A model generated the notes under the pieces. It did not search any database. It had not been told where the DNA came from and saw only the letters and a list, made by a program, of their open reading frames with translations. From Gammaproteobacteria bacterium (GTDB lineage Bacteria; Pseudomonadota; Gammaproteobacteria; Pseudomonadales; Azotimanducaceae), in the NCBI GenBank assembly GCA_026707945.1, contig JAPOVV010000115.1, positions 485,646 through 549,645 on the forward strand: 64,000 nt of DNA, read 5' to 3'. This document shows, one piece after another, positions 1 through 64,000 of this stretch (position 1 is its first letter; every line of letters begins with the position of its first letter). Both the position numbers and the translations under genes were made by a program.

Positions 1-692
1 GGTCCGAACGTATACACGTTCTTCAATGCGAGGCAAAATGCCTCCACATTCAGCTGCCCCGATACGGCTAAATATGTTTCCTCTCCGAAGAAATCTTCAC
101 TGTAGTCGTTACGCGATTGGTTCACCAAGTCCAAGGTGCTGACACGAAACAACTCGCCTGCACCCTCGCAATCGCTAGCTGTGATGATCGGCGTATTCAC
201 CCATACAAATCCGCGCTCGCTGAAATAACGGTGCACGGACTGCGCGACTTCGTGTCGAAGGCGAGAGATCGCACCAAACGTATTCGTTCTTGGTCGTAGA
301 TGCGCAACGCTTCGTAAATACTCGAAGGTATGACGCTTCTTCGCGATGGGGTAGGCTTCTGGGTCGTCTATATCACCAATACAAGCTACTTCCGCCGCTT
401 GTATCTCGACGTCTTGGCCTTTCCCTTGAGATGCAACGATCGTACCGGTGACGCTAACTGCTGCACCCGTTGTTAATCTCGTTACTGCGGCATAGTTAGA
501 AAGATCTTGATTCGCAACAACCTGAATCGGGTCGAAACAGGAGCCATCATGTACCGAAAGAAAGGCAAACCCGCCTTTGGAGACGCGAACTGAACGTAGC
601 CAACCTTCGATCTGGATATCGGTATCGATGGAAGTCGCGCCCGTTAGGATTGATTTCACTGACGTGACTTGATTGGGGTGATCGTTCGTCAC
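1..692 (-). CDS. asnS: Asparaginyl-tRNA synthetase, N-terminal part (cut by window start)
   Basis: This gene charges tRNA-Asn with asparagine in the cytoplasm. The visible 230 codons run off the left edge. An OB-fold anticodon-binding domain spans about residues 20-115. The AsnS hallmark run YPIAKKRHTFEYLR (114-127), then LRPRTNTFG, leads into class II motif 1, ending at NTPIITASDCEGAGE (166-180). Motifs 2 and 3 lie outside the window. The start is a GTG at 692 (MTNDHPNQ), chosen because it gives the normal short N-terminus before the OB fold; the ribosome site before it is weak. It lies about 40 bases after the stop of the GNAT gene upstream and may be cotranscribed with it. The family assignment is secure; only the start is uncertain. 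Confidence 0.95.
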   Translation of the reverse strand, partial: MTNDHPNQVTSVKSILTGATSIDTDIQIEGWLRSVRVSKGGFAFLSVHDGSCFDPIQVVANQDLSNYAAVTRLTTGAAVSVTGTIVASQGKGQDVEIQAAEVACIGDIDDPEAYPIAKKRHTFEYLRSVAHLRPRTNTFGAISRLRHEVAQSVHRYFSERGFVWVNTPIITASDCEGAGELFRVSTLDLVNQSRNDYSEDFFGEETYLAVSGQLNVEAFCLALKNVYTFG

Positions 693-731
693 TGCTCGTC
701 TCGGTTCGTTGTGCAGAAGGTTGCTGCGGTA

Positions 732-1916
732 CTAGGTACGCTCAAGCACAGTCTTGAACGGTGAATGGGTGCGTACGTATTCGATGTCGCTCTTGACATA
801 GCGTTGCTCACGTTGGAGAAAGTCTGCGACAGCCTCTTTGAAACTCTCATTCGCCAGCCAGTGCGCGGAGTAGGTTTCACGCGCCAAGTAGCCACGTGCG
901 ATCTTGTGGGATCCTTGCGCGCCGGCTTCAACGCATTGGAGCTTGTTGATGATCGCGTAGTCAATTGCCTGGTAGTAGCAGATCTCGAAATGCAGAAACG
1001 GATGGTGTTCTATGCACCCCCAATTACGCCCAAACAACGTATCTTCACCAATGAAGTTAATCGCCCCAGCAACGTATCTGTTCTCACGTTTTGCCAGAAT
1101 CAGCAAGATCTGTTCGGGCATCGCTTCATTTATGAGGCTGAAGAACTCGCGCGTGAGATAGTTTGAGCCCCATTTCCGATAGGTGGTGTCTATATAAAAA
1201 TCGAAAAACGCGTCCCAATGGTGCTCTTTTAAATCGCTACCAGAAACCCACTCGATTTCGACGCCATTCTGGCACGCTTCACGCCGTTCACGACGAATGT
1301 TCTTACGTTTCTTGGACGATAGCTCGTTTTGGAATTGCTCGAAATCCCGATAGTCCTTGTTGTACCAATGAAACTGGGTGTCCAATCGCTGAAGTAATCC
1401 ACAAGAACCTGCCAGTTTCCATTCATCCTCTGGCATAAACGTAATGTGTAGGGAACTGATGTTCGTTTTCTGAGCCAATTGCGTCGCAACCTCTAGCAGC
1501 TGACGTTGCCACTCGGCTTGATATTGCCCCGGTCTTGCAAGCAAGCGCGGACCGGTCGCCGGCGTAAACGGCACACTAGATTGAAGTTTTGGGTAGTAAC
1601 GTCCGCCGGCTTGATGCCAAGCATTTGCCCAACTACCGTCGAACACGTACTCACCGCGAGAATGTGACTTGAGGTACAAGGGCATGAGTGCAACGGTCTC
1701 GCCTTCAGATTCGAGGCTGACGTGAAAGGGTGCCCAGCCAGTATCGGGACAAGCACTCTTGCTCTCCTCTAACGCGCGCAGAAACCGATAATCGACGAAC
1801 GGGTTGTAGCGATAAGACTGACTACAAGCGTCCCACGTCGCTTGCTCAATCTCACGGATGTCGTAATGAACACGACCTACGAGCGTTTTTGATTCCTGGG
1901 TTACCGATTTAGGCAC
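732..1916 (-). CDS. FemAB-like / GNAT-fold N-acyltransferase (PF04339-type, former DUF482)
   Basis: The 394-residue protein starts with GTG at 1916. It matches the PF04339 family, proteins with a duplicated GNAT/FemAB-like fold often annotated as peptidoglycan-related or GNAT acyltransferases. Typical blocks are the N-terminal NPFVDYRFLRALE, the stretch FDGSWANAW, the basic KKRKNIRRERRE near residue 205, and the C-terminal GAQGSHKIARGY. The substrate in vivo is not established for this family. No signal peptide or membrane segment is seen, so it is probably cytoplasmic. It sits upstream of asnS on the same strand with about 40 bases between, so the two may share a transcript, although nothing links the functions. 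The family call is confident; the biological role is unknown. Confidence 0.85.
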   Translation of the reverse strand: MPKSVTQESKTLVGRVHYDIREIEQATWDACSQSYRYNPFVDYRFLRALEESKSACPDTGWAPFHVSLESEGETVALMPLYLKSHSRGEYVFDGSWANAWHQAGGRYYPKLQSSVPFTPATGPRLLARPGQYQAEWQRQLLEVATQLAQKTNISSLHITFMPEDEWKLAGSCGLLQRLDTQFHWYNKDYRDFEQFQNELSSKKRKNIRRERREACQNGVEIEWVSGSDLKEHHWDAFFDFYIDTTYRKWGSNYLTREFFSLINEAMPEQILLILAKRENRYVAGAINFIGEDTLFGRNWGCIEHHPFLHFEICYYQAIDYAIINKLQCVEAGAQGSHKIARGYLARETYSAHWLANESFKEAVADFLQREQRYVKSDIEYVRTHSPFKTVLERT

Positions 1917-2117
1917 AGTTAGCTTTTTAGGTGAGTGGTCTAAGCATATTCAAGACCGTCTGAGCACTAGGGTGAATCCGACGAACCCGTCGACTGCGAA
2001 AACAAAGGCGTAACATTGCGAGCGCACATGAGCTCGCATATGTCGCGCCGTACGGAATAAGGCGTGGCCAAATTCGCGGATTCTTCGCTCCTTTAAGACA
2101 AGGTCAAACCTGTCCTC

Positions 2118-3359
2118 ATGTCTGACGATCGAACTGCCGATCTCCAAAACCTCAGCATAGATCGCTCCGAACGACCGCGCTCGAAGTGGCGAATTCTCAT
2201 TTGGATGATCTTGATCGCAGCGATCGGTGGCGCGTCGTATATCGGTTATTTCGTTTATTTCATTGACGACACACTGCAAGTGAGCTCTACGCTCGCAGTA
2301 TCAGCAGCGCGGGGCTCGCAAACGGAAAGTGTTCTCGATGCGACGGGTTTCGTCGTTGCACGGAGACAGGCATCCGTGAGTTCGAAAGTACCAGGAAAGG
2401 TCACGTCCGTACTTATTGAGGAAGGGATGGAGGTCGAGGAAGGTCAACTTCTTGCGACACTGGATGACTCGATAAACCGTGCTCAACTAGACCTTGCTCG
2501 ATCGCAGTTAGAAGCGACACGTTCGCAGCTGTCGGAGCTTAAGCTGCGTTACGAACAAGCAACGATCGATAGTCAGCGAAATGAGCGCTTGGCGGAGCAA
2601 GGCTTAATCAGCGCAAATGAACTTGAGCAGAGTCAATTGATTCGAGAAACCCTTGAGAGCGCCATAAGAGTCTCAGCCGAAAACGTTGCTGTAGGCGAAC
2701 GCACGGTCGAACTACAGGAAAAGTACGTGTCGGACATGGAGATTCGAGCGCCGTTTGCGGGAATCGTCATCTCAAAGACCGCCCAACCCGGGGAAATGAT
2801 CGCGCCCGTTGCCGGTGGTGGTGGTTTTACGCGTACCGGTATCTGCACGATCGTGGATATGGATTCGCTGGAAGTTCAGATCGATGTCACCGAGTCATAT
2901 ATCAATCGCGTTCAACCGGGGCAGCAAGTTACGGTTCAACTTACGGCGTATCCCGATTTCAGGATGCCCGCTGAAGTGATCGCGATCATTCCTACGGCAG
3001 ATCGCGCGCGATCGACCGTCAAGGTAAGGGTCGGTTTCAAACAGCGGGATGATCGCGTGCTTCCAGATATGGCCGTAAAAGTTTCATTCCTGGAAGAAGG
3101 TGAGATTGCGGAGCTGCAAGAAGTGCCGACCGGTGTCGTTGTTCCCATGTCGGCGATCGATACCGAGGGTGGTGTCAGTCGAGTTTGGGTGATCAAAGAT
3201 AACGTGGTTGGGAGCCGGCGGGTTCGTCTTGGTGACGAGGCCGAAAATGGAAATGTTCAGATCATCGACGGTCTGAGGAGTGGGGAGCGCGTCGTCACTG
3301 GGCTATCTCCAGAACTCAAGCGTGGACTCGTAGATGGAAAAACTGTCACAGCGATTTAA
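2118..3359 (+). CDS. HlyD/MacA-type periplasmic adaptor of an ABC exporter
   Basis: This 413-residue membrane-fusion protein would bridge an inner-membrane ABC pump to an outer-membrane channel. One transmembrane helix lies at about residues 25-48. A lipoyl-like hairpin half follows (VSSKVPGKVTSVLIEEGM), then a long alpha-helical coiled coil (about 120-205), the second lipoyl half (MEIRAPFAGIV) and beta-barrel and membrane-proximal domains. It is the first gene of an operon with an ATPase (18 bases downstream) and two FtsX-type permeases. The set resembles MacAB, except that the permease and ATPase are separate genes. No outer-membrane TolC partner is encoded nearby. The substrate cannot be read from the sequence. 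Confidence 0.88.
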   Translation: MSDDRTADLQNLSIDRSERPRSKWRILIWMILIAAIGGASYIGYFVYFIDDTLQVSSTLAVSAARGSQTESVLDATGFVVARRQASVSSKVPGKVTSVLIEEGMEVEEGQLLATLDDSINRAQLDLARSQLEATRSQLSELKLRYEQATIDSQRNERLAEQGLISANELEQSQLIRETLESAIRVSAENVAVGERTVELQEKYVSDMEIRAPFAGIVISKTAQPGEMIAPVAGGGGFTRTGICTIVDMDSLEVQIDVTESYINRVQPGQQVTVQLTAYPDFRMPAEVIAIIPTADRARSTVKVRVGFKQRDDRVLPDMAVKVSFLEEGEIAELQEVPTGVVVPMSAIDTEGGVSRVWVIKDNVVGSRRVRLGDEAENGNVQIIDGLRSGERVVTGLSPELKRGLVDGKTVTAI

Positions 3360-3377
3360 CGAAGGGTAAGGCAGGCA

Positions 3378-4073
3378 ATGGCTTTTATTGAATTGACGAG
3401 AGTAGTTAAGAACTACGAAAAGGGCAGTGAAGTTGTGCACGTTCTGCAGGACTTGAATTTGTCTTTGCACGAGGGTGACTTCCTAGCCTTGATGGGTCCA
3501 AGCGGGAGTGGCAAGAGCACGCTGCTGAATTTGATCGGAGGTATTGACCAGCCGACAGCAGGGAGCGTTCTCGTCGACGGTGCTAACTTGGGGAACATGT
3601 CAGGATCTCAACTTGCGAAGTGGCGATCAGAAACCATTGGGTTCGTGTTTCAGTTCTACAACTTGCTGCCATTCTTGACCGCGGAGCGCAATGTCGAATT
3701 GCCCTTGCTTCTTACGAATCTAGGTGGCTCGCAACGAAAAGAAAACGCTTTGACTGCTTTACGGACGGTGTCTCTGGAGGACCGTGCGAAGCACAAGCCG
3801 GGTGAATTAAGCGGCGGTCAACAACAGCGTGTCGCGATAGCCCGCGCAATCGTTGCGGATCCAAAAATCTTGGTATGCGATGAACCGACCGGCGACCTAG
3901 ATCGCCAAAGTGCGCAGGAGATTCTCGCACTTCTTGAAACCCTAAACGAACGATTCGGCAAGACCGTCATCATGGTGACGCATGACCCGCTAGCAGCAGA
4001 ACACGCCAAAACCGTATTGCACCTTGACAAAGGTGTTCTCGTGGAGAGCGGGCAAGCGGAGGTTTCGGCATGA
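3378..4073 (+). CDS. ABC transporter ATPase, MacB/LolD type
   Basis: The 231-residue protein is a stand-alone nucleotide-binding subunit of the MacB/LolD/FtsE family, which energises FtsX-like permeases by mechanotransmission rather than classical transport. Walker A is GPSGSGKST (40-48), the signature is LSGGQQQ (144-150), and Walker B is ILVCDEP (164-170) with catalytic Glu169, followed by the D-loop GDLD. All catalytic residues are present. The start ATG follows an AAGG-type ribosome site. The stop overlaps the first permease start (ATGA), which suggests translational coupling. It works with the two permeases downstream and the adaptor upstream. Confidence 0.92.
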   Translation: MAFIELTRVVKNYEKGSEVVHVLQDLNLSLHEGDFLALMGPSGSGKSTLLNLIGGIDQPTAGSVLVDGANLGNMSGSQLAKWRSETIGFVFQFYNLLPFLTAERNVELPLLLTNLGGSQRKENALTALRTVSLEDRAKHKPGELSGGQQQRVAIARAIVADPKILVCDEPTGDLDRQSAQEILALLETLNERFGKTVIMVTHDPLAAEHAKTVLHLDKGVLVESGQAEVSA

Positions 4074-5236
4074 CAAGCGTTGGATTCGTGTGGAAGAACC
4101 TCTACCGGAAGAAAACTCGAACGTTTCTAACGTTCTTCTGCCTCTTTATTGCGTTCTTGCTATATGTTGCACTTGGTTCGATCGCCGTCGTATTTTCGAT
4201 CGATACCGTGAGTGGTGAACTTGGTGCGAATCGCCTTCAAACGAGCGCCAAGTACTCCATGATCGATGACATCCCGAAGCGGTATGTGGACGAAATAACG
4301 CAACTAGATGGTGTTGAGGTGGTAACTCATATGACATGGTTCGGCGGTTATTACCAGGAACCAAGCAACATGCTCGTCACGTTTCCAGTGGATCCTAGTA
4401 CGTATTTCCGGATTTACCGTGAGCTTGAAATAAGCGATGAGCACCTTACGGCGTTCTTGGAGACTCGACGCGGCATGGTCGCGCCAATAGAAACGGTCGA
4501 AAGGTATCAGTGGAAGGTCGGTGACATTATTCCGATTGGTTCCCAGATCTATGCGCAAAAAGACGGAAACCGCATATGGGAGTTCGAACTGGTTGGTTTT
4601 TACACGCCACAACAGGAGGGAATGAGCGCCGTCCTGTTGCAGTACGACTACTTCGAAGAAGCGAATGCATTTGGGCCAGGTGCTGTGGGCTGGCTGACAA
4701 TCGAGATCTCAGACCCACAACTAGCACCGGAACTTGCGCAGAAGATTGACAGCATGTATATCAATTCTTCCGACCCTGTCCGGACAGCGACAGAAAGCGA
4801 ATCGAATCGTCAGTTTCTTGCGCAGTACGGCAACATCACGTTGATGATGAGTGGCATTCTCCTTGCCGTGTTTTTCACGATTCTATTGGTATGTGCAAAC
4901 ACGATGGCTCAGGCATTTCGAGAACGTATCGCCGAACTTGGCGTGTTGAAGACGATCGGGTTTAACGACTACAAGCTAGGGATGTGGATGCTCAGTGAGG
5001 CCATCCTGTTGAGTGTCCTACCTGCGATTTTTGGTGTGCTTGTCGGCATGGGACTGCTCATCGCAGTTGGGTCGACAGGTGCAGCGGCAATGTTCATTCC
5101 GACACCACCGATGTCCGTGTTGCTGTCGACGGCAGTTTCATCCCTCGCGCTCGCCGGTGCGCTAGGTGTGCTCGTAGGTGCGATTCCGGCTCTGTCGACA
5201 ACTCGCATGTCCATCGTCGACGCAATGCACGCGTGA
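4070..5236 (+). CDS. FtsX/MacB-like ABC permease, first of a pair
   Basis: The protein has 388 residues: an N-terminal transmembrane helix (about 18-43, after KNLYRKKTRTFLTF), a large periplasmic MacB-core-like domain (about 45-250), then three C-terminal helices. The FtsX-like signature FRERIAELGVLKTIGF lies on the cytosolic loop between helices 2 and 3, and the C-terminal SIVDAMHA is typical. It overlaps the ATPase gene by 4 bases and is 15 bases before a second, divergent permease. The pair probably forms a heterodimer, as LolC and LolE do. The periplasmic domain would contact the adaptor. Substrate unknown. Confidence 0.88.
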   Translation: MTSVGFVWKNLYRKKTRTFLTFFCLFIAFLLYVALGSIAVVFSIDTVSGELGANRLQTSAKYSMIDDIPKRYVDEITQLDGVEVVTHMTWFGGYYQEPSNMLVTFPVDPSTYFRIYRELEISDEHLTAFLETRRGMVAPIETVERYQWKVGDIIPIGSQIYAQKDGNRIWEFELVGFYTPQQEGMSAVLLQYDYFEEANAFGPGAVGWLTIEISDPQLAPELAQKIDSMYINSSDPVRTATESESNRQFLAQYGNITLMMSGILLAVFFTILLVCANTMAQAFRERIAELGVLKTIGFNDYKLGMWMLSEAILLSVLPAIFGVLVGMGLLIAVGSTGAAAMFIPTPPMSVLLSTAVSSLALAGALGVLVGAIPALSTTRMSIVDAMHA

Positions 5237-5251
5237 GACTGAGGATTCACG

Positions 5252-6412
5252 ATGCTTAAGCAAATCTTCAAAATCTCGCTCATGAACTTGCGCAATTTGC
5301 CGTCGCGATTTGGTATTTCGTCGGTCGTCGTTGTTGGAATCGGCGGGGTCGTCGGCGTCTTGGTGGCGATTTTGGCAATGGCTTCGGGCTTCGAATCTGC
5401 ACTGGCGAGTGGTGCATCGAGTGACCGCGTGATTCTGTTGCGAGAAGGATCGACTGATGAGATGGCGAGTTCGATCGGTCCGCCAGAAGTTGCCCTGATT
5501 GAGACATTACCTGGGGTCGCTGCTTTCAGCCCAGAGCTGTACACCGTGGTCGACGTTCCCAAGATGGATACGGGCACCTACGCAAATCTAATCGCACGAG
5601 GTGTCGGAACAGGCGCTTTTGAAGTGCGCCCTGAAGTTGAGATTGTCGCGGGTAGAAATTTCGTGCCGGGGCGAACCGAGATCATCGCAGGGGTAAAAGC
5701 CGCTAGCGAATTCAGAGGCTTGGATGTTGGGTCGGAAGTGTCATTACGAGACTCGACGTGGCAGGTCGTTGGCCATTTTGAAGCAGCGGGATCAGCGTAT
5801 GAATCCGAGATTTGGCTTGACTTTCCAGCAGCACTCAGTGCATTCCGTCGCGGCTCTGCAACGTCGCTGAGGATTCGACTAGACTCCCCTGCATCCTTCG
5901 ACGAATTGTCGCAAGCCATTGCAAACGATCCGCGTCTGCAGGTGCAAGTTATCTCTGAACCTTCGTTCATCGAGGGTCAATCAGCGACGTTACGGCAAGT
6001 CATTAAGTCGTTCGGCTATGCCGTCGCAGTGATCATGGCGATTGGCGCACTATTTGCTGCTCTCAATACGATGTACACCGCCGTATCGACTCGAACGATT
6101 GAAATCGCAACGTTGCGTGCGATTGGTTTCTCAAGCGTGCCGATCGTCGTATCGGTGATGATCGAAGCGGTTATTCTGGCAGTTCTTGGCGGTGCATTAG
6201 GGGCACTGTTTTCGTACTTGTTCTTCAACGGATTTACGGTTGCGACCTTGAATCCTGCGGCTTTTTCACAAGTTGCATTCGATTTCAATGTCTCAACAGA
6301 AATCGTTTATCTCGGCATGACGTGGGCGATCGTCATCGGCTTCTTCGGGGGCTTGCTTCCTGCAATTAGCGCAGCCTTCATTCCGATCACCACCGCATTA
6401 CGAGGCGAATAA
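5252..6412 (+). CDS. FtsX/MacB-like ABC permease, second of a pair
   Basis: The 386-residue protein has the same layout as the preceding permease: a first transmembrane helix near residues 20-47 (rich in Val and Gly), a periplasmic domain, and three C-terminal helices with the loop motif RTIEIATLRAIGFSS and a C-terminal TALRGE. Sequence identity with the neighbour is low by eye, so the two are not a recent duplication and likely form a heterodimer over one ATPase dimer. The product N-terminus MLKQIFKISLMNLRNLPSR is typical of this family. It is the last gene of the exporter operon; the MATE gene begins 39 bases later and could be cotranscribed. Confidence 0.88.
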   Translation: MLKQIFKISLMNLRNLPSRFGISSVVVVGIGGVVGVLVAILAMASGFESALASGASSDRVILLREGSTDEMASSIGPPEVALIETLPGVAAFSPELYTVVDVPKMDTGTYANLIARGVGTGAFEVRPEVEIVAGRNFVPGRTEIIAGVKAASEFRGLDVGSEVSLRDSTWQVVGHFEAAGSAYESEIWLDFPAALSAFRRGSATSLRIRLDSPASFDELSQAIANDPRLQVQVISEPSFIEGQSATLRQVIKSFGYAVAVIMAIGALFAALNTMYTAVSTRTIEIATLRAIGFSSVPIVVSVMIEAVILAVLGGALGALFSYLFFNGFTVATLNPAAFSQVAFDFNVSTEIVYLGMTWAIVIGFFGGLLPAISAAFIPITTALRGE

Positions 6413-6451
6413 CGCAAGACAATCAATCCAGACTGCGTCAAGTGAGACGTA

Positions 6452-7864
6452 GTGACTGACGCCGACGTCCAAGCTTCGGACCAACAACGCGCTCAGCGGC
6501 GACTAGGCGGCGCAGAGGCGAGTTTGCTTGACGGCTCAATTCCGCGGCAGCTGTTCAGGTTAACGGTGCCCATGTTGCTGGGATTCTCATCGATGATGAT
6601 CGCATCGTTAATCGACACGTACTACGTGGGACAGATTGGCACGATCGAGCTGGCCGCCGTGACCTTGACATTCCCACTCGTCATGGGCTTCTCAAGTCTT
6701 TCCATGGGCTTCGGAATAGGTGCGACGTCGATCATCTCTCGGACAGTGGGCGCAGGTGATTGGGCGACGGCTCAACGAATCGCGACGCACACACTGATGC
6801 TCGTGATTTGTTTCGTGTCGGTGCTCAGTGTCGTCGGTTTTGTGTTTGCGGAATCGATCTTCGTGATGCTCAACGCGCGCGAGGAACTCTTCCCAATCGC
6901 GGTGCAGTACACCTATATCACGCTGCTAGGCGTACCAATCCTAGCCGTTCCGATGGTAGGCGGCATGATGCTGCGATCATTTAACGACGTGCGTTCTCCA
7001 GCCATCATCATGGTCGCTGGGGCCATCATTCAAGTGATCATTGCGCCGGCGCTCATCTGGGGAATTGGCTCGTGGGAAGGACTCGGCGTCTTCGGTTCGG
7101 CGTGGTCATTCGTGCTTTCTCGATTAATCGTCGCGATTTACGCAATCGGGTTGTTCCGACGCCGCGGTTTCATTCAGCATCCAGGTTCATTTAAGGCTTT
7201 TCGAACGTCTGTTCGCGAAGTGATGCGGCTGGCGATACCTTCAATGGCGAGTCAAGTCTTGATGCCTGTCTCGATGTATCTGATCATGATGCTCATCGCG
7301 TTGTATGACAATCATGTCGTCGCCGCATATGGTGTCGCGACGCGAATCGAGTCGATGACCATGATCGTGATCATGGCGATGAGTTCAAGCATGGGTCCTT
7401 TTGTCGGTCAGAACTTTGGCGCGCGCCGATTCGACCGGATTCAAAGCGCGCTTCGGATGAGTTATGGGTTCTGTTTTACCTATGGACTCATCGTTACCGT
7501 GATCCTGGTGTTACTTGGAGGCGCAATTTCAGGCGTCTTTAGAGACGACCCGGCAGTTGTCGCTGTCGCAACTGAGTTCTTCTACATCGTCCCGATCACG
7601 CTTGGGATCATGAGTGTCGCGATGATCGCGGGTAGTACGTTTGTGGCATATGGTGAACCGATACCGTCTTTCGTGTTGTCCATGTTCCGCATGTTCGTGG
7701 TGCTGTTACCACTCTGTTATTTGCTGAATTGGCTCTTTGGTTACATCGGTATCTTCATCGCGATCGCGATCACGAACGGTTTGGTAGGATTGATTGCGGT
7801 TTTTTGGCTCGGCACAATGACCAAGCGATTTGAGAGACAGCTATCGCCGCAAACGGCGTTGTAG
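6452..7864 (+). CDS. MATE family multidrug/cation antiporter
   Basis: A 470-residue polytopic inner-membrane protein with about 12 hydrophobic segments in two homologous halves. The N-half begins LFRLTVPMLLGFSSMM and the C-half VMRLAIPSMASQVLM, the usual MATE pseudo-repeat. Proteins of this family exchange drugs or cationic metabolites for Na+ or H+. The start is a GTG at 6452 preceded by GTGAGACG, a weak ribosome site; the first 30 residues are hydrophilic and may be partly untranslated. The gene lies 39 bases after the ABC exporter operon, so it may belong to the same efflux unit. The substrate cannot be inferred. Confidence 0.9.
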   Translation: MTDADVQASDQQRAQRRLGGAEASLLDGSIPRQLFRLTVPMLLGFSSMMIASLIDTYYVGQIGTIELAAVTLTFPLVMGFSSLSMGFGIGATSIISRTVGAGDWATAQRIATHTLMLVICFVSVLSVVGFVFAESIFVMLNAREELFPIAVQYTYITLLGVPILAVPMVGGMMLRSFNDVRSPAIIMVAGAIIQVIIAPALIWGIGSWEGLGVFGSAWSFVLSRLIVAIYAIGLFRRRGFIQHPGSFKAFRTSVREVMRLAIPSMASQVLMPVSMYLIMMLIALYDNHVVAAYGVATRIESMTMIVIMAMSSSMGPFVGQNFGARRFDRIQSALRMSYGFCFTYGLIVTVILVLLGGAISGVFRDDPAVVAVATEFFYIVPITLGIMSVAMIAGSTFVAYGEPIPSFVLSMFRMFVVLLPLCYLLNWLFGYIGIFIAIAITNGLVGLIAVFWLGTMTKRFERQLSPQTAL

Positions 7865-7877
7865 ACCCAACTAAATT

Positions 7878-7892
7878 CGAGCGATTGGCTCG
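7878..7892. terminator. Short hairpin between convergent MATE and flavodoxin genes
   Basis: The sequence CGAGC-GATTG-GCTCG forms a 5-bp stem with a 5-base loop, followed by TTAATAAA. It lies 14 bases after the MATE stop and, before the TnpB element inserted, would have lain a few bases from the flavodoxin stop, so it could serve both convergent genes. The stem is short and the call is tentative. Confidence 0.35.
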
Positions 7893-7901
7893 TTAATAAA
7901 T

Positions 7902-7929
7902 GGCGCTTATGTAGTTACTTGTGGTTTTC
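7902..7929 (+). repeat. Left terminal inverted repeat of the TnpB element
   Basis: The 28-bp repeat begins GGCGCTTATGTAGTT and ends TGTGGTTTTC. Relative to the right copy only the three central bases (7917-7919) differ. The 124 bases between this repeat and tnpB hold no recognisable gene. Confidence 0.75.
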
Positions 7930-8053
7930 GCTTAGTGGTTACGTGATCCCCCGCCTATCTTATTGATTTTGTGAGGTAATCAGGCACAACTGCCGACGAG
8001 TCGACCCGACGATTTCTTTTGCGCAGTCACGGATATGAGCTTAAGCTTCCGCT

Positions 8054-9259
8054 GTGATTACGTATACCTATAAGGCCAAGCTAAACGCCCATACGCATCG
8101 GAACCTCGCCGAGTTCCTGACGCAGCAACGGCTGCTTTACAACGGGGCGCTGCAGGAACGCATCGACTGCTACCAGAAAACGGGTGACAGCATCAGCCTC
8201 TTCGACCAACGCGGGTCGCTGACGACGCTTCGCCACACCGATGAATGGTTTGGCAAGTTTGACCGCTGGTGTCAGGATTCGGCGTTGGTCCGGGTCGACC
8301 GGGCGTTCCAGCGGTTCTTCCGCGAAGGTCGCGGGTTTCCGCGCTTCAAGTCGTCGAAGTGCAGCGTGATGTCGTTTGAGACCCTCCAGATCAAGCCCAT
8401 GTTTAACGGCAAGTACGGATCCGTGAAGATCAAGGGGATCGGGCGGTTCCGCTGGCGACAGGACGATCGATGTGACGATCGCGACAAGGTCAAGCTCCTA
8501 CGGGTCGTGCAACGACCCACCGGGGTCTTCATCCAGTTGGTGTGCGACGTAGAGACCCGACGCATCGGACTGAACCGTGCCATCGGCATCGATGTCGGGG
8601 TAAGCGTGAACGCGGCGTTGTCCGATGGTACGGTGATTCCACGCCATACCCCGGACCGTGCCGAGATCCGCCGCAAGCAACGTGCCTTGAGTCGCTGCAA
8701 GCGGGGGTCGAAGGGTCGTGCGAAACGACGGCAGGCGCTTGCGCGGGCGTGTTATCGGGCGCGTGTGCAGCGTCACAATGCCCTGCATCGTCTCACCAGC
8801 GAGATCGTCAAACTTCACGGCAAATGGATTGCGGTGGAAGATCTCGACATCGAGGCGATGACCGCATCGGCGGCCGGTACCGCCGATTGCCCAGGACGCC
8901 GGGTCAAGCAGAAGACCGGATTGAATCGCTCGATCCTCGACCAGAATTGGGGGATGTTCATCATGCAACTCGACTACAAGGCTGCAAGCGCCGGTGGTCA
9001 GTTGGTGCGCGTCGACCCCAAACACACCACGCAACGATGTTCTCGTTGTGGTGGTTTACCGAACAAAGCGTTAACGCTGAAGGATCGTTGGTATCACTGC
9101 ACCCATTGCGGATATGGTGACGACCGCGACGTGAACGCGGCGAAGAATGTGTTGCTCAAGGGGTTTGCGCTCTTTGATGCGGGTGGTTCTTTTCCCGCAG
9201 TGTCGGCAACTGAAACACAGAATCAAGACGTGGGTCTTGATCGACATGAAACCGTGTAA
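8054..9259 (+). CDS. tnpB: TnpB (OrfB), RNA-guided nuclease of the IS200/IS605-IS607 type
   Basis: The 401-residue protein is a TnpB, the RNA-guided DNA nuclease family from which Cas12 arose. It appears intact: the N-terminal OrfB domain (about 1-165), RuvC-I GIDVGVS with Asp180, RuvC-II IAVEDLDI with Glu262, the four-cysteine zinc ribbon (Cys329, 332, 349, 352), and RuvC-III DRDVNAAKN with Asp359. The start is GTG at 8054 with only a weak ribosome site. Known TnpB guide RNAs derive from the 3' end of the gene and the element's right end, so the guide here would read into 9295 onward; this is inference. The gene is GC-richer than its surroundings, which suggests transfer. Confidence 0.93.
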   Translation: MITYTYKAKLNAHTHRNLAEFLTQQRLLYNGALQERIDCYQKTGDSISLFDQRGSLTTLRHTDEWFGKFDRWCQDSALVRVDRAFQRFFREGRGFPRFKSSKCSVMSFETLQIKPMFNGKYGSVKIKGIGRFRWRQDDRCDDRDKVKLLRVVQRPTGVFIQLVCDVETRRIGLNRAIGIDVGVSVNAALSDGTVIPRHTPDRAEIRRKQRALSRCKRGSKGRAKRRQALARACYRARVQRHNALHRLTSEIVKLHGKWIAVEDLDIEAMTASAAGTADCPGRRVKQKTGLNRSILDQNWGMFIMQLDYKAASAGGQLVRVDPKHTTQRCSRCGGLPNKALTLKDRWYHCTHCGYGDDRDVNAAKNVLLKGFALFDAGGSFPAVSATETQNQDVGLDRHETV

Positions 9260-9266
9260 TGAGTGT

Positions 9267-9294
9267 GAAAACCACACAGAACTACATAAGCGCC
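9267..9294 (-). repeat. Right terminal inverted repeat of the TnpB element
   Basis: This is the inverted partner of 7902-7929, with 25 of 28 positions matching. It begins only 7 bases after the tnpB stop codon, and its outermost base (9294) is part of the stop codon of the convergent flavodoxin gene. Confidence 0.75.
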
Positions 9295-9755
9295 TAATAG
9301 ATTCCGGCCTCTAATCCGATCGCCATCGCCAAACCTAGTTCTCGACAAGCTTCGATTTGATCCGGTGTCGCGACACCTTTCACGATGATCGGTTCCTGGA
9401 CTTCGATAAAAGGGTAGCCTTTGCCGATGCGTCGAATTGCCGTCAACGCGCCGGTCCCGTCGTTCCCCGCACTAATGAAAATGCCGCAAGGCAACGGTTT
9501 GATCTTACCTTCAACTTCGTAGAAGGTCCGATCGAGAAAGTCCTTCATACCGCCTGACATGTAACCGAAATTCTCAGGTGTACCTAGTATCAAGCCATCT
9601 GCAGCAAGCAGGTCAGATGCGTCGGCTTCGAGGGCTTGCTTCATCACAACGTCAGTCGATTCGATTTCATCGTCTGTGGCTCCCGCGTGTACTGCGTCCG
9701 CCATACGTTGCGTCTGACCTGATTTAGAGTGATAGACGATCAGAAGTCGTGGCAA
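9294..9755 (-). CDS. Flavodoxin-like (WrbA-type) NAD(P)H-dependent FMN oxidoreductase
   Basis: The 153-residue protein has the flavodoxin fold. The phosphate-binding loop is YHSKSGQTQRMADAV near the N-terminus, and the FMN-ring loop is TPENFGYMSGGMKDFLDR (about 59-76). Such proteins bind FMN and reduce quinones or other acceptors in the cytoplasm. The start appears to be TTG at 9755, because no ATG or GTG precedes the conserved LLIVYHSKSG strand; the ribosome site is poor. The C-terminal GLAMAIGLEAGIY is complete, but its stop codon is formed at the border of the TnpB element, which inserted exactly there. Function should be intact apart from its lost natural 3' flank. Confidence 0.85.
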   Translation of the reverse strand: MPRLLIVYHSKSGQTQRMADAVHAGATDDEIESTDVVMKQALEADASDLLAADGLILGTPENFGYMSGGMKDFLDRTFYEVEGKIKPLPCGIFISAGNDGTGALTAIRRIGKGYPFIEVQEPIIVKGVATPDQIEACRELGLAMAIGLEAGIY

Positions 9756-9916
9756 AGTAACTAGGAATGCAGATAGCGGGAGGCACCATTATTGTGATCT
9801 GCGTGTTCATTGGATGAGGTATGTCGTGCGGGTCGTCACGTTCAGCTCAACTCCACATCAATCGCGCGCAAGCTTGGCGTACGGATATGCAAAATCGCGT
9901 GTACGGAGGCTTGTGC

Positions 9917-10882
9917 ATGGAACTGAATAACGAAGCACTGTTAGATATCCATCACCGAATGGTGCGAATCCGGACGTTTGAGACGGAAGCGGGCAAGTTG
10001 GCTGAAGCCGGCAAAATCCCGGGCGCATTACATCTATACGTCGGTCAGGAAGCGGTTGCCTCCGGCATCATGGCACATCTCTCCAACGACGACTGGATTA
10101 CGAGCACGCACCGCGGTCATGGCCATCTGATTGCGAAAGGCGGTGAATTCGGCAAGATGTTTGCCGAATTGTTCGGTCGTGCAACGGGCTACTGCAAAGG
10201 CAAGGGCGGCAGCATGCACATTTCCAACATGGATTTAGGCATGCTCGGCGCTAACGGTATCGTAGGTGCAGGTCCGCCGATTGCCGTCGGCGCAGCGTTT
10301 TCGATCAAGTACCGAAACGTCCAGAACGTCGCGGTTACGTTCTTTGGCGATGGAGCTAGTAACGAGGGCTCATTCCATGAAGCTGCGAATATGGCGGCGT
10401 TGTACAAGCTACCGATGTTGTTCGTTTGCGAGAACAATGGCTATGGCGAGTACACACCGCAAGCCAACCACCAAGCGATCGTTGACGTTGCTGATCGCGC
10501 AGCAGGATACGGCATGCCAGGGGTTGTCGTCGACGGAATGGATGCAGTCGCGGTTTATGAAGCCGCGGACGCGGCGATTGAACGTGCGAAGGCTGGCGAT
10601 GGTCCATCGTTACTTGAGTGCAAGACGTATCGCTTCTTTGACCACGTTGGCGTCCGTGGGATGGGATTGAGTTATCGAACCGATGAGGAACTCGCGGAAT
10701 GGCAGAAACGTGATCCCATTCATATGTTTGAGGCGCGTCTGGCCGAACTCGACGTGTTATCGAAGGAAGATGCGGTAAAGATCCATGAGAGTGTGTTGGC
10801 AGATGTGCAAGAAGGCATTGAGTTTGCGGAAAACAGTCCAATGCCTGATCCTGCGACATTGCTTGAAGATGTGTATGCCTAG
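9917..10882 (+). CDS. acoA: Thiamine-diphosphate dehydrogenase E1 alpha (acetoin/pyruvate type)
   Basis: This is the alpha subunit of a 2-oxoacid or acetoin dehydrogenase E1 component, which decarboxylates or cleaves its substrate on thiamine diphosphate. The cofactor motif runs from GDGASNEGSFHEAANMA (144-160) to ENNGYG (172-177). An open frame extends upstream to 9821, but the ATG at 9917 has a strong GGAGG at 9905-9909, 7 bases before, and gives the normal N-terminus, so I chose it (321 residues). It is first in the operon E1a-E1b-AcoX-E2. The AcoX neighbour argues for acetoin cleavage to acetaldehyde and acetyl-CoA, but pyruvate or another oxoacid cannot be excluded. Confidence 0.85.
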   Translation: MELNNEALLDIHHRMVRIRTFETEAGKLAEAGKIPGALHLYVGQEAVASGIMAHLSNDDWITSTHRGHGHLIAKGGEFGKMFAELFGRATGYCKGKGGSMHISNMDLGMLGANGIVGAGPPIAVGAAFSIKYRNVQNVAVTFFGDGASNEGSFHEAANMAALYKLPMLFVCENNGYGEYTPQANHQAIVDVADRAAGYGMPGVVVDGMDAVAVYEAADAAIERAKAGDGPSLLECKTYRFFDHVGVRGMGLSYRTDEELAEWQKRDPIHMFEARLAELDVLSKEDAVKIHESVLADVQEGIEFAENSPMPDPATLLEDVYA

Positions 10883-10914
10883 TTGTAGATGTCTCGCGGA
10901 AAGTAAGGAAAACC

Positions 10915-11904
10915 ATGGCTGAACAACGTGAATTGACGTACATTGCTGCCGTTGCAGAAGCTTCGCGAACGGTGTTGCTTGAACAGGAGAATGCGTTTAT
11001 CGCTGGGGAAGATGTCGCGGGCGCTGGGGGTGTCTTCGGTTCGTATCGCGGCATCTTGGACGAATTTGGCGATGAACGTATTGTCGATACGCCGATTTCT
11101 GAAGAAGGCATCATCGGCTTGGGCGTTGGTGCGGCAGCGACGGGCCTCCGTCCGATCGTCGACATCATGTTCATGGACTTCATGGGCGAATGTATGGACG
11201 AAATCGCCAATCAGATGGCGAAGATGCGTTACATGTTCGGTGGCTCTGCATCGTTGCCAATCACGGTGATCACGATGTCGGGCGGCGGCATGAATATGGC
11301 CGCACAGCATTCCCAAAGTCTTGAGGCGTGGATTTGCCACTTACCCGGTCTGAAGGTCGTCGCGCCATCGACACCGTACGACGTGAAAGGTTTGATCATC
11401 AGCGCATCCCGTGACGACAACCCAGTGTTCGTCGTACTGAACAAGCTCTCGCTAGGGAATCGAGGGCACGTACCTGAAGAGAGTTACACCGTCCCTTTAG
11501 GTGAAGCGAGTGTCGTTCGTGAAGGCTCAGATGTTTCGATCGTAACGTATAGTCGGATGGTAGGAGAATCGATCAGTGCGGCAAATACCTTGAGTGAGAA
11601 CGGTATCGAAGCCGAGGTGTTGGATTTACGTTCGTTGCAACCTATGGATACCGAAGCGATTGTCGCTTCTGTCAAGAAAACACAACGAGTCGTCGTCGTA
11701 CATGAAGCCGTGCGGTTCGGCGGTCTCGGCGGGGAAATCGCTGCTCAAATCCAAGAAGATGCTTTTGACTATCTAGATGCCCCAGTGGCACGGGTAGGTG
11801 CACCATTCAGCCCAGTTCCGTTCAGTCCGGTACTCGAGCAAGCGTACATTCCTAACGCGGGTCGCATCGTCACGGAAGTAAACGAACTTCTGAACGCAGC
11901 CTAG
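10915..11904 (+). CDS. acoB: Thiamine-diphosphate dehydrogenase E1 beta (acetoin/pyruvate type)
   Basis: The 329-residue beta subunit pairs with the product of the preceding gene, 32 bases upstream, to form an alpha2beta2 E1. It has the transketolase pyrimidine-binding domain with GEDVAGAGGVFGSYRG and DTPISEEGIIGLGVGAA (catalytic Glu), and the C-terminal domain with VVVVHEAVRFGGLGGEIAAQI. An AAGGAAAACC ribosome site precedes its ATG. The product should deliver an acyl unit to the lipoyl domain of E2 encoded two genes downstream. Start and family are secure; the substrate is inferred only from context. Confidence 0.88.
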   Translation: MAEQRELTYIAAVAEASRTVLLEQENAFIAGEDVAGAGGVFGSYRGILDEFGDERIVDTPISEEGIIGLGVGAAATGLRPIVDIMFMDFMGECMDEIANQMAKMRYMFGGSASLPITVITMSGGGMNMAAQHSQSLEAWICHLPGLKVVAPSTPYDVKGLIISASRDDNPVFVVLNKLSLGNRGHVPEESYTVPLGEASVVREGSDVSIVTYSRMVGESISAANTLSENGIEAEVLDLRSLQPMDTEAIVASVKKTQRVVVVHEAVRFGGLGGEIAAQIQEDAFDYLDAPVARVGAPFSPVPFSPVLEQAYIPNAGRIVTEVNELLNAA

Positions 11905-11913
11905 CGAACGAAC

Positions 11914-12927
11914 ATGGACATTGGCATCATTGCCAATCCTGCTTCAGGAAAAGATATCCGGCGTCTTACCGCTCGTGCATCGGTATTCGACAACCAGGAG
12001 AAGTCGGCAATCGTGCGCCGTTGTATCGCTGGTATCGAGGGGTTGTGTCCCGACGCCAATATTCACTACTATCCGGATACTCATCACATCACTCAAGCCG
12101 CGCTCGCCCAGTCTGGTCTGCGAAGCCATCCGATTGATGGGGAATTCACCGCGACGGCATACGACTCGACGTTAGCAGCACATCACCTGCGAGATGCGGA
12201 CGTCGTGATTTCATTGGGAGGCGACGGGACGAACCGAGCGATTGGTAAAACCCTAGGCGACGTGCCGTTAGTCGCGCTGTCAACGGGAACGAACAACGCA
12301 TTTCCGGTCTTCTGTGAAGCGACAACCGCCGGAATGGCGGCAGCCCTTCTCGCGATGGGGGAATTGCCGCTCGACGAAGTTGCACCGCGGACCAAAGCGC
12401 TGCACGTGACATTCGAAAATGGCGAAACCGATTTCGCGCTCATCGACGTGGTCGGAACCCACGATGTCTTCCATGGCACGCGAGCGATACTGGACCCTTC
12501 GAGATTTGTCTTCGCCGTATTGAGTGTCGCGGACCCTAGTAAAGTTGGCATGACAGCGATAGGTGGGATGTTGCAAGTTGTCGGTGACGAACACGATTTT
12601 GGATTGATGCTGTCATTTCCACTAAACGATGCAGTGAGTTCAATGCATCAGGTCTATGCGCCAGTGGCGCCAGGAATGGTGCGACCGGTCCGACTCAACG
12701 AGTTCGTGAAATTACAGTTAGGTCAGTCGCATTCATTCAATGGGGCGACTATGCTCGCGTTTGATGGTGAGCGGGAACGTGTGTTGAAATCGGACGAAAG
12801 CATCACCGTGTGTGTGCAGCGAGATGGACCACGTCGAGTGGATGTCAAGGCATGCATGGAAAGTGCCGTGAACTCAAATGCTGATAGCTGTGTTGGCTTT
12901 AAACAGGTGACGAAATATGCCCACTGA
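11914..12927 (+). CDS. acoX: AcoX-like protein, ATP-NAD kinase family
   Basis: The 337-residue protein belongs to the NAD kinase/diacylglycerol kinase fold group. The N-terminal IIANPASGKD and the nucleotide loop LGGDGTNRAIG (101-111) are the diagnostic parts. AcoX proteins occur in acetoin dehydrogenase operons; their precise reaction is not firmly established. It begins 10 bases after the E1 beta stop and overlaps the E2 start by 11 bases, so it is embedded in the dehydrogenase operon. This gene is the best clue that the complex acts on acetoin. In most described clusters acoX precedes acoA; here the order is A-B-X-C. Confidence 0.8.
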   Translation: MDIGIIANPASGKDIRRLTARASVFDNQEKSAIVRRCIAGIEGLCPDANIHYYPDTHHITQAALAQSGLRSHPIDGEFTATAYDSTLAAHHLRDADVVISLGGDGTNRAIGKTLGDVPLVALSTGTNNAFPVFCEATTAGMAAALLAMGELPLDEVAPRTKALHVTFENGETDFALIDVVGTHDVFHGTRAILDPSRFVFAVLSVADPSKVGMTAIGGMLQVVGDEHDFGLMLSFPLNDAVSSMHQVYAPVAPGMVRPVRLNEFVKLQLGQSHSFNGATMLAFDGERERVLKSDESITVCVQRDGPRRVDVKACMESAVNSNADSCVGFKQVTKYAH

Positions 12928-14116
12928 AATTTACCTGGTTAAAGTCGGTATGACCATGACCGAGGGAATTGTTGACGAGTGGTATATCGCGGACGGCGAC
13001 CCGGTTGAACAAGGACAACCGGTGTATCGCCTCGAGACTGAGAAGGTGAATCTGGATGTCGAGGCGGACGTTTCGGGTATCGTGAAGCACATCGCGCAAG
13101 TCGGAGAGACGCTCGCACCGGGCGATGTAGTTGGATGGATCTACGCAGCCGACGAGACGATACCTGACGAACTACCGACACCGAAAGCCAATCCAAACAT
13201 TGTTGCACTCGATGAAAGCGCTGAATCAGGCGTTACGGCGACGAAAGTCGTATCGGAAGAGAAGCCATCCACCACGCGAGTCAAAGCTTCGCCGGCCGCA
13301 CGTCGATTGGCCGAAGAGCTAAATGTTGACCTTTCGCAAATAGAGGGAACCGGACCGGGTGGTCGGATCACCAAAGACGATGTAACAAACGCGGCAGAGG
13401 CACCGAGCGGTGGGGGCGCGTCGGAAGGTTCGGTTGATATATCGCTGAAGGGAATGCGTAAGGTCATTGCGGATCGGATGTATGAGAGTTTGCAGACGAC
13501 CGCACAGTTGACCATCGAAATGGAAGTGCGCATGGACGATGCAATCAAGCTGCGTACCGCCTTACTCGATGAGTGGGAATCGAGCGGTATTCGCGTCACG
13601 TACACGGATTTGGTGGTCTCCGCGTGTGTGAAGGCGCTTCAGGGTCACCCAATGATGAACTCGACACTCGTCGACGGTGTCATTCACTCGAATCCTTCAG
13701 TCCACATGGGTATTGCTGTTGCACTTGACGAGGGATTAATCGTCCCGGTGCTACACGACGCGGACGCGAAGTCACTAAAGGAATGCGCAGCGGAAGCAGC
13801 GACATTGGCTGAGCGCGCGCGAACAGGCAAGCTCATGTTAGATGAAGTAAGTGGTGGAACGTTTACCGTGACATCATTAGGTATGTACGGGGTCGATACA
13901 TTTACCCCCATACTCAATTCGCCACAAACGGGCATTCTCGGCGTCGGGCGAATCTATGACGGCGTACGCTGGGTCGACGATCACGCGACTCGAACACAGA
14001 ACTTGCGCCTGTCGTTGACGTGGGATCATCGAGTGATAGATGGTGCGCCTGCGGCTGAATTTTTGAGGGACGTAAAAGACCAGCTAGAGTCGCCGTACCG
14101 CTTGATTCTTCAATAG
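12917..14116 (+). CDS. acoC: Dihydrolipoamide acyltransferase, E2 component
   Basis: This 399-residue E2 is the core of the complex. It has one lipoyl domain (about 3-80) with Lys43 in ETEKVNL as lipoylation site, a peripheral-subunit-binding domain (SPAARRLAEELNVDL to GRITKDDV), and the catalytic acyltransferase domain with HRVIDG near the C-terminus. It transfers the acyl group from E1 to CoA. The ATG lies inside the end of the AcoX gene. No dihydrolipoamide dehydrogenase (E3) gene follows, so the complex must borrow an E3 encoded elsewhere. The single lipoyl domain fits acetoin and branched-chain type E2s. Confidence 0.9.
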   Translation: MPTEIYLVKVGMTMTEGIVDEWYIADGDPVEQGQPVYRLETEKVNLDVEADVSGIVKHIAQVGETLAPGDVVGWIYAADETIPDELPTPKANPNIVALDESAESGVTATKVVSEEKPSTTRVKASPAARRLAEELNVDLSQIEGTGPGGRITKDDVTNAAEAPSGGGASEGSVDISLKGMRKVIADRMYESLQTTAQLTIEMEVRMDDAIKLRTALLDEWESSGIRVTYTDLVVSACVKALQGHPMMNSTLVDGVIHSNPSVHMGIAVALDEGLIVPVLHDADAKSLKECAAEAATLAERARTGKLMLDEVSGGTFTVTSLGMYGVDTFTPILNSPQTGILGVGRIYDGVRWVDDHATRTQNLRLSLTWDHRVIDGAPAAEFLRDVKDQLESPYRLILQ

Positions 14117-14206
14117 CAGCTGACGTGAGTCACGCAACCAAATAGTCGTAATACACTTAAGATTGATTTGGCATTACGTCCGTACACCTATCGGTTTTGA
14201 GGCCCC

Positions 14207-15442
14207 ATGTCCGCTAGTGGTTCACCGATCGATCTGAACTTAATCGAGCGTGTGCGTGAGCAAATTAGTCCGCACATCGCTCAAACGCCGCTCTATCGAT
14301 CGACAACGTTATCCCAGGTTCTAAACAACGACATATATCTGAAGCTGGAAAACCTTCAATTCACGAGCTCTTTTAAGGAACGCGGCGCGCTCGCGAAACT
14401 AAATTCACTGTCTAGCGAACAACGCGCAAAGGGCGTGATCGCCATGTCGGCAGGTAACCACGCTCAAGCACTTGCCTACCATGCACGCCGCATGGGCATT
14501 CACGCAACGATCGTGATGCCGCGGACTACACCCGTCGCGAAAATCGATAAGACGCGACACTTCCGGCCAGAGATCGTGCTCCACGGTGCGTCGTTCGATG
14601 AGACCATCGAGTATGTCGAGGAACGCCGGAAAAAGGACGACCTCACACTTATTCATCCGTTTGACGATTCGACCGTGATAGCCGGGCAAGGCTCAGCGGG
14701 GCTTGAGATCCTCGAACAGTTACCGGATATCGATACGGTTGTTGTACCGGTCGGCGGCGGTGGTTTGATATCGGGTATCGGACTAGCCGTTAAATCACGA
14801 AAGCCCTCTGTGAAGATCGTAGGCGTTCAATCCGCACACTATTGCCCTGTCTACGCCAAGTTCAAAGAAGAATCTTGGAAGTCAGAACGTAACCAACTTT
14901 CGATCGCGGAAGGCATTGCCGTTAAACGACCTGGCAAACTCACTTTGCCCATCGTTGAACGGGTGGTCGATGACATGGTGATCGTGTCAGAATCCGCGAT
15001 AGAGACGGCAATGTTCAGATTCTTGGATATCGAGAAATTCGTAGTCGAAGGCGCTGGCGCAGCATCGCTTGCCGCTGTCGACGCGTATCCGGATATCGTG
15101 AACGGAAACACGGTTTGTCTCGTCAGCGGGGGGAATGTCGATCCGGCCGTCATTGCAGACATCATCCAGCGAACGCTTGTTCGTACGGAACGTATCGTGC
15201 GGCTCCATTCGACGGTTCAGGATATTCCTGGTTCGCTTTCAAAGCTCACGAACGACATTAGTAACACGGATAGCAATATCGTGGATATCTACCATCGGCG
15301 GTCGTTCGGCAGCTCAACGCTTGATGCGACTGTCGTCGAGATGATCGTGCAGTTGCGTGGCGAGGACGACAAAGCATCATTGATCGAAAAGCTGCGTGAA
15401 CTTGGCCACGCGGTGACCGATCCGGACCAATCGATCAATTGA
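14207..15442 (+). CDS. ilvA: Threonine ammonia-lyase with C-terminal ACT domain
   Basis: This PLP enzyme deaminates threonine (and serine) to 2-oxobutyrate, the entry into isoleucine synthesis. The PLP lysine is Lys57 in SFKERGALAKL, the phosphate-binding glycine loop is VGGGGLISG, and an ACT-type domain lies at about 325-405 (VRLHSTVQDIPGSLSKL). At 411 residues with a single ACT-like domain it matches the short form found in many bacteria, not the roughly 510-residue double-ACT E. coli IlvA. It is therefore less clear whether isoleucine feedback applies. It starts 90 bases after the E2 gene. The ilvBHC genes lie about 18 kb downstream. Confidence 0.88.
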   Translation: MSASGSPIDLNLIERVREQISPHIAQTPLYRSTTLSQVLNNDIYLKLENLQFTSSFKERGALAKLNSLSSEQRAKGVIAMSAGNHAQALAYHARRMGIHATIVMPRTTPVAKIDKTRHFRPEIVLHGASFDETIEYVEERRKKDDLTLIHPFDDSTVIAGQGSAGLEILEQLPDIDTVVVPVGGGGLISGIGLAVKSRKPSVKIVGVQSAHYCPVYAKFKEESWKSERNQLSIAEGIAVKRPGKLTLPIVERVVDDMVIVSESAIETAMFRFLDIEKFVVEGAGAASLAAVDAYPDIVNGNTVCLVSGGNVDPAVIADIIQRTLVRTERIVRLHSTVQDIPGSLSKLTNDISNTDSNIVDIYHRRSFGSSTLDATVVEMIVQLRGEDDKASLIEKLRELGHAVTDPDQSIN

Positions 15443-15527
15443 ACTCTAAGTGTTATTGAGGCCACACGGTGCTCAACACGTATCGTTTACATCATTACGG
15501 CTTCTTCAACAATAGAAAGGACAAGAC

Positions 15528-16283
15528 TTGGACAAACCGGTATTGATTACAGGTATGAGTGGCTTGATAGGTTCTGCCGTTCAGCGTGCCATGACATCGG
15601 ACTATGGGCTGCGCGCATTAAATCGTAGGGAAGTCGATGGCGTTCCTACGACGCGAGCTGAACTAATCGACTTGGATTCAATTCGACCAGCCTTTGATGG
15701 TGTGGACACAGTCATTCACCTCGCCGCGAAGGCGGGAGAACGATTTACGTGGCAAGAACTGCTTGACACCAACGTGACGGGTACGCGAAATGTCTATCAA
15801 GCAGCGGTCGATGCGGGTTGCCGCCGTGTCATTTTCGCCAGCAGCGGGGCAACAGTGTCAGGGTACGAACAGATCGAACCGTACAAGTCACTCGTCGAGG
15901 CGCGATATGACGAAGCGCCGAATACATGGGATCTCATTACGACGGATATGCCAACACGGCCAACGGGTGTCTATGGTAGTACGAAGGTGTGGGGTGAGGC
16001 TTTAGGCCGGCACTTCGCTGATACGACCGCTCTTTCCGTGATCTGCTTAAGAATCGGCTTCGTTAATCGCCAGGATCGACCGTCTCGACCTCGCGACTAC
16101 GCGATATGGTGTAGTCAGCGTGACATTGTCGATCTAATCGTCAAGAGCGTTCAGATCGACGAATCCGTCAAATTCGACGTGCTATTCGGTACATCGCGTA
16201 ATCGATACGGCTATCGTGATTTATCGAGAGCGAGCAATATCGCTGGCTTTGATCCACAGGACAGCGCCGACGATTTTCGTTAG
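15528..16283 (+). CDS. NAD-dependent epimerase/dehydratase-like extended SDR
   Basis: The 251-residue protein begins with TTG at 15528, preceded by GAAAGGA, and immediately shows the nucleotide loop TGMSGLIGSAV. The dimerised catalytic region contains SSGATVSGY and YGSTKVWGEAL, where Tyr and Lys form the YxxxK pair. DVVIHLAAKAG-like strands (TVIHLAAKAG) confirm the extended-SDR fold. Related proteins act on nucleotide sugars or uronates (uronate dehydrogenase-like), and the specificity is not readable. It is somewhat short for the family and ends soon after the substrate-binding region. Its 3' end faces the LLM gene across a clear hairpin. Confidence 0.8.
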   Translation: MDKPVLITGMSGLIGSAVQRAMTSDYGLRALNRREVDGVPTTRAELIDLDSIRPAFDGVDTVIHLAAKAGERFTWQELLDTNVTGTRNVYQAAVDAGCRRVIFASSGATVSGYEQIEPYKSLVEARYDEAPNTWDLITTDMPTRPTGVYGSTKVWGEALGRHFADTTALSVICLRIGFVNRQDRPSRPRDYAIWCSQRDIVDLIVKSVQIDESVKFDVLFGTSRNRYGYRDLSRASNIAGFDPQDSADDFR

Positions 16284-16287
16284 GTCG

Positions 16288-16317
16288 ACCTTCAGATGAA
16301 GTTTCGACTCTGAAGGT
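16288..16317. terminator. Hairpin between convergent epimerase and LLM genes
   Basis: ACCTTCAG (16288-16295) and CTGAAGGT (16310-16317) form a perfect 8-bp stem. The loop itself contains AGT-TTCG-ACT, which can stack as a short extension with a bulge. It sits between two convergent genes, so a bidirectional terminator is the natural reading, although neither side has a long T-tract. Confidence 0.45.
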
Positions 16318-16328
16318 GCGATCCCTAA

Positions 16329-17192
16329 CTATTTCTTTAAGTCGCTGATGACGGCTGCATATCTGTCAAGATACGGTAACACCGTATCACGGTCTTCAGA
16401 CGGTACGTTAAAGATAAACTCATCGAAGCCTTGCTCAGCGCGTCCCTGAATCTGCTCCGCATCGGGGAACATTCCAAATAACGCCAACGTGAGGTCTTTG
16501 AGATCGCGTTCTCGTGCATCCATGGCCGCTTTGAGTCGTTCCATATTGCCTGATCCGAGACCACCAATGGGCATCCACCCGTCAGCGTACTCTGCGACCC
16601 GGTCGAATACCCACTTGGAATTTGCACCAATCCATATAGGGGGTCCTCCTTCCTGGACAGGCTTGGGATATGACCAGATCGGATCGAAGTCAACGTACTC
16701 GCCGTGGTACTCGGCTTCTTCTTCAGTCCAAATCGCACGCATCGCAGCAACTTTTTCTCGAACAATAGCCCAGCGGTTTTTGTAGTTGGCACCGTGGTTC
16801 TCCATCTCCTCACGGTTCCATCCAGCGCCGATACCCACGATAGCACGACCATTCGAAATCATGTCGAGCGAAGCGATGACTTTAGCTGTCGTGATCGGAT
16901 CTCTTTCGATGATGAGGCAGATACCCGTCCCGAGTCGAATGCGTTCGGTAACGGAAGCGCACGCGGACAACGCAACAAATGGGTCGTGTGCGTGCCAGTA
17001 TTGCTTGGGCAATTCACCGCCTCCTGGGAACGGCGTTGCACGACTCGCTGGAATGTGCGTGTGCTCGGGGAAGAAGAGGCTATCAAACCCCCGTTCTTCT
17101 ACAGCCTGTGCAAGCGATGCCGGTTGGATCGAGTAATCCGTGGGAAACGTTGAGATCCCAAATTTAGCGTTCTCCAATCCTGCAAAAGCCAT
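16329..17192 (-). CDS. LLM-class flavin/F420-dependent oxidoreductase
   Basis: The 287-residue protein is a luciferase-like (LLM) TIM barrel. Typical blocks are FFPEHTHIP near residue 40, RIRLGTGICLI, the GRAIVGIGAGWNREEMENHG segment, and PPIWIGANS. Members use reduced FMN or F420 to oxidise or reduce varied substrates. The pattern fits the subgroup annotated as F420-dependent (TIGR03619-like), yet whether this organism makes F420 cannot be judged here. The gene is convergent with the epimerase and divergent from the acyl-CoA dehydrogenase at 17277, with about 85 bases between the two starts. Confidence 0.85.
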   Translation of the reverse strand: MAFAGLENAKFGISTFPTDYSIQPASLAQAVEERGFDSLFFPEHTHIPASRATPFPGGGELPKQYWHAHDPFVALSACASVTERIRLGTGICLIIERDPITTAKVIASLDMISNGRAIVGIGAGWNREEMENHGANYKNRWAIVREKVAAMRAIWTEEEAEYHGEYVDFDPIWSYPKPVQEGGPPIWIGANSKWVFDRVAEYADGWMPIGGLGSGNMERLKAAMDARERDLKDLTLALFGMFPDAEQIQGRAEQGFDEFIFNVPSEDRDTVLPYLDRYAAVISDLKK

Positions 17193-17276
17193 CAGTCGCT
17201 CCTTACTTGTGCTATCTGCTCTAAGCGAGTCTTCGATTTATGATACAGGTGAGGAATACAGATTTGAGTATGGTCC

Positions 17277-19025
17277 ATGGCGATGCCTACATCGACAGGC
17301 GTCATTGCACCTGACACGAAAGGTCAGAGCTTCTTCTCAAACGACCGCACGCTACAGAATCTAGCTCACCTATATCTTGACGACGCCCTCCGCGAAGCTA
17401 TTTGGCCACAACTGGAGGAATTGGGATATCGAGCGGCGAATGATCTAGATGAACATGCGATGCTGGCGAACCGGCATTCGCCGATTCTGCACCAACGCGA
17501 TAAGTACGGACAAGATCATCAGTGGATCGAATATCACGCTAGCTATCGTGCGCTAGAACAAGCCGCATTCGGTGATTTCGGACTCCACGCGATGTCGCAT
17601 CGACCAACTGTGGCGAATTGGGATCAACCGTTACCTATCTTCGCGAAGCATCTCTACACCTTTCTCTTCAACCAAGCGGAGTTTGGATTGGGGTGTCCTA
17701 TCAACGTTACCGATTCGGCCGCACACGTGATACGGCTCTTCGGCAGCGATGCGCTGAAGCAGAAACTTCTACCACGGATGCTCTCAACGGACTTAGACGA
17801 GCTTTGGCAAGGCGCGCAATTCATAACCGAGCAAGCCGGTGGTTCGGATGTTGGGCAAGTTACGACGCGTGCTGTCTTGGATCAACGTGAATGGCGCTTG
17901 TTTGGCGACAAATGGTTCTGCTCCAATGCCGACGCAGATGTCGCAATGATCTTGGCGCGTCCAGAGGGAGCAGAGAAGGGGTCACGCGGGTTAGCCCTTT
18001 TTGCAATGCCGCGCGCGCTTGAGGACGGTGAACCAAATCACATTCGTATCGTTCGTCTTAAGGACAAGTTCGGCACCCGTTCTATGGCTAGCGGCGAACT
18101 GCGAATGGAAGGCGCGCTGGCGTACCTCGTAGGGGATGAAAACGCGGGACTAAAGCAAATGCTCGAGATGATCAACTGGTCACGTCTGAGCAACGGGGTG
18201 AAATCATCGGCGCTTATGCGTCGAGCGGTTCACGATGCGTGTACTGTCTCCCAACACCGCGTGGTGTTTGGCAAGACGCTGATGGAACTTCCGCTCGCAA
18301 GACGTCAGTTGCTGAAGCTGCGATTAGCCTCGGAACAGTCGATGTCGATGTGGGCGTTTGTTGCGAACCAATTAGATATCGTGGAGAGCGGCGGGATCGG
18401 TTCAAACCAAGCGAATTCGATTGCCCGACTTGCCACGCCGATATTGAAAATGCGGGTGACGCGTGACGCACGTCAGGTATGCGGCGACGCGATGGAGATA
18501 CGGGGCGGTTGCGGATACATCGAGGACTTCGTGAATCCCCGATTGGTTCGTGATGCGCACCTTGGTTCGATTTGGGAAGGTACCTCAAACATCATCGCGA
18601 TCGACGCAATCCGCCGAGCAATAAATCGTAACAGTTGCCTGCCGCCGTTCATTGCAGAATTTCAGGAGCGAGTTGATGTCGTTGCGAGTGTTGTCCCCTC
18701 CTTTGCGCGGGAGTTGCGTGAGTGGTTGGAGAAAACAGAACGCACGGTTGTCGGCGTAGCTGAACGCGACGAGGAAGCGCTATTTCGAAGTATGACGACG
18801 GCACTGTACCACATTTGTTCGGCGATTCTCATGGCATGGGAAGGAGTGGAACTCGAACGTAGATGCGGCGATGCGTCTCGCCTGCTTTGGGCACGTCTCG
18901 CACTCGATCACAAGGTAGCAACGCAGGGACCGTTGACAGCGCCACCTGAGCGAACGTCTTTGTGTGATTGCTTGTTGAACGAAGAGTCTGTCGGGTTATC
19001 GCGAATTCGCGAGTTGATCGAGTGA
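17277..19025 (+). CDS. AidB-like acyl-CoA dehydrogenase family protein
   Basis: At 582 residues this is longer than ordinary acyl-CoA dehydrogenases (about 390) and matches the AidB-type branch, with an extra N-terminal helical region and extended C-terminus. FAD-site blocks are TEQAGGSDVGQVTTRA and LFGDKWFCSNADADVAM; the C-terminal catalytic-region block is DAMEIRGGCGYIEDF with EGTSNIIAIDAIRRA. E. coli AidB is an alkylation-response protein with isovaleryl-CoA dehydrogenase activity in vitro, but most homologues are uncharacterised. The ATG at 17277 lies in GTCCATGGCGATGCC; a second ATG two codons later is equally possible. The lipoprotein gene begins 8 bases after the stop. Confidence 0.85.
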   Translation: MAMPTSTGVIAPDTKGQSFFSNDRTLQNLAHLYLDDALREAIWPQLEELGYRAANDLDEHAMLANRHSPILHQRDKYGQDHQWIEYHASYRALEQAAFGDFGLHAMSHRPTVANWDQPLPIFAKHLYTFLFNQAEFGLGCPINVTDSAAHVIRLFGSDALKQKLLPRMLSTDLDELWQGAQFITEQAGGSDVGQVTTRAVLDQREWRLFGDKWFCSNADADVAMILARPEGAEKGSRGLALFAMPRALEDGEPNHIRIVRLKDKFGTRSMASGELRMEGALAYLVGDENAGLKQMLEMINWSRLSNGVKSSALMRRAVHDACTVSQHRVVFGKTLMELPLARRQLLKLRLASEQSMSMWAFVANQLDIVESGGIGSNQANSIARLATPILKMRVTRDARQVCGDAMEIRGGCGYIEDFVNPRLVRDAHLGSIWEGTSNIIAIDAIRRAINRNSCLPPFIAEFQERVDVVASVVPSFARELREWLEKTERTVVGVAERDEEALFRSMTTALYHICSAILMAWEGVELERRCGDASRLLWARLALDHKVATQGPLTAPPERTSLCDCLLNEESVGLSRIRELIE

Positions 19026-19032
19026 CTGCTTT

Positions 19033-19668
19033 ATGAGTCCGTTGACATTAAGACAGGTGAGCCAGCGACGAACTAACACACAAGGTTTCGTCACGCAAGC
19101 CTTTTCAAATCGAGACCGAATCGCTCTTCGATCGCTGCCTTGTTCGCTCGTGCTTGTATTCTGGTTTTTAGCGGGTTGTTCCACGATCCCGGAAAACGTA
19201 ACACTTGTGATCGAATCTAAGCCGAGTGGCGCAAACGTGGTTTCGAGCGAAGGTTGGCGATGTAGTACCCCATGTACGCGGAGTGTCCCACGCGAATCAC
19301 AATTTGATCTGAAGCTTACGCAAACGGGTTATCAACCAGTAGAGCAAGCGGTTGAGATTCCTGAACTTAAGCCGTCTCGAATCGGCACCTATATCGGTAC
19401 TAGTGTAGGTGTGGTTGCTGGATTCGTCGTAATTGACTTAGGCGAGGCAATCGGAGCGGCTATATTCGATGTACTTTTCGCTGGATTATTCGGACCTTTC
19501 GAACTGTCGACGAGCGAGAAACTCGAAGCCATCGCGCGAAGCACACTCGTCTTCGGTGGCGCAGGTTATGTCATCGACAGGATACGAGATGGCCAGCGTG
19601 CGAAGCGCGCACATCTCGTGAACGTAGTCTTGGTTGAACACGAAGCCGACGAAGAGCAGGGACGATAG
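19033..19668 (+). CDS. Putative lipoprotein with PEGA-like domain and hydrophobic C-terminal half
   Basis: The 211-residue protein has a long basic N-terminus, a hydrophobic stretch (about 38-49) and a lipobox FLAGC, so it is likely processed by the signal peptidase LspA. The mature part starts with VTLVIESKPSGANVVSSEGWRC, a pattern seen in PEGA-type extracellular repeats, with a CSTPC pair nearby. It ends in a glycine-rich hydrophobic segment (about 125-165) that could span or embed in a membrane. The 30-odd residues before the signal are unusual; no better start exists downstream. I do not recognise the family. It follows the acyl-CoA dehydrogenase by 8 bases and is convergent with the esterase. 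Confidence 0.6.
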   Translation: MSPLTLRQVSQRRTNTQGFVTQAFSNRDRIALRSLPCSLVLVFWFLAGCSTIPENVTLVIESKPSGANVVSSEGWRCSTPCTRSVPRESQFDLKLTQTGYQPVEQAVEIPELKPSRIGTYIGTSVGVVAGFVVIDLGEAIGAAIFDVLFAGLFGPFELSTSEKLEAIARSTLVFGGAGYVIDRIRDGQRAKRAHLVNVVLVEHEADEEQGR

Positions 19669-19746
19669 GCGTTCGTCGGATCGAAAGATACAAGCTCTAA
19701 CTAGGTCTAGATGCTGTGTTGAAACCTACCGTTCTAGTTGTGTTCG

Positions 19747-21480
19747 CTATTCGATGTTCGGTTCCGCTTCAGCAAATCCATCGTGCATGATCAGTTCAAA
19801 GACATCGAGCTTGGCCTTTCGCAGGTCTGAGATGACGTGAGACGATTCTTCGATAGCCAGCGTCCGGTTTGTCGAAGCCATATAGTGAGGCCATTCGGGT
19901 AAACCTTCGCCGTTTGGATCGCCGGTTTTGGCGAAGTTGACCCAATATTGGCGCATCGTGCTAGCTACCTTGCGATCGCTATCGTCCCAGAGAATAGGTA
20001 ATCCGTCATCTGCGTTCTCACCTGAATGAGATTGGAACACATACTGAATCTCCCCTCCGTGAAATGCGCCAAGCGATCGTCCGAAACCATCGAACGGAGG
20101 TGCGTGATTGAAGATGTAGACAAACGCCTTCTTGCCCTGGTTCTCGACATGCCGCGCCCACGTCCGCATCTCTGAAGTGAAGTACGCGTCGGACATCATT
20201 TCCTGCAACGCCGTTTTTGTTGATTTCTGTGCGTCTTCGGTATATGCGGCAATCAGGCTTTCTGCGTACTTTGGCGCGCTGGCATGGACTCCCGATTGCC
20301 AATCTTCGAAGGTTGTTTCCTGGACCTGTGTCCAGAGCGCGACTCCTTCATCCTTCGTTGAACCCACGATGGTGTCGACGTGACTCGCTCCTCCTTTGGA
20401 CATCAATACACGCATCTGGCTTGGAAACATGACGCCGTCGACATAGATTGACCGCCAAGGTACGTTTATTTCTTGTTCTGCAAGCCGTGCTACGATATTC
20501 TCGGGCGACATGTCGCGCATGTTGGCAATTGCTTCAGCGTCGCCAGATTCAGAAACTAGTGCTGCTGCAACGGCTTGACCAACGCCGTAGCCGGAGTTGT
20601 CCGGCAAACTAGGTGTAGGGATTAATTCGAGCTCATCATTGCTTTCGGTAAGCGTGGCGTGCTTCGCAAAACACCCGCCTGACTGTCCGATCGCTTTCTG
20701 GAAAAGTCCCTTGGCGAGCGGGGTAGCGACTAGATAGCAGACGCTAATGGAACCAGCCGATTCACCAAAGATGGTCACGTTTTCGGGGTCGCCTCCAAAA
20801 GCTGCAATGTTGTCCTGGACCCACTGCAACGCCGCGACTTGATCGTACAGACCTTGGTTACCGGACACGCCGAATTCTGACTCCGCGCTCAACGCTGGGT
20901 GTGCGAAGAAACCCATCAAGCCCAGGCGATAGTTCACGGTGACAACAACTACGCCGTCTTGCGCTAATCGGTCACCGTGATACCACGCTGCGGATCCCGA
21001 ACCCATGATGAAAGCGCCTCCGTGAATCCATACCATCACGGGGAGCTTGGCGTCACTTGATGTTGTGCCCGTCCATACGTTAAGAAACAGGTAATCCTCA
21101 CTCGTAGGTTCAGGGTCCGTCGCGTAAAAACCTTGCTCAAGCGTTGGCTGATAGCAACGAGGTCCAAATTCAACAGTCTGTCGAACGTCCTCCCATTTAG
21201 CGACCGGTTGTGGATTGCGCCATCGCAATTCACCGACCGGAGGCGCAGCGAAAGGGATACCCTTGAAAGCCCGCACTTCGGGAGCGACACCGCTGTACGC
21301 GCCTTGTATTGGCCCAGAAACGGTTTGGACAACCAAGTGCGACTCTACCTCTGCGTCATCGATCGAATCGCTTGCTAAGGTGAAAAGGGCAACAGCGCTA
21401 CATATTGAAGCTAATGCAAGCGATAGGTATTCATTACGCACAAGGACAGTACCGCGAATCAACTGTAGGGAGCCGACCAT
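19747..21480 (-). CDS. Secreted type-B carboxylesterase
   Basis: The 577-residue alpha/beta hydrolase belongs to the cholinesterase/para-nitrobenzyl-esterase family. A hydrophobic segment near residues 18-36 looks like a signal peptide after a slightly long N-region. The oxyanion motif is HGGAF (153-157), the nucleophile is Ser241 in FGESAGS, the acidic residue is probably Glu in STKDEGVALW, and the histidine lies in GAFHGGEIQYVF. The triad appears complete. It probably hydrolyses esters in the periplasm. It is transcribed alone, convergent with the lipoprotein gene. The physiological substrate is unknown. Confidence 0.88.
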   Translation of the reverse strand: MVGSLQLIRGTVLVRNEYLSLALASICSAVALFTLASDSIDDAEVESHLVVQTVSGPIQGAYSGVAPEVRAFKGIPFAAPPVGELRWRNPQPVAKWEDVRQTVEFGPRCYQPTLEQGFYATDPEPTSEDYLFLNVWTGTTSSDAKLPVMVWIHGGAFIMGSGSAAWYHGDRLAQDGVVVVTVNYRLGLMGFFAHPALSAESEFGVSGNQGLYDQVAALQWVQDNIAAFGGDPENVTIFGESAGSISVCYLVATPLAKGLFQKAIGQSGGCFAKHATLTESNDELELIPTPSLPDNSGYGVGQAVAAALVSESGDAEAIANMRDMSPENIVARLAEQEINVPWRSIYVDGVMFPSQMRVLMSKGGASHVDTIVGSTKDEGVALWTQVQETTFEDWQSGVHASAPKYAESLIAAYTEDAQKSTKTALQEMMSDAYFTSEMRTWARHVENQGKKAFVYIFNHAPPFDGFGRSLGAFHGGEIQYVFQSHSGENADDGLPILWDDSDRKVASTMRQYWVNFAKTGDPNGEGLPEWPHYMASTNRTLAIEESSHVISDLRKAKLDVFELIMHDGFAEAEPNIE

Positions 21481-21753
21481 TATCGCCGTGAAACGTGATC
21501 AGACGCGTACCAACGGTAATAGATTCGAATTACGCGAGCATCGAATCAGGTTAGCCCATACTACAGACTCTGCTAACATTTGACTTACGAACATGCTGTG
21601 CCACAGAGATCAGCCCGATGAACGTGCCTGTGAGGTCTGAGCACCAAATTCGCCGTATGTCATAAAGTTGCAGTTGTGGTTCGCGACATTTGATTTTTCG
21701 TAATATGACTCAGGTTACCCAATAAGTTCCCCGCAAGCGATGAGACGAATTCG

Positions 21754-22152
21754 TTGAAAGTTATTAACGGCCTTATCGCGGTCCTTCTGATTGGACTGGC
21801 ATATTTAGTGCGTTATGACACTTTGTTGGTTGTCGCACTGCTCACGACATCTGCTTTGACGCTACTGACACTGTTGCCTTCAGTGCGTGAGGTGTTTATT
21901 AGAGGCTTCGCGCTTATCAATATGCTCTTTATGTTCTTTTACTTCTATCGATTCTTCTCCGCTGTACCGTTGCTTCATCATCGATGGTATGTGGAGTTCG
22001 ACTATCTACCGATATGGATCGTATTGATCGGCGCGTTTGCGGCGATGCACGTGCTGGCTGATAACAGTTGTTGCCTCAAACGTGAACTTGAGGATCCAGT
22101 GCGATTGACGATTCCACGTTTCTGGGCGAATTCGCGCGAGCGTCACGCGTAG
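21754..22152 (+). CDS. Small membrane protein of unknown function
   Basis: The 132-residue protein has three or four hydrophobic segments (about 3-20, 24-40, 50-68 and 88-105) and a short polar tail containing NSCCLKRE. I do not recognise the family. The only reasonable start is TTG at 21754. A five-codon reading frame beginning ATG at 21740 ends in a TGA that overlaps this TTG, an arrangement that could couple reinitiation to the main gene; this is inference. The 273 bases upstream separate it from the divergent esterase and hold no other gene. Coding status is likely but not certain. Confidence 0.55.
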   Translation: MKVINGLIAVLLIGLAYLVRYDTLLVVALLTTSALTLLTLLPSVREVFIRGFALINMLFMFFYFYRFFSAVPLLHHRWYVEFDYLPIWIVLIGAFAAMHVLADNSCCLKRELEDPVRLTIPRFWANSRERHA

Positions 22153-22228
22153 GCAAACGTCGAGCTCGCCTACGTGCGTGATCGATGAAATTAATTAGAA
22201 ACCGGTTAGTAGACGGACCTCCATCGAC

Positions 22229-22648
22229 CTACCATTCGCCTATGTTCTTCATCGACGCCCACGGCTCTTGGGGAGCTAGTGGACCTCCGTCTTGCAGGAT
22301 TTCAACGCTAATGTTGTCGGGTGATCGAACGAACGCCATATAGCCGTCTCGCGGTGGACGATTGATGGTAACGCCACCGTCCTGCAGGCGCTGGCAAGTG
22401 TCGTAAATGTTCTCGACTTGGTAAGCCAAGTGACCGAAGTTTCGCCCGCCTTCTAGTGTTTCCGAGTCCCAGTTGTGCGTCAGTTCTACCTGTGCTGATT
22501 CATCGCCAGGCGCAGAGAGAAAAACTAGTGTAAACCGTCCTGCTTCGTTGTCGATGCGACGAAGTTCCTTTAAACCAAGGAGCTCGCAATAAAAGTTCAG
22601 CGAGGCGTCGATGTCGTTGACGCGAACCATCGTGTGTAAATACTTCAT
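22229..22648 (-). CDS. gloA: Glyoxalase I-like VOC metalloprotein
   Basis: The 139-residue single-module VOC protein matches lactoylglutathione lyase, which isomerises the glutathione-methylglyoxal hemithioacetal. It begins KYLHTMVRVNDIDASLNFYCELLGLKE-like, contains QVELTHNWD and FGHLAYQVENIYDTC, and ends with the metal-ligand strand NISVEILQDGG. Likely metal ligands are His6, Glu60-region, His-in-FGHLAYQV and Glu in VEIL, as in the Ni2+ enzymes. The gene is divergent from the SDR with about 80 bases between. GloA is the best guess, but other VOC enzymes share this pattern. Confidence 0.8.
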   Translation of the reverse strand: MKYLHTMVRVNDIDASLNFYCELLGLKELRRIDNEAGRFTLVFLSAPGDESAQVELTHNWDSETLEGGRNFGHLAYQVENIYDTCQRLQDGGVTINRPPRDGYMAFVRSPDNISVEILQDGGPLAPQEPWASMKNIGEW

Positions 22649-22731
22649 ACCGCTGTATCCAGTTTTTAATGGAGCAAGTTTTCAATTTAACCCCGTCATA
22701 ATGCGTCATGGCGAAAGAAGGAAGTTAATTT

Positions 22732-23520
22732 ATGGACCTTCGTGGGAAAACCTGCATTGTCACGGGTGGCGCTAGTGGTATTGGTGCTGCGTGTAGTCGA
22801 GCATTTGCAGCGCTAGGCGCGAACATCGTCGTCGCTGACGTCAATGACGAAGGAGCAGAGGCCGTCGCTGGCGAGATCAGAGGTCGAGCGGATCATTGCG
22901 ATGTTGGAAAAGAAAGTGACATCAATGCGACGGTCGCAGCCGCGGAAGAAGCGTTTGGTCCCGTAGACCTATTTTTCAGTAATGCAGGAATCGCAACGGG
23001 CGGCGATCCTCTCGAGACGGATATTCAGGATTGGCACGATCAATGGGACATCAACGTGATGGCGCACGTTTATGCGATTCGAGCTGTTTTGCCCGGGATG
23101 CTAGCACGTGGGAGCGGTTACTTCGTGCACACATCGTCGATGGCTGGGATCCTAACGACGCATGGCAACGTGCTCTACGCGGCAACAAAGCACGCGGTGG
23201 TGGCTATCGCAGAGTGGATGTCCATAACGTATCACGATCAAGGTATTCGTACGTCACTTCTTGCGCCTCTGGGCGTGAATACGCCAATGCTCGGTGGAGG
23301 AAGAACGGCTTTTACTCAGACAGCAGCCGGACCGATAAAGGAACCAGAAGATGTCGCGGATATGGTGACGAGCGCTATACAGAATGAACGGTTCTTGGTT
23401 CTCACCGACGAAATCGCGCAAACTTGGATGGACCGTAAAAACAGCGACTTAGAACGCTGGTTAAATGGCATGCGTCGATTGCAACGCAAAATCGATGATG
23501 CGAAGCAAAAAGGCATGTAA
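22732..23520 (+). CDS. Classical short-chain dehydrogenase/reductase
   Basis: The 262-residue protein carries the NAD(P) loop TGGASGIG (11-18), the structural SNAG (83-86), and the catalytic Ser136 area and Tyr149-xxx-Lys153. An acidic residue after beta-2 (VVADVND) favours NAD+ over NADP+. The substrate is not evident; the LLAPLGVNTPML segment resembles SDRs of ketone or hydroxyacyl metabolism. The ATG follows GAAGGAAG, a good ribosome site. The tRNA-Pro gene lies on the opposite strand one base after the stop codon. Confidence 0.87.
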   Translation: MDLRGKTCIVTGGASGIGAACSRAFAALGANIVVADVNDEGAEAVAGEIRGRADHCDVGKESDINATVAAAEEAFGPVDLFFSNAGIATGGDPLETDIQDWHDQWDINVMAHVYAIRAVLPGMLARGSGYFVHTSSMAGILTTHGNVLYAATKHAVVAIAEWMSITYHDQGIRTSLLAPLGVNTPMLGGGRTAFTQTAAGPIKEPEDVADMVTSAIQNERFLVLTDEIAQTWMDRKNSDLERWLNGMRRLQRKIDDAKQKGM

Positions 23521-23521
23521 C

Positions 23522-23598
23522 TGGTCGGAGTGACTGGATTTGAACCAGCGACCCCCGCCTCCCGAAGACGATGCTCTACCAGTCTGAGCTACACTCCG
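23522..23598 (-). tRNA. tRNA-Pro, anticodon CGG, CCA encoded
   Basis: Read on the minus strand, the 77-base gene starts CGGAGTG and ends CACTCCG-A-CCA, giving a 7-bp acceptor stem with C1:G72 and discriminator A73, both bacterial proline identity elements. The D arm is GCTC/GAGC, the anticodon loop is TTCGGGA with anticodon CGG and G37, and the T arm is GCTGG-TTCAAAT-CCAGT. The CCA tail is encoded and ends one base after the SDR stop codon. It reads CCG codons. Confidence 0.95.
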
Positions 23599-23725
23599 AC
23601 AGATGGGAAATATCGGCGAATCGAAGGGAATGAAAGCCGATAACGGGTACTTAGGCGGCAAATTCTAGTGAGTGAGATCGATGAATGACTTCTTCGGTCG
23701 ATAGCACTGATAAGGAGTTGGGCTT

Positions 23726-24733
23726 CTACTGTATTCGCTCTAACGCAATGTCAGCAAGATGGTTTAATCCATCACGATAACGACTCGGTGGTAAACGAAA
23801 CAGAGAACTCTTCGCGAGATGCGTCTGAGCGAGCGCGTTCGCTCGCGTATATCCCAAAGCGCCTGATTGCTTAACGATATCCATGATCTGCCCCGAATCG
23901 TCGGCAGACTGTTCACGAATAGCCGTTCGTATGAGTGTTGCATGATCATGGAGGCTGTAGCGCATTGCGAATATGAGCGGAAGCGTCGGCTTACCTTCGC
24001 GCAGATCATCGCCGACATTTTTTCCTAATTGATCACTGTCACCTGCGTAATCGAGCAAGTCATCCATGAGTTGATAGGCTAGACCGAAATGTAGGCCGAA
24101 TAGCCGTGCCGCTTCAATTTCGTCCAAGTTCGCGTTTGCCAAAGTCGCGCCAGACTCCGCTGCTGCCTGAAACAGCAGTGCGCTCTTGCAGCGGATGATG
24201 TCCATATAGTCTGCTTCTGAGAGGTCCGGATCACGGACGTGCTCCAACTGTTTGACTTCACCAGCGGCAATGAGGTTGGTTGCTTCACTGATTACCGACA
24301 TGATGTCCATCCGTCCTAATTGCACCATGAGTTGGAACGATCGAGAATAGAGGAAATCGCCGACCAGAACGCTCGGTGCGTTCCCCCACAACAGATTGAC
24401 CGTTTTGCGCCCACGGCGACGTTGCGAACGGTCAACGACATCGTCGTGTAACAGCGTCGCGGTATGAAGAAATTCAAGCAATACGGCGAGTGTCACGACA
24501 TCGTCGCCGCGGTACCCGAGTGCACGTGCAACGAGTACGGCTGTCATCGGTCGCAGGCGTTTGCCGCCGGATTCAACGATATATTCGCCAATCGACGCGA
24601 CCGTCGCGACATCAGATTCAAGATTCGATTGAATTAGCTTCTCCGCAGCATTGAGTTCAGATTGAACGAGCTGGGTCACCTGTGAGAATGACGCCGGTAA
24701 GTGAGGCTCAATCGACGGATATGGGGAACTCAC
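23726..24733 (-). CDS. ispB: Polyprenyl (octaprenyl) diphosphate synthase
   Basis: This 335-residue trans-prenyltransferase makes the long isoprenoid side chain of ubiquinone or menaquinone. It has the first aspartate-rich motif DDVVD within LLHDDVVDRSQRRRG, the second DDLLD within LMDDLLDYAGD, and the GGKRLRP substrate block near residue 55. Length and the region before the first DDxxD suit the octaprenyl class rather than farnesyl synthases. It is divergent from rplU-rpmA-obgE, the same arrangement as in E. coli. Product chain length cannot be read precisely. Confidence 0.93.
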   Translation of the reverse strand: MSSPYPSIEPHLPASFSQVTQLVQSELNAAEKLIQSNLESDVATVASIGEYIVESGGKRLRPMTAVLVARALGYRGDDVVTLAVLLEFLHTATLLHDDVVDRSQRRRGRKTVNLLWGNAPSVLVGDFLYSRSFQLMVQLGRMDIMSVISEATNLIAAGEVKQLEHVRDPDLSEADYMDIIRCKSALLFQAAAESGATLANANLDEIEAARLFGLHFGLAYQLMDDLLDYAGDSDQLGKNVGDDLREGKPTLPLIFAMRYSLHDHATLIRTAIREQSADDSGQIMDIVKQSGALGYTRANALAQTHLAKSSLFRLPPSRYRDGLNHLADIALERIQ

Positions 24734-24839
24734 AATGGCTTACGTAAAGATGTCACTGTATATGAAGGGTCAAGGGATTCCCGAACGATCGCGGGGAATA
24801 TCGCTGGTGAGCGCGATTGAGTAAAATTCTATTTGCGCC

Positions 24840-24869
24840 CTGACATGTAAACCTATGTGTCAGTGTATT
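24840..24869 (+). promoter_or_regulatory. Possible rplU operon promoter with inverted repeat
   Basis: A CTGACA hexamer (24840-24845) and TGTATT (24864-24869) are separated by 18 bases, an acceptable sigma-70 spacing, about 80 bases before rplU. The first hexamer also pairs with TGTCAG at 24858-24863, forming a 6-bp inverted repeat in the spacer. Both could be coincidental. Confidence 0.25.
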
Positions 24870-24946
24870 CCGCGCTATATCTTTCGGCTAAATCGGTTCA
24901 GGTTTAGCGAAGCATTTCCCTAAGCACGATTTCTAGAGTTGCTGGC

Positions 24947-25258
24947 ATGTTTGCAGTCATTGAAACTGGTGGTAAGCAATATCGCGTTGAGGAAGGCGCA
25001 CAGGTTTCGGTCGAGAAACTCGACGCGGAAGTTGGTGCAGAAGTCGAGTTCGATCGCGTCTTGATGGTTGCCAACGATGAATCAGTCGAAATTGGGACAC
25101 CGCTTGTAGAAGGTGCTCGTGTTACTGCCAAAGTTGTGGAGCAGGGACGCCGCGACAAGATTCGGGTTATCAAGTTCAAGCGTAGGAAGCACTATTTGCG
25201 TCGTGCGGGGCATCGACAAAAATTCACCGCGGTTGAGATCGTGGGTATTTCGCATTAG
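24947..25258 (+). CDS. rplU: 50S ribosomal protein L21
   Basis: The 103-residue protein begins [17 protein letters not shown] and ends with the basic [21 protein letters not shown], standard for bacterial L21, which binds 23S rRNA in the large subunit. Length is normal. It heads the conserved rplU-rpmA-obgE unit, with rpmA 9 bases downstream. The ATG at 24947 is preceded by TAGAGTTGCTGGC, so the ribosome site is modest. Nothing unusual is seen. Confidence 0.98.
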
Positions 25259-25267
25259 GTAGTCGAC

Positions 25268-25525
25268 ATGGCACACAAGAAAGCGGGCGGTAGTACGCGA
25301 AACGGGCGAGATTCTGAATCGAAACGATTGGGGATTAAGCATTTCGGCGGTGAGCAAGTTCAACCAGGCAATATCTTGATTCGTCAGCGTGGCACGAAAT
25401 ATCACGCCGGCGAGAACGTTGGTTGCGGTCGCGATCACACGCTCTTTGCCACGGCAGCCGGAACGGTTGTCTTTCGCAAACACGGCGAACATCAACGCAC
25501 CTACGTTAGCGTAGCGACGAACTAA
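25268..25525 (+). CDS. rpmA: 50S ribosomal protein L27
   Basis: The 85-residue protein starts [16 protein letters not shown], the conserved L27 N-terminus that reaches the peptidyl-transferase centre, without the cleavable extension found in Firmicutes. The middle block [21 protein letters not shown] and FHAGENVGxGxDHTLFA-like stretch complete the match. It lies 9 bases after rplU and is cotranscribed with it. A hairpin follows before obgE. Confidence 0.98.
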
Positions 25526-25541
25526 CCTTCTATTCCAGTCG

Positions 25542-25564
25542 ACGACGGAAACCAATGCCGTCGT
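25542..25564 (+). terminator. Hairpin between rpmA and obgE, possible attenuator
   Basis: ACGACGG (25542-25548) pairs perfectly with CCGTCGT (25558-25564) around a 9-base loop, followed by ATTTCTC and the obgE ATG at 25572. It could reduce read-through from the ribosomal genes into obgE or limit obgE translation, because no purine-rich ribosome site lies between the hairpin and the start. Confidence 0.4.
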
Positions 25565-25571
25565 ATTTCTC

Positions 25572-26708
25572 ATGCTTTTCGTCGATGAAGTCACACTAGA
25601 GGTGACCGCCGGGCGTGGTGGTGACGGTTGTATGAGCTTCCACCGCGGACCAAATCTACCGAAAGGCGGTCCTGACGGTGGGAATGGTGGTAAAGGAGGC
25701 GATGTTGTCTTCCGCGGCGATGGTTCGCTAAACACGCTCGTAGATTTCAAGTATCGACCCATCCTTAAGTCTGCGAATGGTCGGCAAGGCGGTAGTAGTG
25801 TAAAAACGGGCGCTAGTGGTCATGACCTAGTCGTCGATGTGCCTTGTGGTACGAGTGTGGTGGACGACGCGACCCTCGAATACGTAGCGGATATTACGTC
25901 GCCAGGACAGATGGTGGTTGTCGCCCAGGGCGGTCACGGAGGACGTGGCAACCACTCATACCGTTCAAGCACCAACCGAGCTCCCCGCGAATTCGAACAT
26001 GGTTCGCCCGGCGAATCGAAGCGTCTACGTCTACACCTAAAGGTTCTTGCCGATGTTGGGTTGTTGGGAAAACCGAACGCGGGAAAATCGACGTTATTGA
26101 GCGTCGTTTCCTCGTCAAGACCGGCGATTGCCGATTACCCATTTACGACGCTTGTTCCTAACCTCGGTGTAGTTCAAGTTGATCCCGCACGTAGCTTTGT
26201 GATGGCAGACATCCCTGGTTTAATCGAAGGCGCTGCATCGGGCCACGGTTTAGGCACGCGCTTTTTAAAACACCTAAGCCGCACGCATCTTTTGTTGCAT
26301 TTGGTCGAAGTCGCACCTCTTGACGGTAGTGATCCGTGTGAGAATTTGACGAAAATAGAAAGGGAAGTAGAGGCGTTTAGTCTAGCGCTGGCTGAACGAG
26401 AAGTGTGGACCGTCGTCACCAAAGTCGATATCGTTAAGGATGATGAGTTAACAGCAACTACCGAGAAACTGCGAGCGTTACATCCAGACCGTCCTATCTT
26501 TGAGATTTCGGCGGCGACCCGACGGGGGGTTCGGGAGCTAACGTTTGCGCTCATGCAGGCGATCGAGAATGAGCCCAAAGTCGAATCCGATGATGTAACA
26601 GCATTAGATCGGGATGTGTTGGACGACATATTAAGTCGGACGAAACCTCGTGCGACTACTGCGACGGACGAAGACGACGAAGTTGAAGTGATCTATCGTC
26701 GTGACTAA
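25572..26708 (+). CDS. obgE: Obg-family GTPase
   Basis: The 378-residue essential GTPase acts in large ribosomal subunit assembly. It has the glycine-rich Obg domain (about 1-158, with RGGDGCMSFHRGPNLPKGGPDGG-like repeats), then a G domain with G1 GKPNAGKST, switch block YPFTTLVPNLG, G3 DIPGLIEGA and G4 TKVD. The C-terminal tail is short and very acidic (TDEDDEVEV), as in proteobacterial ObgE. It starts 7 bases after a hairpin and overlaps proB by 8 bases, giving the gamma/betaproteobacterial order rplU-rpmA-obgE-proB. Confidence 0.97.
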   Translation: MLFVDEVTLEVTAGRGGDGCMSFHRGPNLPKGGPDGGNGGKGGDVVFRGDGSLNTLVDFKYRPILKSANGRQGGSSVKTGASGHDLVVDVPCGTSVVDDATLEYVADITSPGQMVVVAQGGHGGRGNHSYRSSTNRAPREFEHGSPGESKRLRLHLKVLADVGLLGKPNAGKSTLLSVVSSSRPAIADYPFTTLVPNLGVVQVDPARSFVMADIPGLIEGAASGHGLGTRFLKHLSRTHLLLHLVEVAPLDGSDPCENLTKIEREVEAFSLALAEREVWTVVTKVDIVKDDELTATTEKLRALHPDRPIFEISAATRRGVRELTFALMQAIENEPKVESDDVTALDRDVLDDILSRTKPRATTATDEDDEVEVIYRRD

Positions 26709-27828
26709 AGGTACACAAGCGCCTGGAAAGAGCAGGTCTACCTGGGTGCTAAAGATTGGAAGTTCACTCGTAGCAGACGGTTCGGGGTTGTCGGAGCTTC
26801 GCCTTGATACGCTCTCTCAGCAGATTACCGAACTAAGGCAAGCCGCAATAAACGTCGTGATCGTTTCGAGTGGTTCGATATCGGAAGGAATGCATCGCCT
26901 GGGATTGGCAGAGCGTCCGCACGATCTCCCGATGCTTCAAACTGCAGCGGCGGTCGGACAGATGGGCTTGACTCACGCGTACGCGAAGCGCTTTCAGGAA
27001 GCGGGTTTTGCTACCGGGATGGTGTTGCTTACGCACGAGGACCTGAAGGATCGAGAACGATACCTTAATGCGCGATCGACGATCGAAACCTGTCTCAAAC
27101 ATGACGTTATCCCTGTCATCAACGAGAATGACTCGGTGTCAACAGACGAAATCCGATTTGGGGACAACGACACATTAGCAGCACGTGTCGCCGCGTTGAT
27201 TCAGGCCGATGCGCTTGTGGTAATGACGGATCAGGAAGGATTGTTTGAAGCGGATCCGCGTGAGTGTCCCAGTGCAAAGATCATCAAACGCGAATCACCT
27301 TTTAATGATGCGCTAGATGCGATGGTAAATAGTGAACCTGGACCGTTCGGTCGGGGCGGGATGCTCACGAAACTTAGAGCAGCACGTTTTGCTGCGAAAT
27401 CTGGCTGCGATACTTGGATAGTAGACGGTCGTGCCGCTGACACGCTGATTCGACTCATGCGAGGCGATGATGTGGGAACCCATCTCACGGCGGACATCAC
27501 ACCCGTTGACGCACGCAAACAGTGGATAGCTGGTCAGTTAAGAAGTCGCGGGGAAGTAACGATTGACGACGGTGCGGCGCGAGCACTCGTGAATAACGGA
27601 GTGAGTTTGTTACCCATCGGCGTCAAGGCGGTAAGCGGTAATTTCCATCGCGGGGATGTCGTCACGGTGTTGGACGATACAGGCAATGAAATTGCGAGAG
27701 GATTGTCGAATTACAGTGATCAAGAAGCGCGTGCGATTATGGGCAACGCGTCAAGTGAGATCGAGGGGTTGCTAGGCTATATGGATGAACCGGAGATGAT
27801 TCACCGAGACAATTTGGCGTTGATTTAG
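26701..27828 (+). CDS. proB: Glutamate 5-kinase
   Basis: This 375-residue enzyme phosphorylates glutamate in the first step of proline synthesis. It has the amino-acid kinase domain (VLKIGSSLVADG near the N-terminus, VIPVINENDSV and RFGDNDTLAARVA) and a C-terminal PUA domain (about 280-370), the full-length bacterial form. The start is GTG at 26701 inside the end of obgE. Its stop overlaps the stop of rpsT on the other strand, so there is no room for a terminator between the two genes. proA is not adjacent. Confidence 0.96.
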   Translation: MTKGTQAPGKSRSTWVLKIGSSLVADGSGLSELRLDTLSQQITELRQAAINVVIVSSGSISEGMHRLGLAERPHDLPMLQTAAAVGQMGLTHAYAKRFQEAGFATGMVLLTHEDLKDRERYLNARSTIETCLKHDVIPVINENDSVSTDEIRFGDNDTLAARVAALIQADALVVMTDQEGLFEADPRECPSAKIIKRESPFNDALDAMVNSEPGPFGRGGMLTKLRAARFAAKSGCDTWIVDGRAADTLIRLMRGDDVGTHLTADITPVDARKQWIAGQLRSRGEVTIDDGAARALVNNGVSLLPIGVKAVSGNFHRGDVVTVLDDTGNEIARGLSNYSDQEARAIMGNASSEIEGLLGYMDEPEMIHRDNLALI

Positions 27829-28091
27829 TTCGCCAACGCCTTTACTTTAGCGTTCAGTCGCGATTTGTGGCGTGCAGCCTTATTCTTATGAATCAATCCC
27901 TTATGAGAATAACGATCGAGAATGCTCGAAACGGTATTAAGCGCTTCCTGAGCTTTTTCCTTGTCACCGGATTCAATCGCGGTTACGGTTTTCTTAATTG
28001 CGGTGCGCATCGTGCTACGCTTCGCGGAATTTCGCGCGTTTCGGCGTGCGTTTTGACGTACGCGTTTTTTAGCGGATAAGGTATGTGCCAA
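27825..28091 (-). CDS. rpsT: 30S ribosomal protein S20
   Basis: The 88-residue, lysine- and arginine-rich helical protein (MAHTLSAKKRVRQNARRNARN) binds 16S rRNA. The start differs from the common MANxKSA only slightly. It is a single gene, divergent from murJ and convergent with proB, whose stop codon it overlaps by 4 bases. The murJ side is about 115 bases and probably holds both promoters. S20 expression in E. coli is autoregulated; no corresponding element is evident here. Confidence 0.97.
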   Translation of the reverse strand: MAHTLSAKKRVRQNARRNARNSAKRSTMRTAIKKTVTAIESGDKEKAQEALNTVSSILDRYSHKGLIHKNKAARHKSRLNAKVKALAN

Positions 28092-28206
28092 ATTGCCGTC
28101 TCAGAAGGCTCAAGCCAGTATTTGAAGGCGGGAATTTTAGTCACACCATTTCGAGAACCAAGTTTCAAGACCGGTCACTCGGACATTAGTTATCAACGAG
28201 TCTGAT

Positions 28207-29778
28207 TTGACAGACGAAGACGCGTCACCGCAGCAGAGTGAAACTACCAGTCTTACGGGCAAAGGCTTGGTTGTTGCGTCCCTCACAGGGCTGTCTCGAG
28301 TCGGAGGGTTAGTTAGAGACGTCGTCATCTCGTACTTTCTCGGTGCGGGTCCGATTGCTGACGCGTTTTTTGTGGCGTTCAAGATCCCGAATTTCTTTCG
28401 TCGGCTATTCGCTGAAGGGGCATTCCAGCAAGCGTTTATTCCGGTGCTTGCGGACTATCGAGAGAACAACCCGCAGTCTGATCTTGTCGATTTTGTTCGA
28501 ACGGTTGCCGGTAGTTTCGCGGTGGTACTTCTGGGCTTATCTCTCATTGGCGTTTTACTTGCTCAGCCGCTGATCGATCTGTTTACGTTGCGGAATTGGG
28601 TTGGCGAACCGCGTTATCAAGTTGCCGTCGATTTGCTCCGGGTCATGTTTCCGTACCTCGGACTTATCTCATTGACCGCATTCGCGGGGTCAGTGCTTAA
28701 TAGCTATCAGCGGTTTTCGATTACTGCGGGTGCGCCACTGCTGCTAAGCGTCTGCGTTATCGTTGCCGCAATCTGGGCGGCGATGCTTTCCGGCCATGTA
28801 GCGTACGCAATGGCATGGGGCGTGCTCACAGCGGGTTTCTTGCAGCTGGTAGCTCATCTCCCGTCTCTGCAACGACTGGGTTTGTTGCGATGGCCTAGGG
28901 TGAATTTCAAAGACGACGGGGTTCGTCGTATCCTCAAATTGATCGTCCCCGGTGTGTACGCTGCGTCGGCGGGTCAGATCAACATTCTCGTCGGGACGAT
29001 TCTTTGCGCTCAACTCACGGTCGGTACCGTATCTTGGTTCTATTACGCAGATCGTCTTATCCAATTGCCGATGGCGTTGTTAGCAATTGCAATGCAGACA
29101 ATTCTCCTGCCGAACCTGTCTCGTTTGCATCGTAAAGGCGATCGCGGGTTATTCAGCGAAACGCTTGACTGGGGTGTTCGTATGGGTGTGTTGCTGGGTC
29201 TGCCCGCCGCCGTCGCACTTTACTATCTTGCAAAGCCGATACTTGCTACCGTCTTTTTACGTGGTGCATTCGAAGTCGCAGATGTCGAGATGACTGCGGT
29301 GGCACTACAAGCATTCTCTATTGGTTTGGTACCCATGGTGCTCACCCGGGTACTCGGTCCTGGATATTTCGCTCGCGAAGACATGCACACACCTTTTGTT
29401 TACGCGACAATTGGTGTCGGTGTGAATATCGCCATCAGTTTGAGCCTTTTCTGGTGGTTAGGATTATTGGGCATAGCTTTTGCAACGACGGTAGCGGCCT
29501 TCGTCCATTGTTATCTCTTAATGCGCGGTTTGATCCTCGGGGGTCAGTACCGACCAGACAAATCGTTATGGCATTTTTCATTGGCAAGTCTTGTCGGCTG
29601 CGCCGTTATGGTCGCGTGCCTCATTTGGTTGAATCTCGATTTCGAGACGTGGGCTAGCGTGTCAGAATGGCGTAGGGCAGCTCAAATGGGTCTCATGGTT
29701 GTTTGCGGTATTGTCGTGTACGGCGCCGTTCTGTTAATTTGCGGGGTTCGTCCTCGCCATCTGATCCATCGGGTTTAG
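28207..29778 (+). CDS. murJ: Lipid II flippase MurJ
   Basis: The 523-residue protein with about 14 transmembrane segments flips the peptidoglycan precursor lipid II across the inner membrane. Hallmarks are GLSRVGGLVRDVVIS in the first helix, FKIPNFFRRLFAEGAFQQAFIPVL, and the basic DRLIQLPMALLAIAMQTILLP stretch. The start is TTG at 28207 and the 20 residues before the first helix are hydrophilic, so the exact start is uncertain. It is followed by ribF 8 bases later, the usual gammaproteobacterial neighbour; rpsT is divergent, as in Pseudomonas-like genomes. Confidence 0.95.
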   Translation: MTDEDASPQQSETTSLTGKGLVVASLTGLSRVGGLVRDVVISYFLGAGPIADAFFVAFKIPNFFRRLFAEGAFQQAFIPVLADYRENNPQSDLVDFVRTVAGSFAVVLLGLSLIGVLLAQPLIDLFTLRNWVGEPRYQVAVDLLRVMFPYLGLISLTAFAGSVLNSYQRFSITAGAPLLLSVCVIVAAIWAAMLSGHVAYAMAWGVLTAGFLQLVAHLPSLQRLGLLRWPRVNFKDDGVRRILKLIVPGVYAASAGQINILVGTILCAQLTVGTVSWFYYADRLIQLPMALLAIAMQTILLPNLSRLHRKGDRGLFSETLDWGVRMGVLLGLPAAVALYYLAKPILATVFLRGAFEVADVEMTAVALQAFSIGLVPMVLTRVLGPGYFAREDMHTPFVYATIGVGVNIAISLSLFWWLGLLGIAFATTVAAFVHCYLLMRGLILGGQYRPDKSLWHFSLASLVGCAVMVACLIWLNLDFETWASVSEWRRAAQMGLMVVCGIVVYGAVLLICGVRPRHLIHRV

Positions 29779-29786
29779 GAAACAGG

Positions 29787-30728
29787 ATGGAACTCGTTCG
29801 AGGGCTGCACAATGTTCGTGAGAGACACCGAAATGGGGTCATCACGATCGGTACGTTCGACGGTATCCATCATGGCCATCAGATGCTGCTGTCGCATCTG
29901 TCGGCGAAAGCGCAGGAATTGAACTGTAAAAGCATGTTGGTAACGTTTGAACCGCAACCGCGCGAGTATTTCCGAGGCACAGTGGTACCTGCGCGGCTCA
30001 CTCGATTCCGTGAGAAGATTACGATTCTGCGCGATTTCGATTTGGACTATGTATTGTGTATTCCTTTTAATGAAAGGACTAGTTCGACGCCTGCAGACGC
30101 AGTCATTGATGAGTTTCTGGTGCGCATACTCGGTGTGCAGTACTTGGTTGTCGGAGATGACTTTCGTTTTGGTAAGAATGCCGAAGGCGACTATACGATG
30201 TTGCAGGTCGCAGGTGATCGCGTTGGATTTGGTGTCACCCATTTAGGCACGATGGTTTTCGACCATGAAAGGGTTTCTAGTTCACGTATCCGTGAAGCAC
30301 TAATCGAGGGCGACTTCCCATTGGCGGAGAAATTACTCGGCCGAAAGTACTTTATGATGGGTACGGTCGTTGTTGGTCAACGCATGGGCACTCAGCTGGG
30401 GACCCCTACAGCGAATATTCGTCTGCAACGGTACCGGTCTGCTGTAGAAGGGATATTTGCAGTAACGGTGACAGGACTTGATCGAACGTACGAGGGTTCA
30501 GCGTATGTTGGCACTCGCCCTACCGTAGACGGCACCGAGCCTTTGTTGGAAGTGCACTTGTTCGACTTCGATCAAGATATTTACGGCAAGCTGATCACTG
30601 TCACGTTTCATCATAGGTTCCGAGATGACGTTCGATTTGATGGCTTGGACGCGTTAAAAGCACAAATTACGAGAGATCTAGATATGACGCGAAGCTGGTT
30701 TGAAGAGCACCGTGCAGAAATCAGCTAA
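29787..30728 (+). CDS. ribF: Bifunctional riboflavin kinase / FAD synthetase
   Basis: The 313-residue enzyme converts riboflavin to FMN and then FAD. The N-terminal nucleotidyltransferase has GTFDGIHHGHQMLL, FNERTSSTPADAVIDE and VVGDDFRFG; the C-terminal kinase has GTPTANIRL. An open frame extends upstream to 29703, but the ATG at 29787 has AGGA at 29777-29780 and gives the normal N-terminus, so I chose it. It overlaps the start of lspA; the ileS gene normally found between ribF and lspA in gammaproteobacteria is missing here. Confidence 0.95.
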   Translation: MELVRGLHNVRERHRNGVITIGTFDGIHHGHQMLLSHLSAKAQELNCKSMLVTFEPQPREYFRGTVVPARLTRFREKITILRDFDLDYVLCIPFNERTSSTPADAVIDEFLVRILGVQYLVVGDDFRFGKNAEGDYTMLQVAGDRVGFGVTHLGTMVFDHERVSSSRIREALIEGDFPLAEKLLGRKYFMMGTVVVGQRMGTQLGTPTANIRLQRYRSAVEGIFAVTVTGLDRTYEGSAYVGTRPTVDGTEPLLEVHLFDFDQDIYGKLITVTFHHRFRDDVRFDGLDALKAQITRDLDMTRSWFEEHRAEIS

Positions 30729-31248
30729 CGTTTATCCTCATTGGTGGTGGTCTTTTGTTGGCGCGGCGTTTGTCGTTGTTCTGGATCAGGTCACGAAATA
30801 CATCGCGACGGCAGAATTATTGGACGGCGCAGTTTCGGTACTACCGTTTCTTACGTTTCGCTACTTCTGTAATACAGGTGCGGCATTTAGTATCCTGCAA
30901 GGCTATACGCACTTTCTGACGTTTGTAGGTGTCGCGTTTGTCGTTTATTTCAGTTGGGAAATCTGGCGTTTGCGACGGATTCAAGATCCGCCAATCCTTT
31001 TTGTTGCGGCATTGACATTGATTTTGGCGGGAGCGGGCGGTAACTTAATTGATCGTGCTCTTCAAGGGTGTGTCGTCGACTTTATTCACGTCCATTACGA
31101 CGCGATCGGGTTCAATTTTCCGATCTTCAATATAGCTGACTCTGCGGTATGCATCGGTGCTGCGAGTTGGATTCTTGCAGCGATATTGCACCGAGAACAG
31201 TCTGAGAACAAAGTTCCTGAAAGGTCAGACCAATCGCCTAATGGTTAG
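30712..31248 (+). CDS. lspA: Prolipoprotein signal peptidase II
   Basis: This inner-membrane aspartyl protease removes signal peptides from diacylglyceryl-prolipoproteins. It has four transmembrane helices, DQVTKYI in the first, FCNTGAAFSIL, and the two catalytic-aspartate motifs NLIDR...GCVVDFIHVHY and NIADSAVCIGA. The start could be TTG at 30700 or GTG at 30712; I prefer the GTG, which has GAAGAG 4 bases before it and yields 178 residues. Either way the gene begins inside ribF. BamD and the lipoprotein at 19033 are candidate substrates in this window. Confidence 0.94.
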   Translation: MQKSANVYPHWWWSFVGAAFVVVLDQVTKYIATAELLDGAVSVLPFLTFRYFCNTGAAFSILQGYTHFLTFVGVAFVVYFSWEIWRLRRIQDPPILFVAALTLILAGAGGNLIDRALQGCVVDFIHVHYDAIGFNFPIFNIADSAVCIGAASWILAAILHREQSENKVPERSDQSPNG

Positions 31249-31299
31249 GATACCGTTGAAGGTCTGATCGTGATACGCCTGTGCCAGTATCGGTGCTGA

Positions 31300-32232
31300 C
31301 TAAAGACCTTCTTCCTGTGCTTCTGCTGTTCGCGGTGATTCAGGAATGTGAATTTCAAGTGGCGGTGGTACGGCGGGTCGGTCCAACACCCCGAATGTCA
31401 TGATGTTCGCCAAACTGCGATCACGGTTCTTAATTGCGTCGCGCAAGACCAGCTTACCTTCGTTGTTGAACCCGTTGTAATTTGGGAAATTGAGTGCGAG
31501 GACCCGCAACGCGTCGTTTGCCGGCTTTTCGAGACCTAGTCGATAGTTGGCTTCGACGACGATCGCCAAAGCTTCGGGGACCGAAGAGCTTGAAGGAAAG
31601 TTCTCCACGATGCCTGCTGCGCGGTTAGCCGCTGCAACCCAAGTATCGTGGTTGAGGTAGAACTGTGCGATGATCAACTCGTGCTCGGCGATTATGTTGC
31701 GTAGATGAAGCATTCTCGCTTTCGCGTCTTTCGCGTAGAGACTATTGGGAAAGTTCTCTAACAATTCATTAAATTCAATGAACGCTTCTTTTGCCGCGGT
31801 TACGTCGCGAGATGACTGAGGTGATCCGAGAAAACGATCGAAAAAGCCTCGATTCTTCTCGTAACTGGCCAAGCCGCGCATGTAGTACGCATAGTCTGCG
31901 CGAGGGTGCTTGGGGTGAAGTTCGATGAAGCGAGTCGCCGCCACGGTAGCGGCTTCAAAGTCACTCTTCATGAAATTCGCGTAGATCAGTTCGAGCTGGG
32001 CTTGCTCCGCGTACTGACCGAAAGGAAAATGCGTCTCGATGGCTTCTAGTCGATTGATGCCAACCGTGTAATTTCCGGATCGAATCGATGCCTGCGCAGC
32101 TTCGTATAGTTTTTGCTCACTGGTCAGCTCAAGTTCTTCTTTAGTCTTGATGTTTGAGAAACCAAGCGAACCGCAACCTGTAACGAACCAAGTGATCAGC
32201 ACGCCAATCAAAAAGACGCGAATAGCTTTCAA
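31300..32232 (-). CDS. bamD: Outer-membrane assembly lipoprotein BamD
   Basis: The 310-residue lipoprotein belongs to the BAM complex that inserts beta-barrel proteins in the outer membrane. The signal ends in lipobox FVTGC (Cys20). The mature part is a TPR array; typical BamD segments are NRLEAIETHFPFGQYAEQAQLELIYANF and HPRADYAYYMRGLASY. It is somewhat longer than E. coli BamD (245), with a C-terminal extension ending in proline-rich PPLEIHIPESPRT. It is divergent from rluD with only about 45 bases between the starts, the arrangement known from E. coli and Pseudomonas. Confidence 0.95.
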   Translation of the reverse strand: MKAIRVFLIGVLITWFVTGCGSLGFSNIKTKEELELTSEQKLYEAAQASIRSGNYTVGINRLEAIETHFPFGQYAEQAQLELIYANFMKSDFEAATVAATRFIELHPKHPRADYAYYMRGLASYEKNRGFFDRFLGSPQSSRDVTAAKEAFIEFNELLENFPNSLYAKDAKARMLHLRNIIAEHELIIAQFYLNHDTWVAAANRAAGIVENFPSSSSVPEALAIVVEANYRLGLEKPANDALRVLALNFPNYNGFNNEGKLVLRDAIKNRDRSLANIMTFGVLDRPAVPPPLEIHIPESPRTAEAQEEGL

Positions 32233-32276
32233 TGCAAATCCTCAGAGCGAATGCCGTATTTTAGGTAGACAAGCAG

Positions 32277-33248
32277 ATGTCCGATAAGTCGCTTAACTAC
32301 CGAAAATCCCTGCGAATCGAGAAGTTCGAGGCGGGTGAACGCTTAGATCGTGTATTGGCTCAACATTGCTCTGATGTGTCGCGTTCTCAGTTAACCAAAT
32401 GGATCAAGGATGGGTCGATCACCGTCGACGGCGAACTGCGAAAACCCAACTACAGGCTGGTTGGCGAGGAATCCGTAGAAGTCGACGGTGCGTTTCAACC
32501 GAAGCAAGATTGGGACACCGCAACCGAGCTCGAATTTCAGATCGTGTTTCAAGACGACGATTTGCTAGTAATCGATAAGCCTGCAGGATTGGTGGTACAT
32601 CCAGGCGCTGCGACGGTTGCGCCAACATTGGCGAATGGGTTGCTGGCGTTACGACCAGAACTTAATCAACTTCCTCGTGCAGGCATCGTGCATCGATTGG
32701 ACAAAGACACGAGCGGTCTCATGGTAGTCGCCGCGTCGGAATTGGCGAGAGTGCGCTTGATCGAGGCACTGGCGAAGAGAGCAGTATCGCGATCCTATTT
32801 GGCGGTCGTGGAAGGGAAGTTACCGGCAAAGCGCGAAATTAATCTTCCGTTAGGTCGTAGTCCACGCGATCGTACACGACAAACCGTCCGCAAGGACGGG
32901 AGAGAAGCGCTTACTTTACTGACACCGGTTGCAGCATTTCGTGCGCATACCTTAGTTAGAGCAGAATTACGGACTGGTCGAACCCATCAGATTCGCGTCC
33001 ATGCAGCACGAGTGGGGCTACCTCTAGTAGGCGACGTGAAATATGGCGCTAAACGACGGATTCCACCCCAGGCAAGTCGGGAACTGTACGAGTTGCTTCG
33101 CGGTATCCGCCGGCAAGCGCTTCATGCGCATCGACTTGCATTTGATCATCCTCGATCGGCAGTTTCGATGCAGTTCGAAGCACCATTGCCTCTTGATCTA
33201 AAGACTCTCGTGGAGTCGCTCAAACTAGATATCGAACAGCACGCGTGA
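32277..33248 (+). CDS. rluD: 23S rRNA pseudouridine synthase RluD
   Basis: The 323-residue enzyme makes pseudouridines in helix 69 of 23S rRNA. An S4-like RNA-binding domain (about 17-75, RLDRVLAQHCSDVSRSQ) precedes the RluA-type catalytic domain with HRLDKDTSGLMVVA (catalytic Asp) and RTGRTHQIRVHAARVGLPLVGD. It is divergent from bamD, the classical pairing, which supports RluD over RluC or RluA. In many gammaproteobacteria pgeF follows; here the next gene is ilvB. Confidence 0.94.
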   Translation: MSDKSLNYRKSLRIEKFEAGERLDRVLAQHCSDVSRSQLTKWIKDGSITVDGELRKPNYRLVGEESVEVDGAFQPKQDWDTATELEFQIVFQDDDLLVIDKPAGLVVHPGAATVAPTLANGLLALRPELNQLPRAGIVHRLDKDTSGLMVVAASELARVRLIEALAKRAVSRSYLAVVEGKLPAKREINLPLGRSPRDRTRQTVRKDGREALTLLTPVAAFRAHTLVRAELRTGRTHQIRVHAARVGLPLVGDVKYGAKRRIPPQASRELYELLRGIRRQALHAHRLAFDHPRSAVSMQFEAPLPLDLKTLVESLKLDIEQHA

Positions 33249-33287
33249 AACAAGGACAACGAGTGCTCTTTGGATGATCGGCGAAAG

Positions 33288-33304
33288 ACGGGGTTTTGCC
33301 CCGT
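33288..33304 (+). terminator. Hairpin after rluD
   Basis: ACGGGG (33288-33293) and CCCCGT (33299-33304) form a strong 6-bp stem with loop TTTTG, 40 bases after the rluD stop. There is no T-tract, so termination efficiency is doubtful. It separates rluD from the ilv operon. Confidence 0.4.
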
Positions 33305-33488
33305 TCTGACACGAATGTAGCCGAAATTCGCGCATAGGACTAAAATTGCCCGCCTTCTGCGAGTGTCACTCGTAATCGGCCCACGCTCGTTCCCGCTATC
33401 TGCTTCCTTCGCAGCATCGTTCGCTAAGCTCGCATAAGTCGAGGGCGTTAATCGACCACCTACAAACCCATCGCATATTTCGAATCCA

Positions 33489-35236
33489 ATGACTGAAATG
33501 CTCTCCGGTGGCGAAATCTTGATTCGCGCATTGCAGGACGAAGGTGTCGACCGCATCTTTGGCTACCCTGGTGGTGCGGCGCTGCATATCTACGACGCTC
33601 TATTCAAGCAGCAGCGTGTGGACCATATTCTCGTGCGTCACGAGCAAGCCGCGACGCATATGGCAGACGGTTATGCGCGAGCGACTGGAAACCCTGGCGT
33701 AGTTTTGGTAACGTCAGGTCCGGGCGCCACGAACGCCATCACAGGCATCGCGACCGCCTATATGGATTCGATCCCGATGATCGTGATTTCCGCACAAGTG
33801 CCGCATGACGTGATCGGCACCGATGCGTTTCAGGAAACGGACATGATCGGTATATCGCGCCCGATCGTTAAGCACAGCTTCATCGTTCGATCGGCGAGCG
33901 AGATTCCTTGGCTGGTAAAGCAAGCCTTCTACATCGCGACGACCGGTCGCCCCGGCCCAATCGTCATTGACGTCCCGAAAGACACTACAGACCCCAACGA
34001 GCTATTCGAGTATTCATACCCAGAGAGTGTAAGTCTTCGGTCGTACAAACCGGCGTTGAAAGGTCATTCCGGCCAAATCCGCAAAGCCGCTGTGGCGATG
34101 CTGAAAGCAAAACGACCGGTTATCTATGCGGGCGGTGGTGTCGTGCAGGGAAGCGCCGATGACGAGCTCGTGAAAGTAGCTCGCTTGACTGGTTTTCCAA
34201 TCACTAATACGCTAATGGGACTCGGATCTTTCCCAGGTGATGACCCCCAATTTCTCGGTATGTTGGGAATGCACGGCACGTACGAGTCGAACAATGCGAT
34301 GCACCATTCTGACTTAATCATTGCAGTTGGCGCGCGTTTTGACGATCGAGTGACGAACAATCCGGCCAAATTCTGCCCAGGTGCAACGATCATCCATATC
34401 GATATAGATCCTGCGACGATTTCGAAAGTGATCCCTGCCGACATCCCCATTGTTGGTCCTGCGAAACCGGTATTAGCGGATCTTCACGCGTCGCTTGAGG
34501 CGGAAATGACCAAGCACCCTATCGATCAAGCGAGTTTGGACGAATGGTGGCGCCGAATCGCTCTTTGGCGTCAAGAGCATGGTTTGGATCATGACCAACG
34601 CGACCGAACGAGCGAGAGCGGTCAGCTCCTGCCTCAACAGGTGATTCAAGCCGTCTATCGTGAGACCCAAGGTGAAGCATTCGTCACGAGTGATGTAGGT
34701 CAGCATCAGATGTTCGCTGCTCAGTATTACCGATTCAGGAAAGGGCGCCAGTGGATTAATTCTGGTGGACTCGGCACCATGGGATTCGGTCTACCGGCAG
34801 CCATGGGCGTGCAATTCGCCATGCCTGACGCTACCGTTGTATGTATTACCGGAGAAGGTAGCTTCATGATGAACATGCAGGAGCTCTCCACTTGCATGCA
34901 GTATGCATTGCCGATCAAGATCATCAATCTAAACAATCAAGCACTCGGTATGGTGAAGCAGTGGCAGGACATGCAATACAGTGGTCGATATTCGCACAGC
35001 ACCTATAGCGACGCGCTCCCCGATTTTGAGCAATTGATTCGGTCTTTCGGACACCACAGCTTCACGGCGAACACAATTGAAGAACTCGATTCAGTTGTTG
35101 AAGAGGCATTTAGTCCCAAATTGAAAGACAAGCTCGTGTTTATCAACGCGAATGTGGATCCTGACGAGCACGTCTACCCGATGTTTGTTCGCGGCGGGTC
35201 ACTCGAGGACATGGTGTTGACGAAGGGATTAGCGTA

Positions 35237-35237
<1 letters not shown>
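33489..35237 (+). CDS. ilvB: Acetolactate synthase, large (catalytic) subunit
   Basis: The 582-residue thiamine-diphosphate enzyme condenses pyruvate (with pyruvate or 2-oxobutyrate) for valine, leucine and isoleucine synthesis. Key parts are GYPGGAALHIYDAL, the catalytic glutamate in RHEQAATHMADGYARATG, the FAD-domain, and the cofactor motif GEGSFMMNMQEL ... NLNNQALGMVKQWQ. The equivalent E. coli gene is ilvI or ilvB; the pairing with ilvH and ilvC resembles the Pseudomonas ilvIHC operon. It overlaps ilvH by one base. The 240-base leader contains no peptide rich in branched-chain codons. Confidence 0.96.
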
Positions 35238-36774
<1,537 letters not shown>

Positions 36775-36778
36775 CGCA

Positions 36779-37579
36779 ATGACCAAGAAACGCCGCGAGT
36801 TTTCGGTCGTAAATAAGACTCGAAACATCGCAGCCCAGAATCGGCGCCGCGGCGTATTTTTGTTGCCCAATGCGATTACGACGGGCGCGATGTTCTCGGG
36901 ATTCTTCGCGATCGTCGCTGCGACCGAAGGCAAGTTTCTCTTCGCGGGTATTGCGCTGCTAGCTGCCATGATTCTGGACGCGCTCGATGGGCGTGTTGCA
37001 CGCGCGATGAAGGCGGAGAGCGAATTCGGCAAACAATTTGATTCGTTATCCGACATGGTTGCGTTTGGTGTTGCGCCAGGCGTACTAGCGTTCGAGTGGG
37101 GTCTAAATTCGTTAAGTCAGATCGGCTGGGCGATCACGTTCCTTTATATGGCGTGTGCGGCTTTACGTTTAGCACGATTCAATATCGCAGGCGACAGTTC
37201 TTCATTTACTGGCTTGCCATCGCCAATGGCGTGTGGTGTCGTCGCTTCAGCGGCATGGTTGTGGGGCGATATGTTCCAAGCGCCACCACACATTGCGGTC
37301 GTGGTTGTGATGGCGGCGCTGGTTGTCGGCATTGCGTTATTAATGGTTTCGAATATCCGTTACTACTCACCGAAACTGTTTCGGATTCGAGGGAGGATTC
37401 CGTACGTGTCCTTCGTCGTGTTGGTGCTCGTGCTCGCGGTGATATTCGTGAACCCGCCGCTGGTTTTCTTCATCTGTACGATGGCGTACGCGCTATCGGG
37501 TCCCGGAGAATACATCTGGCGAAGGCTCAAGAAACCGACTCCTGTCGAGGAAGAAGGTGAAGATCAAACGCTTGATTGA
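36779..37579 (+). CDS. pssA: CDP-diacylglycerol-serine O-phosphatidyltransferase
   Basis: The 266-residue multi-helix membrane protein makes phosphatidylserine, the precursor of phosphatidylethanolamine. The CDP-alcohol phosphotransferase motif is DALDGRVARAMKAESEFG followed by QFDSLSDMVAFG, with the expected aspartate spacing. This is the membrane (type II) form, unlike the ribosome-associated PssA of E. coli. It follows ilvC by 4 bases, the same order as in Pseudomonas. The N-terminal 30 residues are basic and precede the first helix; the C-terminal tail is acidic. Confidence 0.94.
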   Translation: MTKKRREFSVVNKTRNIAAQNRRRGVFLLPNAITTGAMFSGFFAIVAATEGKFLFAGIALLAAMILDALDGRVARAMKAESEFGKQFDSLSDMVAFGVAPGVLAFEWGLNSLSQIGWAITFLYMACAALRLARFNIAGDSSSFTGLPSPMACGVVASAAWLWGDMFQAPPHIAVVVVMAALVVGIALLMVSNIRYYSPKLFRIRGRIPYVSFVVLVLVLAVIFVNPPLVFFICTMAYALSGPGEYIWRRLKKPTPVEEEGEDQTLD

Positions 37580-37661
37580 GTGTGGTAGTAGTCGAAAGAT
37601 GGTCTACAAAAACGAACTTCCTGCGAGTCCACAGTTCTAAAGAAATGGCAAGGTAAATGCG

Positions 37662-38621
37662 ATGCTGATTCGAACTCCAAGAAAAAACGATCCGAAACCA
37701 TCTGCGATTACGCCCGAAAGCGTCTATCGAGCCCGAAGAGAGATATTGAAGGGCACCGGAGCAATCGCCGCACTTTCTGCAGTACACGCTAGTGGCCTAC
37801 CTTCCGACTGGATCGACTCCCGAGGCTATACGAAACACGAACCCGTACCTGATTTAGAGATAACGCCGTCGCCCTACACCACGCAGTACAACAACTTCTA
37901 TGAGTTTGGCACAAATAAAGACGATCCGATGCGTTATGCAGAGGCGATGACGATAGATCCGTGGTCGATTGAAATTTCAGGTCTTGTCGCCAAGCCAGGA
38001 AAGTACGCACTTGAAGACGTATTAGCTGGTATCGATTTAGAGGAGCGGATCTATCGGCTTCGGTGTGTAGAAGCGTGGTCGGCGGTCATTCCATGGGTTG
38101 GTTTCCCCGTCAAGAAAATACTGGACAAATACGAACCTCTCGGATCAGCGAAGTACGTGAAGTTCACCACACATCTCAATCGAGATGAGATGCGCGGGAC
38201 ACGATCTTTTTTTAGCAGTATCGATTTCCCCTATATCGAAGGACTGCGTCTCGACGAAGCCAATCATGATCTAGCGATCTTTGCAGTTGGCATGTACGGT
38301 GATGAACTTCTCAACCAAAACGGTGCGCCGTTTCGGCTAGTTGTGCCTTGGAAATACGGCTTTAAGAGCATCAAGTCGATTGTCAAAATCGAGCTGATGG
38401 AACAGCAGCCGCCTACGACGTGGAACCTTAGCGCACCCCAAGAATATGGGTTCTATTCCAACGTTAATCCTGAAGTCGATCACCCGCGTTGGTCTCAAGC
38501 CAGCGAGCGGGTACTCGGGGCTGGCTTATTTGCCCGGAATCAACCAACGCTCATGTTCAATGGTTACGCAGACCAAGTAGCCTCGTTATACGAAGGAATG
38601 AACCTTCGACGTAACTACTAG
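37662..38621 (+). CDS. msrP: Periplasmic methionine-sulfoxide reductase catalytic subunit MsrP (YedY)
   Basis: The 319-residue molybdopterin enzyme repairs oxidised methionines in periplasmic proteins. A twin-arginine signal is visible (Arg25-Arg26 in ARREILKGTG followed by AIAALSAVHASG), so it is exported folded by Tat. The molybdenum ligand is Cys135 in YRLRCVEAWS, and the fold-typical VPWKYGFKSIKSI lies near the C-terminal half. It occupies the same place after pssA as in Pseudomonas. The usual haem-membrane partner MsrQ, normally next door, is not encoded in this window. Confidence 0.93.
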   Translation: MLIRTPRKNDPKPSAITPESVYRARREILKGTGAIAALSAVHASGLPSDWIDSRGYTKHEPVPDLEITPSPYTTQYNNFYEFGTNKDDPMRYAEAMTIDPWSIEISGLVAKPGKYALEDVLAGIDLEERIYRLRCVEAWSAVIPWVGFPVKKILDKYEPLGSAKYVKFTTHLNRDEMRGTRSFFSSIDFPYIEGLRLDEANHDLAIFAVGMYGDELLNQNGAPFRLVVPWKYGFKSIKSIVKIELMEQQPPTTWNLSAPQEYGFYSNVNPEVDHPRWSQASERVLGAGLFARNQPTLMFNGYADQVASLYEGMNLRRNY

Positions 38622-38677
38622 CTTTTTAAATCTGTCAATCTATTCGGGTTAGCTAAACAGGTCTAGCTTCAGCGCAA

Positions 38678-39505
38678 CTAGCGAGACGGACGCTCATCGC
38701 AAAGCACCGCAACGCGATGTAGTTCACGCTCCTCGTAACCGTAGTCGGGAGGGGCACAATGTTGTACGCAGCGGTTATCCCAAATCGATAGCGTACCCAC
38801 CTCATAGTGAACACGTGCCTGATAACGAACTCTTGTGCAGTGTTCACTCAGCATGTTCAAGATGCCTTTACTCTCGTACGGGGATAAGCCTGTAATGCGA
38901 CGAGTAAAGCCTGCGTTGACATAAAGGGCTTTGCGTCCGGTCTCTGGGTGTTTGAGTACGACGGGATGTCGGGCGGGTTTCTTGATGAGGTCAATGTCAA
39001 AGTTTCGCCCATCGTGCTCGGCATCGAGTTTCTCGAGCAGCTCTTTCATTGGTTCAGAGAGATCTTCGTATGCCTTGTATTGGGACGCGTAAACCGTATC
39101 TCCGCCAATCGAAGGGACCTTTCGGGCGAGCAGCATGGAGATCTTTGGTGGAATGTCTTTCCAACTAACGTCCGAGTGCCATCCTTCTGCGCTTGCTCGG
39201 CCTTTGGGACCAGATCTGATATTGAGCATATCATCGAATCCTTCGACGGTCGGCGAATAGCCGTGCACATCGAGGTTACCCCATAACAGTCCGAAATTTC
39301 GGAGGTCTTCATCGGTGAGATGTGCTTGTCCGTGGACGGCGAGAACCGAGTACTGCATCAGCAACGAATGGACAGTTTCAAAGCCAGAATCGTCGAGATC
39401 TTTGAGATCTAAGCCCCGAACTTCCGCCCCGAGTGCGCCACTGATCGGACGAATATCGAGATCAAGATCGGTGTTATTTTTCGCGTCATACAGCGGTTCT
39501 GCCAT
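38678..39505 (-). CDS. TauD/TfdA-family Fe(II)/2-oxoglutarate dioxygenase
   Basis: The 275-residue protein has the iron triad His110-x-Asp112 (WHSDVSW) and His249 (RCVQHCAP), with Arg264 for 2-oxoglutarate. The N-terminus IRPISGALGAEVRGLDL is family-typical. An open frame extends to 39568, but the ATG at 39505 is preceded by GGAGGAAAT, an excellent ribosome site, so I chose it. Relatives act on taurine, 2,4-D, alkyl sulfates or other acids; the substrate is not readable, and no sulfonate transporter is adjacent. It is convergent with msrP. Confidence 0.9.
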   Translation of the reverse strand: MAEPLYDAKNNTDLDLDIRPISGALGAEVRGLDLKDLDDSGFETVHSLLMQYSVLAVHGQAHLTDEDLRNFGLLWGNLDVHGYSPTVEGFDDMLNIRSGPKGRASAEGWHSDVSWKDIPPKISMLLARKVPSIGGDTVYASQYKAYEDLSEPMKELLEKLDAEHDGRNFDIDLIKKPARHPVVLKHPETGRKALYVNAGFTRRITGLSPYESKGILNMLSEHCTRVRYQARVHYEVGTLSIWDNRCVQHCAPPDYGYEERELHRVAVLCDERPSR

Positions 39506-40141
39506 GAGATTTCCTCCGCGGAAGGGTCGGGTGCTATGTGAACTAAGCGTGTTGAACGGACGATTCAATCGAATTGCACTTGACCAAACGGCGTTCGTTC
39601 AATGAATACGCAGGAGAACGCGCACATTTTATGTGGCTTGTTACGGCTATCTGTTCGAAACGGGACAGGTACGCTAGTTACTCGCACCGGAAAGAGTATC
39701 GGTCGATTGAATGAGCGCTAGCTGACAATTTGTTTAGTGTCAAGCAGTGAACATAAAAACGCTCAGCCGCGGCAAACTCAAGGGAAGGTGTCGCTGAATT
39801 GGTGCGACGAAGGAGGGTATGCTGTGAGCACGATTGCCGCTGCTGAGCGCTGAATTTTGTTAGCGTTTTAGGCTAGTTACGCCTCCTCAATTAGAATACC
39901 TTGTGTGGAAATGGACTGGGATCCCTGAAGCAATCGATAAACGACGGCGAGTCGCGCTCTTGACCATGCAAAAGTTAGAAAACATGGCGGGATCTAGCTT
40001 CCATGCGACCAGTCCACATCGCACGACACACGAAACATAGCCGGAAACCCAGCTCTCTTCTCTCAGTTTCGAGGATCGTACGATTTCCAAAACTTGATAT
40101 CTGTCCACCTATTGTTCACTATCATACAACTTGTGCATAGG
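39506..40141. other. 636-base gene-poor gap between TauD and MerR genes
   Basis: I see no convincing gene. A 73-codon minus-strand frame (39887-40108, GTG start) has no recognisable domain and a poor ribosome site. On the plus strand, AGGAGGG (39811-39817) precedes a nine-codon frame GTG...TGA (39824-39853). AT-rich blocks near 39720-39760 could hold the TauD promoter. No strong structured RNA stands out. It may be a decayed gene. Confidence 0.4.
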
Positions 40142-41137
40142 CTATGTCAAGCTTTTGTCCATAGAAATATTTTGAGCCGATTCACGGACTAACTGTAGAC
40201 ATTCAGCTAGTTCGCTATGGACAGAACGTAATTGGCCGACTAGGAGTTTCGCGAGGTTCTCATTCGGCGTCAATGATTGTGACGTCTCTCGCTGCGCTAA
40301 ACCGCACATGTCTTCTATATGCTGATATAGATTCACGAGATCCGCTACTGCGACACCGGCGACCCGGTGCTGAGATCGAGCAAGTCGCGCGAGTTCGCCA
40401 GGTAAGAGCGTTGACGAGGAAACGTCTGTCGCCTGATTGCGTATCGCCAGTACTTTTTGTATCTCAAGGAGCAGCATCTCCCACGTCAGGTTGTCGCCAT
40501 CAAGCAACGAAACACCTTTCTGCTTAGCTTCTTTTTGGTACTGTTGGAAGGAAGAAGGGTTATTGAGAAATGACACCGCTATGACGTGACAATCTGGGTG
40601 ATTGAGTTCATCGATCTGCCCTCGTAGCGTGTTGATAAAGTCCAAGTTCCACACGGAAGGCAGCTCGATGATCGCGACGTCCAGACCAGCATGATCGAGA
40701 ATCTTTAAGTACTTAAGAAACGCTTCAACATCGTAAAGATTTGGCGCGACTGTTTGATGAAGTTCATCTTCGATCGCGGTGTCACGAAGGTCCATAAGCC
40801 GCCATCCTGCTACGACAACTTTCGCGTTGTCGGTCGGCTCGGGTGTGACATGGAGTCCGGGCGATGCGTGTAGTTGTGCGACTAGTTGATGTAGTTCATT
40901 GTCGCTCTTAACACACAGTTCGCCGATCGAATAGCCAATACCCGACTGGATGAGCGTATTTAGCGACTTCATGCGCTCGACTTGCTCTGTTGTGTAATAA
41001 CGCGTGTTGCCGACGCGTTGCGTAGGTTGAAGTTGACCTCGATTGTCCCAAGCTCGCAAAGTCTCGACACGAATGCCTGATAGGTGACTTGCAGTACTGA
41101 TCTTGACTAGGTTTTGTCGGGTTTCGTTGGCGGACAT
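40142..41137 (-). CDS. MerR-family regulator with a Rossmann-like C-terminal domain
   Basis: The 331-residue protein has a MerR winged helix-turn-helix at about residues 10-80 (VKISTASHLSGIRVETLRAWDNRGQL, then RYYTTEQVERM). Residues about 105-230 read as alternating beta strands and helices (KVVVAGWRLMD, DVAIIELPSVW, CHVIAVSFLNN, KGVSLLDGDN), the order of a B12-binding or receiver-like fold, but without the DxHxxG motif of cobalamin-binding LitR/CarH proteins. A helical C-terminus follows. It could sense a small ligand instead. It is divergent from the acyl-CoA ligase island with a 261-base intergenic region and probably regulates it or itself. The family call is firm; the ligand is unknown. 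Confidence 0.8.
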   Translation of the reverse strand: MSANETRQNLVKISTASHLSGIRVETLRAWDNRGQLQPTQRVGNTRYYTTEQVERMKSLNTLIQSGIGYSIGELCVKSDNELHQLVAQLHASPGLHVTPEPTDNAKVVVAGWRLMDLRDTAIEDELHQTVAPNLYDVEAFLKYLKILDHAGLDVAIIELPSVWNLDFINTLRGQIDELNHPDCHVIAVSFLNNPSSFQQYQKEAKQKGVSLLDGDNLTWEMLLLEIQKVLAIRNQATDVSSSTLLPGELARLARSQHRVAGVAVADLVNLYQHIEDMCGLAQRETSQSLTPNENLAKLLVGQLRSVHSELAECLQLVRESAQNISMDKSLT

Positions 41138-41398
41138 GACCGTGCGTGTGTAGTTTTGTTGATTCTATGAAAAGGATTGTAAGGGTTTTGTTTATCCTAG
41201 GCAAGCGATGTTTAGTGGTTAAGCGTATAGTTAAACTGAAGTTGCGCCACGTGGACGGTGCATTGTCAAATTAATAATTGGGTAATGCGAGCAAAATATA
41301 TCTACTTGTTAGTTCCTGTCTAGTTTTGTTTCGCACGGTAGACATGATGCGCTGGTTCGGCAAATATCATTGAACTTAATCTGTAAAAGAAGCTAACG
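41138..41398. promoter_or_regulatory. Divergent AT-rich regulatory region of the MerR and ligase genes
   Basis: These 261 bases hold no gene. They include the paired GTTAA words in GGTTAAGCGTATAGTTAAAC (around 41217-41236), spaced 11 bases, and AT-rich stretches such as AATTAATAATTGGGTAAT that could supply -10 elements. MerR proteins bind between -35 and -10 elements of divergent promoters, so an operator is expected here; the exact site is not identifiable by eye. Confidence 0.35.
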
Positions 41399-42937
41399 AT
41401 GTATACGAGAATCGGCGATTTGTTAGAACGTCGTGCATATCTCTCGCCCGAGCGAGTTGGTTATATCGATGAGACGGGCGAACGTCTAACGTTTCGGCAA
41501 CTCGATGACCGAAGTAATCGAATCGCAAATGCGTTTGTAGCGGAAGGTATTGCTGCTGGCGACCGGGTTGCGCTACTACTTATGAACTGTAGTGAGTTTG
41601 TCGAACTGTTCTTCGCACTCGGAAAGATTGGGTGTGTGGTGGTACCTCTCAATTGGCGTCTTGTGGCGGATGAACTTGAGTTCATACTCAAGGATAGTGG
41701 CGCAACGAAGCTGGTGTACAGCGACGAATTCGCGGAAACGGTAACGGAACTTCACAGTCGTGGCGACAAAACCGACATTACCCATTGGCTGCACGTCACA
41801 GACGCTGAGTGTTTGCCTTTCGCTATCGACTACCGAGCATTTCGAGATCGCGCTTCCACGACACCACCAACCGCGGATGTTTCATTGGACGACATTCTTT
41901 ACATCATGTATACGTCCGGTACCACTGGATTGCCGAAAGGGGTTGTACATACACATCGCACATCGTTCGCAGGAACGTTGACGATCGCGGCGACGACGTA
42001 CTTCCGTGAGGACGACGCATTTCTTTCGCCACTGCCGATGTTCCACGTCGGCGCGCTGACGCCATTGACACTATCGATCTATCGGGGCATTCCGGCGGTC
42101 GTTATGCGGAGCTTTGATCCCGTATCCGCCTGGCAAATGATCGATCGGGAACGTGTCACGGTTGGGTTGCTAGTACCTGCAATGATGAACTTCATGCTTC
42201 AGGTGCCTGGTCTGGAGAGATTCAACATTGATCAGTTTCGTTGGGTCATGACAGGCGCCGCTCCCGTTCCCTATGCTGCTATCGAAGCGTTTTCCAACTT
42301 AGGCGTGGACGTCATGCAAGTCTACGGTTTGACCGAATCGTGTGGCCCAGCTTGTCTTTGCACGGGAGCAGAGTCCCTAGAGCGAATCGGAACAACGGGT
42401 CGATCGTTCTTCCATACCGATGTAAAAGTCGTGCGCGTAGATGGATCGACGTGCGACCCTGACGAAGCCGGGGAAGTACTCGTTCGCGGTGAACATGTGA
42501 TGCGTGAGTATTGGAATCGTCCGGAAGCAACGGCCGAAACGATTGTCGATGGCTGGTTGCATACTGGCGATATCGGCACGATGGATGCGGACGGTTTCGT
42601 CTACATACAGGATCGTCTCAAGGACATGATCATTTCGGGCGGTGAAAACGTGTATCCAGCAGAGATCGAAAACTTGCTCCTGACGCTAGAAGGCGTGAAA
42701 GACTGTGGCGTGATAGGGCAGCCGAGCGAGCGCTGGGGCGAAAGCCCATTTGCGGTGGTCGTACCGCAGGAAGGCGCATTAACGGAAGCGGCAGTGATGC
42801 AGTTTCTCGACGGCAAATTGGCGCGGTTCAAAATGCCCTGCGGCGTCGCATTCGTTGATGAAATCCCGCGTAACCCAAGTGGCAAGATTTTGAAACGAAT
42901 TCTGCGCGATCAATATCCAGGCCCCGCGCCGGTATAG
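41399..42937 (+). CDS. Class I adenylate-forming acyl-CoA ligase
   Basis: The 512-residue enzyme activates a carboxylic acid with ATP and CoA. The P-loop is YTSGTTGLPKGVVHTH, followed by YGLTESCG, the hinge region with LHTGDIGTMDADGFVYI and DRLKDMIISGGENVYP, and the C-terminal lysine in PRNPSGKILKR. All catalytic blocks are intact. The substrate class (medium- or long-chain, or aromatic acid) cannot be decided. It leads an operon in which a kinase-fold gene follows 4 bases after its stop. The divergent MerR gene is the probable regulator. Confidence 0.9.
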   Translation: MYTRIGDLLERRAYLSPERVGYIDETGERLTFRQLDDRSNRIANAFVAEGIAAGDRVALLLMNCSEFVELFFALGKIGCVVVPLNWRLVADELEFILKDSGATKLVYSDEFAETVTELHSRGDKTDITHWLHVTDAECLPFAIDYRAFRDRASTTPPTADVSLDDILYIMYTSGTTGLPKGVVHTHRTSFAGTLTIAATTYFREDDAFLSPLPMFHVGALTPLTLSIYRGIPAVVMRSFDPVSAWQMIDRERVTVGLLVPAMMNFMLQVPGLERFNIDQFRWVMTGAAPVPYAAIEAFSNLGVDVMQVYGLTESCGPACLCTGAESLERIGTTGRSFFHTDVKVVRVDGSTCDPDEAGEVLVRGEHVMREYWNRPEATAETIVDGWLHTGDIGTMDADGFVYIQDRLKDMIISGGENVYPAEIENLLLTLEGVKDCGVIGQPSERWGESPFAVVVPQEGALTEAAVMQFLDGKLARFKMPCGVAFVDEIPRNPSGKILKRILRDQYPGPAPV

Positions 42938-42941
42938 CTAC

Positions 42942-43943
42942 ATGACGCTCGAAGAGCTCGGAGAAAAGCTCGTACCGTTCTCCAAAGCGCATTTCGAAGA
43001 AACCGTCATTTCGGTCGATAACGTGCGCAACATGCCCGGGCACGCGGGATTCTCTTACGGCTTTGATGTAACCACAACAAGTGGTCTAACACGCTGGTAT
43101 ATTCGAATACCGCCGCCGAATGTGAACTGGCGTGGGACGGCGGACGTACTGCGGCAAGTTGAAGTTCTGAACGCCCTGGACGGTACATCGGTTCCTCACT
43201 GCTCGGTGCAATGGTCGGGTGATGATCTGCAGTGGTTTGGTTGCCCTTACTTCATCGTACCATTCATAGAGGGAGATACCCTCAAGGTTTCGCCGGGAGA
43301 ATGGGCGAGCGAACTAAGCGATTCGAAACTGGCGGATCTCGGTCGACAGGTTATGGGAGCGCTAGCGGAAGTACATCGCGTAGACGCTAGTAAGGTGCCC
43401 TATCTTGGCGATCCAGTCCCGTTCAATGATGACGTTAAACGATGGGACCGCTTCTATGAACGATCAGCAGACCCCCACTTACTAGCGCGAGTTCCGGAGT
43501 GCCGCGAGCGTCTTCTTGACACCTTGCCGCACGACGCACCAGTTGGGATCTTTCACGGCGACTTCCAAACATCGAACCTGTTGTGTTCTTTAGATGGTGA
43601 GCTACGCGCGGTTATCGATTGGGAATTGACCGGTGTAGGCGCTACCTTAAACGACGTAGGGTGGATCTGCACATTTAGTGATCCAGATGCGTGGTCTACT
43701 GAACGAGGCGGACGTCCTATGTTCTTGAATCCTCGTACGCTTTCAGAGTACTACGTCGAAGCGTACGGCGCTACATTGCCTGACATTCGATGGTTCCGTG
43801 CATTGGCCGCCTACAAGTTTGCGATCATCACCGGTTTTAACCTAAGTCTGCATCGACGTGGTAAGCGACCCGACCCGAGTTGGGAACAAACCGCACTTTC
43901 GATGGAACCTCTGATCGATCGTGCTTTAGAGTTACTCGGTTAA
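42942..43943 (+). CDS. APH-fold phosphotransferase, ACAD10/11-LvaA-like
   Basis: The 333-residue kinase-fold protein has the catalytic loop FHGDFQTSN (204-212) and the metal site IDWELTGVG with Asp226, then LNDVGW. This version matches the APH domains of ACAD10/ACAD11 and bacterial relatives such as LvaA of the levulinic-acid pathway, which phosphorylate 4-hydroxyacyl-CoA so that the phosphate can leave. It is not expected to be an antibiotic-resistance gene: the domain lacks aminoglycoside-specific context and is coupled 4 bases after an acyl-CoA ligase. The glycine-rich loop is degenerate (MPGHAGFSYGFDV), as is common in the family. Confidence 0.8.
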   Translation: MTLEELGEKLVPFSKAHFEETVISVDNVRNMPGHAGFSYGFDVTTTSGLTRWYIRIPPPNVNWRGTADVLRQVEVLNALDGTSVPHCSVQWSGDDLQWFGCPYFIVPFIEGDTLKVSPGEWASELSDSKLADLGRQVMGALAEVHRVDASKVPYLGDPVPFNDDVKRWDRFYERSADPHLLARVPECRERLLDTLPHDAPVGIFHGDFQTSNLLCSLDGELRAVIDWELTGVGATLNDVGWICTFSDPDAWSTERGGRPMFLNPRTLSEYYVEAYGATLPDIRWFRALAAYKFAIITGFNLSLHRRGKRPDPSWEQTALSMEPLIDRALELLG

Positions 43944-43963
43944 GGCCAGTCGAATCCTTTAGA

Positions 43964-45055
43964 CTAAGTAAATTCAAGGATCGACCGTCCGGCGATTTTT
44001 CCTTGCTCGAGCGCTGTAGTTGCTTCATTGATGTCATCAATGTTGTAACGCTCCGTTACAAGCGACTCAAGATCTAGCTGACCGGATTGGTGCCAATCGA
44101 GGAATATTGGGAAATCGCGGTCCGGGCAACAGGATCCACCGATGGAGCCGCGAAACTGTTTTTCTGTACCCAGCATTTCGCCTGCGTTCAACTCAACCGT
44201 TGTTTGCGGCACACCTACAAGTACGGCGGTTCCGCCTTGTCGAGCACCGAACCGACCGGGGCGTACAGCCGGCACGATTTGCTCCATCGTCACCTTTAGC
44301 CCGATGCAGTCAAACGCGAAATCTGCGCCGGTTATCGAACGGCCACTGATCGCGAATCCTTCGTGCGACGTCATTTCGTGAATGGCTTCAACGGCATTGA
44401 CTTCGGACGCATTGATCCCATGTGTTGCACCAAACTTTTTGGCAAACTCAAGTTTCTCATCATCGAGGTCGACTGCGATGATGGGATTCGCACCGCGAAA
44501 CTTCGCGCCAACGATCGCTGATAGGCCTACACCTCCAACCCCAAAAACTGCTACTGAGTCGCCAGGATTGATATCAACCGTGTTCATAGCCGCTCCAGCG
44601 CCTGTCATAACCGCGCAACCGATGATCGATGTCACATCTTTCGCGATGTCCGGATGAGCTTTGACGACGAATTGTTGGTCCGCAATGGTGTGGTCAGCCC
44701 ACGTAAAGACGTTTTGTGAAACAGCGTCGCCAAGTGACGTTGAAAGGGTAGCGGCGGCTGGCCTAGCCTCAATCATTTGTGAGTTGCGCGGTACCCAGGT
44801 CACTAAGACGGTATCGCCTTCCTCCACGTGCGTGACATCGGATCCTGCCTGCAAGACGATGCCAGTTGACTCGTGACCGAGAAGCGTTGGACCGCGGCGG
44901 GGGTTATGCATTTGGTGCAGTTGCGAGTGGCAAATGCCGGATGCGTACTGCTTTACGACTACTTGCGTTGGTCCGGGATCGGGAATCGAAATCTCTTCGA
45001 CGTTCAGAGGCGCTTGTTCCTGTGGAAGTACAACGACACGTGCTGACGTAGGCAT
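43964..45055 (-). CDS. Zinc-dependent alcohol dehydrogenase without structural-zinc cysteines
   Basis: The 363-residue MDR-family enzyme has catalytic-zinc ligands Cys42 (GICHSQ), His61-Glu62 (GHESTG) and Cys147 (IGCAVMTGAGAA), and the nucleotide loop GVGGVG (172-177) followed by VDLDD, which favours NAD+. The four-cysteine lobe that normally binds a structural zinc at about residues 90-115 is absent; the region reads WVPRNSQMIEARPAAA. Overall similarity is to the class III/NDMA-type dehydrogenases. It is convergent with the APH kinase gene (20 bases between stops), so it is not in the same operon, but its role could be oxidation of a hydroxy substrate in the same island. Confidence 0.87.
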   Translation of the reverse strand: MPTSARVVVLPQEQAPLNVEEISIPDPGPTQVVVKQYASGICHSQLHQMHNPRRGPTLLGHESTGIVLQAGSDVTHVEEGDTVLVTWVPRNSQMIEARPAAATLSTSLGDAVSQNVFTWADHTIADQQFVVKAHPDIAKDVTSIIGCAVMTGAGAAMNTVDINPGDSVAVFGVGGVGLSAIVGAKFRGANPIIAVDLDDEKLEFAKKFGATHGINASEVNAVEAIHEMTSHEGFAISGRSITGADFAFDCIGLKVTMEQIVPAVRPGRFGARQGGTAVLVGVPQTTVELNAGEMLGTEKQFRGSIGGSCCPDRDFPIFLDWHQSGQLDLESLVTERYNIDDINEATTALEQGKIAGRSILEFT

Positions 45056-45174
45056 GGGACTTCTCGGTAGTAGATGAAATGGATAGCAAATGCTATCGCA
45101 ATCGTCGCATCACGATCTCATATGTGTTGTCACATTACAACGTGGGCAATAGTCTCGCGTGATTCTCTGTCATG

Positions 45175-46095
45175 CTATGTCGTCCCGTACACGTTATCGA
45201 GTTCACCAGCTTGTACTCGGTACTCAACCCATTTTTTTGCGGTGCTCTGCAAATTCGGGTCATCAATTTCGCGACCGTACGCAATCTGTTCAAGGGCGTA
45301 ACACAAACCGTGCACCCGAATTTGTGCGAAGTCCTCAGGTTTGGGATCCATGTAGTAATGGTCAAGTGTCGCAGTTAGCGCGGGATCGCCGCCCCATGCC
45401 CAAATCCCGGCGAAGTCCACGAATCCATTGGCAGTCGCACTGTCTGCCCAGTCGATCAGTCCGGCTACGTTTGCACGATCGTTCATCAGGATATGTTCGA
45501 CCCCGAGGTCGTTGTGAGTTGTAACTTGATGACCTGTCCGTTCACGGAAGCGGTAATCAGCAAATGCGTGCTGAACGTGACGCTCGATATCTTCGTCAAG
45601 ATCTGGATGGACTCTTAGGACAATTTCGTCAAATCCTTCGGTCCACAGTTTTAGAGGGTCCACTGGAACGAGCGGCTGCGTCAAGGATTGTTGGTGTAGC
45701 TCTGTGAGTACCTCTCCCGTCGTCTTCCCAATAGAAGCAAGGTCACATGAATCACTACTGAAGTCAATTAAGGGGGAACCGGGCAGATAGGCGTATCCTG
45801 CGAATGGCTTGTGGAAATCGCTTGGTCGTTCAATCCAAAATTCGAATCGAGGCGTTCTAACTGACAGGTTCAACCGATTCAAGATTTTCTGTTCGTGGAC
45901 TAAGGTGTCGATATCGCTGTGGCGCTTCGGAAAGCGGAATACCCAGTGGTCATTGACAAGCCAGTTGTAGAAGTCCCAACCCTCACCGAGGAATTTGACT
46001 TCGCGAACTGCCAAATCAGTATTCTTCGAGACGATCGTGCCGACTTGAACGGAATCAAGTTCGTACTCTGCAGCCCACGGCGTTTGTCCAGTCAT
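45175..46095 (-). CDS. APH-fold phosphotransferase, second copy type
   Basis: The 306-residue protein has catalytic THNDLGVEHILMND (193-206, His194-Asn-Asp196) and the metal site GLIDWADSA with Asp215, then FVDFAGIWAW. The N-terminal nucleotide part includes VKFLGEGWDFYNWLV and HWVFRFPKR. It differs strongly from the kinase at 42942 and belongs to the branch resembling macrolide phosphotransferases and uncharacterised relatives. The role is unknown: small-molecule phosphorylation, possibly resistance, is a family possibility with no local support. It is separated by about 120 bases from the alcohol dehydrogenase on the same strand and is divergent from the enoyl-CoA hydratase. Confidence 0.8.
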   Translation of the reverse strand: MTGQTPWAAEYELDSVQVGTIVSKNTDLAVREVKFLGEGWDFYNWLVNDHWVFRFPKRHSDIDTLVHEQKILNRLNLSVRTPRFEFWIERPSDFHKPFAGYAYLPGSPLIDFSSDSCDLASIGKTTGEVLTELHQQSLTQPLVPVDPLKLWTEGFDEIVLRVHPDLDEDIERHVQHAFADYRFRERTGHQVTTHNDLGVEHILMNDRANVAGLIDWADSATANGFVDFAGIWAWGGDPALTATLDHYYMDPKPEDFAQIRVHGLCYALEQIAYGREIDDPNLQSTAKKWVEYRVQAGELDNVYGTT

Positions 46096-46236
46096 TGTTG
46101 ACGATGCAAGGGCGGAAATGAACGCAGTTTAGTCATTTTCAATTGATTCGTGCCACAATGATTTTGGGTTGCGAAAGGCGCATCGTCTTGTGGATAATCG
46201 AATATTCTGCGATTTACCCGATTAGGAACGATTACA

Positions 46237-47031
46237 GTGGAATACAACCGCGTCAATCTGGATGTAGATGAAAGTGTCGCGACGTTAACTTTCAACGATC
46301 CAGAGGTATTGAACGCGATAGGACCAGCGATGCTCTCGGGAATCCACGAGGCGTTGGGCTACATCCAGTCACCGAAAAACCAAGTGCGATGTCTGCTTAT
46401 TACCGGTGCGGGAAGAGGATTCTGCTCAGGCGCAAACTTAGCCGGTGACGGTAGTAATAGCGGTGAAAACGACGCTAATGTTGGTTCATCACTCAGGTCT
46501 GGTTACCACCCATTATTGCTGTCTTTACGTGACTTGGATATTCCCATCGTGACCGCCGTCAATGGTGCAGCTGCAGGCGTTGGCATGAGTTTCGCATTGA
46601 TTGGCGATATCGTCTGCGCTTCGCAGAAGGCGTTCTTTTTGCAGGCGTTTGCCAATATCGGTTTGGTACCGGATGGTGGATCAACATTCATGCTGCCACG
46701 TCTTATCGGATGGTCAAGAGCCGTTGAGTTGTCATTGCTCGCAGAACGACTATCGGCCGAAAAAGCACTAGAGTGGGGATTAATCAATCGCGTGTACGAC
46801 GACAACGAGTCCTTGATGGCTGGTGCTGGAGAGATTGCTCGAAAACTCGCCGCTGGACCCAAATCTCTCGGCATGATTCGTAAGATGTATTGGGATACGT
46901 GGCACAACGCTTATGAACAGCAGTTAGACCTTGAAGCGCGTATGCAAGCAAGTGCTGGCGCAACCATGGATTCGGCAGAAGGGCGCGCTGCGTTTCTCGA
47001 AAAACGACAACCAGATTTCAAGGGCGAGTGA
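46237..47031 (+). CDS. Enoyl-CoA hydratase/isomerase
   Basis: The 264-residue crotonase-fold protein has the CoA-binding and oxyanion block ITGAGRGFCSGANLAGDG, the second loop VNGAAAGVGMSFALIGDI, and ANIGLVPDGGSTFMLPRLIG. Position of acidic residues fits a PaaG/EchA-like isomerase or hydratase; the Asp in VPDGGS is retained. The start is GTG at 46237 with ACGATTACA upstream. Its stop overlaps the GTG start of the SDR, so the two form a coupled pair for hydration and dehydrogenation of an acyl-CoA. Confidence 0.88.
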   Translation: MEYNRVNLDVDESVATLTFNDPEVLNAIGPAMLSGIHEALGYIQSPKNQVRCLLITGAGRGFCSGANLAGDGSNSGENDANVGSSLRSGYHPLLLSLRDLDIPIVTAVNGAAAGVGMSFALIGDIVCASQKAFFLQAFANIGLVPDGGSTFMLPRLIGWSRAVELSLLAERLSAEKALEWGLINRVYDDNESLMAGAGEIARKLAAGPKSLGMIRKMYWDTWHNAYEQQLDLEARMQASAGATMDSAEGRAAFLEKRQPDFKGE

Positions 47032-47804
47032 AGATTGATCTTAGCGACCGTGTCGCTTTAGTTTCGGGTGGTGGTCGAGGAATCGGCAAGGCGATATCGA
47101 CCACACTTGCGTCATACGGCGCAGCGGTAGTCGTAAATTACCGCGTCGATGCGCCTGCCGCGGACACCACGGTCAACGACATACGCAATGCGGGTGGTAG
47201 CGCCGTCGCGATTCAAGCCGATGTGTCGAGTTTCGAGGAAGCCTCCGACCTAATAAGGCAAGCCGAGGAGATGTTCTCGGCGATTGGTATCTTGGTAAAC
47301 AATGCGGGCATGCCTAGTCGTGGTTTATCAGTTGCGGACACAGATCCTCGAGAGTTGCAAAGGGTCATGAACACCCACGCGAACGGTGCTCATTACTTAA
47401 GTAAGTTGGTGATTCCCAAAATGCGGGAATTGCCTCGTGGCGATATCGTGATGATTTCAAGCGCGGCGACAAAGAGCTTCTCAGCAAAAGGCGCTCCATA
47501 CAACATGTCCAAAGCGGCGCTCGAAGCTCTGGCTTCAACCTTATATAAAGAAGAGCGCGAAAACGGTATTCGTGTCAACACGGTTGCACCTGGATTGGTC
47601 GAAACCGAGATGGGTCGCCGCTTCGTTCGTGCGAGCACCGGTATCGTGAATATGCGTGATCTTGATGGTCGAATGCCGTTTGGACATGTGTGTCAGCCTC
47701 AAGATATCGCCGACTTGGTTGCATTCCTCGTTTCTGATGCGAACGTTTACATCACGGGTGAAAGAATCTATTGCGACGGCGGTGGCGAGATTAGCACCTA
47801 CTAA
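47028..47804 (+). CDS. FabG-like short-chain dehydrogenase/reductase
   Basis: The 258-residue SDR shows GGGRGIG (14-20), NNAG (91-94), Ser145 and Tyr158-xxx-Lys162, and the C-terminal YITGERIYCDGGGEI typical of FabG-like enzymes. The basic position after the second strand (NYRV) suggests NADP(H). It overlaps the enoyl-CoA hydratase by 4 bases (GTGA) and probably acts on the 3-hydroxyacyl-CoA or related product. The Lhr helicase gene starts 55 bases downstream. Confidence 0.9.
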   Translation: MKIDLSDRVALVSGGGRGIGKAISTTLASYGAAVVVNYRVDAPAADTTVNDIRNAGGSAVAIQADVSSFEEASDLIRQAEEMFSAIGILVNNAGMPSRGLSVADTDPRELQRVMNTHANGAHYLSKLVIPKMRELPRGDIVMISSAATKSFSAKGAPYNMSKAALEALASTLYKEERENGIRVNTVAPGLVETEMGRRFVRASTGIVNMRDLDGRMPFGHVCQPQDIADLVAFLVSDANVYITGERIYCDGGGEISTY

Positions 47805-47858
47805 TCTATAGCGCGGTCCGCAAAGCGTTCGTTGCTCCATTAATCGTCGAACACCCCT

Positions 47859-50800
47859 ATGCCACAGAACGCTCTAAGCGATTTTCACCCGCAATTGCGC
47901 GATTGGTTTCGCGATTCATTTGAAACCCCTACTGAGGTTCAGGAGTCAAGCTGGCCGCGCATACGCAGCGGCGAACACCTTTTAATCACGGCTCCGACCG
48001 GTAGCGGGAAAACACTCACCGCCTTCTTCTCCGCGATCAACGCGTTCATAACAGGTGATCTGCCGCTAGGGCGAACTTCGGTGCTCTATGTCTCTCCGTT
48101 AAAAGCGCTCAACAACGACATCCAGCGCAACTTACAGGGACCACTTGCTGAACTGCGTCGTCGCTATGAGGAAGCTGGTGCGGACTGGCCTGACATTCGG
48201 ACAGCGGTTCGGAGTGGTGACACGCCTCAGAACGAACGCCAACGGATGCTACGCACCCGACCAGAGATTCTGATCACGACGCCTGAAAGCCTTGCCATAT
48301 TGCTTACCTCTGCCCGTTCGTCCCAAATGTTGGCGACTGTCAAAACCGTGATTTTGGATGAGATTCACGCGGTGCTTGACAGTAGGCGAGGTGCGCATCT
48401 GATGGTGTCGCTAGAACGATTGGTTGAGGTTGCCGGAGAATTCCAGCGCATTGCGTTGTCGGCGACCATCAATCCGTTGGAAAGTGTTGCTCGGTATGTT
48501 GGCGGACTAGGCGCAGATCGTAGGTCTCGCGTAGTCGGCATCGTACAGACCTCCATAGAGAAGAAAATCGACCTTCGTGTTCGCTTTCCCCCGTCGGTAC
48601 GCGATCTTGCTGAATCGGGTGAATCGGTCTGGCCGGCGATGATTGAGGAACTTAATCACCATCTCCAGAACAATGAGTCGACGCTGATTTTTTCTGATTC
48701 ACGTCGACAATGCGAACGAACGACCTACTTATTGAATGAACACGCTGAGGAGACAGTAGCGTACGCGCATCATGGGTCTCTATCACGCGAGATTCGCTCC
48801 GAGGTCGAATCACGCCTTAAAAACGGCGAACTCAGAGGTATCGTCGCTACGAGTTCGCTAGAACTTGGAATCGATATCGGCGAACTGGACGAAGTGCTGC
48901 TCCTAAAAGCGCCCGATTCGGTCGCGGCAGCGATGCAACGTATAGGTCGTGCAGGTCACAACGTCGGTGACGTCAGTCGAGCAACCTTCTATCCAATGTT
49001 TGCTAGGGATTTCCTGGACGTCGCCGTGATTGCGAAGGCCGTTGAGGAGGCAGATATTGAACCGGTTTCAATTCTCGAAGAACCGTTGGATCTCCTCGCA
49101 CAGACCCTCGTTTCCATGGTCGCGACAGATGATTGGCATGTTGACGACATTTTTGAAGTAATAACGCGTGCTGCACCTTATCGAAACCTCTCTCGGCGCC
49201 TCTTTGACCTTGTGGTCGAGATGCTTACAGGAAAATACGAGCGTACCCGACTCCGTGATCTTCGACCTCGCATCGCGCTAGATGAGGAGGTTCAAGAGCT
49301 GTCTATCCGCAAAGGTGCGCTGATGGCTCTTTATGCGAACGGTGGCACGATTCCGGATCGTGGTTACTACAAAATGAAGCACGCGGACACGAACGTAGTA
49401 ATCGGTGAGTTGGATGAGGAGTTCGTTTGGGAGTCGTCAGAAGGTGAGCAGTTCGCGTTTGGAACACAACAGTGGGTCGTCACCAACATAACGCATAACG
49501 ACGTCTATGTCCGACCTTCGAGTTCGAATGAAGCGCTCCCGCCGTTCTACAAGTCGGAGTTCATCAACCGAAGTTTTTATTTCTCTAACCAGGTTGCTGA
49601 GTTTTTAGAACAGGCTAATCACGCGCTCGAACGAAATCAAAAAAACTTGCTGATTTCTGATTTACGTAATCGCGGATTCGATGCGAATGCCGCTGAAGAG
49701 CTTGTTCGATATCTCTCAGAGCAGCGTGCAGCAACCGGATGTGATTTACCACATGCGAAACATATCGTAGCGGAGGTCATTGAAGCAGGCCCCGGTGGCT
49801 ATTCGTCGAGCGGCCATGCACATCAGCTGGTCCTGCATACGGGTTGGGGCGGCAAGGTGAATCGACCGATTGCGCTTTGCCTTGAAGCGGCTTGGGAAGA
49901 ACAGTTCGCGACGGCGCCGGATATCGTAGTTGATAACCAGGTTATCGCGATTCAGATGAAGCAAGACGTCAGTGTTGCGGAAATCATCAACATGCTGTCG
50001 CCTGACGATCTACTGCCGAAGATTCGACGTTCCCTGGAGAAATCTGGATTCTTCGGTGCACGCTTCCGCGAATGTGCTGGACGTGCATTGTTGCTTTCGA
50101 AACAACGATTCGATCGCCGAATGCCGCTGTGGTTGACGCGAATGCAAGCAAAGGACCTGCTCAATTCCGTTTCTGGCTTTGACGATTTTCCGATTCTGCT
50201 AGAGACTTGGCGATCGTGTTTTCGCGATGAGTTCGATATTGATGCAACCCGCAAAGTTTTGAGCGATCTCGAATCAGGCAAAATCGCGATCAGTGAATGC
50301 AAGACGGATTTGCCTAGTCCGTTCGCTGCAACACTCGCTCACGATCAGCTGAATCGATATGTGTACGCTGATGATCAACCAGTGGGTGGCGGTCGCACTT
50401 CCTCACTAAGTGATGAGCTCATCGCGCATGCGTTGCGCGATGCGGCATTGCGACCTGCTATCTCGCAATCGGTGATTGAACGATTCGAAGCGAAACTGCA
50501 AAGACGCGAATCCGGCTACGCACCGACGAGCGAAACTGAGCTAGTCGAGTGGGTAAAGGAGCGTGTGTGGATTCGGGAATCGGAGTGGTTTGAGGACATC
50601 CCGATTCCGGACGGAATCGAGCGCATCAATAGAGGCAGTTCTTTTTGGTTTGCGCATGCGAGTAGCGTACGGTTAGCCGAGTCAGATAGGATCACCGCCA
50701 TCGCGAACGCGATGCAGTTCTACGGACCTCATATACATGAGGAGTGGCTGCATCTTCTGCCACTTTCCGCAGTAGAGATCTCGAGTGCGATTGAGGATTT

Positions 50801-52118
50801 GATCTCGACCGAGTCTTTGGTTGCGGACGTTGCTGTTGAGGGTTGTGCCGAACTTTGCGTCTGCGACGCGCGAAACCTGTCGACCCTGCTCAGGTTCCAG
50901 CGGAGCTATAGTCGACCAACCGTTAAAGCACAACCCGTTCGACTGCTGCCGAATTTCCTCGCGACGTGGCATCAATTCGGTCGTGAGCGCACCGAGAGCA
51001 CGATGATTGACGTCTTGGAACGTATGCAAGGATTTGTAGCCCCTGTACGCGTATGGCTTGATGGACTTTGGCGGCCGCGGGTCGGCGCAAACGATGTAGG
51101 ACAGCTCTCATCAGTCTGTGAACGCTTTGGGGTGAACTGGCGCGGTCGCGGAAAGCAGCGGATCGCCTTGGGGATCGAAACAAATTTCGATGACGATACC
51201 AGCGAAAGTCGAAGCGATTCAATCATTGAGGAAACGTTCCGTGATCCAATTGGCAGTTACACCTATCTACAGTTACTACATGCCTCGAAACTGAATATTG
51301 AAGACTTCAACGAGCGATTTTGGGCTGCAGTTTGGGATGGCGCGATCACCAGCGATGCGCTCACCGCTCTTGCGCATGCAGATGAAACGGGCTATAGCGT
51401 GCAAGGCGCGATGGTCGCTCAAATTCAGCGATCTCGCGTCCGATTGCGGAGTCGAATGCGCTCTGAACGTCCGCTCGGGATGTGGCGACAAGTGGTTTTA
51501 CCGGTTCGGAACGACGACGAACTTGAACGACTTGAAGATGCGAAGGAGTGTGTCCGCACGTTGCTAGGAAGGTACGGCGTCCTGAGTCGTGAGCTGTGCA
51601 ATCGTGAAGGAAGACAGTATCGATGGTCACAACTGTTCAGAGCAATGCGCATGATGGAACTGTCCGGCGAGCTGGTATCCGGACTGTTTTTCGAAGAGTT
51701 TAGTGGACCACAATTTATGCAACCCAACGCTCTAGATACGTTTCTAAATCATGTTGACAGTCCAGCTGCGTTTTGGATTAACTCGTACGATCCAGTTTCA
51801 CCCTGCGGTCTTGGACTTAAATGGGACGAACTACCCACCCGCAATCTAGGCAATATGCTCGCGTTTAACGAAGGCGAGCTGGTCGTCACGAGTCGCGGCC
51901 ACGGCAAGCAACTGGATTTCCTTGTGCCCGTCGACGACGAGCGACTTGACGAAATATGTCGTACGATGCACGCCGCGGTCACAAATCGCGCTCGCATGAC
52001 GATCAGTGCCATTAATGACGGACGAGCCCTCGATAGTGAGTATTTACAGGTACTTGGTCGTCACATGCAGATTCGGCGAGGTGTGCAGGACGTTTACGTC
52101 GACGCGATGATTCGCTAG
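47859..52118 (+). CDS. lhr: Lhr-type large DEAD/DEAH helicase
   Basis: The 1419-residue protein is a superfamily 2 helicase of the Lhr class, implicated in DNA repair. Walker A is APTGSGKT (45-52), motif II is DEIH (167-170), motif III SATINP, and motif VI QRIGRAGHNVGD. The RecA-like pair is followed by the winged-helix and Lhr-core beta domain (about 400-860), then a long C-terminal region. Its length is between the roughly 900-residue Lhr-Core and the roughly 1500-residue full Lhr, so it is a full-length type. Reported Lhr enzymes translocate 3' to 5'. It is transcribed alone; the gene after it is convergent. Confidence 0.92.
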   Translation: MPQNALSDFHPQLRDWFRDSFETPTEVQESSWPRIRSGEHLLITAPTGSGKTLTAFFSAINAFITGDLPLGRTSVLYVSPLKALNNDIQRNLQGPLAELRRRYEEAGADWPDIRTAVRSGDTPQNERQRMLRTRPEILITTPESLAILLTSARSSQMLATVKTVILDEIHAVLDSRRGAHLMVSLERLVEVAGEFQRIALSATINPLESVARYVGGLGADRRSRVVGIVQTSIEKKIDLRVRFPPSVRDLAESGESVWPAMIEELNHHLQNNESTLIFSDSRRQCERTTYLLNEHAEETVAYAHHGSLSREIRSEVESRLKNGELRGIVATSSLELGIDIGELDEVLLLKAPDSVAAAMQRIGRAGHNVGDVSRATFYPMFARDFLDVAVIAKAVEEADIEPVSILEEPLDLLAQTLVSMVATDDWHVDDIFEVITRAAPYRNLSRRLFDLVVEMLTGKYERTRLRDLRPRIALDEEVQELSIRKGALMALYANGGTIPDRGYYKMKHADTNVVIGELDEEFVWESSEGEQFAFGTQQWVVTNITHNDVYVRPSSSNEALPPFYKSEFINRSFYFSNQVAEFLEQANHALERNQKNLLISDLRNRGFDANAAEELVRYLSEQRAATGCDLPHAKHIVAEVIEAGPGGYSSSGHAHQLVLHTGWGGKVNRPIALCLEAAWEEQFATAPDIVVDNQVIAIQMKQDVSVAEIINMLSPDDLLPKIRRSLEKSGFFGARFRECAGRALLLSKQRFDRRMPLWLTRMQAKDLLNSVSGFDDFPILLETWRSCFRDEFDIDATRKVLSDLESGKIAISECKTDLPSPFAATLAHDQLNRYVYADDQPVGGGRTSSLSDELIAHALRDAALRPAISQSVIERFEAKLQRRESGYAPTSETELVEWVKERVWIRESEWFEDIPIPDGIERINRGSSFWFAHASSVRLAESDRITAIANAMQFYGPHIHEEWLHLLPLSAVEISSAIEDLISTESLVADVAVEGCAELCVCDARNLSTLLRFQRSYSRPTVKAQPVRLLPNFLATWHQFGRERTESTMIDVLERMQGFVAPVRVWLDGLWRPRVGANDVGQLSSVCERFGVNWRGRGKQRIALGIETNFDDDTSESRSDSIIEETFRDPIGSYTYLQLLHASKLNIEDFNERFWAAVWDGAITSDALTALAHADETGYSVQGAMVAQIQRSRVRLRSRMRSERPLGMWRQVVLPVRNDDELERLEDAKECVRTLLGRYGVLSRELCNREGRQYRWSQLFRAMRMMELSGELVSGLFFEEFSGPQFMQPNALDTFLNHVDSPAAFWINSYDPVSPCGLGLKWDELPTRNLGNMLAFNEGELVVTSRGHGKQLDFLVPVDDERLDEICRTMHAAVTNRARMTISAINDGRALDSEYLQVLGRHMQIRRGVQDVYVDAMIR

Positions 52119-52190
52119 TCGCGGTCCGCTATCAATACGAAAACTGCGTGCGATTTATCTCGACATCTGAGACGCGAGACGCGGTTCTAT

Positions 52191-52439
52191 TTAAAGCGCG
52201 ATCAAGTACACCGTAAATACGCCGATTGCAATCCCTGATAACGTCGCGAGGAGTCGCAATGCAGCTTGTGCGGTCGCGAAAGACCATCGAGGCTTGCCTT
52301 CATCGTTTTTGGCACTTAGATGACGTGCAAGTAGGCGTAGGCCGATCATGTTGACGCTCGCCCAGACGACGATTCCGACGACCAAGGCGATGAGAACGTC
52401 AATAGTGTCGATTCGATTTGCTAGCTCGGCGAAATCCAT
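52191..52439 (-). CDS. Small two-helix membrane protein
   Basis: The 82-residue protein has two hydrophobic segments (about 13-36 and 60-81) joined by a charged loop (LLARHLSAKNDEGKPRW). I do not recognise the family. The ATG at 52439 has no strong ribosome site, but codon pattern and the clean two-helix topology support a real gene. It follows the tandem winged-helix gene on the same strand, about 40 bases after its stop, so they may be cotranscribed. Confidence 0.6.
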   Translation of the reverse strand: MDFAELANRIDTIDVLIALVVGIVVWASVNMIGLRLLARHLSAKNDEGKPRWSFATAQAALRLLATLSGIAIGVFTVYLIAL

Positions 52440-52481
52440 GTTGTGTGCACGTTGGTGGCGAACGATATAGGCAGATATGCG

Positions 52482-53840
52482 CTACCGCTTGAGTAGGAAT
52501 GGCCGAGACCACGGCAACATCCAGATGGTCGTATTCGGATAGTCGGGTAAATCGTCTGAAAACGCACTGTCAAGTATTTCGAGTGATTTCCGAAGATCGG
52601 TGACGATTACCCTGCCATAACGCCGCTGCCATTGCGACTCGATGCTGGAGACCTGAAATGCGTAAGCGTCACGCGACAGTCTAGTTTTCTGTGTCGGATA
52701 TACCATCCTTTCGCCGTCACTTGGTTTGCCGGGATCAATCGCGATGTACAGATGACGTTCATGCAGCGACTTCCCGTTTCCAGTAATCGGCTGAAATTGT
52801 CGTGCGCATTTCAAACTCATACCTTCATCCGGAAGATGCTGGAAAAACAGCGCGGTTAGTCCTAGTCTGCCAAGTCGTTTGGCCTCGTAATCGATGACGA
52901 ATTGCGTCAACGTCTGGCTGAGTAACGCGGGTAACGAAAGTGGCCGACGTTGCTTAGTTGTCTGGCGTTCTACCACCGGCCACTCAGCACCGCGACTAGG
53001 GACCCTAGGTGGTCCTTCTTCGGCTGGAAGATATGTCCCGCCAGTGAGCGCCTCATCGGCCGGTCCGTAACCGGTGATGTAGTTTGGCAATTCAAGCTCG
53101 AAATCGTTTACAAGCGTTTGCAGACTGGACTTCAGATTTTCGTACGCACTTTCGTAGCGTTCCGACCAAAGCGATTCGACTCGTTTTAAACAACTATTTC
53201 CGCGGTTTCGTATGGCATCGCCTTCCTTAGTCAGCGCTATCATGGGTTTTCGCCCGCTTGAAGTCTTCTCATGTTTCAACCAGCCGAGGTCTACGCAATG
53301 GCGTACGACAACGCGAGCGGTCCTCGTTGCAAGGACGGCGCGTCGCTCAAATTCCTTTTGCGTGACTCCCCGTCTCGGCACCGCCTGGAGTACGTTGGAT
53401 AACACCTCAAGGCTCGGTACACCGTGTCGAGAGACGGCACTCTCGTATTCACATGTGAATTGGCTTAATGCATGTGTCAGGAGTACGGAGAGTGGGGTCT
53501 TCTCGTGTCGCGCTAATGGAGGCGGCTTGTCCATCAGCAAAGTAGACGCATAGGCTAGGAATCTGCCGAAATTTTTTGCTTGTTCCCTGTTGCATCGGTA
53601 ACAGACGCTGGCAGGCCGCCCGTCAGAAGGTTCGCACGTTTTCGCGCCGACACGCTTCGCTATGAAGTCAACAATCAGTGCATCGACGTGATCGAATAGC
53701 GTCTGATTGAATTTGAACGCTAACTCGAAGGAACGGCCACGAGTGATGAGACGGCTGCGCCGACGCTTCTTCGCGGAGCAGGGATAGAGAACGAGCGTCT
53801 CGTTTAACCGGTCAATCCATGCAGAAGATCTGCTCGACAC
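52482..53840 (-). CDS. Protein with two tandem MarR-like winged-helix units, unknown function
   Basis: The 452-residue frame contains two copies of one unit. Copy 1 (about 115-258) starts TPLSVLLTHALSQFTCEYE and ends LWSERYESAYENLKSSL ... LPNYITGYG; copy 2 (about 299-440) starts RPLSLPALLSQTLTQFVIDYE and ends QWQRRYGRVIVTDLRKSL ... LPDYPNTTIW. Copy 1 keeps a MarR-style recognition and wing region (HCVDLGWLKHE ... RKPMIALTKEGDAI); copy 2 is eroded there. Residues 1-102 carry CYRC and basic stretches and may be mistranslated upstream sequence, since Met103 (53534) is an alternative start. A one-chain pseudo-dimer regulator is the likely reading. Confidence 0.7.
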   Translation of the reverse strand: MSSRSSAWIDRLNETLVLYPCSAKKRRRSRLITRGRSFELAFKFNQTLFDHVDALIVDFIAKRVGAKTCEPSDGRPASVCYRCNREQAKNFGRFLAYASTLLMDKPPPLARHEKTPLSVLLTHALSQFTCEYESAVSRHGVPSLEVLSNVLQAVPRRGVTQKEFERRAVLATRTARVVVRHCVDLGWLKHEKTSSGRKPMIALTKEGDAIRNRGNSCLKRVESLWSERYESAYENLKSSLQTLVNDFELELPNYITGYGPADEALTGGTYLPAEEGPPRVPSRGAEWPVVERQTTKQRRPLSLPALLSQTLTQFVIDYEAKRLGRLGLTALFFQHLPDEGMSLKCARQFQPITGNGKSLHERHLYIAIDPGKPSDGERMVYPTQKTRLSRDAYAFQVSSIESQWQRRYGRVIVTDLRKSLEILDSAFSDDLPDYPNTTIWMLPWSRPFLLKR

Positions 53841-53928
53841 CGCGACGAACCTATGCGCGCTTCAGTTGTGGACTGACCAGACCCCAGGCGAGAGTCACCT
53901 CGTCGTGATCAGGACAGATCCCGTATCG

Positions 53929-55113
53929 CTAGTCCGGTAAACCTAAGACTCGTTTCGCGATGATGTTGCGTTGAATCTCGTTGCTACCACTATAGATCGA
54001 AGCCGCACGATTCGCTAACCAAGCACGTGTACCCCCGATCTCCCGTTGGCTAAAACCATCGCCACTCCATCCCAAGCCATTGGTACCACGCATTTCGACG
54101 AACAATGATGAGTTTTCTTGCTGAAGCTCGGTGCCGTACATCTTAAAGATGGAGGTAGCGGGACCTGGCGTGCTGCCATCGGATGACTCTTCAACCGTGC
54201 GGCGTTGCGTGAGCTGATACGAGGCGGCGTTGATGTTGTGCTGAATGATTCGGCTTCGGAGCGCGTCGTCAGCGATACGCCCTTCTTCTTCACCTGCGAA
54301 GTTTTTCGCTTCCTGCACCAAGGACGGACCCTGATCACGCGTCGCGCCACCACCTACGAGTGACGCCATGCTTCCGCGTTCATGCTGAAGAAGGCGTTTA
54401 CCCACGGTCCAACCCTTGTTCAGTTCGCCCACTAGGTCATCCTTCTGTGCGATCGCGTTGTCGAAAAATGTCTGACAAAACGGCGATTCACCGGAGATCA
54501 ACCGAATCGGTTTAACCGTAATCCCTTCTTGTGCCATATCCATCAGAATAAAGCTGATTCCATCATGCTTTGGCACATTGGGGTCGGTTCGCACAAGCGC
54601 AAAAATCCAGTCAGCCCATTGCGCACCTGACGTCCAGATTTTCGATCCGTTAACCAGGTAGTGATCACCTTTGTCTTCTGCACGCGTACTCAATGATGCG
54701 AGGTCTGACCCAGCACCCGGTTCACTATAGCCTTGACACCAGGCGACTTCTGCTCGAACGATCCGGGGAATATGGCGTTGCTTTTGCTCGTCCGTACCGT
54801 ACTCGAGTAACGTGGGACCAATCAAAGATGTACCCATACCCGCAAGAGGGGTACGTGCTCCGATACGCCTCATTTCTTGAATGAGGATCATGTATTCGTC
54901 CGTAGCTAAGCCACCACCGCCGTATTCAGTTGGCCACGTAGGAGCTGTCCACCCTCTCTCGATCATGCGGTCCAGCCATAGTCGCGTGTCCGCATGAGTC
55001 AAAGGAATCTTCGAGCTTCCAGAAGTAATCGGACCCGGACCCCGTGCGCCGGTGGGACAGTTTTCTTCTAACCATGCTCTTGTTTCGAGGCGGAACTCTT
55101 CTGCGGTGGACAT
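53929..55113 (-). CDS. Acyl-CoA dehydrogenase
   Basis: The 394-residue FAD enzyme oxidises an acyl-CoA in beta-oxidation or a related path. The order is N-terminal helical domain (RMIERGWTAPTWPTEYGGGG), the FAD/substrate block GYSEPGAGSDLASLSTRA, the beta domain VNGSKIWTSGAQ, and the C-terminal SGSNEIQRNIIAKRVLGL. The middle contains an insertion-like polar loop (RDQGPSLVQEAKNFAGEEEGR). It is the ordinary-length class, unlike the AidB-like gene at 17277. It is divergent from the SRAP gene. Electron-transfer partners are not nearby. Confidence 0.9.
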   Translation of the reverse strand: MSTAEEFRLETRAWLEENCPTGARGPGPITSGSSKIPLTHADTRLWLDRMIERGWTAPTWPTEYGGGGLATDEYMILIQEMRRIGARTPLAGMGTSLIGPTLLEYGTDEQKQRHIPRIVRAEVAWCQGYSEPGAGSDLASLSTRAEDKGDHYLVNGSKIWTSGAQWADWIFALVRTDPNVPKHDGISFILMDMAQEGITVKPIRLISGESPFCQTFFDNAIAQKDDLVGELNKGWTVGKRLLQHERGSMASLVGGGATRDQGPSLVQEAKNFAGEEEGRIADDALRSRIIQHNINAASYQLTQRRTVEESSDGSTPGPATSIFKMYGTELQQENSSLFVEMRGTNGLGWSGDGFSQREIGGTRAWLANRAASIYSGSNEIQRNIIAKRVLGLPD

Positions 55114-55204
55114 GCTGTGAAATGAGTGGTTTCGAGCTGACGGAGTATGTTACTTGCAGCGATTTCTAATAATCTGTACCGGTTTTAGGCACTTGTGAAT
55201 TCGA

Positions 55205-55897
55205 ATGTGCGGGCGATTCAACGTAACGTCTGATCCAATGACGGAACTCTTCATGGATTTCGTAGGACAGCCATTTCAAGGATCCACAAACTACAACACC
55301 GCGCCGCGTCAAAAGGCATGGATCATCCGACAGGAAGAGTCGGACGAACGCAGTCCAGCGCAGGCTCAGTGGTGGTTGATTCCAAACTGGGTAAAAGAAG
55401 AGTCCTACAAGTACAGCATGTTCAACGCACGTAGCGAGAATGCCGCGACGTCACCCGCGTTTCGCGGACCGTTTCGTTCGCAACGGTGTGTGGTACCAAT
55501 TACGGGTTTCTATGAATGGGTGAATCGAAACGGTCAAAAGCAACCGTACTTCGTGCACGCGCCTCAAGAAAATGGATTGCTACTCGCGGGATTGTGGGAT
55601 CGATGGTACAACCCGAACACAAATGAGCCTCTTGACAGTTTCGCGATTCTTACAACCGACGTCGTACCGGATTTGAAATTCCTGCATCACCGACAACCGG
55701 TCATGTTGAGTATGGACGACGCCAAAACTTGGCTGAGTCGGGACACGTCCGTGGCGTCGTTACAGGAGTTGTGTCAATCTCGATTGCCGTACGACATGCT
55801 CGCTTCACCTGTTTCGCCATACGTCAACAACGTACGTAATCGAGGAGAAGAGTGCGTTGAGATCATTGGCGACACCATTGCACTTTCAGTGACCTAA
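55205..55897 (+). CDS. SRAP-family abasic-site processing protein (YedK/HMCES-like)
   Basis: The 230-residue protein forms a protective covalent link with abasic sites in single-stranded DNA. The catalytic Cys2 follows the initiator Met (MCGRFN). Other active-site residues match: Asn74 (NARSE), Glu104 (FYEW) and His161/His162 (LHHRQPVML). The family is often called SOS-response-associated peptidase. It is divergent from the acyl-CoA dehydrogenase, and its stop lies one base from the stop of the convergent Gfo/Idh-AKR gene. No LexA box was recognised upstream. Confidence 0.94.
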   Translation: MCGRFNVTSDPMTELFMDFVGQPFQGSTNYNTAPRQKAWIIRQEESDERSPAQAQWWLIPNWVKEESYKYSMFNARSENAATSPAFRGPFRSQRCVVPITGFYEWVNRNGQKQPYFVHAPQENGLLLAGLWDRWYNPNTNEPLDSFAILTTDVVPDLKFLHHRQPVMLSMDDAKTWLSRDTSVASLQELCQSRLPYDMLASPVSPYVNNVRNRGEECVEIIGDTIALSVT

Positions 55898-55898
55898 T

Positions 55899-57896
55899 TC
55901 AGCGTTTCTCGGCAAGATCTAACCATGCGATATCCGCGTCGCTCAATTCGACATCAAGTGCGCTAAGACTACTAGTCGTTTCCCACAGGAACCGAGGTCC
56001 GATTAGCGGGAACGTCTTGAACGGTTGCGCCAGTACGTACGCCAGTGCGATATTAATCAGCTCGACGCCTTTGTGATCCGCGATGTCCATCGCTCGGTCG
56101 CGACGATCGAAGTTTTCGTCGGAAAACCAGCAACGCTTCATTTCTTCATCGCCTGGTTGATTCCAACTATTGCGAAATTCCGAACTTTCGCCTGCACGGA
56201 TGCTGTCGTAGCGAGGTGTGAAAAAACCTCGCGCTTGCGATGACCACGGGAAGAGGGCTAGTTCCTCCGCGGCTAAAAATGCTCGAAATTCATCCTTATT
56301 GGCAGACACGCAGCCAGGCCAGACTGGACTTAACATCTTTGCAAGACTGAATTGATTCGATACAACTGAAAATCTTTGCTTTTCGTGTTTCGCCGCGTAA
56401 CGGTTCGCTTCTTCCATTCGTTCCTGCTCCCAGTTTGATCCGCCGAACACGTGGATCAGACCTTCGTCATGAAGTTCATTGAGAGCGTCGACCCATTCGC
56501 CGACTTCAACATCGGCATTGTCTCGGTGCAGGAAGTAGATGTCTAAGTGGTCTGTTTGAAGACGATCGAGCGTTTCTGTCAATTGAGGTCGACAGTACTC
56601 CGGTCGATTGAGAGGTGTATGTGCGCCTTTACCGATGATCGCGACTTCTGAGCGTATCCCTCGTGCTTTCAACCATTGTCCAAGTAGCGTTTCTATACGA
56701 CCCCCACCGTAAATGTAAGCGGTATCGAAGACGTTGCCGCCTTGCTCGATGAAGTGATCGAACATTGCCGCTGCATGAGGAAGGTTTGGTTGGTTATCGC
56801 AACCCATGACGATACGTGATAGGCTCTTACCGACGCCAGGGATCGTGTCGCGCGGCATCGTGGTATTGGCCGTATTAAGAGCGCGTCCGTAAACGGGTTG
56901 GGCTAGAGTCTCAGGTTTCTCTTGCGGGTAGGTGATGCCAAGCGCAGCACGCCATCTGTCGAGAACGCTCGCATTGCCGATGGAATCCTCCCAGGTCATT
57001 GTCGGCGATTCGACCATTCCCGCTTGGATGCAGCGGTCCACTTCGTCAACTTGATACACATAAGCGCTCGCGCTGGTGCCCGTAAATTCTTCAGTTTCCC
57101 GACCGCGTGAAAGGGTTACCCGCCATTCAGCCGGACACTGCCACGGCCACGCGACGTGCATGGAGCCTTGGCTACCGAAAATTGCAACGGAGTTTTCGAG
57201 CTGTTGACCGACGCCGGTCGCCACGTGAGCGCCGACACCGCCTTCGAAAGAAAGCAAAGCGGAGGTATATAGGTCCACACCGGTTCGAGCCAGCATGCCG
57301 GTCGCTGCCACATCTGTTGGCTCGGAACCCGCGATCATTCGTGCCATTGATACGGGATAGCAGCCGACATCCATGATGCCTCCACCCGCAAGCTCTGCAG
57401 CGTACAGTCGGCTCGTCTCTGAGAACGGTGCATTGAAGGCAAAGGTCGCGTGAATATGACGTAGCTCGCCTATCGCATCCTCGGCGAGGAGATCTCGAAT
57501 TTGTTGGGTTTGTGGGTGCATTCGGTACATGAATGCTTCAAGCAGGAAGCGGTGATTTGACTGTGCAGCATGCACCATCGCCATGACTTCCGCGTGGTTT
57601 AAACCCATTGGTTTCTCACAGAGTACGGCTTTACCCGCGTCGAGTGCCTTGATAGTCCATTCGACGTGTTGTGGATGCGGAGTGGATACGTAAATTGCGT
57701 CTACATTTGAATCGGCCAGAAGCCCGTCGTACGTGCCGTGGGCTTGGATGTTGTCGTACTCAGCCGCGAATCTATCCGCTTTTTCCTGCGTTCGGCTACC
57801 GACGGCAACTAGCTCCGCCGTGTTCGAGGCGTTAATTGCGTCTGCCAAACTGTGTGCGATTCGGCCGGTTGCGAGGATTCCCCAACGAGTCGTCAT
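55899..57896 (-). CDS. Fused Gfo/Idh/MocA oxidoreductase and aldo/keto reductase
   Basis: The 665-residue protein joins two complete enzymes. Residues about 1-330 form a Gfo/Idh/MocA dehydrogenase: nucleotide loop WGILATGRIAHSLADA, then VDAIYVSTPHPQHVEW, CEKPMGLN, and the barrel-sheet domain with GGGIMDVGCYPVSMAR. Residues about 350-665 form an aldo/keto reductase: FDTAYIYGGG with catalytic Asp and Tyr, the lysine in IIGKGAHT, HLDIYFLHRDN, and FGGSNWEQERM. Separate domain types normally work on sugars or polyols; fusion suggests two linked redox steps. No sugar transporter or kinase is adjacent. Each domain is near normal length with no frameshift sign. Confidence 0.88.
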   Translation of the reverse strand: MTTRWGILATGRIAHSLADAINASNTAELVAVGSRTQEKADRFAAEYDNIQAHGTYDGLLADSNVDAIYVSTPHPQHVEWTIKALDAGKAVLCEKPMGLNHAEVMAMVHAAQSNHRFLLEAFMYRMHPQTQQIRDLLAEDAIGELRHIHATFAFNAPFSETSRLYAAELAGGGIMDVGCYPVSMARMIAGSEPTDVAATGMLARTGVDLYTSALLSFEGGVGAHVATGVGQQLENSVAIFGSQGSMHVAWPWQCPAEWRVTLSRGRETEEFTGTSASAYVYQVDEVDRCIQAGMVESPTMTWEDSIGNASVLDRWRAALGITYPQEKPETLAQPVYGRALNTANTTMPRDTIPGVGKSLSRIVMGCDNQPNLPHAAAMFDHFIEQGGNVFDTAYIYGGGRIETLLGQWLKARGIRSEVAIIGKGAHTPLNRPEYCRPQLTETLDRLQTDHLDIYFLHRDNADVEVGEWVDALNELHDEGLIHVFGGSNWEQERMEEANRYAAKHEKQRFSVVSNQFSLAKMLSPVWPGCVSANKDEFRAFLAAEELALFPWSSQARGFFTPRYDSIRAGESSEFRNSWNQPGDEEMKRCWFSDENFDRRDRAMDIADHKGVELINIALAYVLAQPFKTFPLIGPRFLWETTSSLSALDVELSDADIAWLDLAEKR

Positions 57897-58033
57897 GTTT
57901 CAAGTACTACAAGGATTAGAAATATTGCCGATAGTATCCGTACGCGTTGAACGAGGATGGACGATTCTCGTGAAACAACGGCTGTGAACGGATCAGTAGC
58001 GGCTTCGATGTATTGCAGAAATAACTGTTCCGC

Positions 58034-58852
58034 TTAGTCCCCGGCGTTGATCTCCCAGGTCTTTTCGTCCGGAACCGCGAGACCACGTTTTGATTCATCA
58101 GCAGCCGTGAGCATCTTTTGAATATAGTCAAGGTGCCCTAGATCGCGCCTCACCTTCTTAATGGCCTCCGCAAAAATCATGTCGTTCACGAAAAGGATTC
58201 GAAAAGCGCGGCGAACGTCGCGAATCTGTTCGTCACTGTAGCCAGCACGTTCCATACCGACGCGATTTACGACGCGCATGCGAGCGGCGGGTGTGCCGTC
58301 TGCAATCGTGTAAGGCAACACGTCTTGAATAACTTTGGCGAAACCTGCGACCATCGCAACTTCACCGACCGTGCAGAATTGATGGACCGCACAAAGCCCA
58401 CCGAGATTGGCGTAATCGCCAACGCCAACATGTCCTCCAACCGTCGCTAAATGGCTTAGGACGACATGGTCCCCAATGGTGCAGTTGTGGGCTACATGAG
58501 CATGCGCGAGAAACGCATTGTGATTGCCCACGATCGTCGTTGTTCCTTCTTCCGTCCCACTGTGGATGGAAACGAATTCACGAAACACGTTGTTACTTCC
58601 AATCTCACAATAGGTCACGGTACCCGGAACGTATTTCTGATCCTGAGATTGAACACCGATCGTGGCAAAAGGGAAGATAGAGCAATCTGAACCGATCGTC
58701 GTGTAGCCATCTACGACAACATGCGAGACGAGTTTGGTGCCGTGTCCGATCTTGACGTTTGGTCCGATCGTACAGAATGGCCCGACTTCACAGTTTTCGC
58801 CAAGTTCCGCCTTTGGATCAACGACAGCTTGTTTATGAATCTTCACTGTCAT
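58034..58852 (-). CDS. lpxA: UDP-N-acetylglucosamine O-acyltransferase LpxA
   Basis: The 272-residue left-handed beta-helix enzyme transfers a 3-hydroxyacyl chain from ACP in the first step of lipid A synthesis. Hexapeptide repeats run from residue 8 to about 185, and the catalytic His122 lies in AHVAHNCTIGD, matching E. coli His125. The C-terminal helical part NRVGMERAGYSDEQIRDVRRAF is standard. It stands alone, not in the usual lpxD-fabZ-lpxA-lpxB order, and overlaps the preceding dioxygenase gene by 4 bases. It may be the only lpxA or a paralogue; the window cannot tell. Confidence 0.9.
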   Translation of the reverse strand: MTVKIHKQAVVDPKAELGENCEVGPFCTIGPNVKIGHGTKLVSHVVVDGYTTIGSDCSIFPFATIGVQSQDQKYVPGTVTYCEIGSNNVFREFVSIHSGTEEGTTTIVGNHNAFLAHAHVAHNCTIGDHVVLSHLATVGGHVGVGDYANLGGLCAVHQFCTVGEVAMVAGFAKVIQDVLPYTIADGTPAARMRVVNRVGMERAGYSDEQIRDVRRAFRILFVNDMIFAEAIKKVRRDLGHLDYIQKMLTAADESKRGLAVPDEKTWEINAGD

Positions 58853-59754
58853 CGCGAATCGTCTCGACTCATTCTGCTCTCGTAAGGTTTCATATCCATC
58901 TCTGGGTATCGATTTGACACGCCTTCAAGTGTTTCTGGTGTCCAGTATGAGTGACCGGGTTCAGGAAATCCAAATAGTGTGCGCTCCTCTGGTGTCGCCT
59001 GTGAAACCCATGCTTTGAACTCTGGTCGAATCGCCTGAGCCGACCAGCCAACGATTCCTAACCACTTCCATGCAGCTGGCGCATAGGTGACAAACATCCC
59101 GATACGTCCTCCATCCGCAAGAAACGGCGTACCGCGGTGAAACGTTCTCATGCTATAGATGAGCAATCCACCCGCTGGAACCGTAACTTTTACTTCATTC
59201 TCGTAGATGTCCGGTCGTTCCTCTCGCGTAAAGTGCATGGGGTACCGTACTTTCTCGGGGTATTGAGTCCACGAGCAGACCGCCGTTGGCGCGTGATCGA
59301 TCGTGACCTCGGTGAAATAAACTAAATACGCGGTTTGCCAATATTCCGGAAGAGCCGGTGGATAAGCCAATGTGTGATTGCCGTAGTCGCAGTGCATGGT
59401 TTGATCAGCGTCGCCAGCGTGTCCTTTGTGTTTGTACGATAGATGACTCTGTTCGCAATACATCTCCGAACCACCAGCGAAGTGCTTTGCGAAGGTTTGG
59501 AGATCTTCATCCAAGGTGATCCGGTTCAACGTTGACCCTGGATAGGGGAACTGGTGACGGCTAGCGCGACGATAGGGAAATGGTTTATCTCCCGGTTTTT
59601 CATCCGTTTCGCCAAGGCAATATTCGACACAACCAGGAAGGCAGACTCGTAGATCATCGTATGCTGTTGCGAGCGTTTCTTTTGTAAGAAAGTCGGGCAC
59701 GATCGCGAATCCGTGCTCCATGAAATGTTCGTAATGTTCCTGCCGGATTCCCAT
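58849..59754 (-). CDS. PhyH-family Fe(II)/2-oxoglutarate dioxygenase
   Basis: The 301-residue protein has the iron triad His121-x-Asp123 (MHCDYGNHT) and His206 (FHRGTP), with Arg217 for 2-oxoglutarate, in the usual order and spacing. It resembles phytanoyl-CoA dioxygenases (EHYEHFMEHGFAIVPDFL). Substrates in this family include acyl-CoAs, lipids and natural products. Its stop overlaps the lpxA start (ATGA), a translational coupling that hints at a hydroxylation step connected with lipid A or its acyl donors. That link is inference. Confidence 0.88.
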   Translation of the reverse strand: MGIRQEHYEHFMEHGFAIVPDFLTKETLATAYDDLRVCLPGCVEYCLGETDEKPGDKPFPYRRASRHQFPYPGSTLNRITLDEDLQTFAKHFAGGSEMYCEQSHLSYKHKGHAGDADQTMHCDYGNHTLAYPPALPEYWQTAYLVYFTEVTIDHAPTAVCSWTQYPEKVRYPMHFTREERPDIYENEVKVTVPAGGLLIYSMRTFHRGTPFLADGGRIGMFVTYAPAAWKWLGIVGWSAQAIRPEFKAWVSQATPEERTLFGFPEPGHSYWTPETLEGVSNRYPEMDMKPYESRMSRDDSR

Positions 59755-59902
59755 GATCGAAGGTTCGTATATAGACTCACATTATCCAATTGGATTTGTC
59801 GCTTGAGCCTGCGAAGCTCATCGAAACGTATGCGTTGGAAGTCCAAAACACTTTTTCATTCACGCTCGTGCGGATGCGCGCGCGGATAGTTTCGTATTTA
59901 GA

Positions 59903-60691
59903 ATGCGCGAACCACTTTGCTCTCATAAATTTCGTGTGTCCTTTCGTTCCATAAGCGCCGCGTGCGTAGTGTCCTTCGCGTACCTTTCTGGGGTTAATGC
60001 TGCTTCAGACATCACGGCGGATGAGCTGATCATGAGGATGATCGACCAGTCACGTGGACTGAGCTCGTACTCTGAGCTTAGTATGACCGTAAATCGACCA
60101 CAGTGGCAACGAACATCGTCGTTTAACGTTCTAACGCGCGGTCGAGACGACGCGTTGATTCGCTTCACGGCTCCGGCTAAAGACGCGGGAAACGCGACGT
60201 TAAAAGTTGGCGACACGATGTGGACCTATTCGCCCAAAATACGGCGTGCGGTCAGGTTGCCAAAGAGCATGATGTCTCAGGAGTGGGCTGGTTCGGACTT
60301 CTCATATAGCGATCTTGCTCGATCCGACAAACTACTCGCGTACTACCGCCATGACATCGTTGATCAAGTCGAAGAGGACGGCCTGACTACCTATACCATC
60401 GAATCGACGCCGAACGACAACGCGCCTGTGGTGTGGGGTAAAGAACGACTTGTGTTTCGGAGTGACAACGTGCTCCTTGAACAAACATTCTTCGACCAAG
60501 CTATGCAGCCCGTGAAAGCGATGCGAGCTTACGACGTTCAGGAGCTAGGGGGGAGAATGTTGGCGAAGCGGATGCGGATGAGTGATCTTGAAAACCCTGA
60601 TCGATGGACCGAGCTGGAGTACGTATCCATCGAGTTTGACGTCGAGATTGACGACCGCAACTTCACGCAATTTGCGTTGCGTGGTGAATGA
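59903..60691 (+). CDS. LolA-fold outer-membrane lipoprotein-sorting-like protein
   Basis: The 262-residue protein has a signal peptide ending at VNA-AS (about residue 34) and a mature domain resembling LolA/LolB-like lipid-binding barrels of the PF17131 type: SELSMTVNRPQWQRTSSFNVLTRG, TAPAKDAGNATLKVGDTMWTYSPKI, QEWAGSDFSYSDLA and RTVNAY-like VKAMRAYDVQELGG. Such proteins carry hydrophobic cargo through the periplasm. It begins an operon with two FtsX permeases (17 bases downstream), an ATPase and a further secreted protein, so it probably receives cargo extracted by the ABC unit. Confidence 0.85.
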   Translation: MREPLCSHKFRVSFRSISAACVVSFAYLSGVNAASDITADELIMRMIDQSRGLSSYSELSMTVNRPQWQRTSSFNVLTRGRDDALIRFTAPAKDAGNATLKVGDTMWTYSPKIRRAVRLPKSMMSQEWAGSDFSYSDLARSDKLLAYYRHDIVDQVEEDGLTTYTIESTPNDNAPVVWGKERLVFRSDNVLLEQTFFDQAMQPVKAMRAYDVQELGGRMLAKRMRMSDLENPDRWTELEYVSIEFDVEIDDRNFTQFALRGE

Positions 60692-60707
60692 GTCAGGATA
60701 GGCCCGG

Positions 60708-61958
60708 TTGAAGTACCACCCAGCGCCTAAGACGCAAGGATCGTTGTTTATTCCCGTCGCGTGGCGCAATCTTTGGCGTAATCGTCGCCGAACCTTGCTG
60801 ACCGTTGCAGCCATCGCGTTCGGAATGTTGATCGTGCAGCTCGTCATGTCGATCCAAAGCGGAAGCTACGGACCCATGATTGCATTGGGCACACGCATGG
60901 GGAGCGGACATATCCAGATACTGCACAAATCGTTTCACGACGAGCCGAGAATCGAGTATTCCATCGTGAACATCGATGAACGACTAAGTAATCTCGACAA
61001 TGCGCCGGCGCTTGACTTCGTGAGTGCACGCGCCGAAACGTTCGCGCTGGTATCTAACGATCCGCATAGTACTGCTGCGCTGGTAAACGGTGTAATCCCA
61101 GAACGTGAACTAGCTTTGTCAGACATGCCGACCAAGGTGGTTAAAGGTAGCTACCTGACCGGTGACAACCAGGCTTTTATCGGTGCAGGACTAGCGAGGA
61201 ACTTGCAACTGGATGTTGGTGGTGAAATCGTCATACTGGGCACAAACGCCGATGGTGGTATCGGTGCGGCCGTCGCCGAAGTTAGTGGTATTTTTGAAGC
61301 GACAACCGAACTTGAGCGAGCACTGATACAGGTCAGTCTCAATACGTTTCAGGAAGCGTTTGATATGCCTGATCAGGCTCACAGGATTGTTGCGCTCGTT
61401 GACGATCCGATGAGTATGGGTGACGGGTTTGAGACGCTGGATCGCGCTCGTGTAGATGACGAAATTGTGATGGATTGGACTGAACTAATGCCCGAGATAA
61501 GTGAGGGTATCGAGATCGATATCGTAAGTAACGCCGTCCTTCAGTTTGTACTCATCTTGATCGTTGTCTTGTCCGTCATGAACACGTTCGTAATGACCCT
61601 CTTTGAACGCACGCGAGAGTATGGCGTGCTGTTTGCAATCGGCATGAAGCGAGCATTCGTCTACCGGATGACGATGATCGAAGTGGTCCTGTTGTGGTTA
61701 GTAGGGATCGTGTGTGGGGGATTGTTAACTTGCCTGTTGGTCGTACCATTGATGTTCACAGGCATCGTGATCCCAGCATCAGAAGACGCCTTGCAGAGTC
61801 AATTTGCGTTCATGCCGACCGCGATCTATCCGGACTTTAGTTGGTGGGTCGTATTCACGGCGCCGGTTGTAATTGGTATTGGCGCGGTCATTTCGGTTTC
61901 TCTCGTAGCGATCCGACTTGCGAGACTCGACATTACTGAGGCATTGAGAAGCGAATGA
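60708..61958 (+). CDS. FtsX/LolC-E-like ABC permease, first of pair
   Basis: The 416-residue protein starts with TTG at 60708 (MKYHPAPKTQGSL), preceded by AGGATAGG. The first transmembrane helix follows IPVAWRNLWRNRRRTLLTVA, then a periplasmic domain (about 60-270) and three C-terminal helices with the loop FERTREYGVLFAIGMKR and the tail ITEALRSE. This arrangement matches LolC/LolE-type permeases that pull lipids or lipoproteins out of the inner membrane. It overlaps the next permease by 4 bases (ATGA). Confidence 0.88.
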   Translation: MKYHPAPKTQGSLFIPVAWRNLWRNRRRTLLTVAAIAFGMLIVQLVMSIQSGSYGPMIALGTRMGSGHIQILHKSFHDEPRIEYSIVNIDERLSNLDNAPALDFVSARAETFALVSNDPHSTAALVNGVIPERELALSDMPTKVVKGSYLTGDNQAFIGAGLARNLQLDVGGEIVILGTNADGGIGAAVAEVSGIFEATTELERALIQVSLNTFQEAFDMPDQAHRIVALVDDPMSMGDGFETLDRARVDDEIVMDWTELMPEISEGIEIDIVSNAVLQFVLILIVVLSVMNTFVMTLFERTREYGVLFAIGMKRAFVYRMTMIEVVLLWLVGIVCGGLLTCLLVVPLMFTGIVIPASEDALQSQFAFMPTAIYPDFSWWVVFTAPVVIGIGAVISVSLVAIRLARLDITEALRSE

Positions 61959-63163
61959 TGCGTTTGGTGCTCCAGCTCGCCCTGCGGAACATCTGGCGTC
62001 AACGACGACGGAACGGGCTTGTTCTCTTTGCGATCGTCGTATCAATCGGTGGCGTGTTTGTGATGAATTCGCTAGCGCGCGGCATGGAGCAGGACTTTCT
62101 CACTTTTTCCATCGAGAACCTACGAGGTCATATAAAGATCCTCGCGCCCAACCAACTGGATGAGCCGGGTCTTCGGTATTCGATTCCGGCGGAGAGCGAT
62201 TGGTCTTTGTTCAATCGACCCGAAATTGAAGCTTGGACACCTAGGTTGCGTTCGCCTGCGGTCATCATGAGCGAACGCGAAACGCGGGGAATTGAGGTTG
62301 TTGGCATCGATCCTTCTCGCGAAACCCATTCATTCATTGAGAATCTTGTGATAGAGGGTCAGTCGATCAGTGATTCGACTGATCAGCACTTGCTGATCGG
62401 CAGGGACTTGGCAGAAGAACTGAAAACGGGTATAGGACGGCGGCTTGTCGTATTAATGAATGGTCCAGACGACATTGCAATCGAGTCCGGTTTCCGCGTG
62501 CGCGGCATTTTTGACTCCACGACTACCCGTTACGAAGAGGCATACGTTCTAACGGGATTGAGTTCACTACAGACGCTAACGGGAGTAGACGGTTTCACGG
62601 AGATTTCGCTACACCTAGACGATCTTGACCAAATAATCAAAGTACAACCTTTGCTTGCGACTCAATTACCGGAGCTCGATGTAGTGAATTGGGAAGCGCT
62701 TGATCCGTTCACTAGTGAAATGTATCGCTTTATCGACTTTACCGTGTACATCTTGATCGTCGTGTTTTTGGGCACGCTCGTATTTGGGTTGATTAACGCA
62801 CTCGTAACTGCTGTGCTCGTTCGAATAAAGGAATTTGGGATGCTCCGGGTGGTCGGCATGAAAAGCCGATTGGTGGTAATGCAAGTGGTGATCGAATGCG
62901 TGATCATCATGTTTTTGGCGTTGGTCATTGGTCTTGTCGTCGGTCTCCTTTTTGTATGGTGGATAGGAGATGGAATCGACCTGACCGCGTTTGCAGCGGG
63001 TGTTGAAGCGTTTGGGATGAGCGCACGCATGGTGCCGCATATAGTTGTAGAGGACTTTGTGATATTAGGCGTGGCGAGCGTGATTCTTGGGTTAATCGCT
63101 AGCTATTTCCCAGCGCGACGCGTCATCAAAACGTCCATTCTTCAATCCTTGCGGGACGGTTAG
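61955..63163 (+). CDS. FtsX/LolC-E-like ABC permease, second of pair
   Basis: The 402-residue protein begins MMRLVLQLALRNIWRQRRRN, then a transmembrane helix (about 22-42), a periplasmic domain and three C-terminal helices, with VRIKEFGMLRVVGMKSR on the loop and SILQSLRDG at the end. It shares the N-terminal basic helix signature of its neighbour but is otherwise divergent. The pair probably forms the membrane part of a LolCDE-like transporter with the ATPase encoded 11 bases downstream. Confidence 0.88.
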   Translation: MMRLVLQLALRNIWRQRRRNGLVLFAIVVSIGGVFVMNSLARGMEQDFLTFSIENLRGHIKILAPNQLDEPGLRYSIPAESDWSLFNRPEIEAWTPRLRSPAVIMSERETRGIEVVGIDPSRETHSFIENLVIEGQSISDSTDQHLLIGRDLAEELKTGIGRRLVVLMNGPDDIAIESGFRVRGIFDSTTTRYEEAYVLTGLSSLQTLTGVDGFTEISLHLDDLDQIIKVQPLLATQLPELDVVNWEALDPFTSEMYRFIDFTVYILIVVFLGTLVFGLINALVTAVLVRIKEFGMLRVVGMKSRLVVMQVVIECVIIMFLALVIGLVVGLLFVWWIGDGIDLTAFAAGVEAFGMSARMVPHIVVEDFVILGVASVILGLIASYFPARRVIKTSILQSLRDG

Positions 63164-63173
63164 GTGATTTTGT

Positions 63174-63851
63174 ATGAGTGAATTCGCGGTTCAGACGACC
63201 GATGTAACGCGTATTTATGGCAGTGAAACAGTGCCAGTCTACGCACTTCGTGGGGTATCGCTCACCGTAGAAAATGGTGAGTTCGTCAGCATCGTCGGTC
63301 CGTCGGGCTCTGGCAAATCAACTCTCCTGCACGTGATCGGCGGACTTGAACGACCCACAGAGGGTGAGGTTGAGGTTGGGGACACGACGCTAGGAGAGTG
63401 TTCAGATAGTGAACTAACGGACGTACGTTTGTACAAGATGGGGTTCGTCTTTCAAGCGTACAACCTTATCCCCGTGTTATCCGCTGTCGAGAATGTTGAG
63501 TTCATTCTTCAGTTGCAAGGTATTAGCAAAGAAGAACGTCGAGAACGCGCTCAAGAAGCGCTAAGCGCATTCGGTCTTGAGGATTTATTTGATCGGCGCC
63601 CAGGTGAAATGTCAGGCGGGCAACAACAACGCGTTGCGATTGCGCGTGCCGTAGTCTCTAATCCCGATGTACTTCTCGCAGACGAACCCAGCGCAAATTT
63701 GGATTCCGAAACAACCAAGGAATTCTGTGAATATCTGCAACAAGCGAACGAAGAACGCGGCGTAACCATACTAACTGCGACACATGATCCCCTCGTAATG
63801 GGATACACGAAGCGTCATATTCAATTGGTCGACGGACAGATTGCGGCGTAG
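63174..63851 (+). CDS. ABC transporter ATPase, LolD/MacB type
   Basis: The 225-residue nucleotide-binding protein has Walker A GPSGSGKS (42-49), signature MSGGQQQ (146-152) and Walker B VLLADEP (166-172), followed by SANLD. The motif set is complete. It is similar in type to the ATPase at 3378 but clearly a different gene, so the window holds two independent FtsX-type systems. It closes the permease pair, and the next secreted-protein gene starts within its last 11 bases. Confidence 0.92.
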   Translation: MSEFAVQTTDVTRIYGSETVPVYALRGVSLTVENGEFVSIVGPSGSGKSTLLHVIGGLERPTEGEVEVGDTTLGECSDSELTDVRLYKMGFVFQAYNLIPVLSAVENVEFILQLQGISKEERRERAQEALSAFGLEDLFDRRPGEMSGGQQQRVAIARAVVSNPDVLLADEPSANLDSETTKEFCEYLQQANEERGVTILTATHDPLVMGYTKRHIQLVDGQIAA

Positions 63852-64000
63852 CGTCGTTTATCCCGCGCTCGTTTTAGCGTTACTTCGCTGGTCGATACCC
63901 CTATTTGCGCTGTACATGACGAGCGTATCTGCTGCAGATTTGACAGGGCGAATGAAGGCGTTCGCTAGTGCAACGGAATTAGCGTCGAACGACATTCTCG
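63841..64000 (+). CDS. Secreted or outer-membrane protein, N-terminal part (cut by window end)
   Basis: A reading frame opens with TTG at 63841, overlapping the ATPase stop by 11 bases, and stays open to the window end (53 codons). It begins RRSVVYPALVLALLRWSIPLFALYMTSVSAADL, a signal-peptide-like stretch with cleavage probably after SAA or VSA. The 20 mature residues visible are not diagnostic. By operon context it could be the outer-membrane partner or client of the Lol-like exporter. The start codon is uncertain. Confidence 0.55.
   Translation, partial: MRRSVVYPALVLALLRWSIPLFALYMTSVSAADLTGRMKAFASATELASNDIL

Follow-up and report, generated by a model that had tools for sequence, protein, structure and literature searches.

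A tnpB gene framed by inverted repeats as probable cargo of a non-autonomous IS1595-type transposon in Azotimanducaceae

The window analysed here is a stretch of 64,000 nucleotides from a gammaproteobacterial genome of the family Azotimanducaceae, and it contains a tnpB gene that lies between terminal inverted repeats (TIRs) and is bounded by an 8-bp duplication. Quite probably, this element is a non-autonomous transposon of the IS1595 type (DDE), which would be mobilised in trans by an IS1595-family transposase and whose insertions are each predicted to be protected by the TnpB. This protein, regarded as the Cas12 ancestor, has been described as a part of IS200/IS605 and IS607 elements. Comparison of sequences suggests that in the units considered here TnpB likely spreads as the cargo of an IS1595-type transposon and not via its usual transposases.

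The initial annotation described an intact tnpB between inverted repeats, and this was confirmed: the repeats are complementary at 25 of 28 positions (89%), and the gene has a 401-aa frame with a GTG start. Among the inverted pairs listed for positions 7700–9500, this pair is the longest. The gene is the only one between the repeats, and the element contains no Y1 transposase gene. IS200/IS605 elements are characterised by the lack of TIRs and of target duplications, whereas both TIRs and an 8-bp duplication are present here. The features of the element are as follows.

7892..7895, + strand: TAM-like oriented motif RW|TW (here GT|TA), spanning the outer edge of the left duplication; seen in 17/17 left vs 3/22 right A-type junctions
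7894..7901, no strand: left copy of the 8-bp target duplication, TAATAAAT; 7 of its 8 positions agree with the right copy, and all 8 agree at the C9 element of the same genome; empty site found for a sister insertion
7902..7929, + strand: left terminal inverted repeat, GGCGCTTATGTAGTTACTTGTGGTTTTC, from the inverted-pair search; 23/28 bases common to one end of an IS1595-family transposase gene (L005/L223)
8054..9259, + strand: tnpB, 401 aa, RNA-guided endonuclease family, from the ORF, profiles and motifs
9074..9294, + strand: putative omega-RNA scaffold, from the tnpB 3' end through the right repeat (5' limit uncertain), based on third-codon conservation
9263..9277, + strand: GTGTG/CACAC hairpin entering the right repeat, from the RNAalifold consensus of 20 right ends; helix without double-sided changes
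9267..9294, − strand: right terminal inverted repeat, from the inverted-pair search, with a shuffle-controlled score
9295..9302, no strand: right copy of the 8-bp target duplication, TAATAGAT, from the sequence
9295..9314, + strand: predicted guide, consisting of the duplication and the downstream flank, placed by the position of the right end

The duplication was at first regarded only as likely. It no longer needs this qualification, because the C9 copy of the element has a perfect AATATTTA duplication and because a sister insertion has an empty site. The joined flanks of this sister copy (L269, genome G028) align with continuous sequence in the genome of the window itself (L215, genome G000), with 456 of 468 bases identical, and the octamer TTGAGTAA is present in a single copy at the empty site and in two copies at the filled one. 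The comparison of empty sites proposed in the initial annotation therefore succeeded for the sister copy, while the window insertion's own empty site was not found among the fetched loci. One of the 29 joined flanks had an empty-site partner; for the other 28, none was found among the fetched loci. A target duplication of 8 bp is a character of the IS1595 family, and the tnpB units have it.

The own genome (3.80 Mb, 117 contigs) gave six tnpB matches, and five of these genes carry the anatomy of inverted ends and duplication. Loci were scored by the number of matches over 22 nt of the repeat plus the octamer matches, and a score of 24 or more was taken as a pass. The window copy scores 26, the C37:18604 and C88 copies 28 each, and the C8 copy 29. 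The C9 copy is 92% identical to the window copy and has the same ends; its score of 23 is under the cut-off because its left repeat has drifted, and its tnpB ends early, at 388 aa. No ends were detected at the C114 copy. The tnpB units of this genome fall into two end families, A (beginning with GGCGCTTATGTAGTT) and B (beginning with GGGACTTATA).

As a control, the flanks were shuffled once at 66 loci and five times at a further 56 (280 shuffles); the maximum score was 23, and none reached the cut-off. Protein searches among 206 genomes of the family revealed TnpB relatives in 28 genomes with the window TnpB as the query and in 30 with the B1 TnpB. A part of the listed places was fetched and 82 loci were examined; 24 of them lie within 250 bp of the end of a stretch, leaving 58 assessable. 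The cut-off was reached at 24 of these 58 loci, two of which (L278 and L297) have an octamer match of only 6/8, and 34 failed. The ends of the A copies L227, L266, L267, L270 and L272 are recognisable, with scores under the cut-off. Outside the family, 32 loci were fetched from a sample of 249 genomes of the phylum (29 usable), together with 10 of the 30 listed plasmid loci; enough flank was available for 36 of these 39 usable matches, of which 34 failed and two passed. Both passes are from Bosea plasmids (Bosea sp. RAC05 and ANAM02) and have 8/8 duplications. The four plasmid loci in which tnpB is accompanied by an annotated IS200/IS605 tnpA (L561, L564, L565 and L566) all failed. Another candidate, L554 (score 28), was judged to be an artefact: its pair is palindromic and 2.8 kb apart, its octamers are self-complementary, and the pair is gone at a narrower span. 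Scans with exact 14-mers of genome contigs (at least 117 stretches) and 90 viral contigs gave no convincing end pair among the matches listed. The L195 locus has one weak end pair, whose members mismatch at 8 and 9 of 28 positions.

Further copies between the same ends, a check named in the initial annotation, are thus present in the own genome and in relatives. That the inverted-end anatomy of these TnpB loci is real and recurrent is well supported, and the loci are best interpreted as TnpB-carrying units of the DDE type. Three B2 copies (L229, L230 and L298) have a common interrupted tnpB frame with an open part of 311 aa; all three keep their ends and two keep duplications. Given that the ends are kept despite the broken frame, these copies may travel as decayed cargo or use a shorter TnpB. 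In the G024 genome, 22 A-type matches (L409–L421, L427 and L428), many of them at contig ends, are suggestive of a recent burst.

When the own genome was searched with the A end, an intact ORF of 326 aa (L005/L223) came up, which matches the NCBIfam model transpos_IS1595 with 143 bits (cut-off 75) and Pfam DDE_Tnp_IS1595. It had been suggested that the 28-bp ends might be found with a DDE transposase, and similar ends do surround this IS1595-family gene of the same genome. One of them has 23 of 28 bases in common with the window repeat, so that the A ends resemble those of an IS1595 transposase element. The second repeat-like end adjoins an IS110 element; the helper's own duplication is not visible because the IS110 element occupies one end. 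The tnpB units differ from such an element in that they carry no transposase, and we infer that an IS1595-family transposase, with L005 as the candidate, moves them in trans. The A-end pattern gave 48 matches in four genomes (0 with the reversed pattern as a control): 37 adjoin tnpB, seven adjoin L005-type transposases or their fragments, and one of the four others resembles a tnpB unit cut by a contig end. In G024, the genome with the most A-type matches (22), there was no L005-type match at E 1e-15. As for the B ends, the nearest found belong to the IS1595 copies L221 and L222 and are only similar; L222 has a perfect 8-bp AATCAAAT duplication. A transposase with exact B or C ends was not found, and none was identified for the Bosea ends either; a search of plasmids with the Bosea right end listed six records, with no transposase under any of them. 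From the more than 100 IS1595-family matches listed for 16 of 18 genomes, 36 loci were examined. Two of the 36 score 22 or more for repeat and duplication, so that they serve only as partial controls; the ends beside L005-type genes were inspected manually instead.

Three further IS1595-family genes (L482, L483 and L484) from three other genomes of the genus are 34–36% identical to L005 and have A-like ends (such as CGCTCATTTGTAGTTAAGTGTTG). In L474 (up to base 3979; G000:C114), L268 and L422 (G028) and L417 (G024), the IS110-family element, which matches Pfam Transposase_20 and DEDD_Tnp_IS110, meets IS1595-type repeat ends, and the contact is at the same base each time. The junction sequence is tccatacc|TTC, with tccacacc in L417. 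These junctions occur beside an IS1595 gene and beside tnpB units, and the outer flanks are alike in all four; it looks like the IS110 element targets IS1595-type repeat ends.

The window TnpB matches the Pfam models Cas12f1-like_TNB and OrfB_IS605 and the NCBIfam model guided_TnpB (221 bits, cut-off 100). It also matches the IS200_TnpB model, below the cut-off of that model. A CxxC/CxxC zinc ribbon and the RuvC D-E-D motifs are present as well; the RuvC residues D180, E262 and D359 were assigned by motif. Among its relatives of solved structure, as found by sequence, are the ISDra2-type TnpB entries 8bf8 and 8h1j, and entry 9j09.

A tree was built from 80 TnpB rows of at least 330 residues, a limit that leaves out the B2 copies. 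It places the TIR-borne proteins in three lineages, namely A (which includes Bosea), B and C, and all three also contain rows without detected ends. A single clade of the 46 rows from the three lineages was rejected (AU p = 7.9e-8; the grouping was named after seeing the tree, the tree was a quick one, and long branches were flagged). We therefore read the tree as at least three captures, with back-transfers possible. With two end families in one genome and three TnpB lineages, the anatomy is more widespread than the initial annotation noticed.

The proposed life cycle of the element includes the following steps. An IS1595-family transposase would cut and join at the repeats, making the 8-bp duplication. 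Processing of the tnpB mRNA would yield an omega-RNA with a scaffold that stops at the right repeat or shortly beyond it, and the guide would be composed of the duplicated octamer and the downstream flank, so that it would be renewed at each landing site. In the empty site, the protospacer would be the octamer with the downstream flank, and the motif would be directly upstream. TnpB would then cut the empty site, and repair from the element-bearing copy would restore the element, which corresponds to homing as reported for IS200/IS605 TnpB.

An oriented motif was found at the outer edge of the duplication. When the junctions of the A lineage are read in the direction of tnpB, RW just outside the octamer and TW at its start occur in 17 of 17 left vs 3 of 22 right ends (Fisher p = 2.6e-8), and B-lineage junctions have G at X-1, immediately preceding the octamer, in 19 of 19 left vs 5 of 21 right ends (p = 3.4e-7). 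Both p-values are optimistic, because the copies are related, some insertions contribute both a left and a right row, and the counted data are those in which the motif had been discovered. The A count excludes the IS110 junctions (left L268 and L422, right L417) and two left junctions with no repeat (L275 and L276); an additional left junction, L449 (AA|TT), came after the count and fits the motif. Three of the 19 B left ends are without a confirmed duplication: L298 and L437 have no matching one, and L430 has only one side. All 29 distinct flank octamers of the A lineage, including those with only one side in view, begin with T followed by A or T, and 13 of the 29 end in A. In the C lineage, WT|GA is present in 4/4 left ends, one C end (L299) being without a duplication. 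The motif is one-sided and varies with the TnpB lineage and not with the type of end; it is therefore TAM-like. TAMs of IS605 TnpBs are longer than the motif seen here. Since the motif lies 5' of the duplication, the guide would be the duplication with the downstream flank. We infer that the oriented motif belongs to TnpB and not to the transposase.

The opposite assignment, in which a transposase with two unlike ends and an asymmetric target sets the motif, is possible but rather doubtful. It is in line with the difference between the left and right repeats (25/28 alike) and with the AT-rich octamers, which likely reflect the preference of the transposase; in addition, one preprint equates the TAM of IS200/IS605 elements with the preferred insertion site of their transposase (PMC11870625). 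Against it, the G of the B lineage is preserved in 19/19 left ends across several unlike end types. Furthermore, RW|TW is present in only one of eight hand-read A-like ends near L005-type genes (one of 12 after adding four ends of more distant transposases), a weak control, because both sides are pooled and a motif set by the transposase would be expected at about half of the ends plus background. Nine such ends were found and one, an IS110 junction, was dropped; some of them have up to 8 mismatches with the A repeat, and several adjoin fragments.

A farther-reaching version of the TnpB-set motif is that bacterial DDE transposons took up TnpB at least three times and built it into their life cycle, that the guide is rewritten at each insertion as octamer plus flank with the TAM at the outer edge of the duplication, and that the TnpB–RNA complex helps to choose, not only to defend, IS1595 insertion sites. 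The near-perfect presence of the TAM at insertions would then be explained by the part of the complex in picking the sites. As a whole, we consider this version unlikely.

Signs that would fit a guide RNA come from the 3' end of tnpB. Third-codon identity among the nine full-length A copies rises from 0.67 in codons 1–280 to 0.87 in codons 341–400 (Mann–Whitney p = 5e-9), and the final 33 nt include 25 positions at which all nine agree; in the four B1 copies, the 3' rise is small. The consensus fold of the A right ends contains the GTGTG/CACAC hairpin, which extends into the right repeat and has no double-sided changes. The B-lineage right ends (16 rows) have a common fold that includes three pairs with double-sided changes, each in 8 or 9 rows, the alignment being gappy there. 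The best match in an Rfam search has an E-value of 0.28, which is at the level of chance. The tnpB 3' end shows RNA-level conservation up to the repeat, which fits an omega-RNA scaffold using the repeat, a use also predicted for Fanzors. In other TnpB systems, the guide is 20 nt long, and this length was used here. That the guide is set by each target site, as the initial annotation supposed, has only indirect backing, in the oriented TAM-like motifs and in this conservation.

These data also bear on the idea that the transposon is real and its TnpB is a passive passenger, merely swept up and without a working guide RNA. The in-frame stop in the B2 copies and the short frame of the C9 copy speak for it, whereas the RuvC motifs, the climb of third-codon conservation toward the 3' end in the A copies, where omega-RNAs are located, the double-sided changes of the B-lineage stem and the oriented flank motifs specific to each TnpB lineage make it improbable.

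The interpretation of the element as an ordinary IS200/IS605 (IS1341-like) solo tnpB, moved as a single strand by a Y1 transposase and flanked by repeats and octamers that are due to chance or local sequence, is hardly tenable: although the protein matches the IS200_TnpB model below its cut-off and IS elements with TnpB as the sole protein, e.g., IS1341, are named in PMC3627910, independent copies whose octamers differ have their ends at the same position, the L269 copy is refuted as such a case by its empty site, and all four plasmid loci with an annotated tnpA fail the cut-off.

When the proposed TnpB-carrying IS1595-type units are compared with IS200/IS605 and IS607 elements (ISDra2 and kin), the tnpB family is the same, and the TAM-like motif lies on the left, as the TAM does there. 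For TnpB of the IS200/IS605 type, PMC10278001 (Nety et al. 2023) places the omega-RNA at the tnpB 3' end and right end, with the guide taken from the flank, and the same arrangement is expected in the units. The units differ from these elements in having TIRs and 8-bp duplications and in lacking their own transposase gene; according to PMC3627910, TIRs and duplications are both absent from transposons that depend on tyrosine or serine enzymes. The closest parallel to the bacterial TIR-borne tnpB units is the Fanzors. Eukaryotic Fanzor1 and captured Fanzor2 (Fanzor2*) are likewise TnpB-type nucleases in transposons with TIRs and target duplications, some of them non-autonomous, and Fanzors in DDE transposons are described in PMC3627910 and PMC10711439. 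The anatomy of the tnpB units is alike; they appear to work like a Fanzor-type capture and are not counted as a member of it. They differ in being bacterial, with a bacterial TnpB and IS1595-type ends. For Fanzor elements, it was predicted that the guide-RNA scaffold includes the repeat and the duplication (PMC10711439). Unlike in this prediction, most of the octamer cannot be a fixed scaffold in the bacterial units, since the octamer varies. TnpBs with other transposases are mentioned without detail in PMC10278001, and a preprint (PMC11870625) reports that TnpB of IS200/605 elements acts in homing and gene drive. Our literature search, which covered few subscription papers and some sources in part, gave no account of a bacterial TnpB unit with TIRs and an 8-bp duplication.

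CRISPR-associated transposons (Tn7-like) combine RNA-guided Cas machinery and a DDE transposase in one mobile system. The window element differs from them in that it holds tnpB alone and its guide would come from its flank. With three TnpB lineages and traceable end families, the bacterial TIR-borne set offers natural experiments on the adaptation of the guide RNA and TAM to a new transposase. It also supplies TnpBs whose guides can be predicted and whose TAM-like motifs can be tested, and it allows one to ask directly if DDE elements profit from homing in the way that peel-and-paste elements do.

A feature of the window insertion is its position relative to the flavodoxin-like gene (9294–9755, − strand). 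The insertion point of the tnpB unit coincides exactly with the 3' end of this gene, whose stop codon straddles the edge between the repeat and the duplication, and the predicted guide (9295..9314) would be antisense to the 3' end of the gene.
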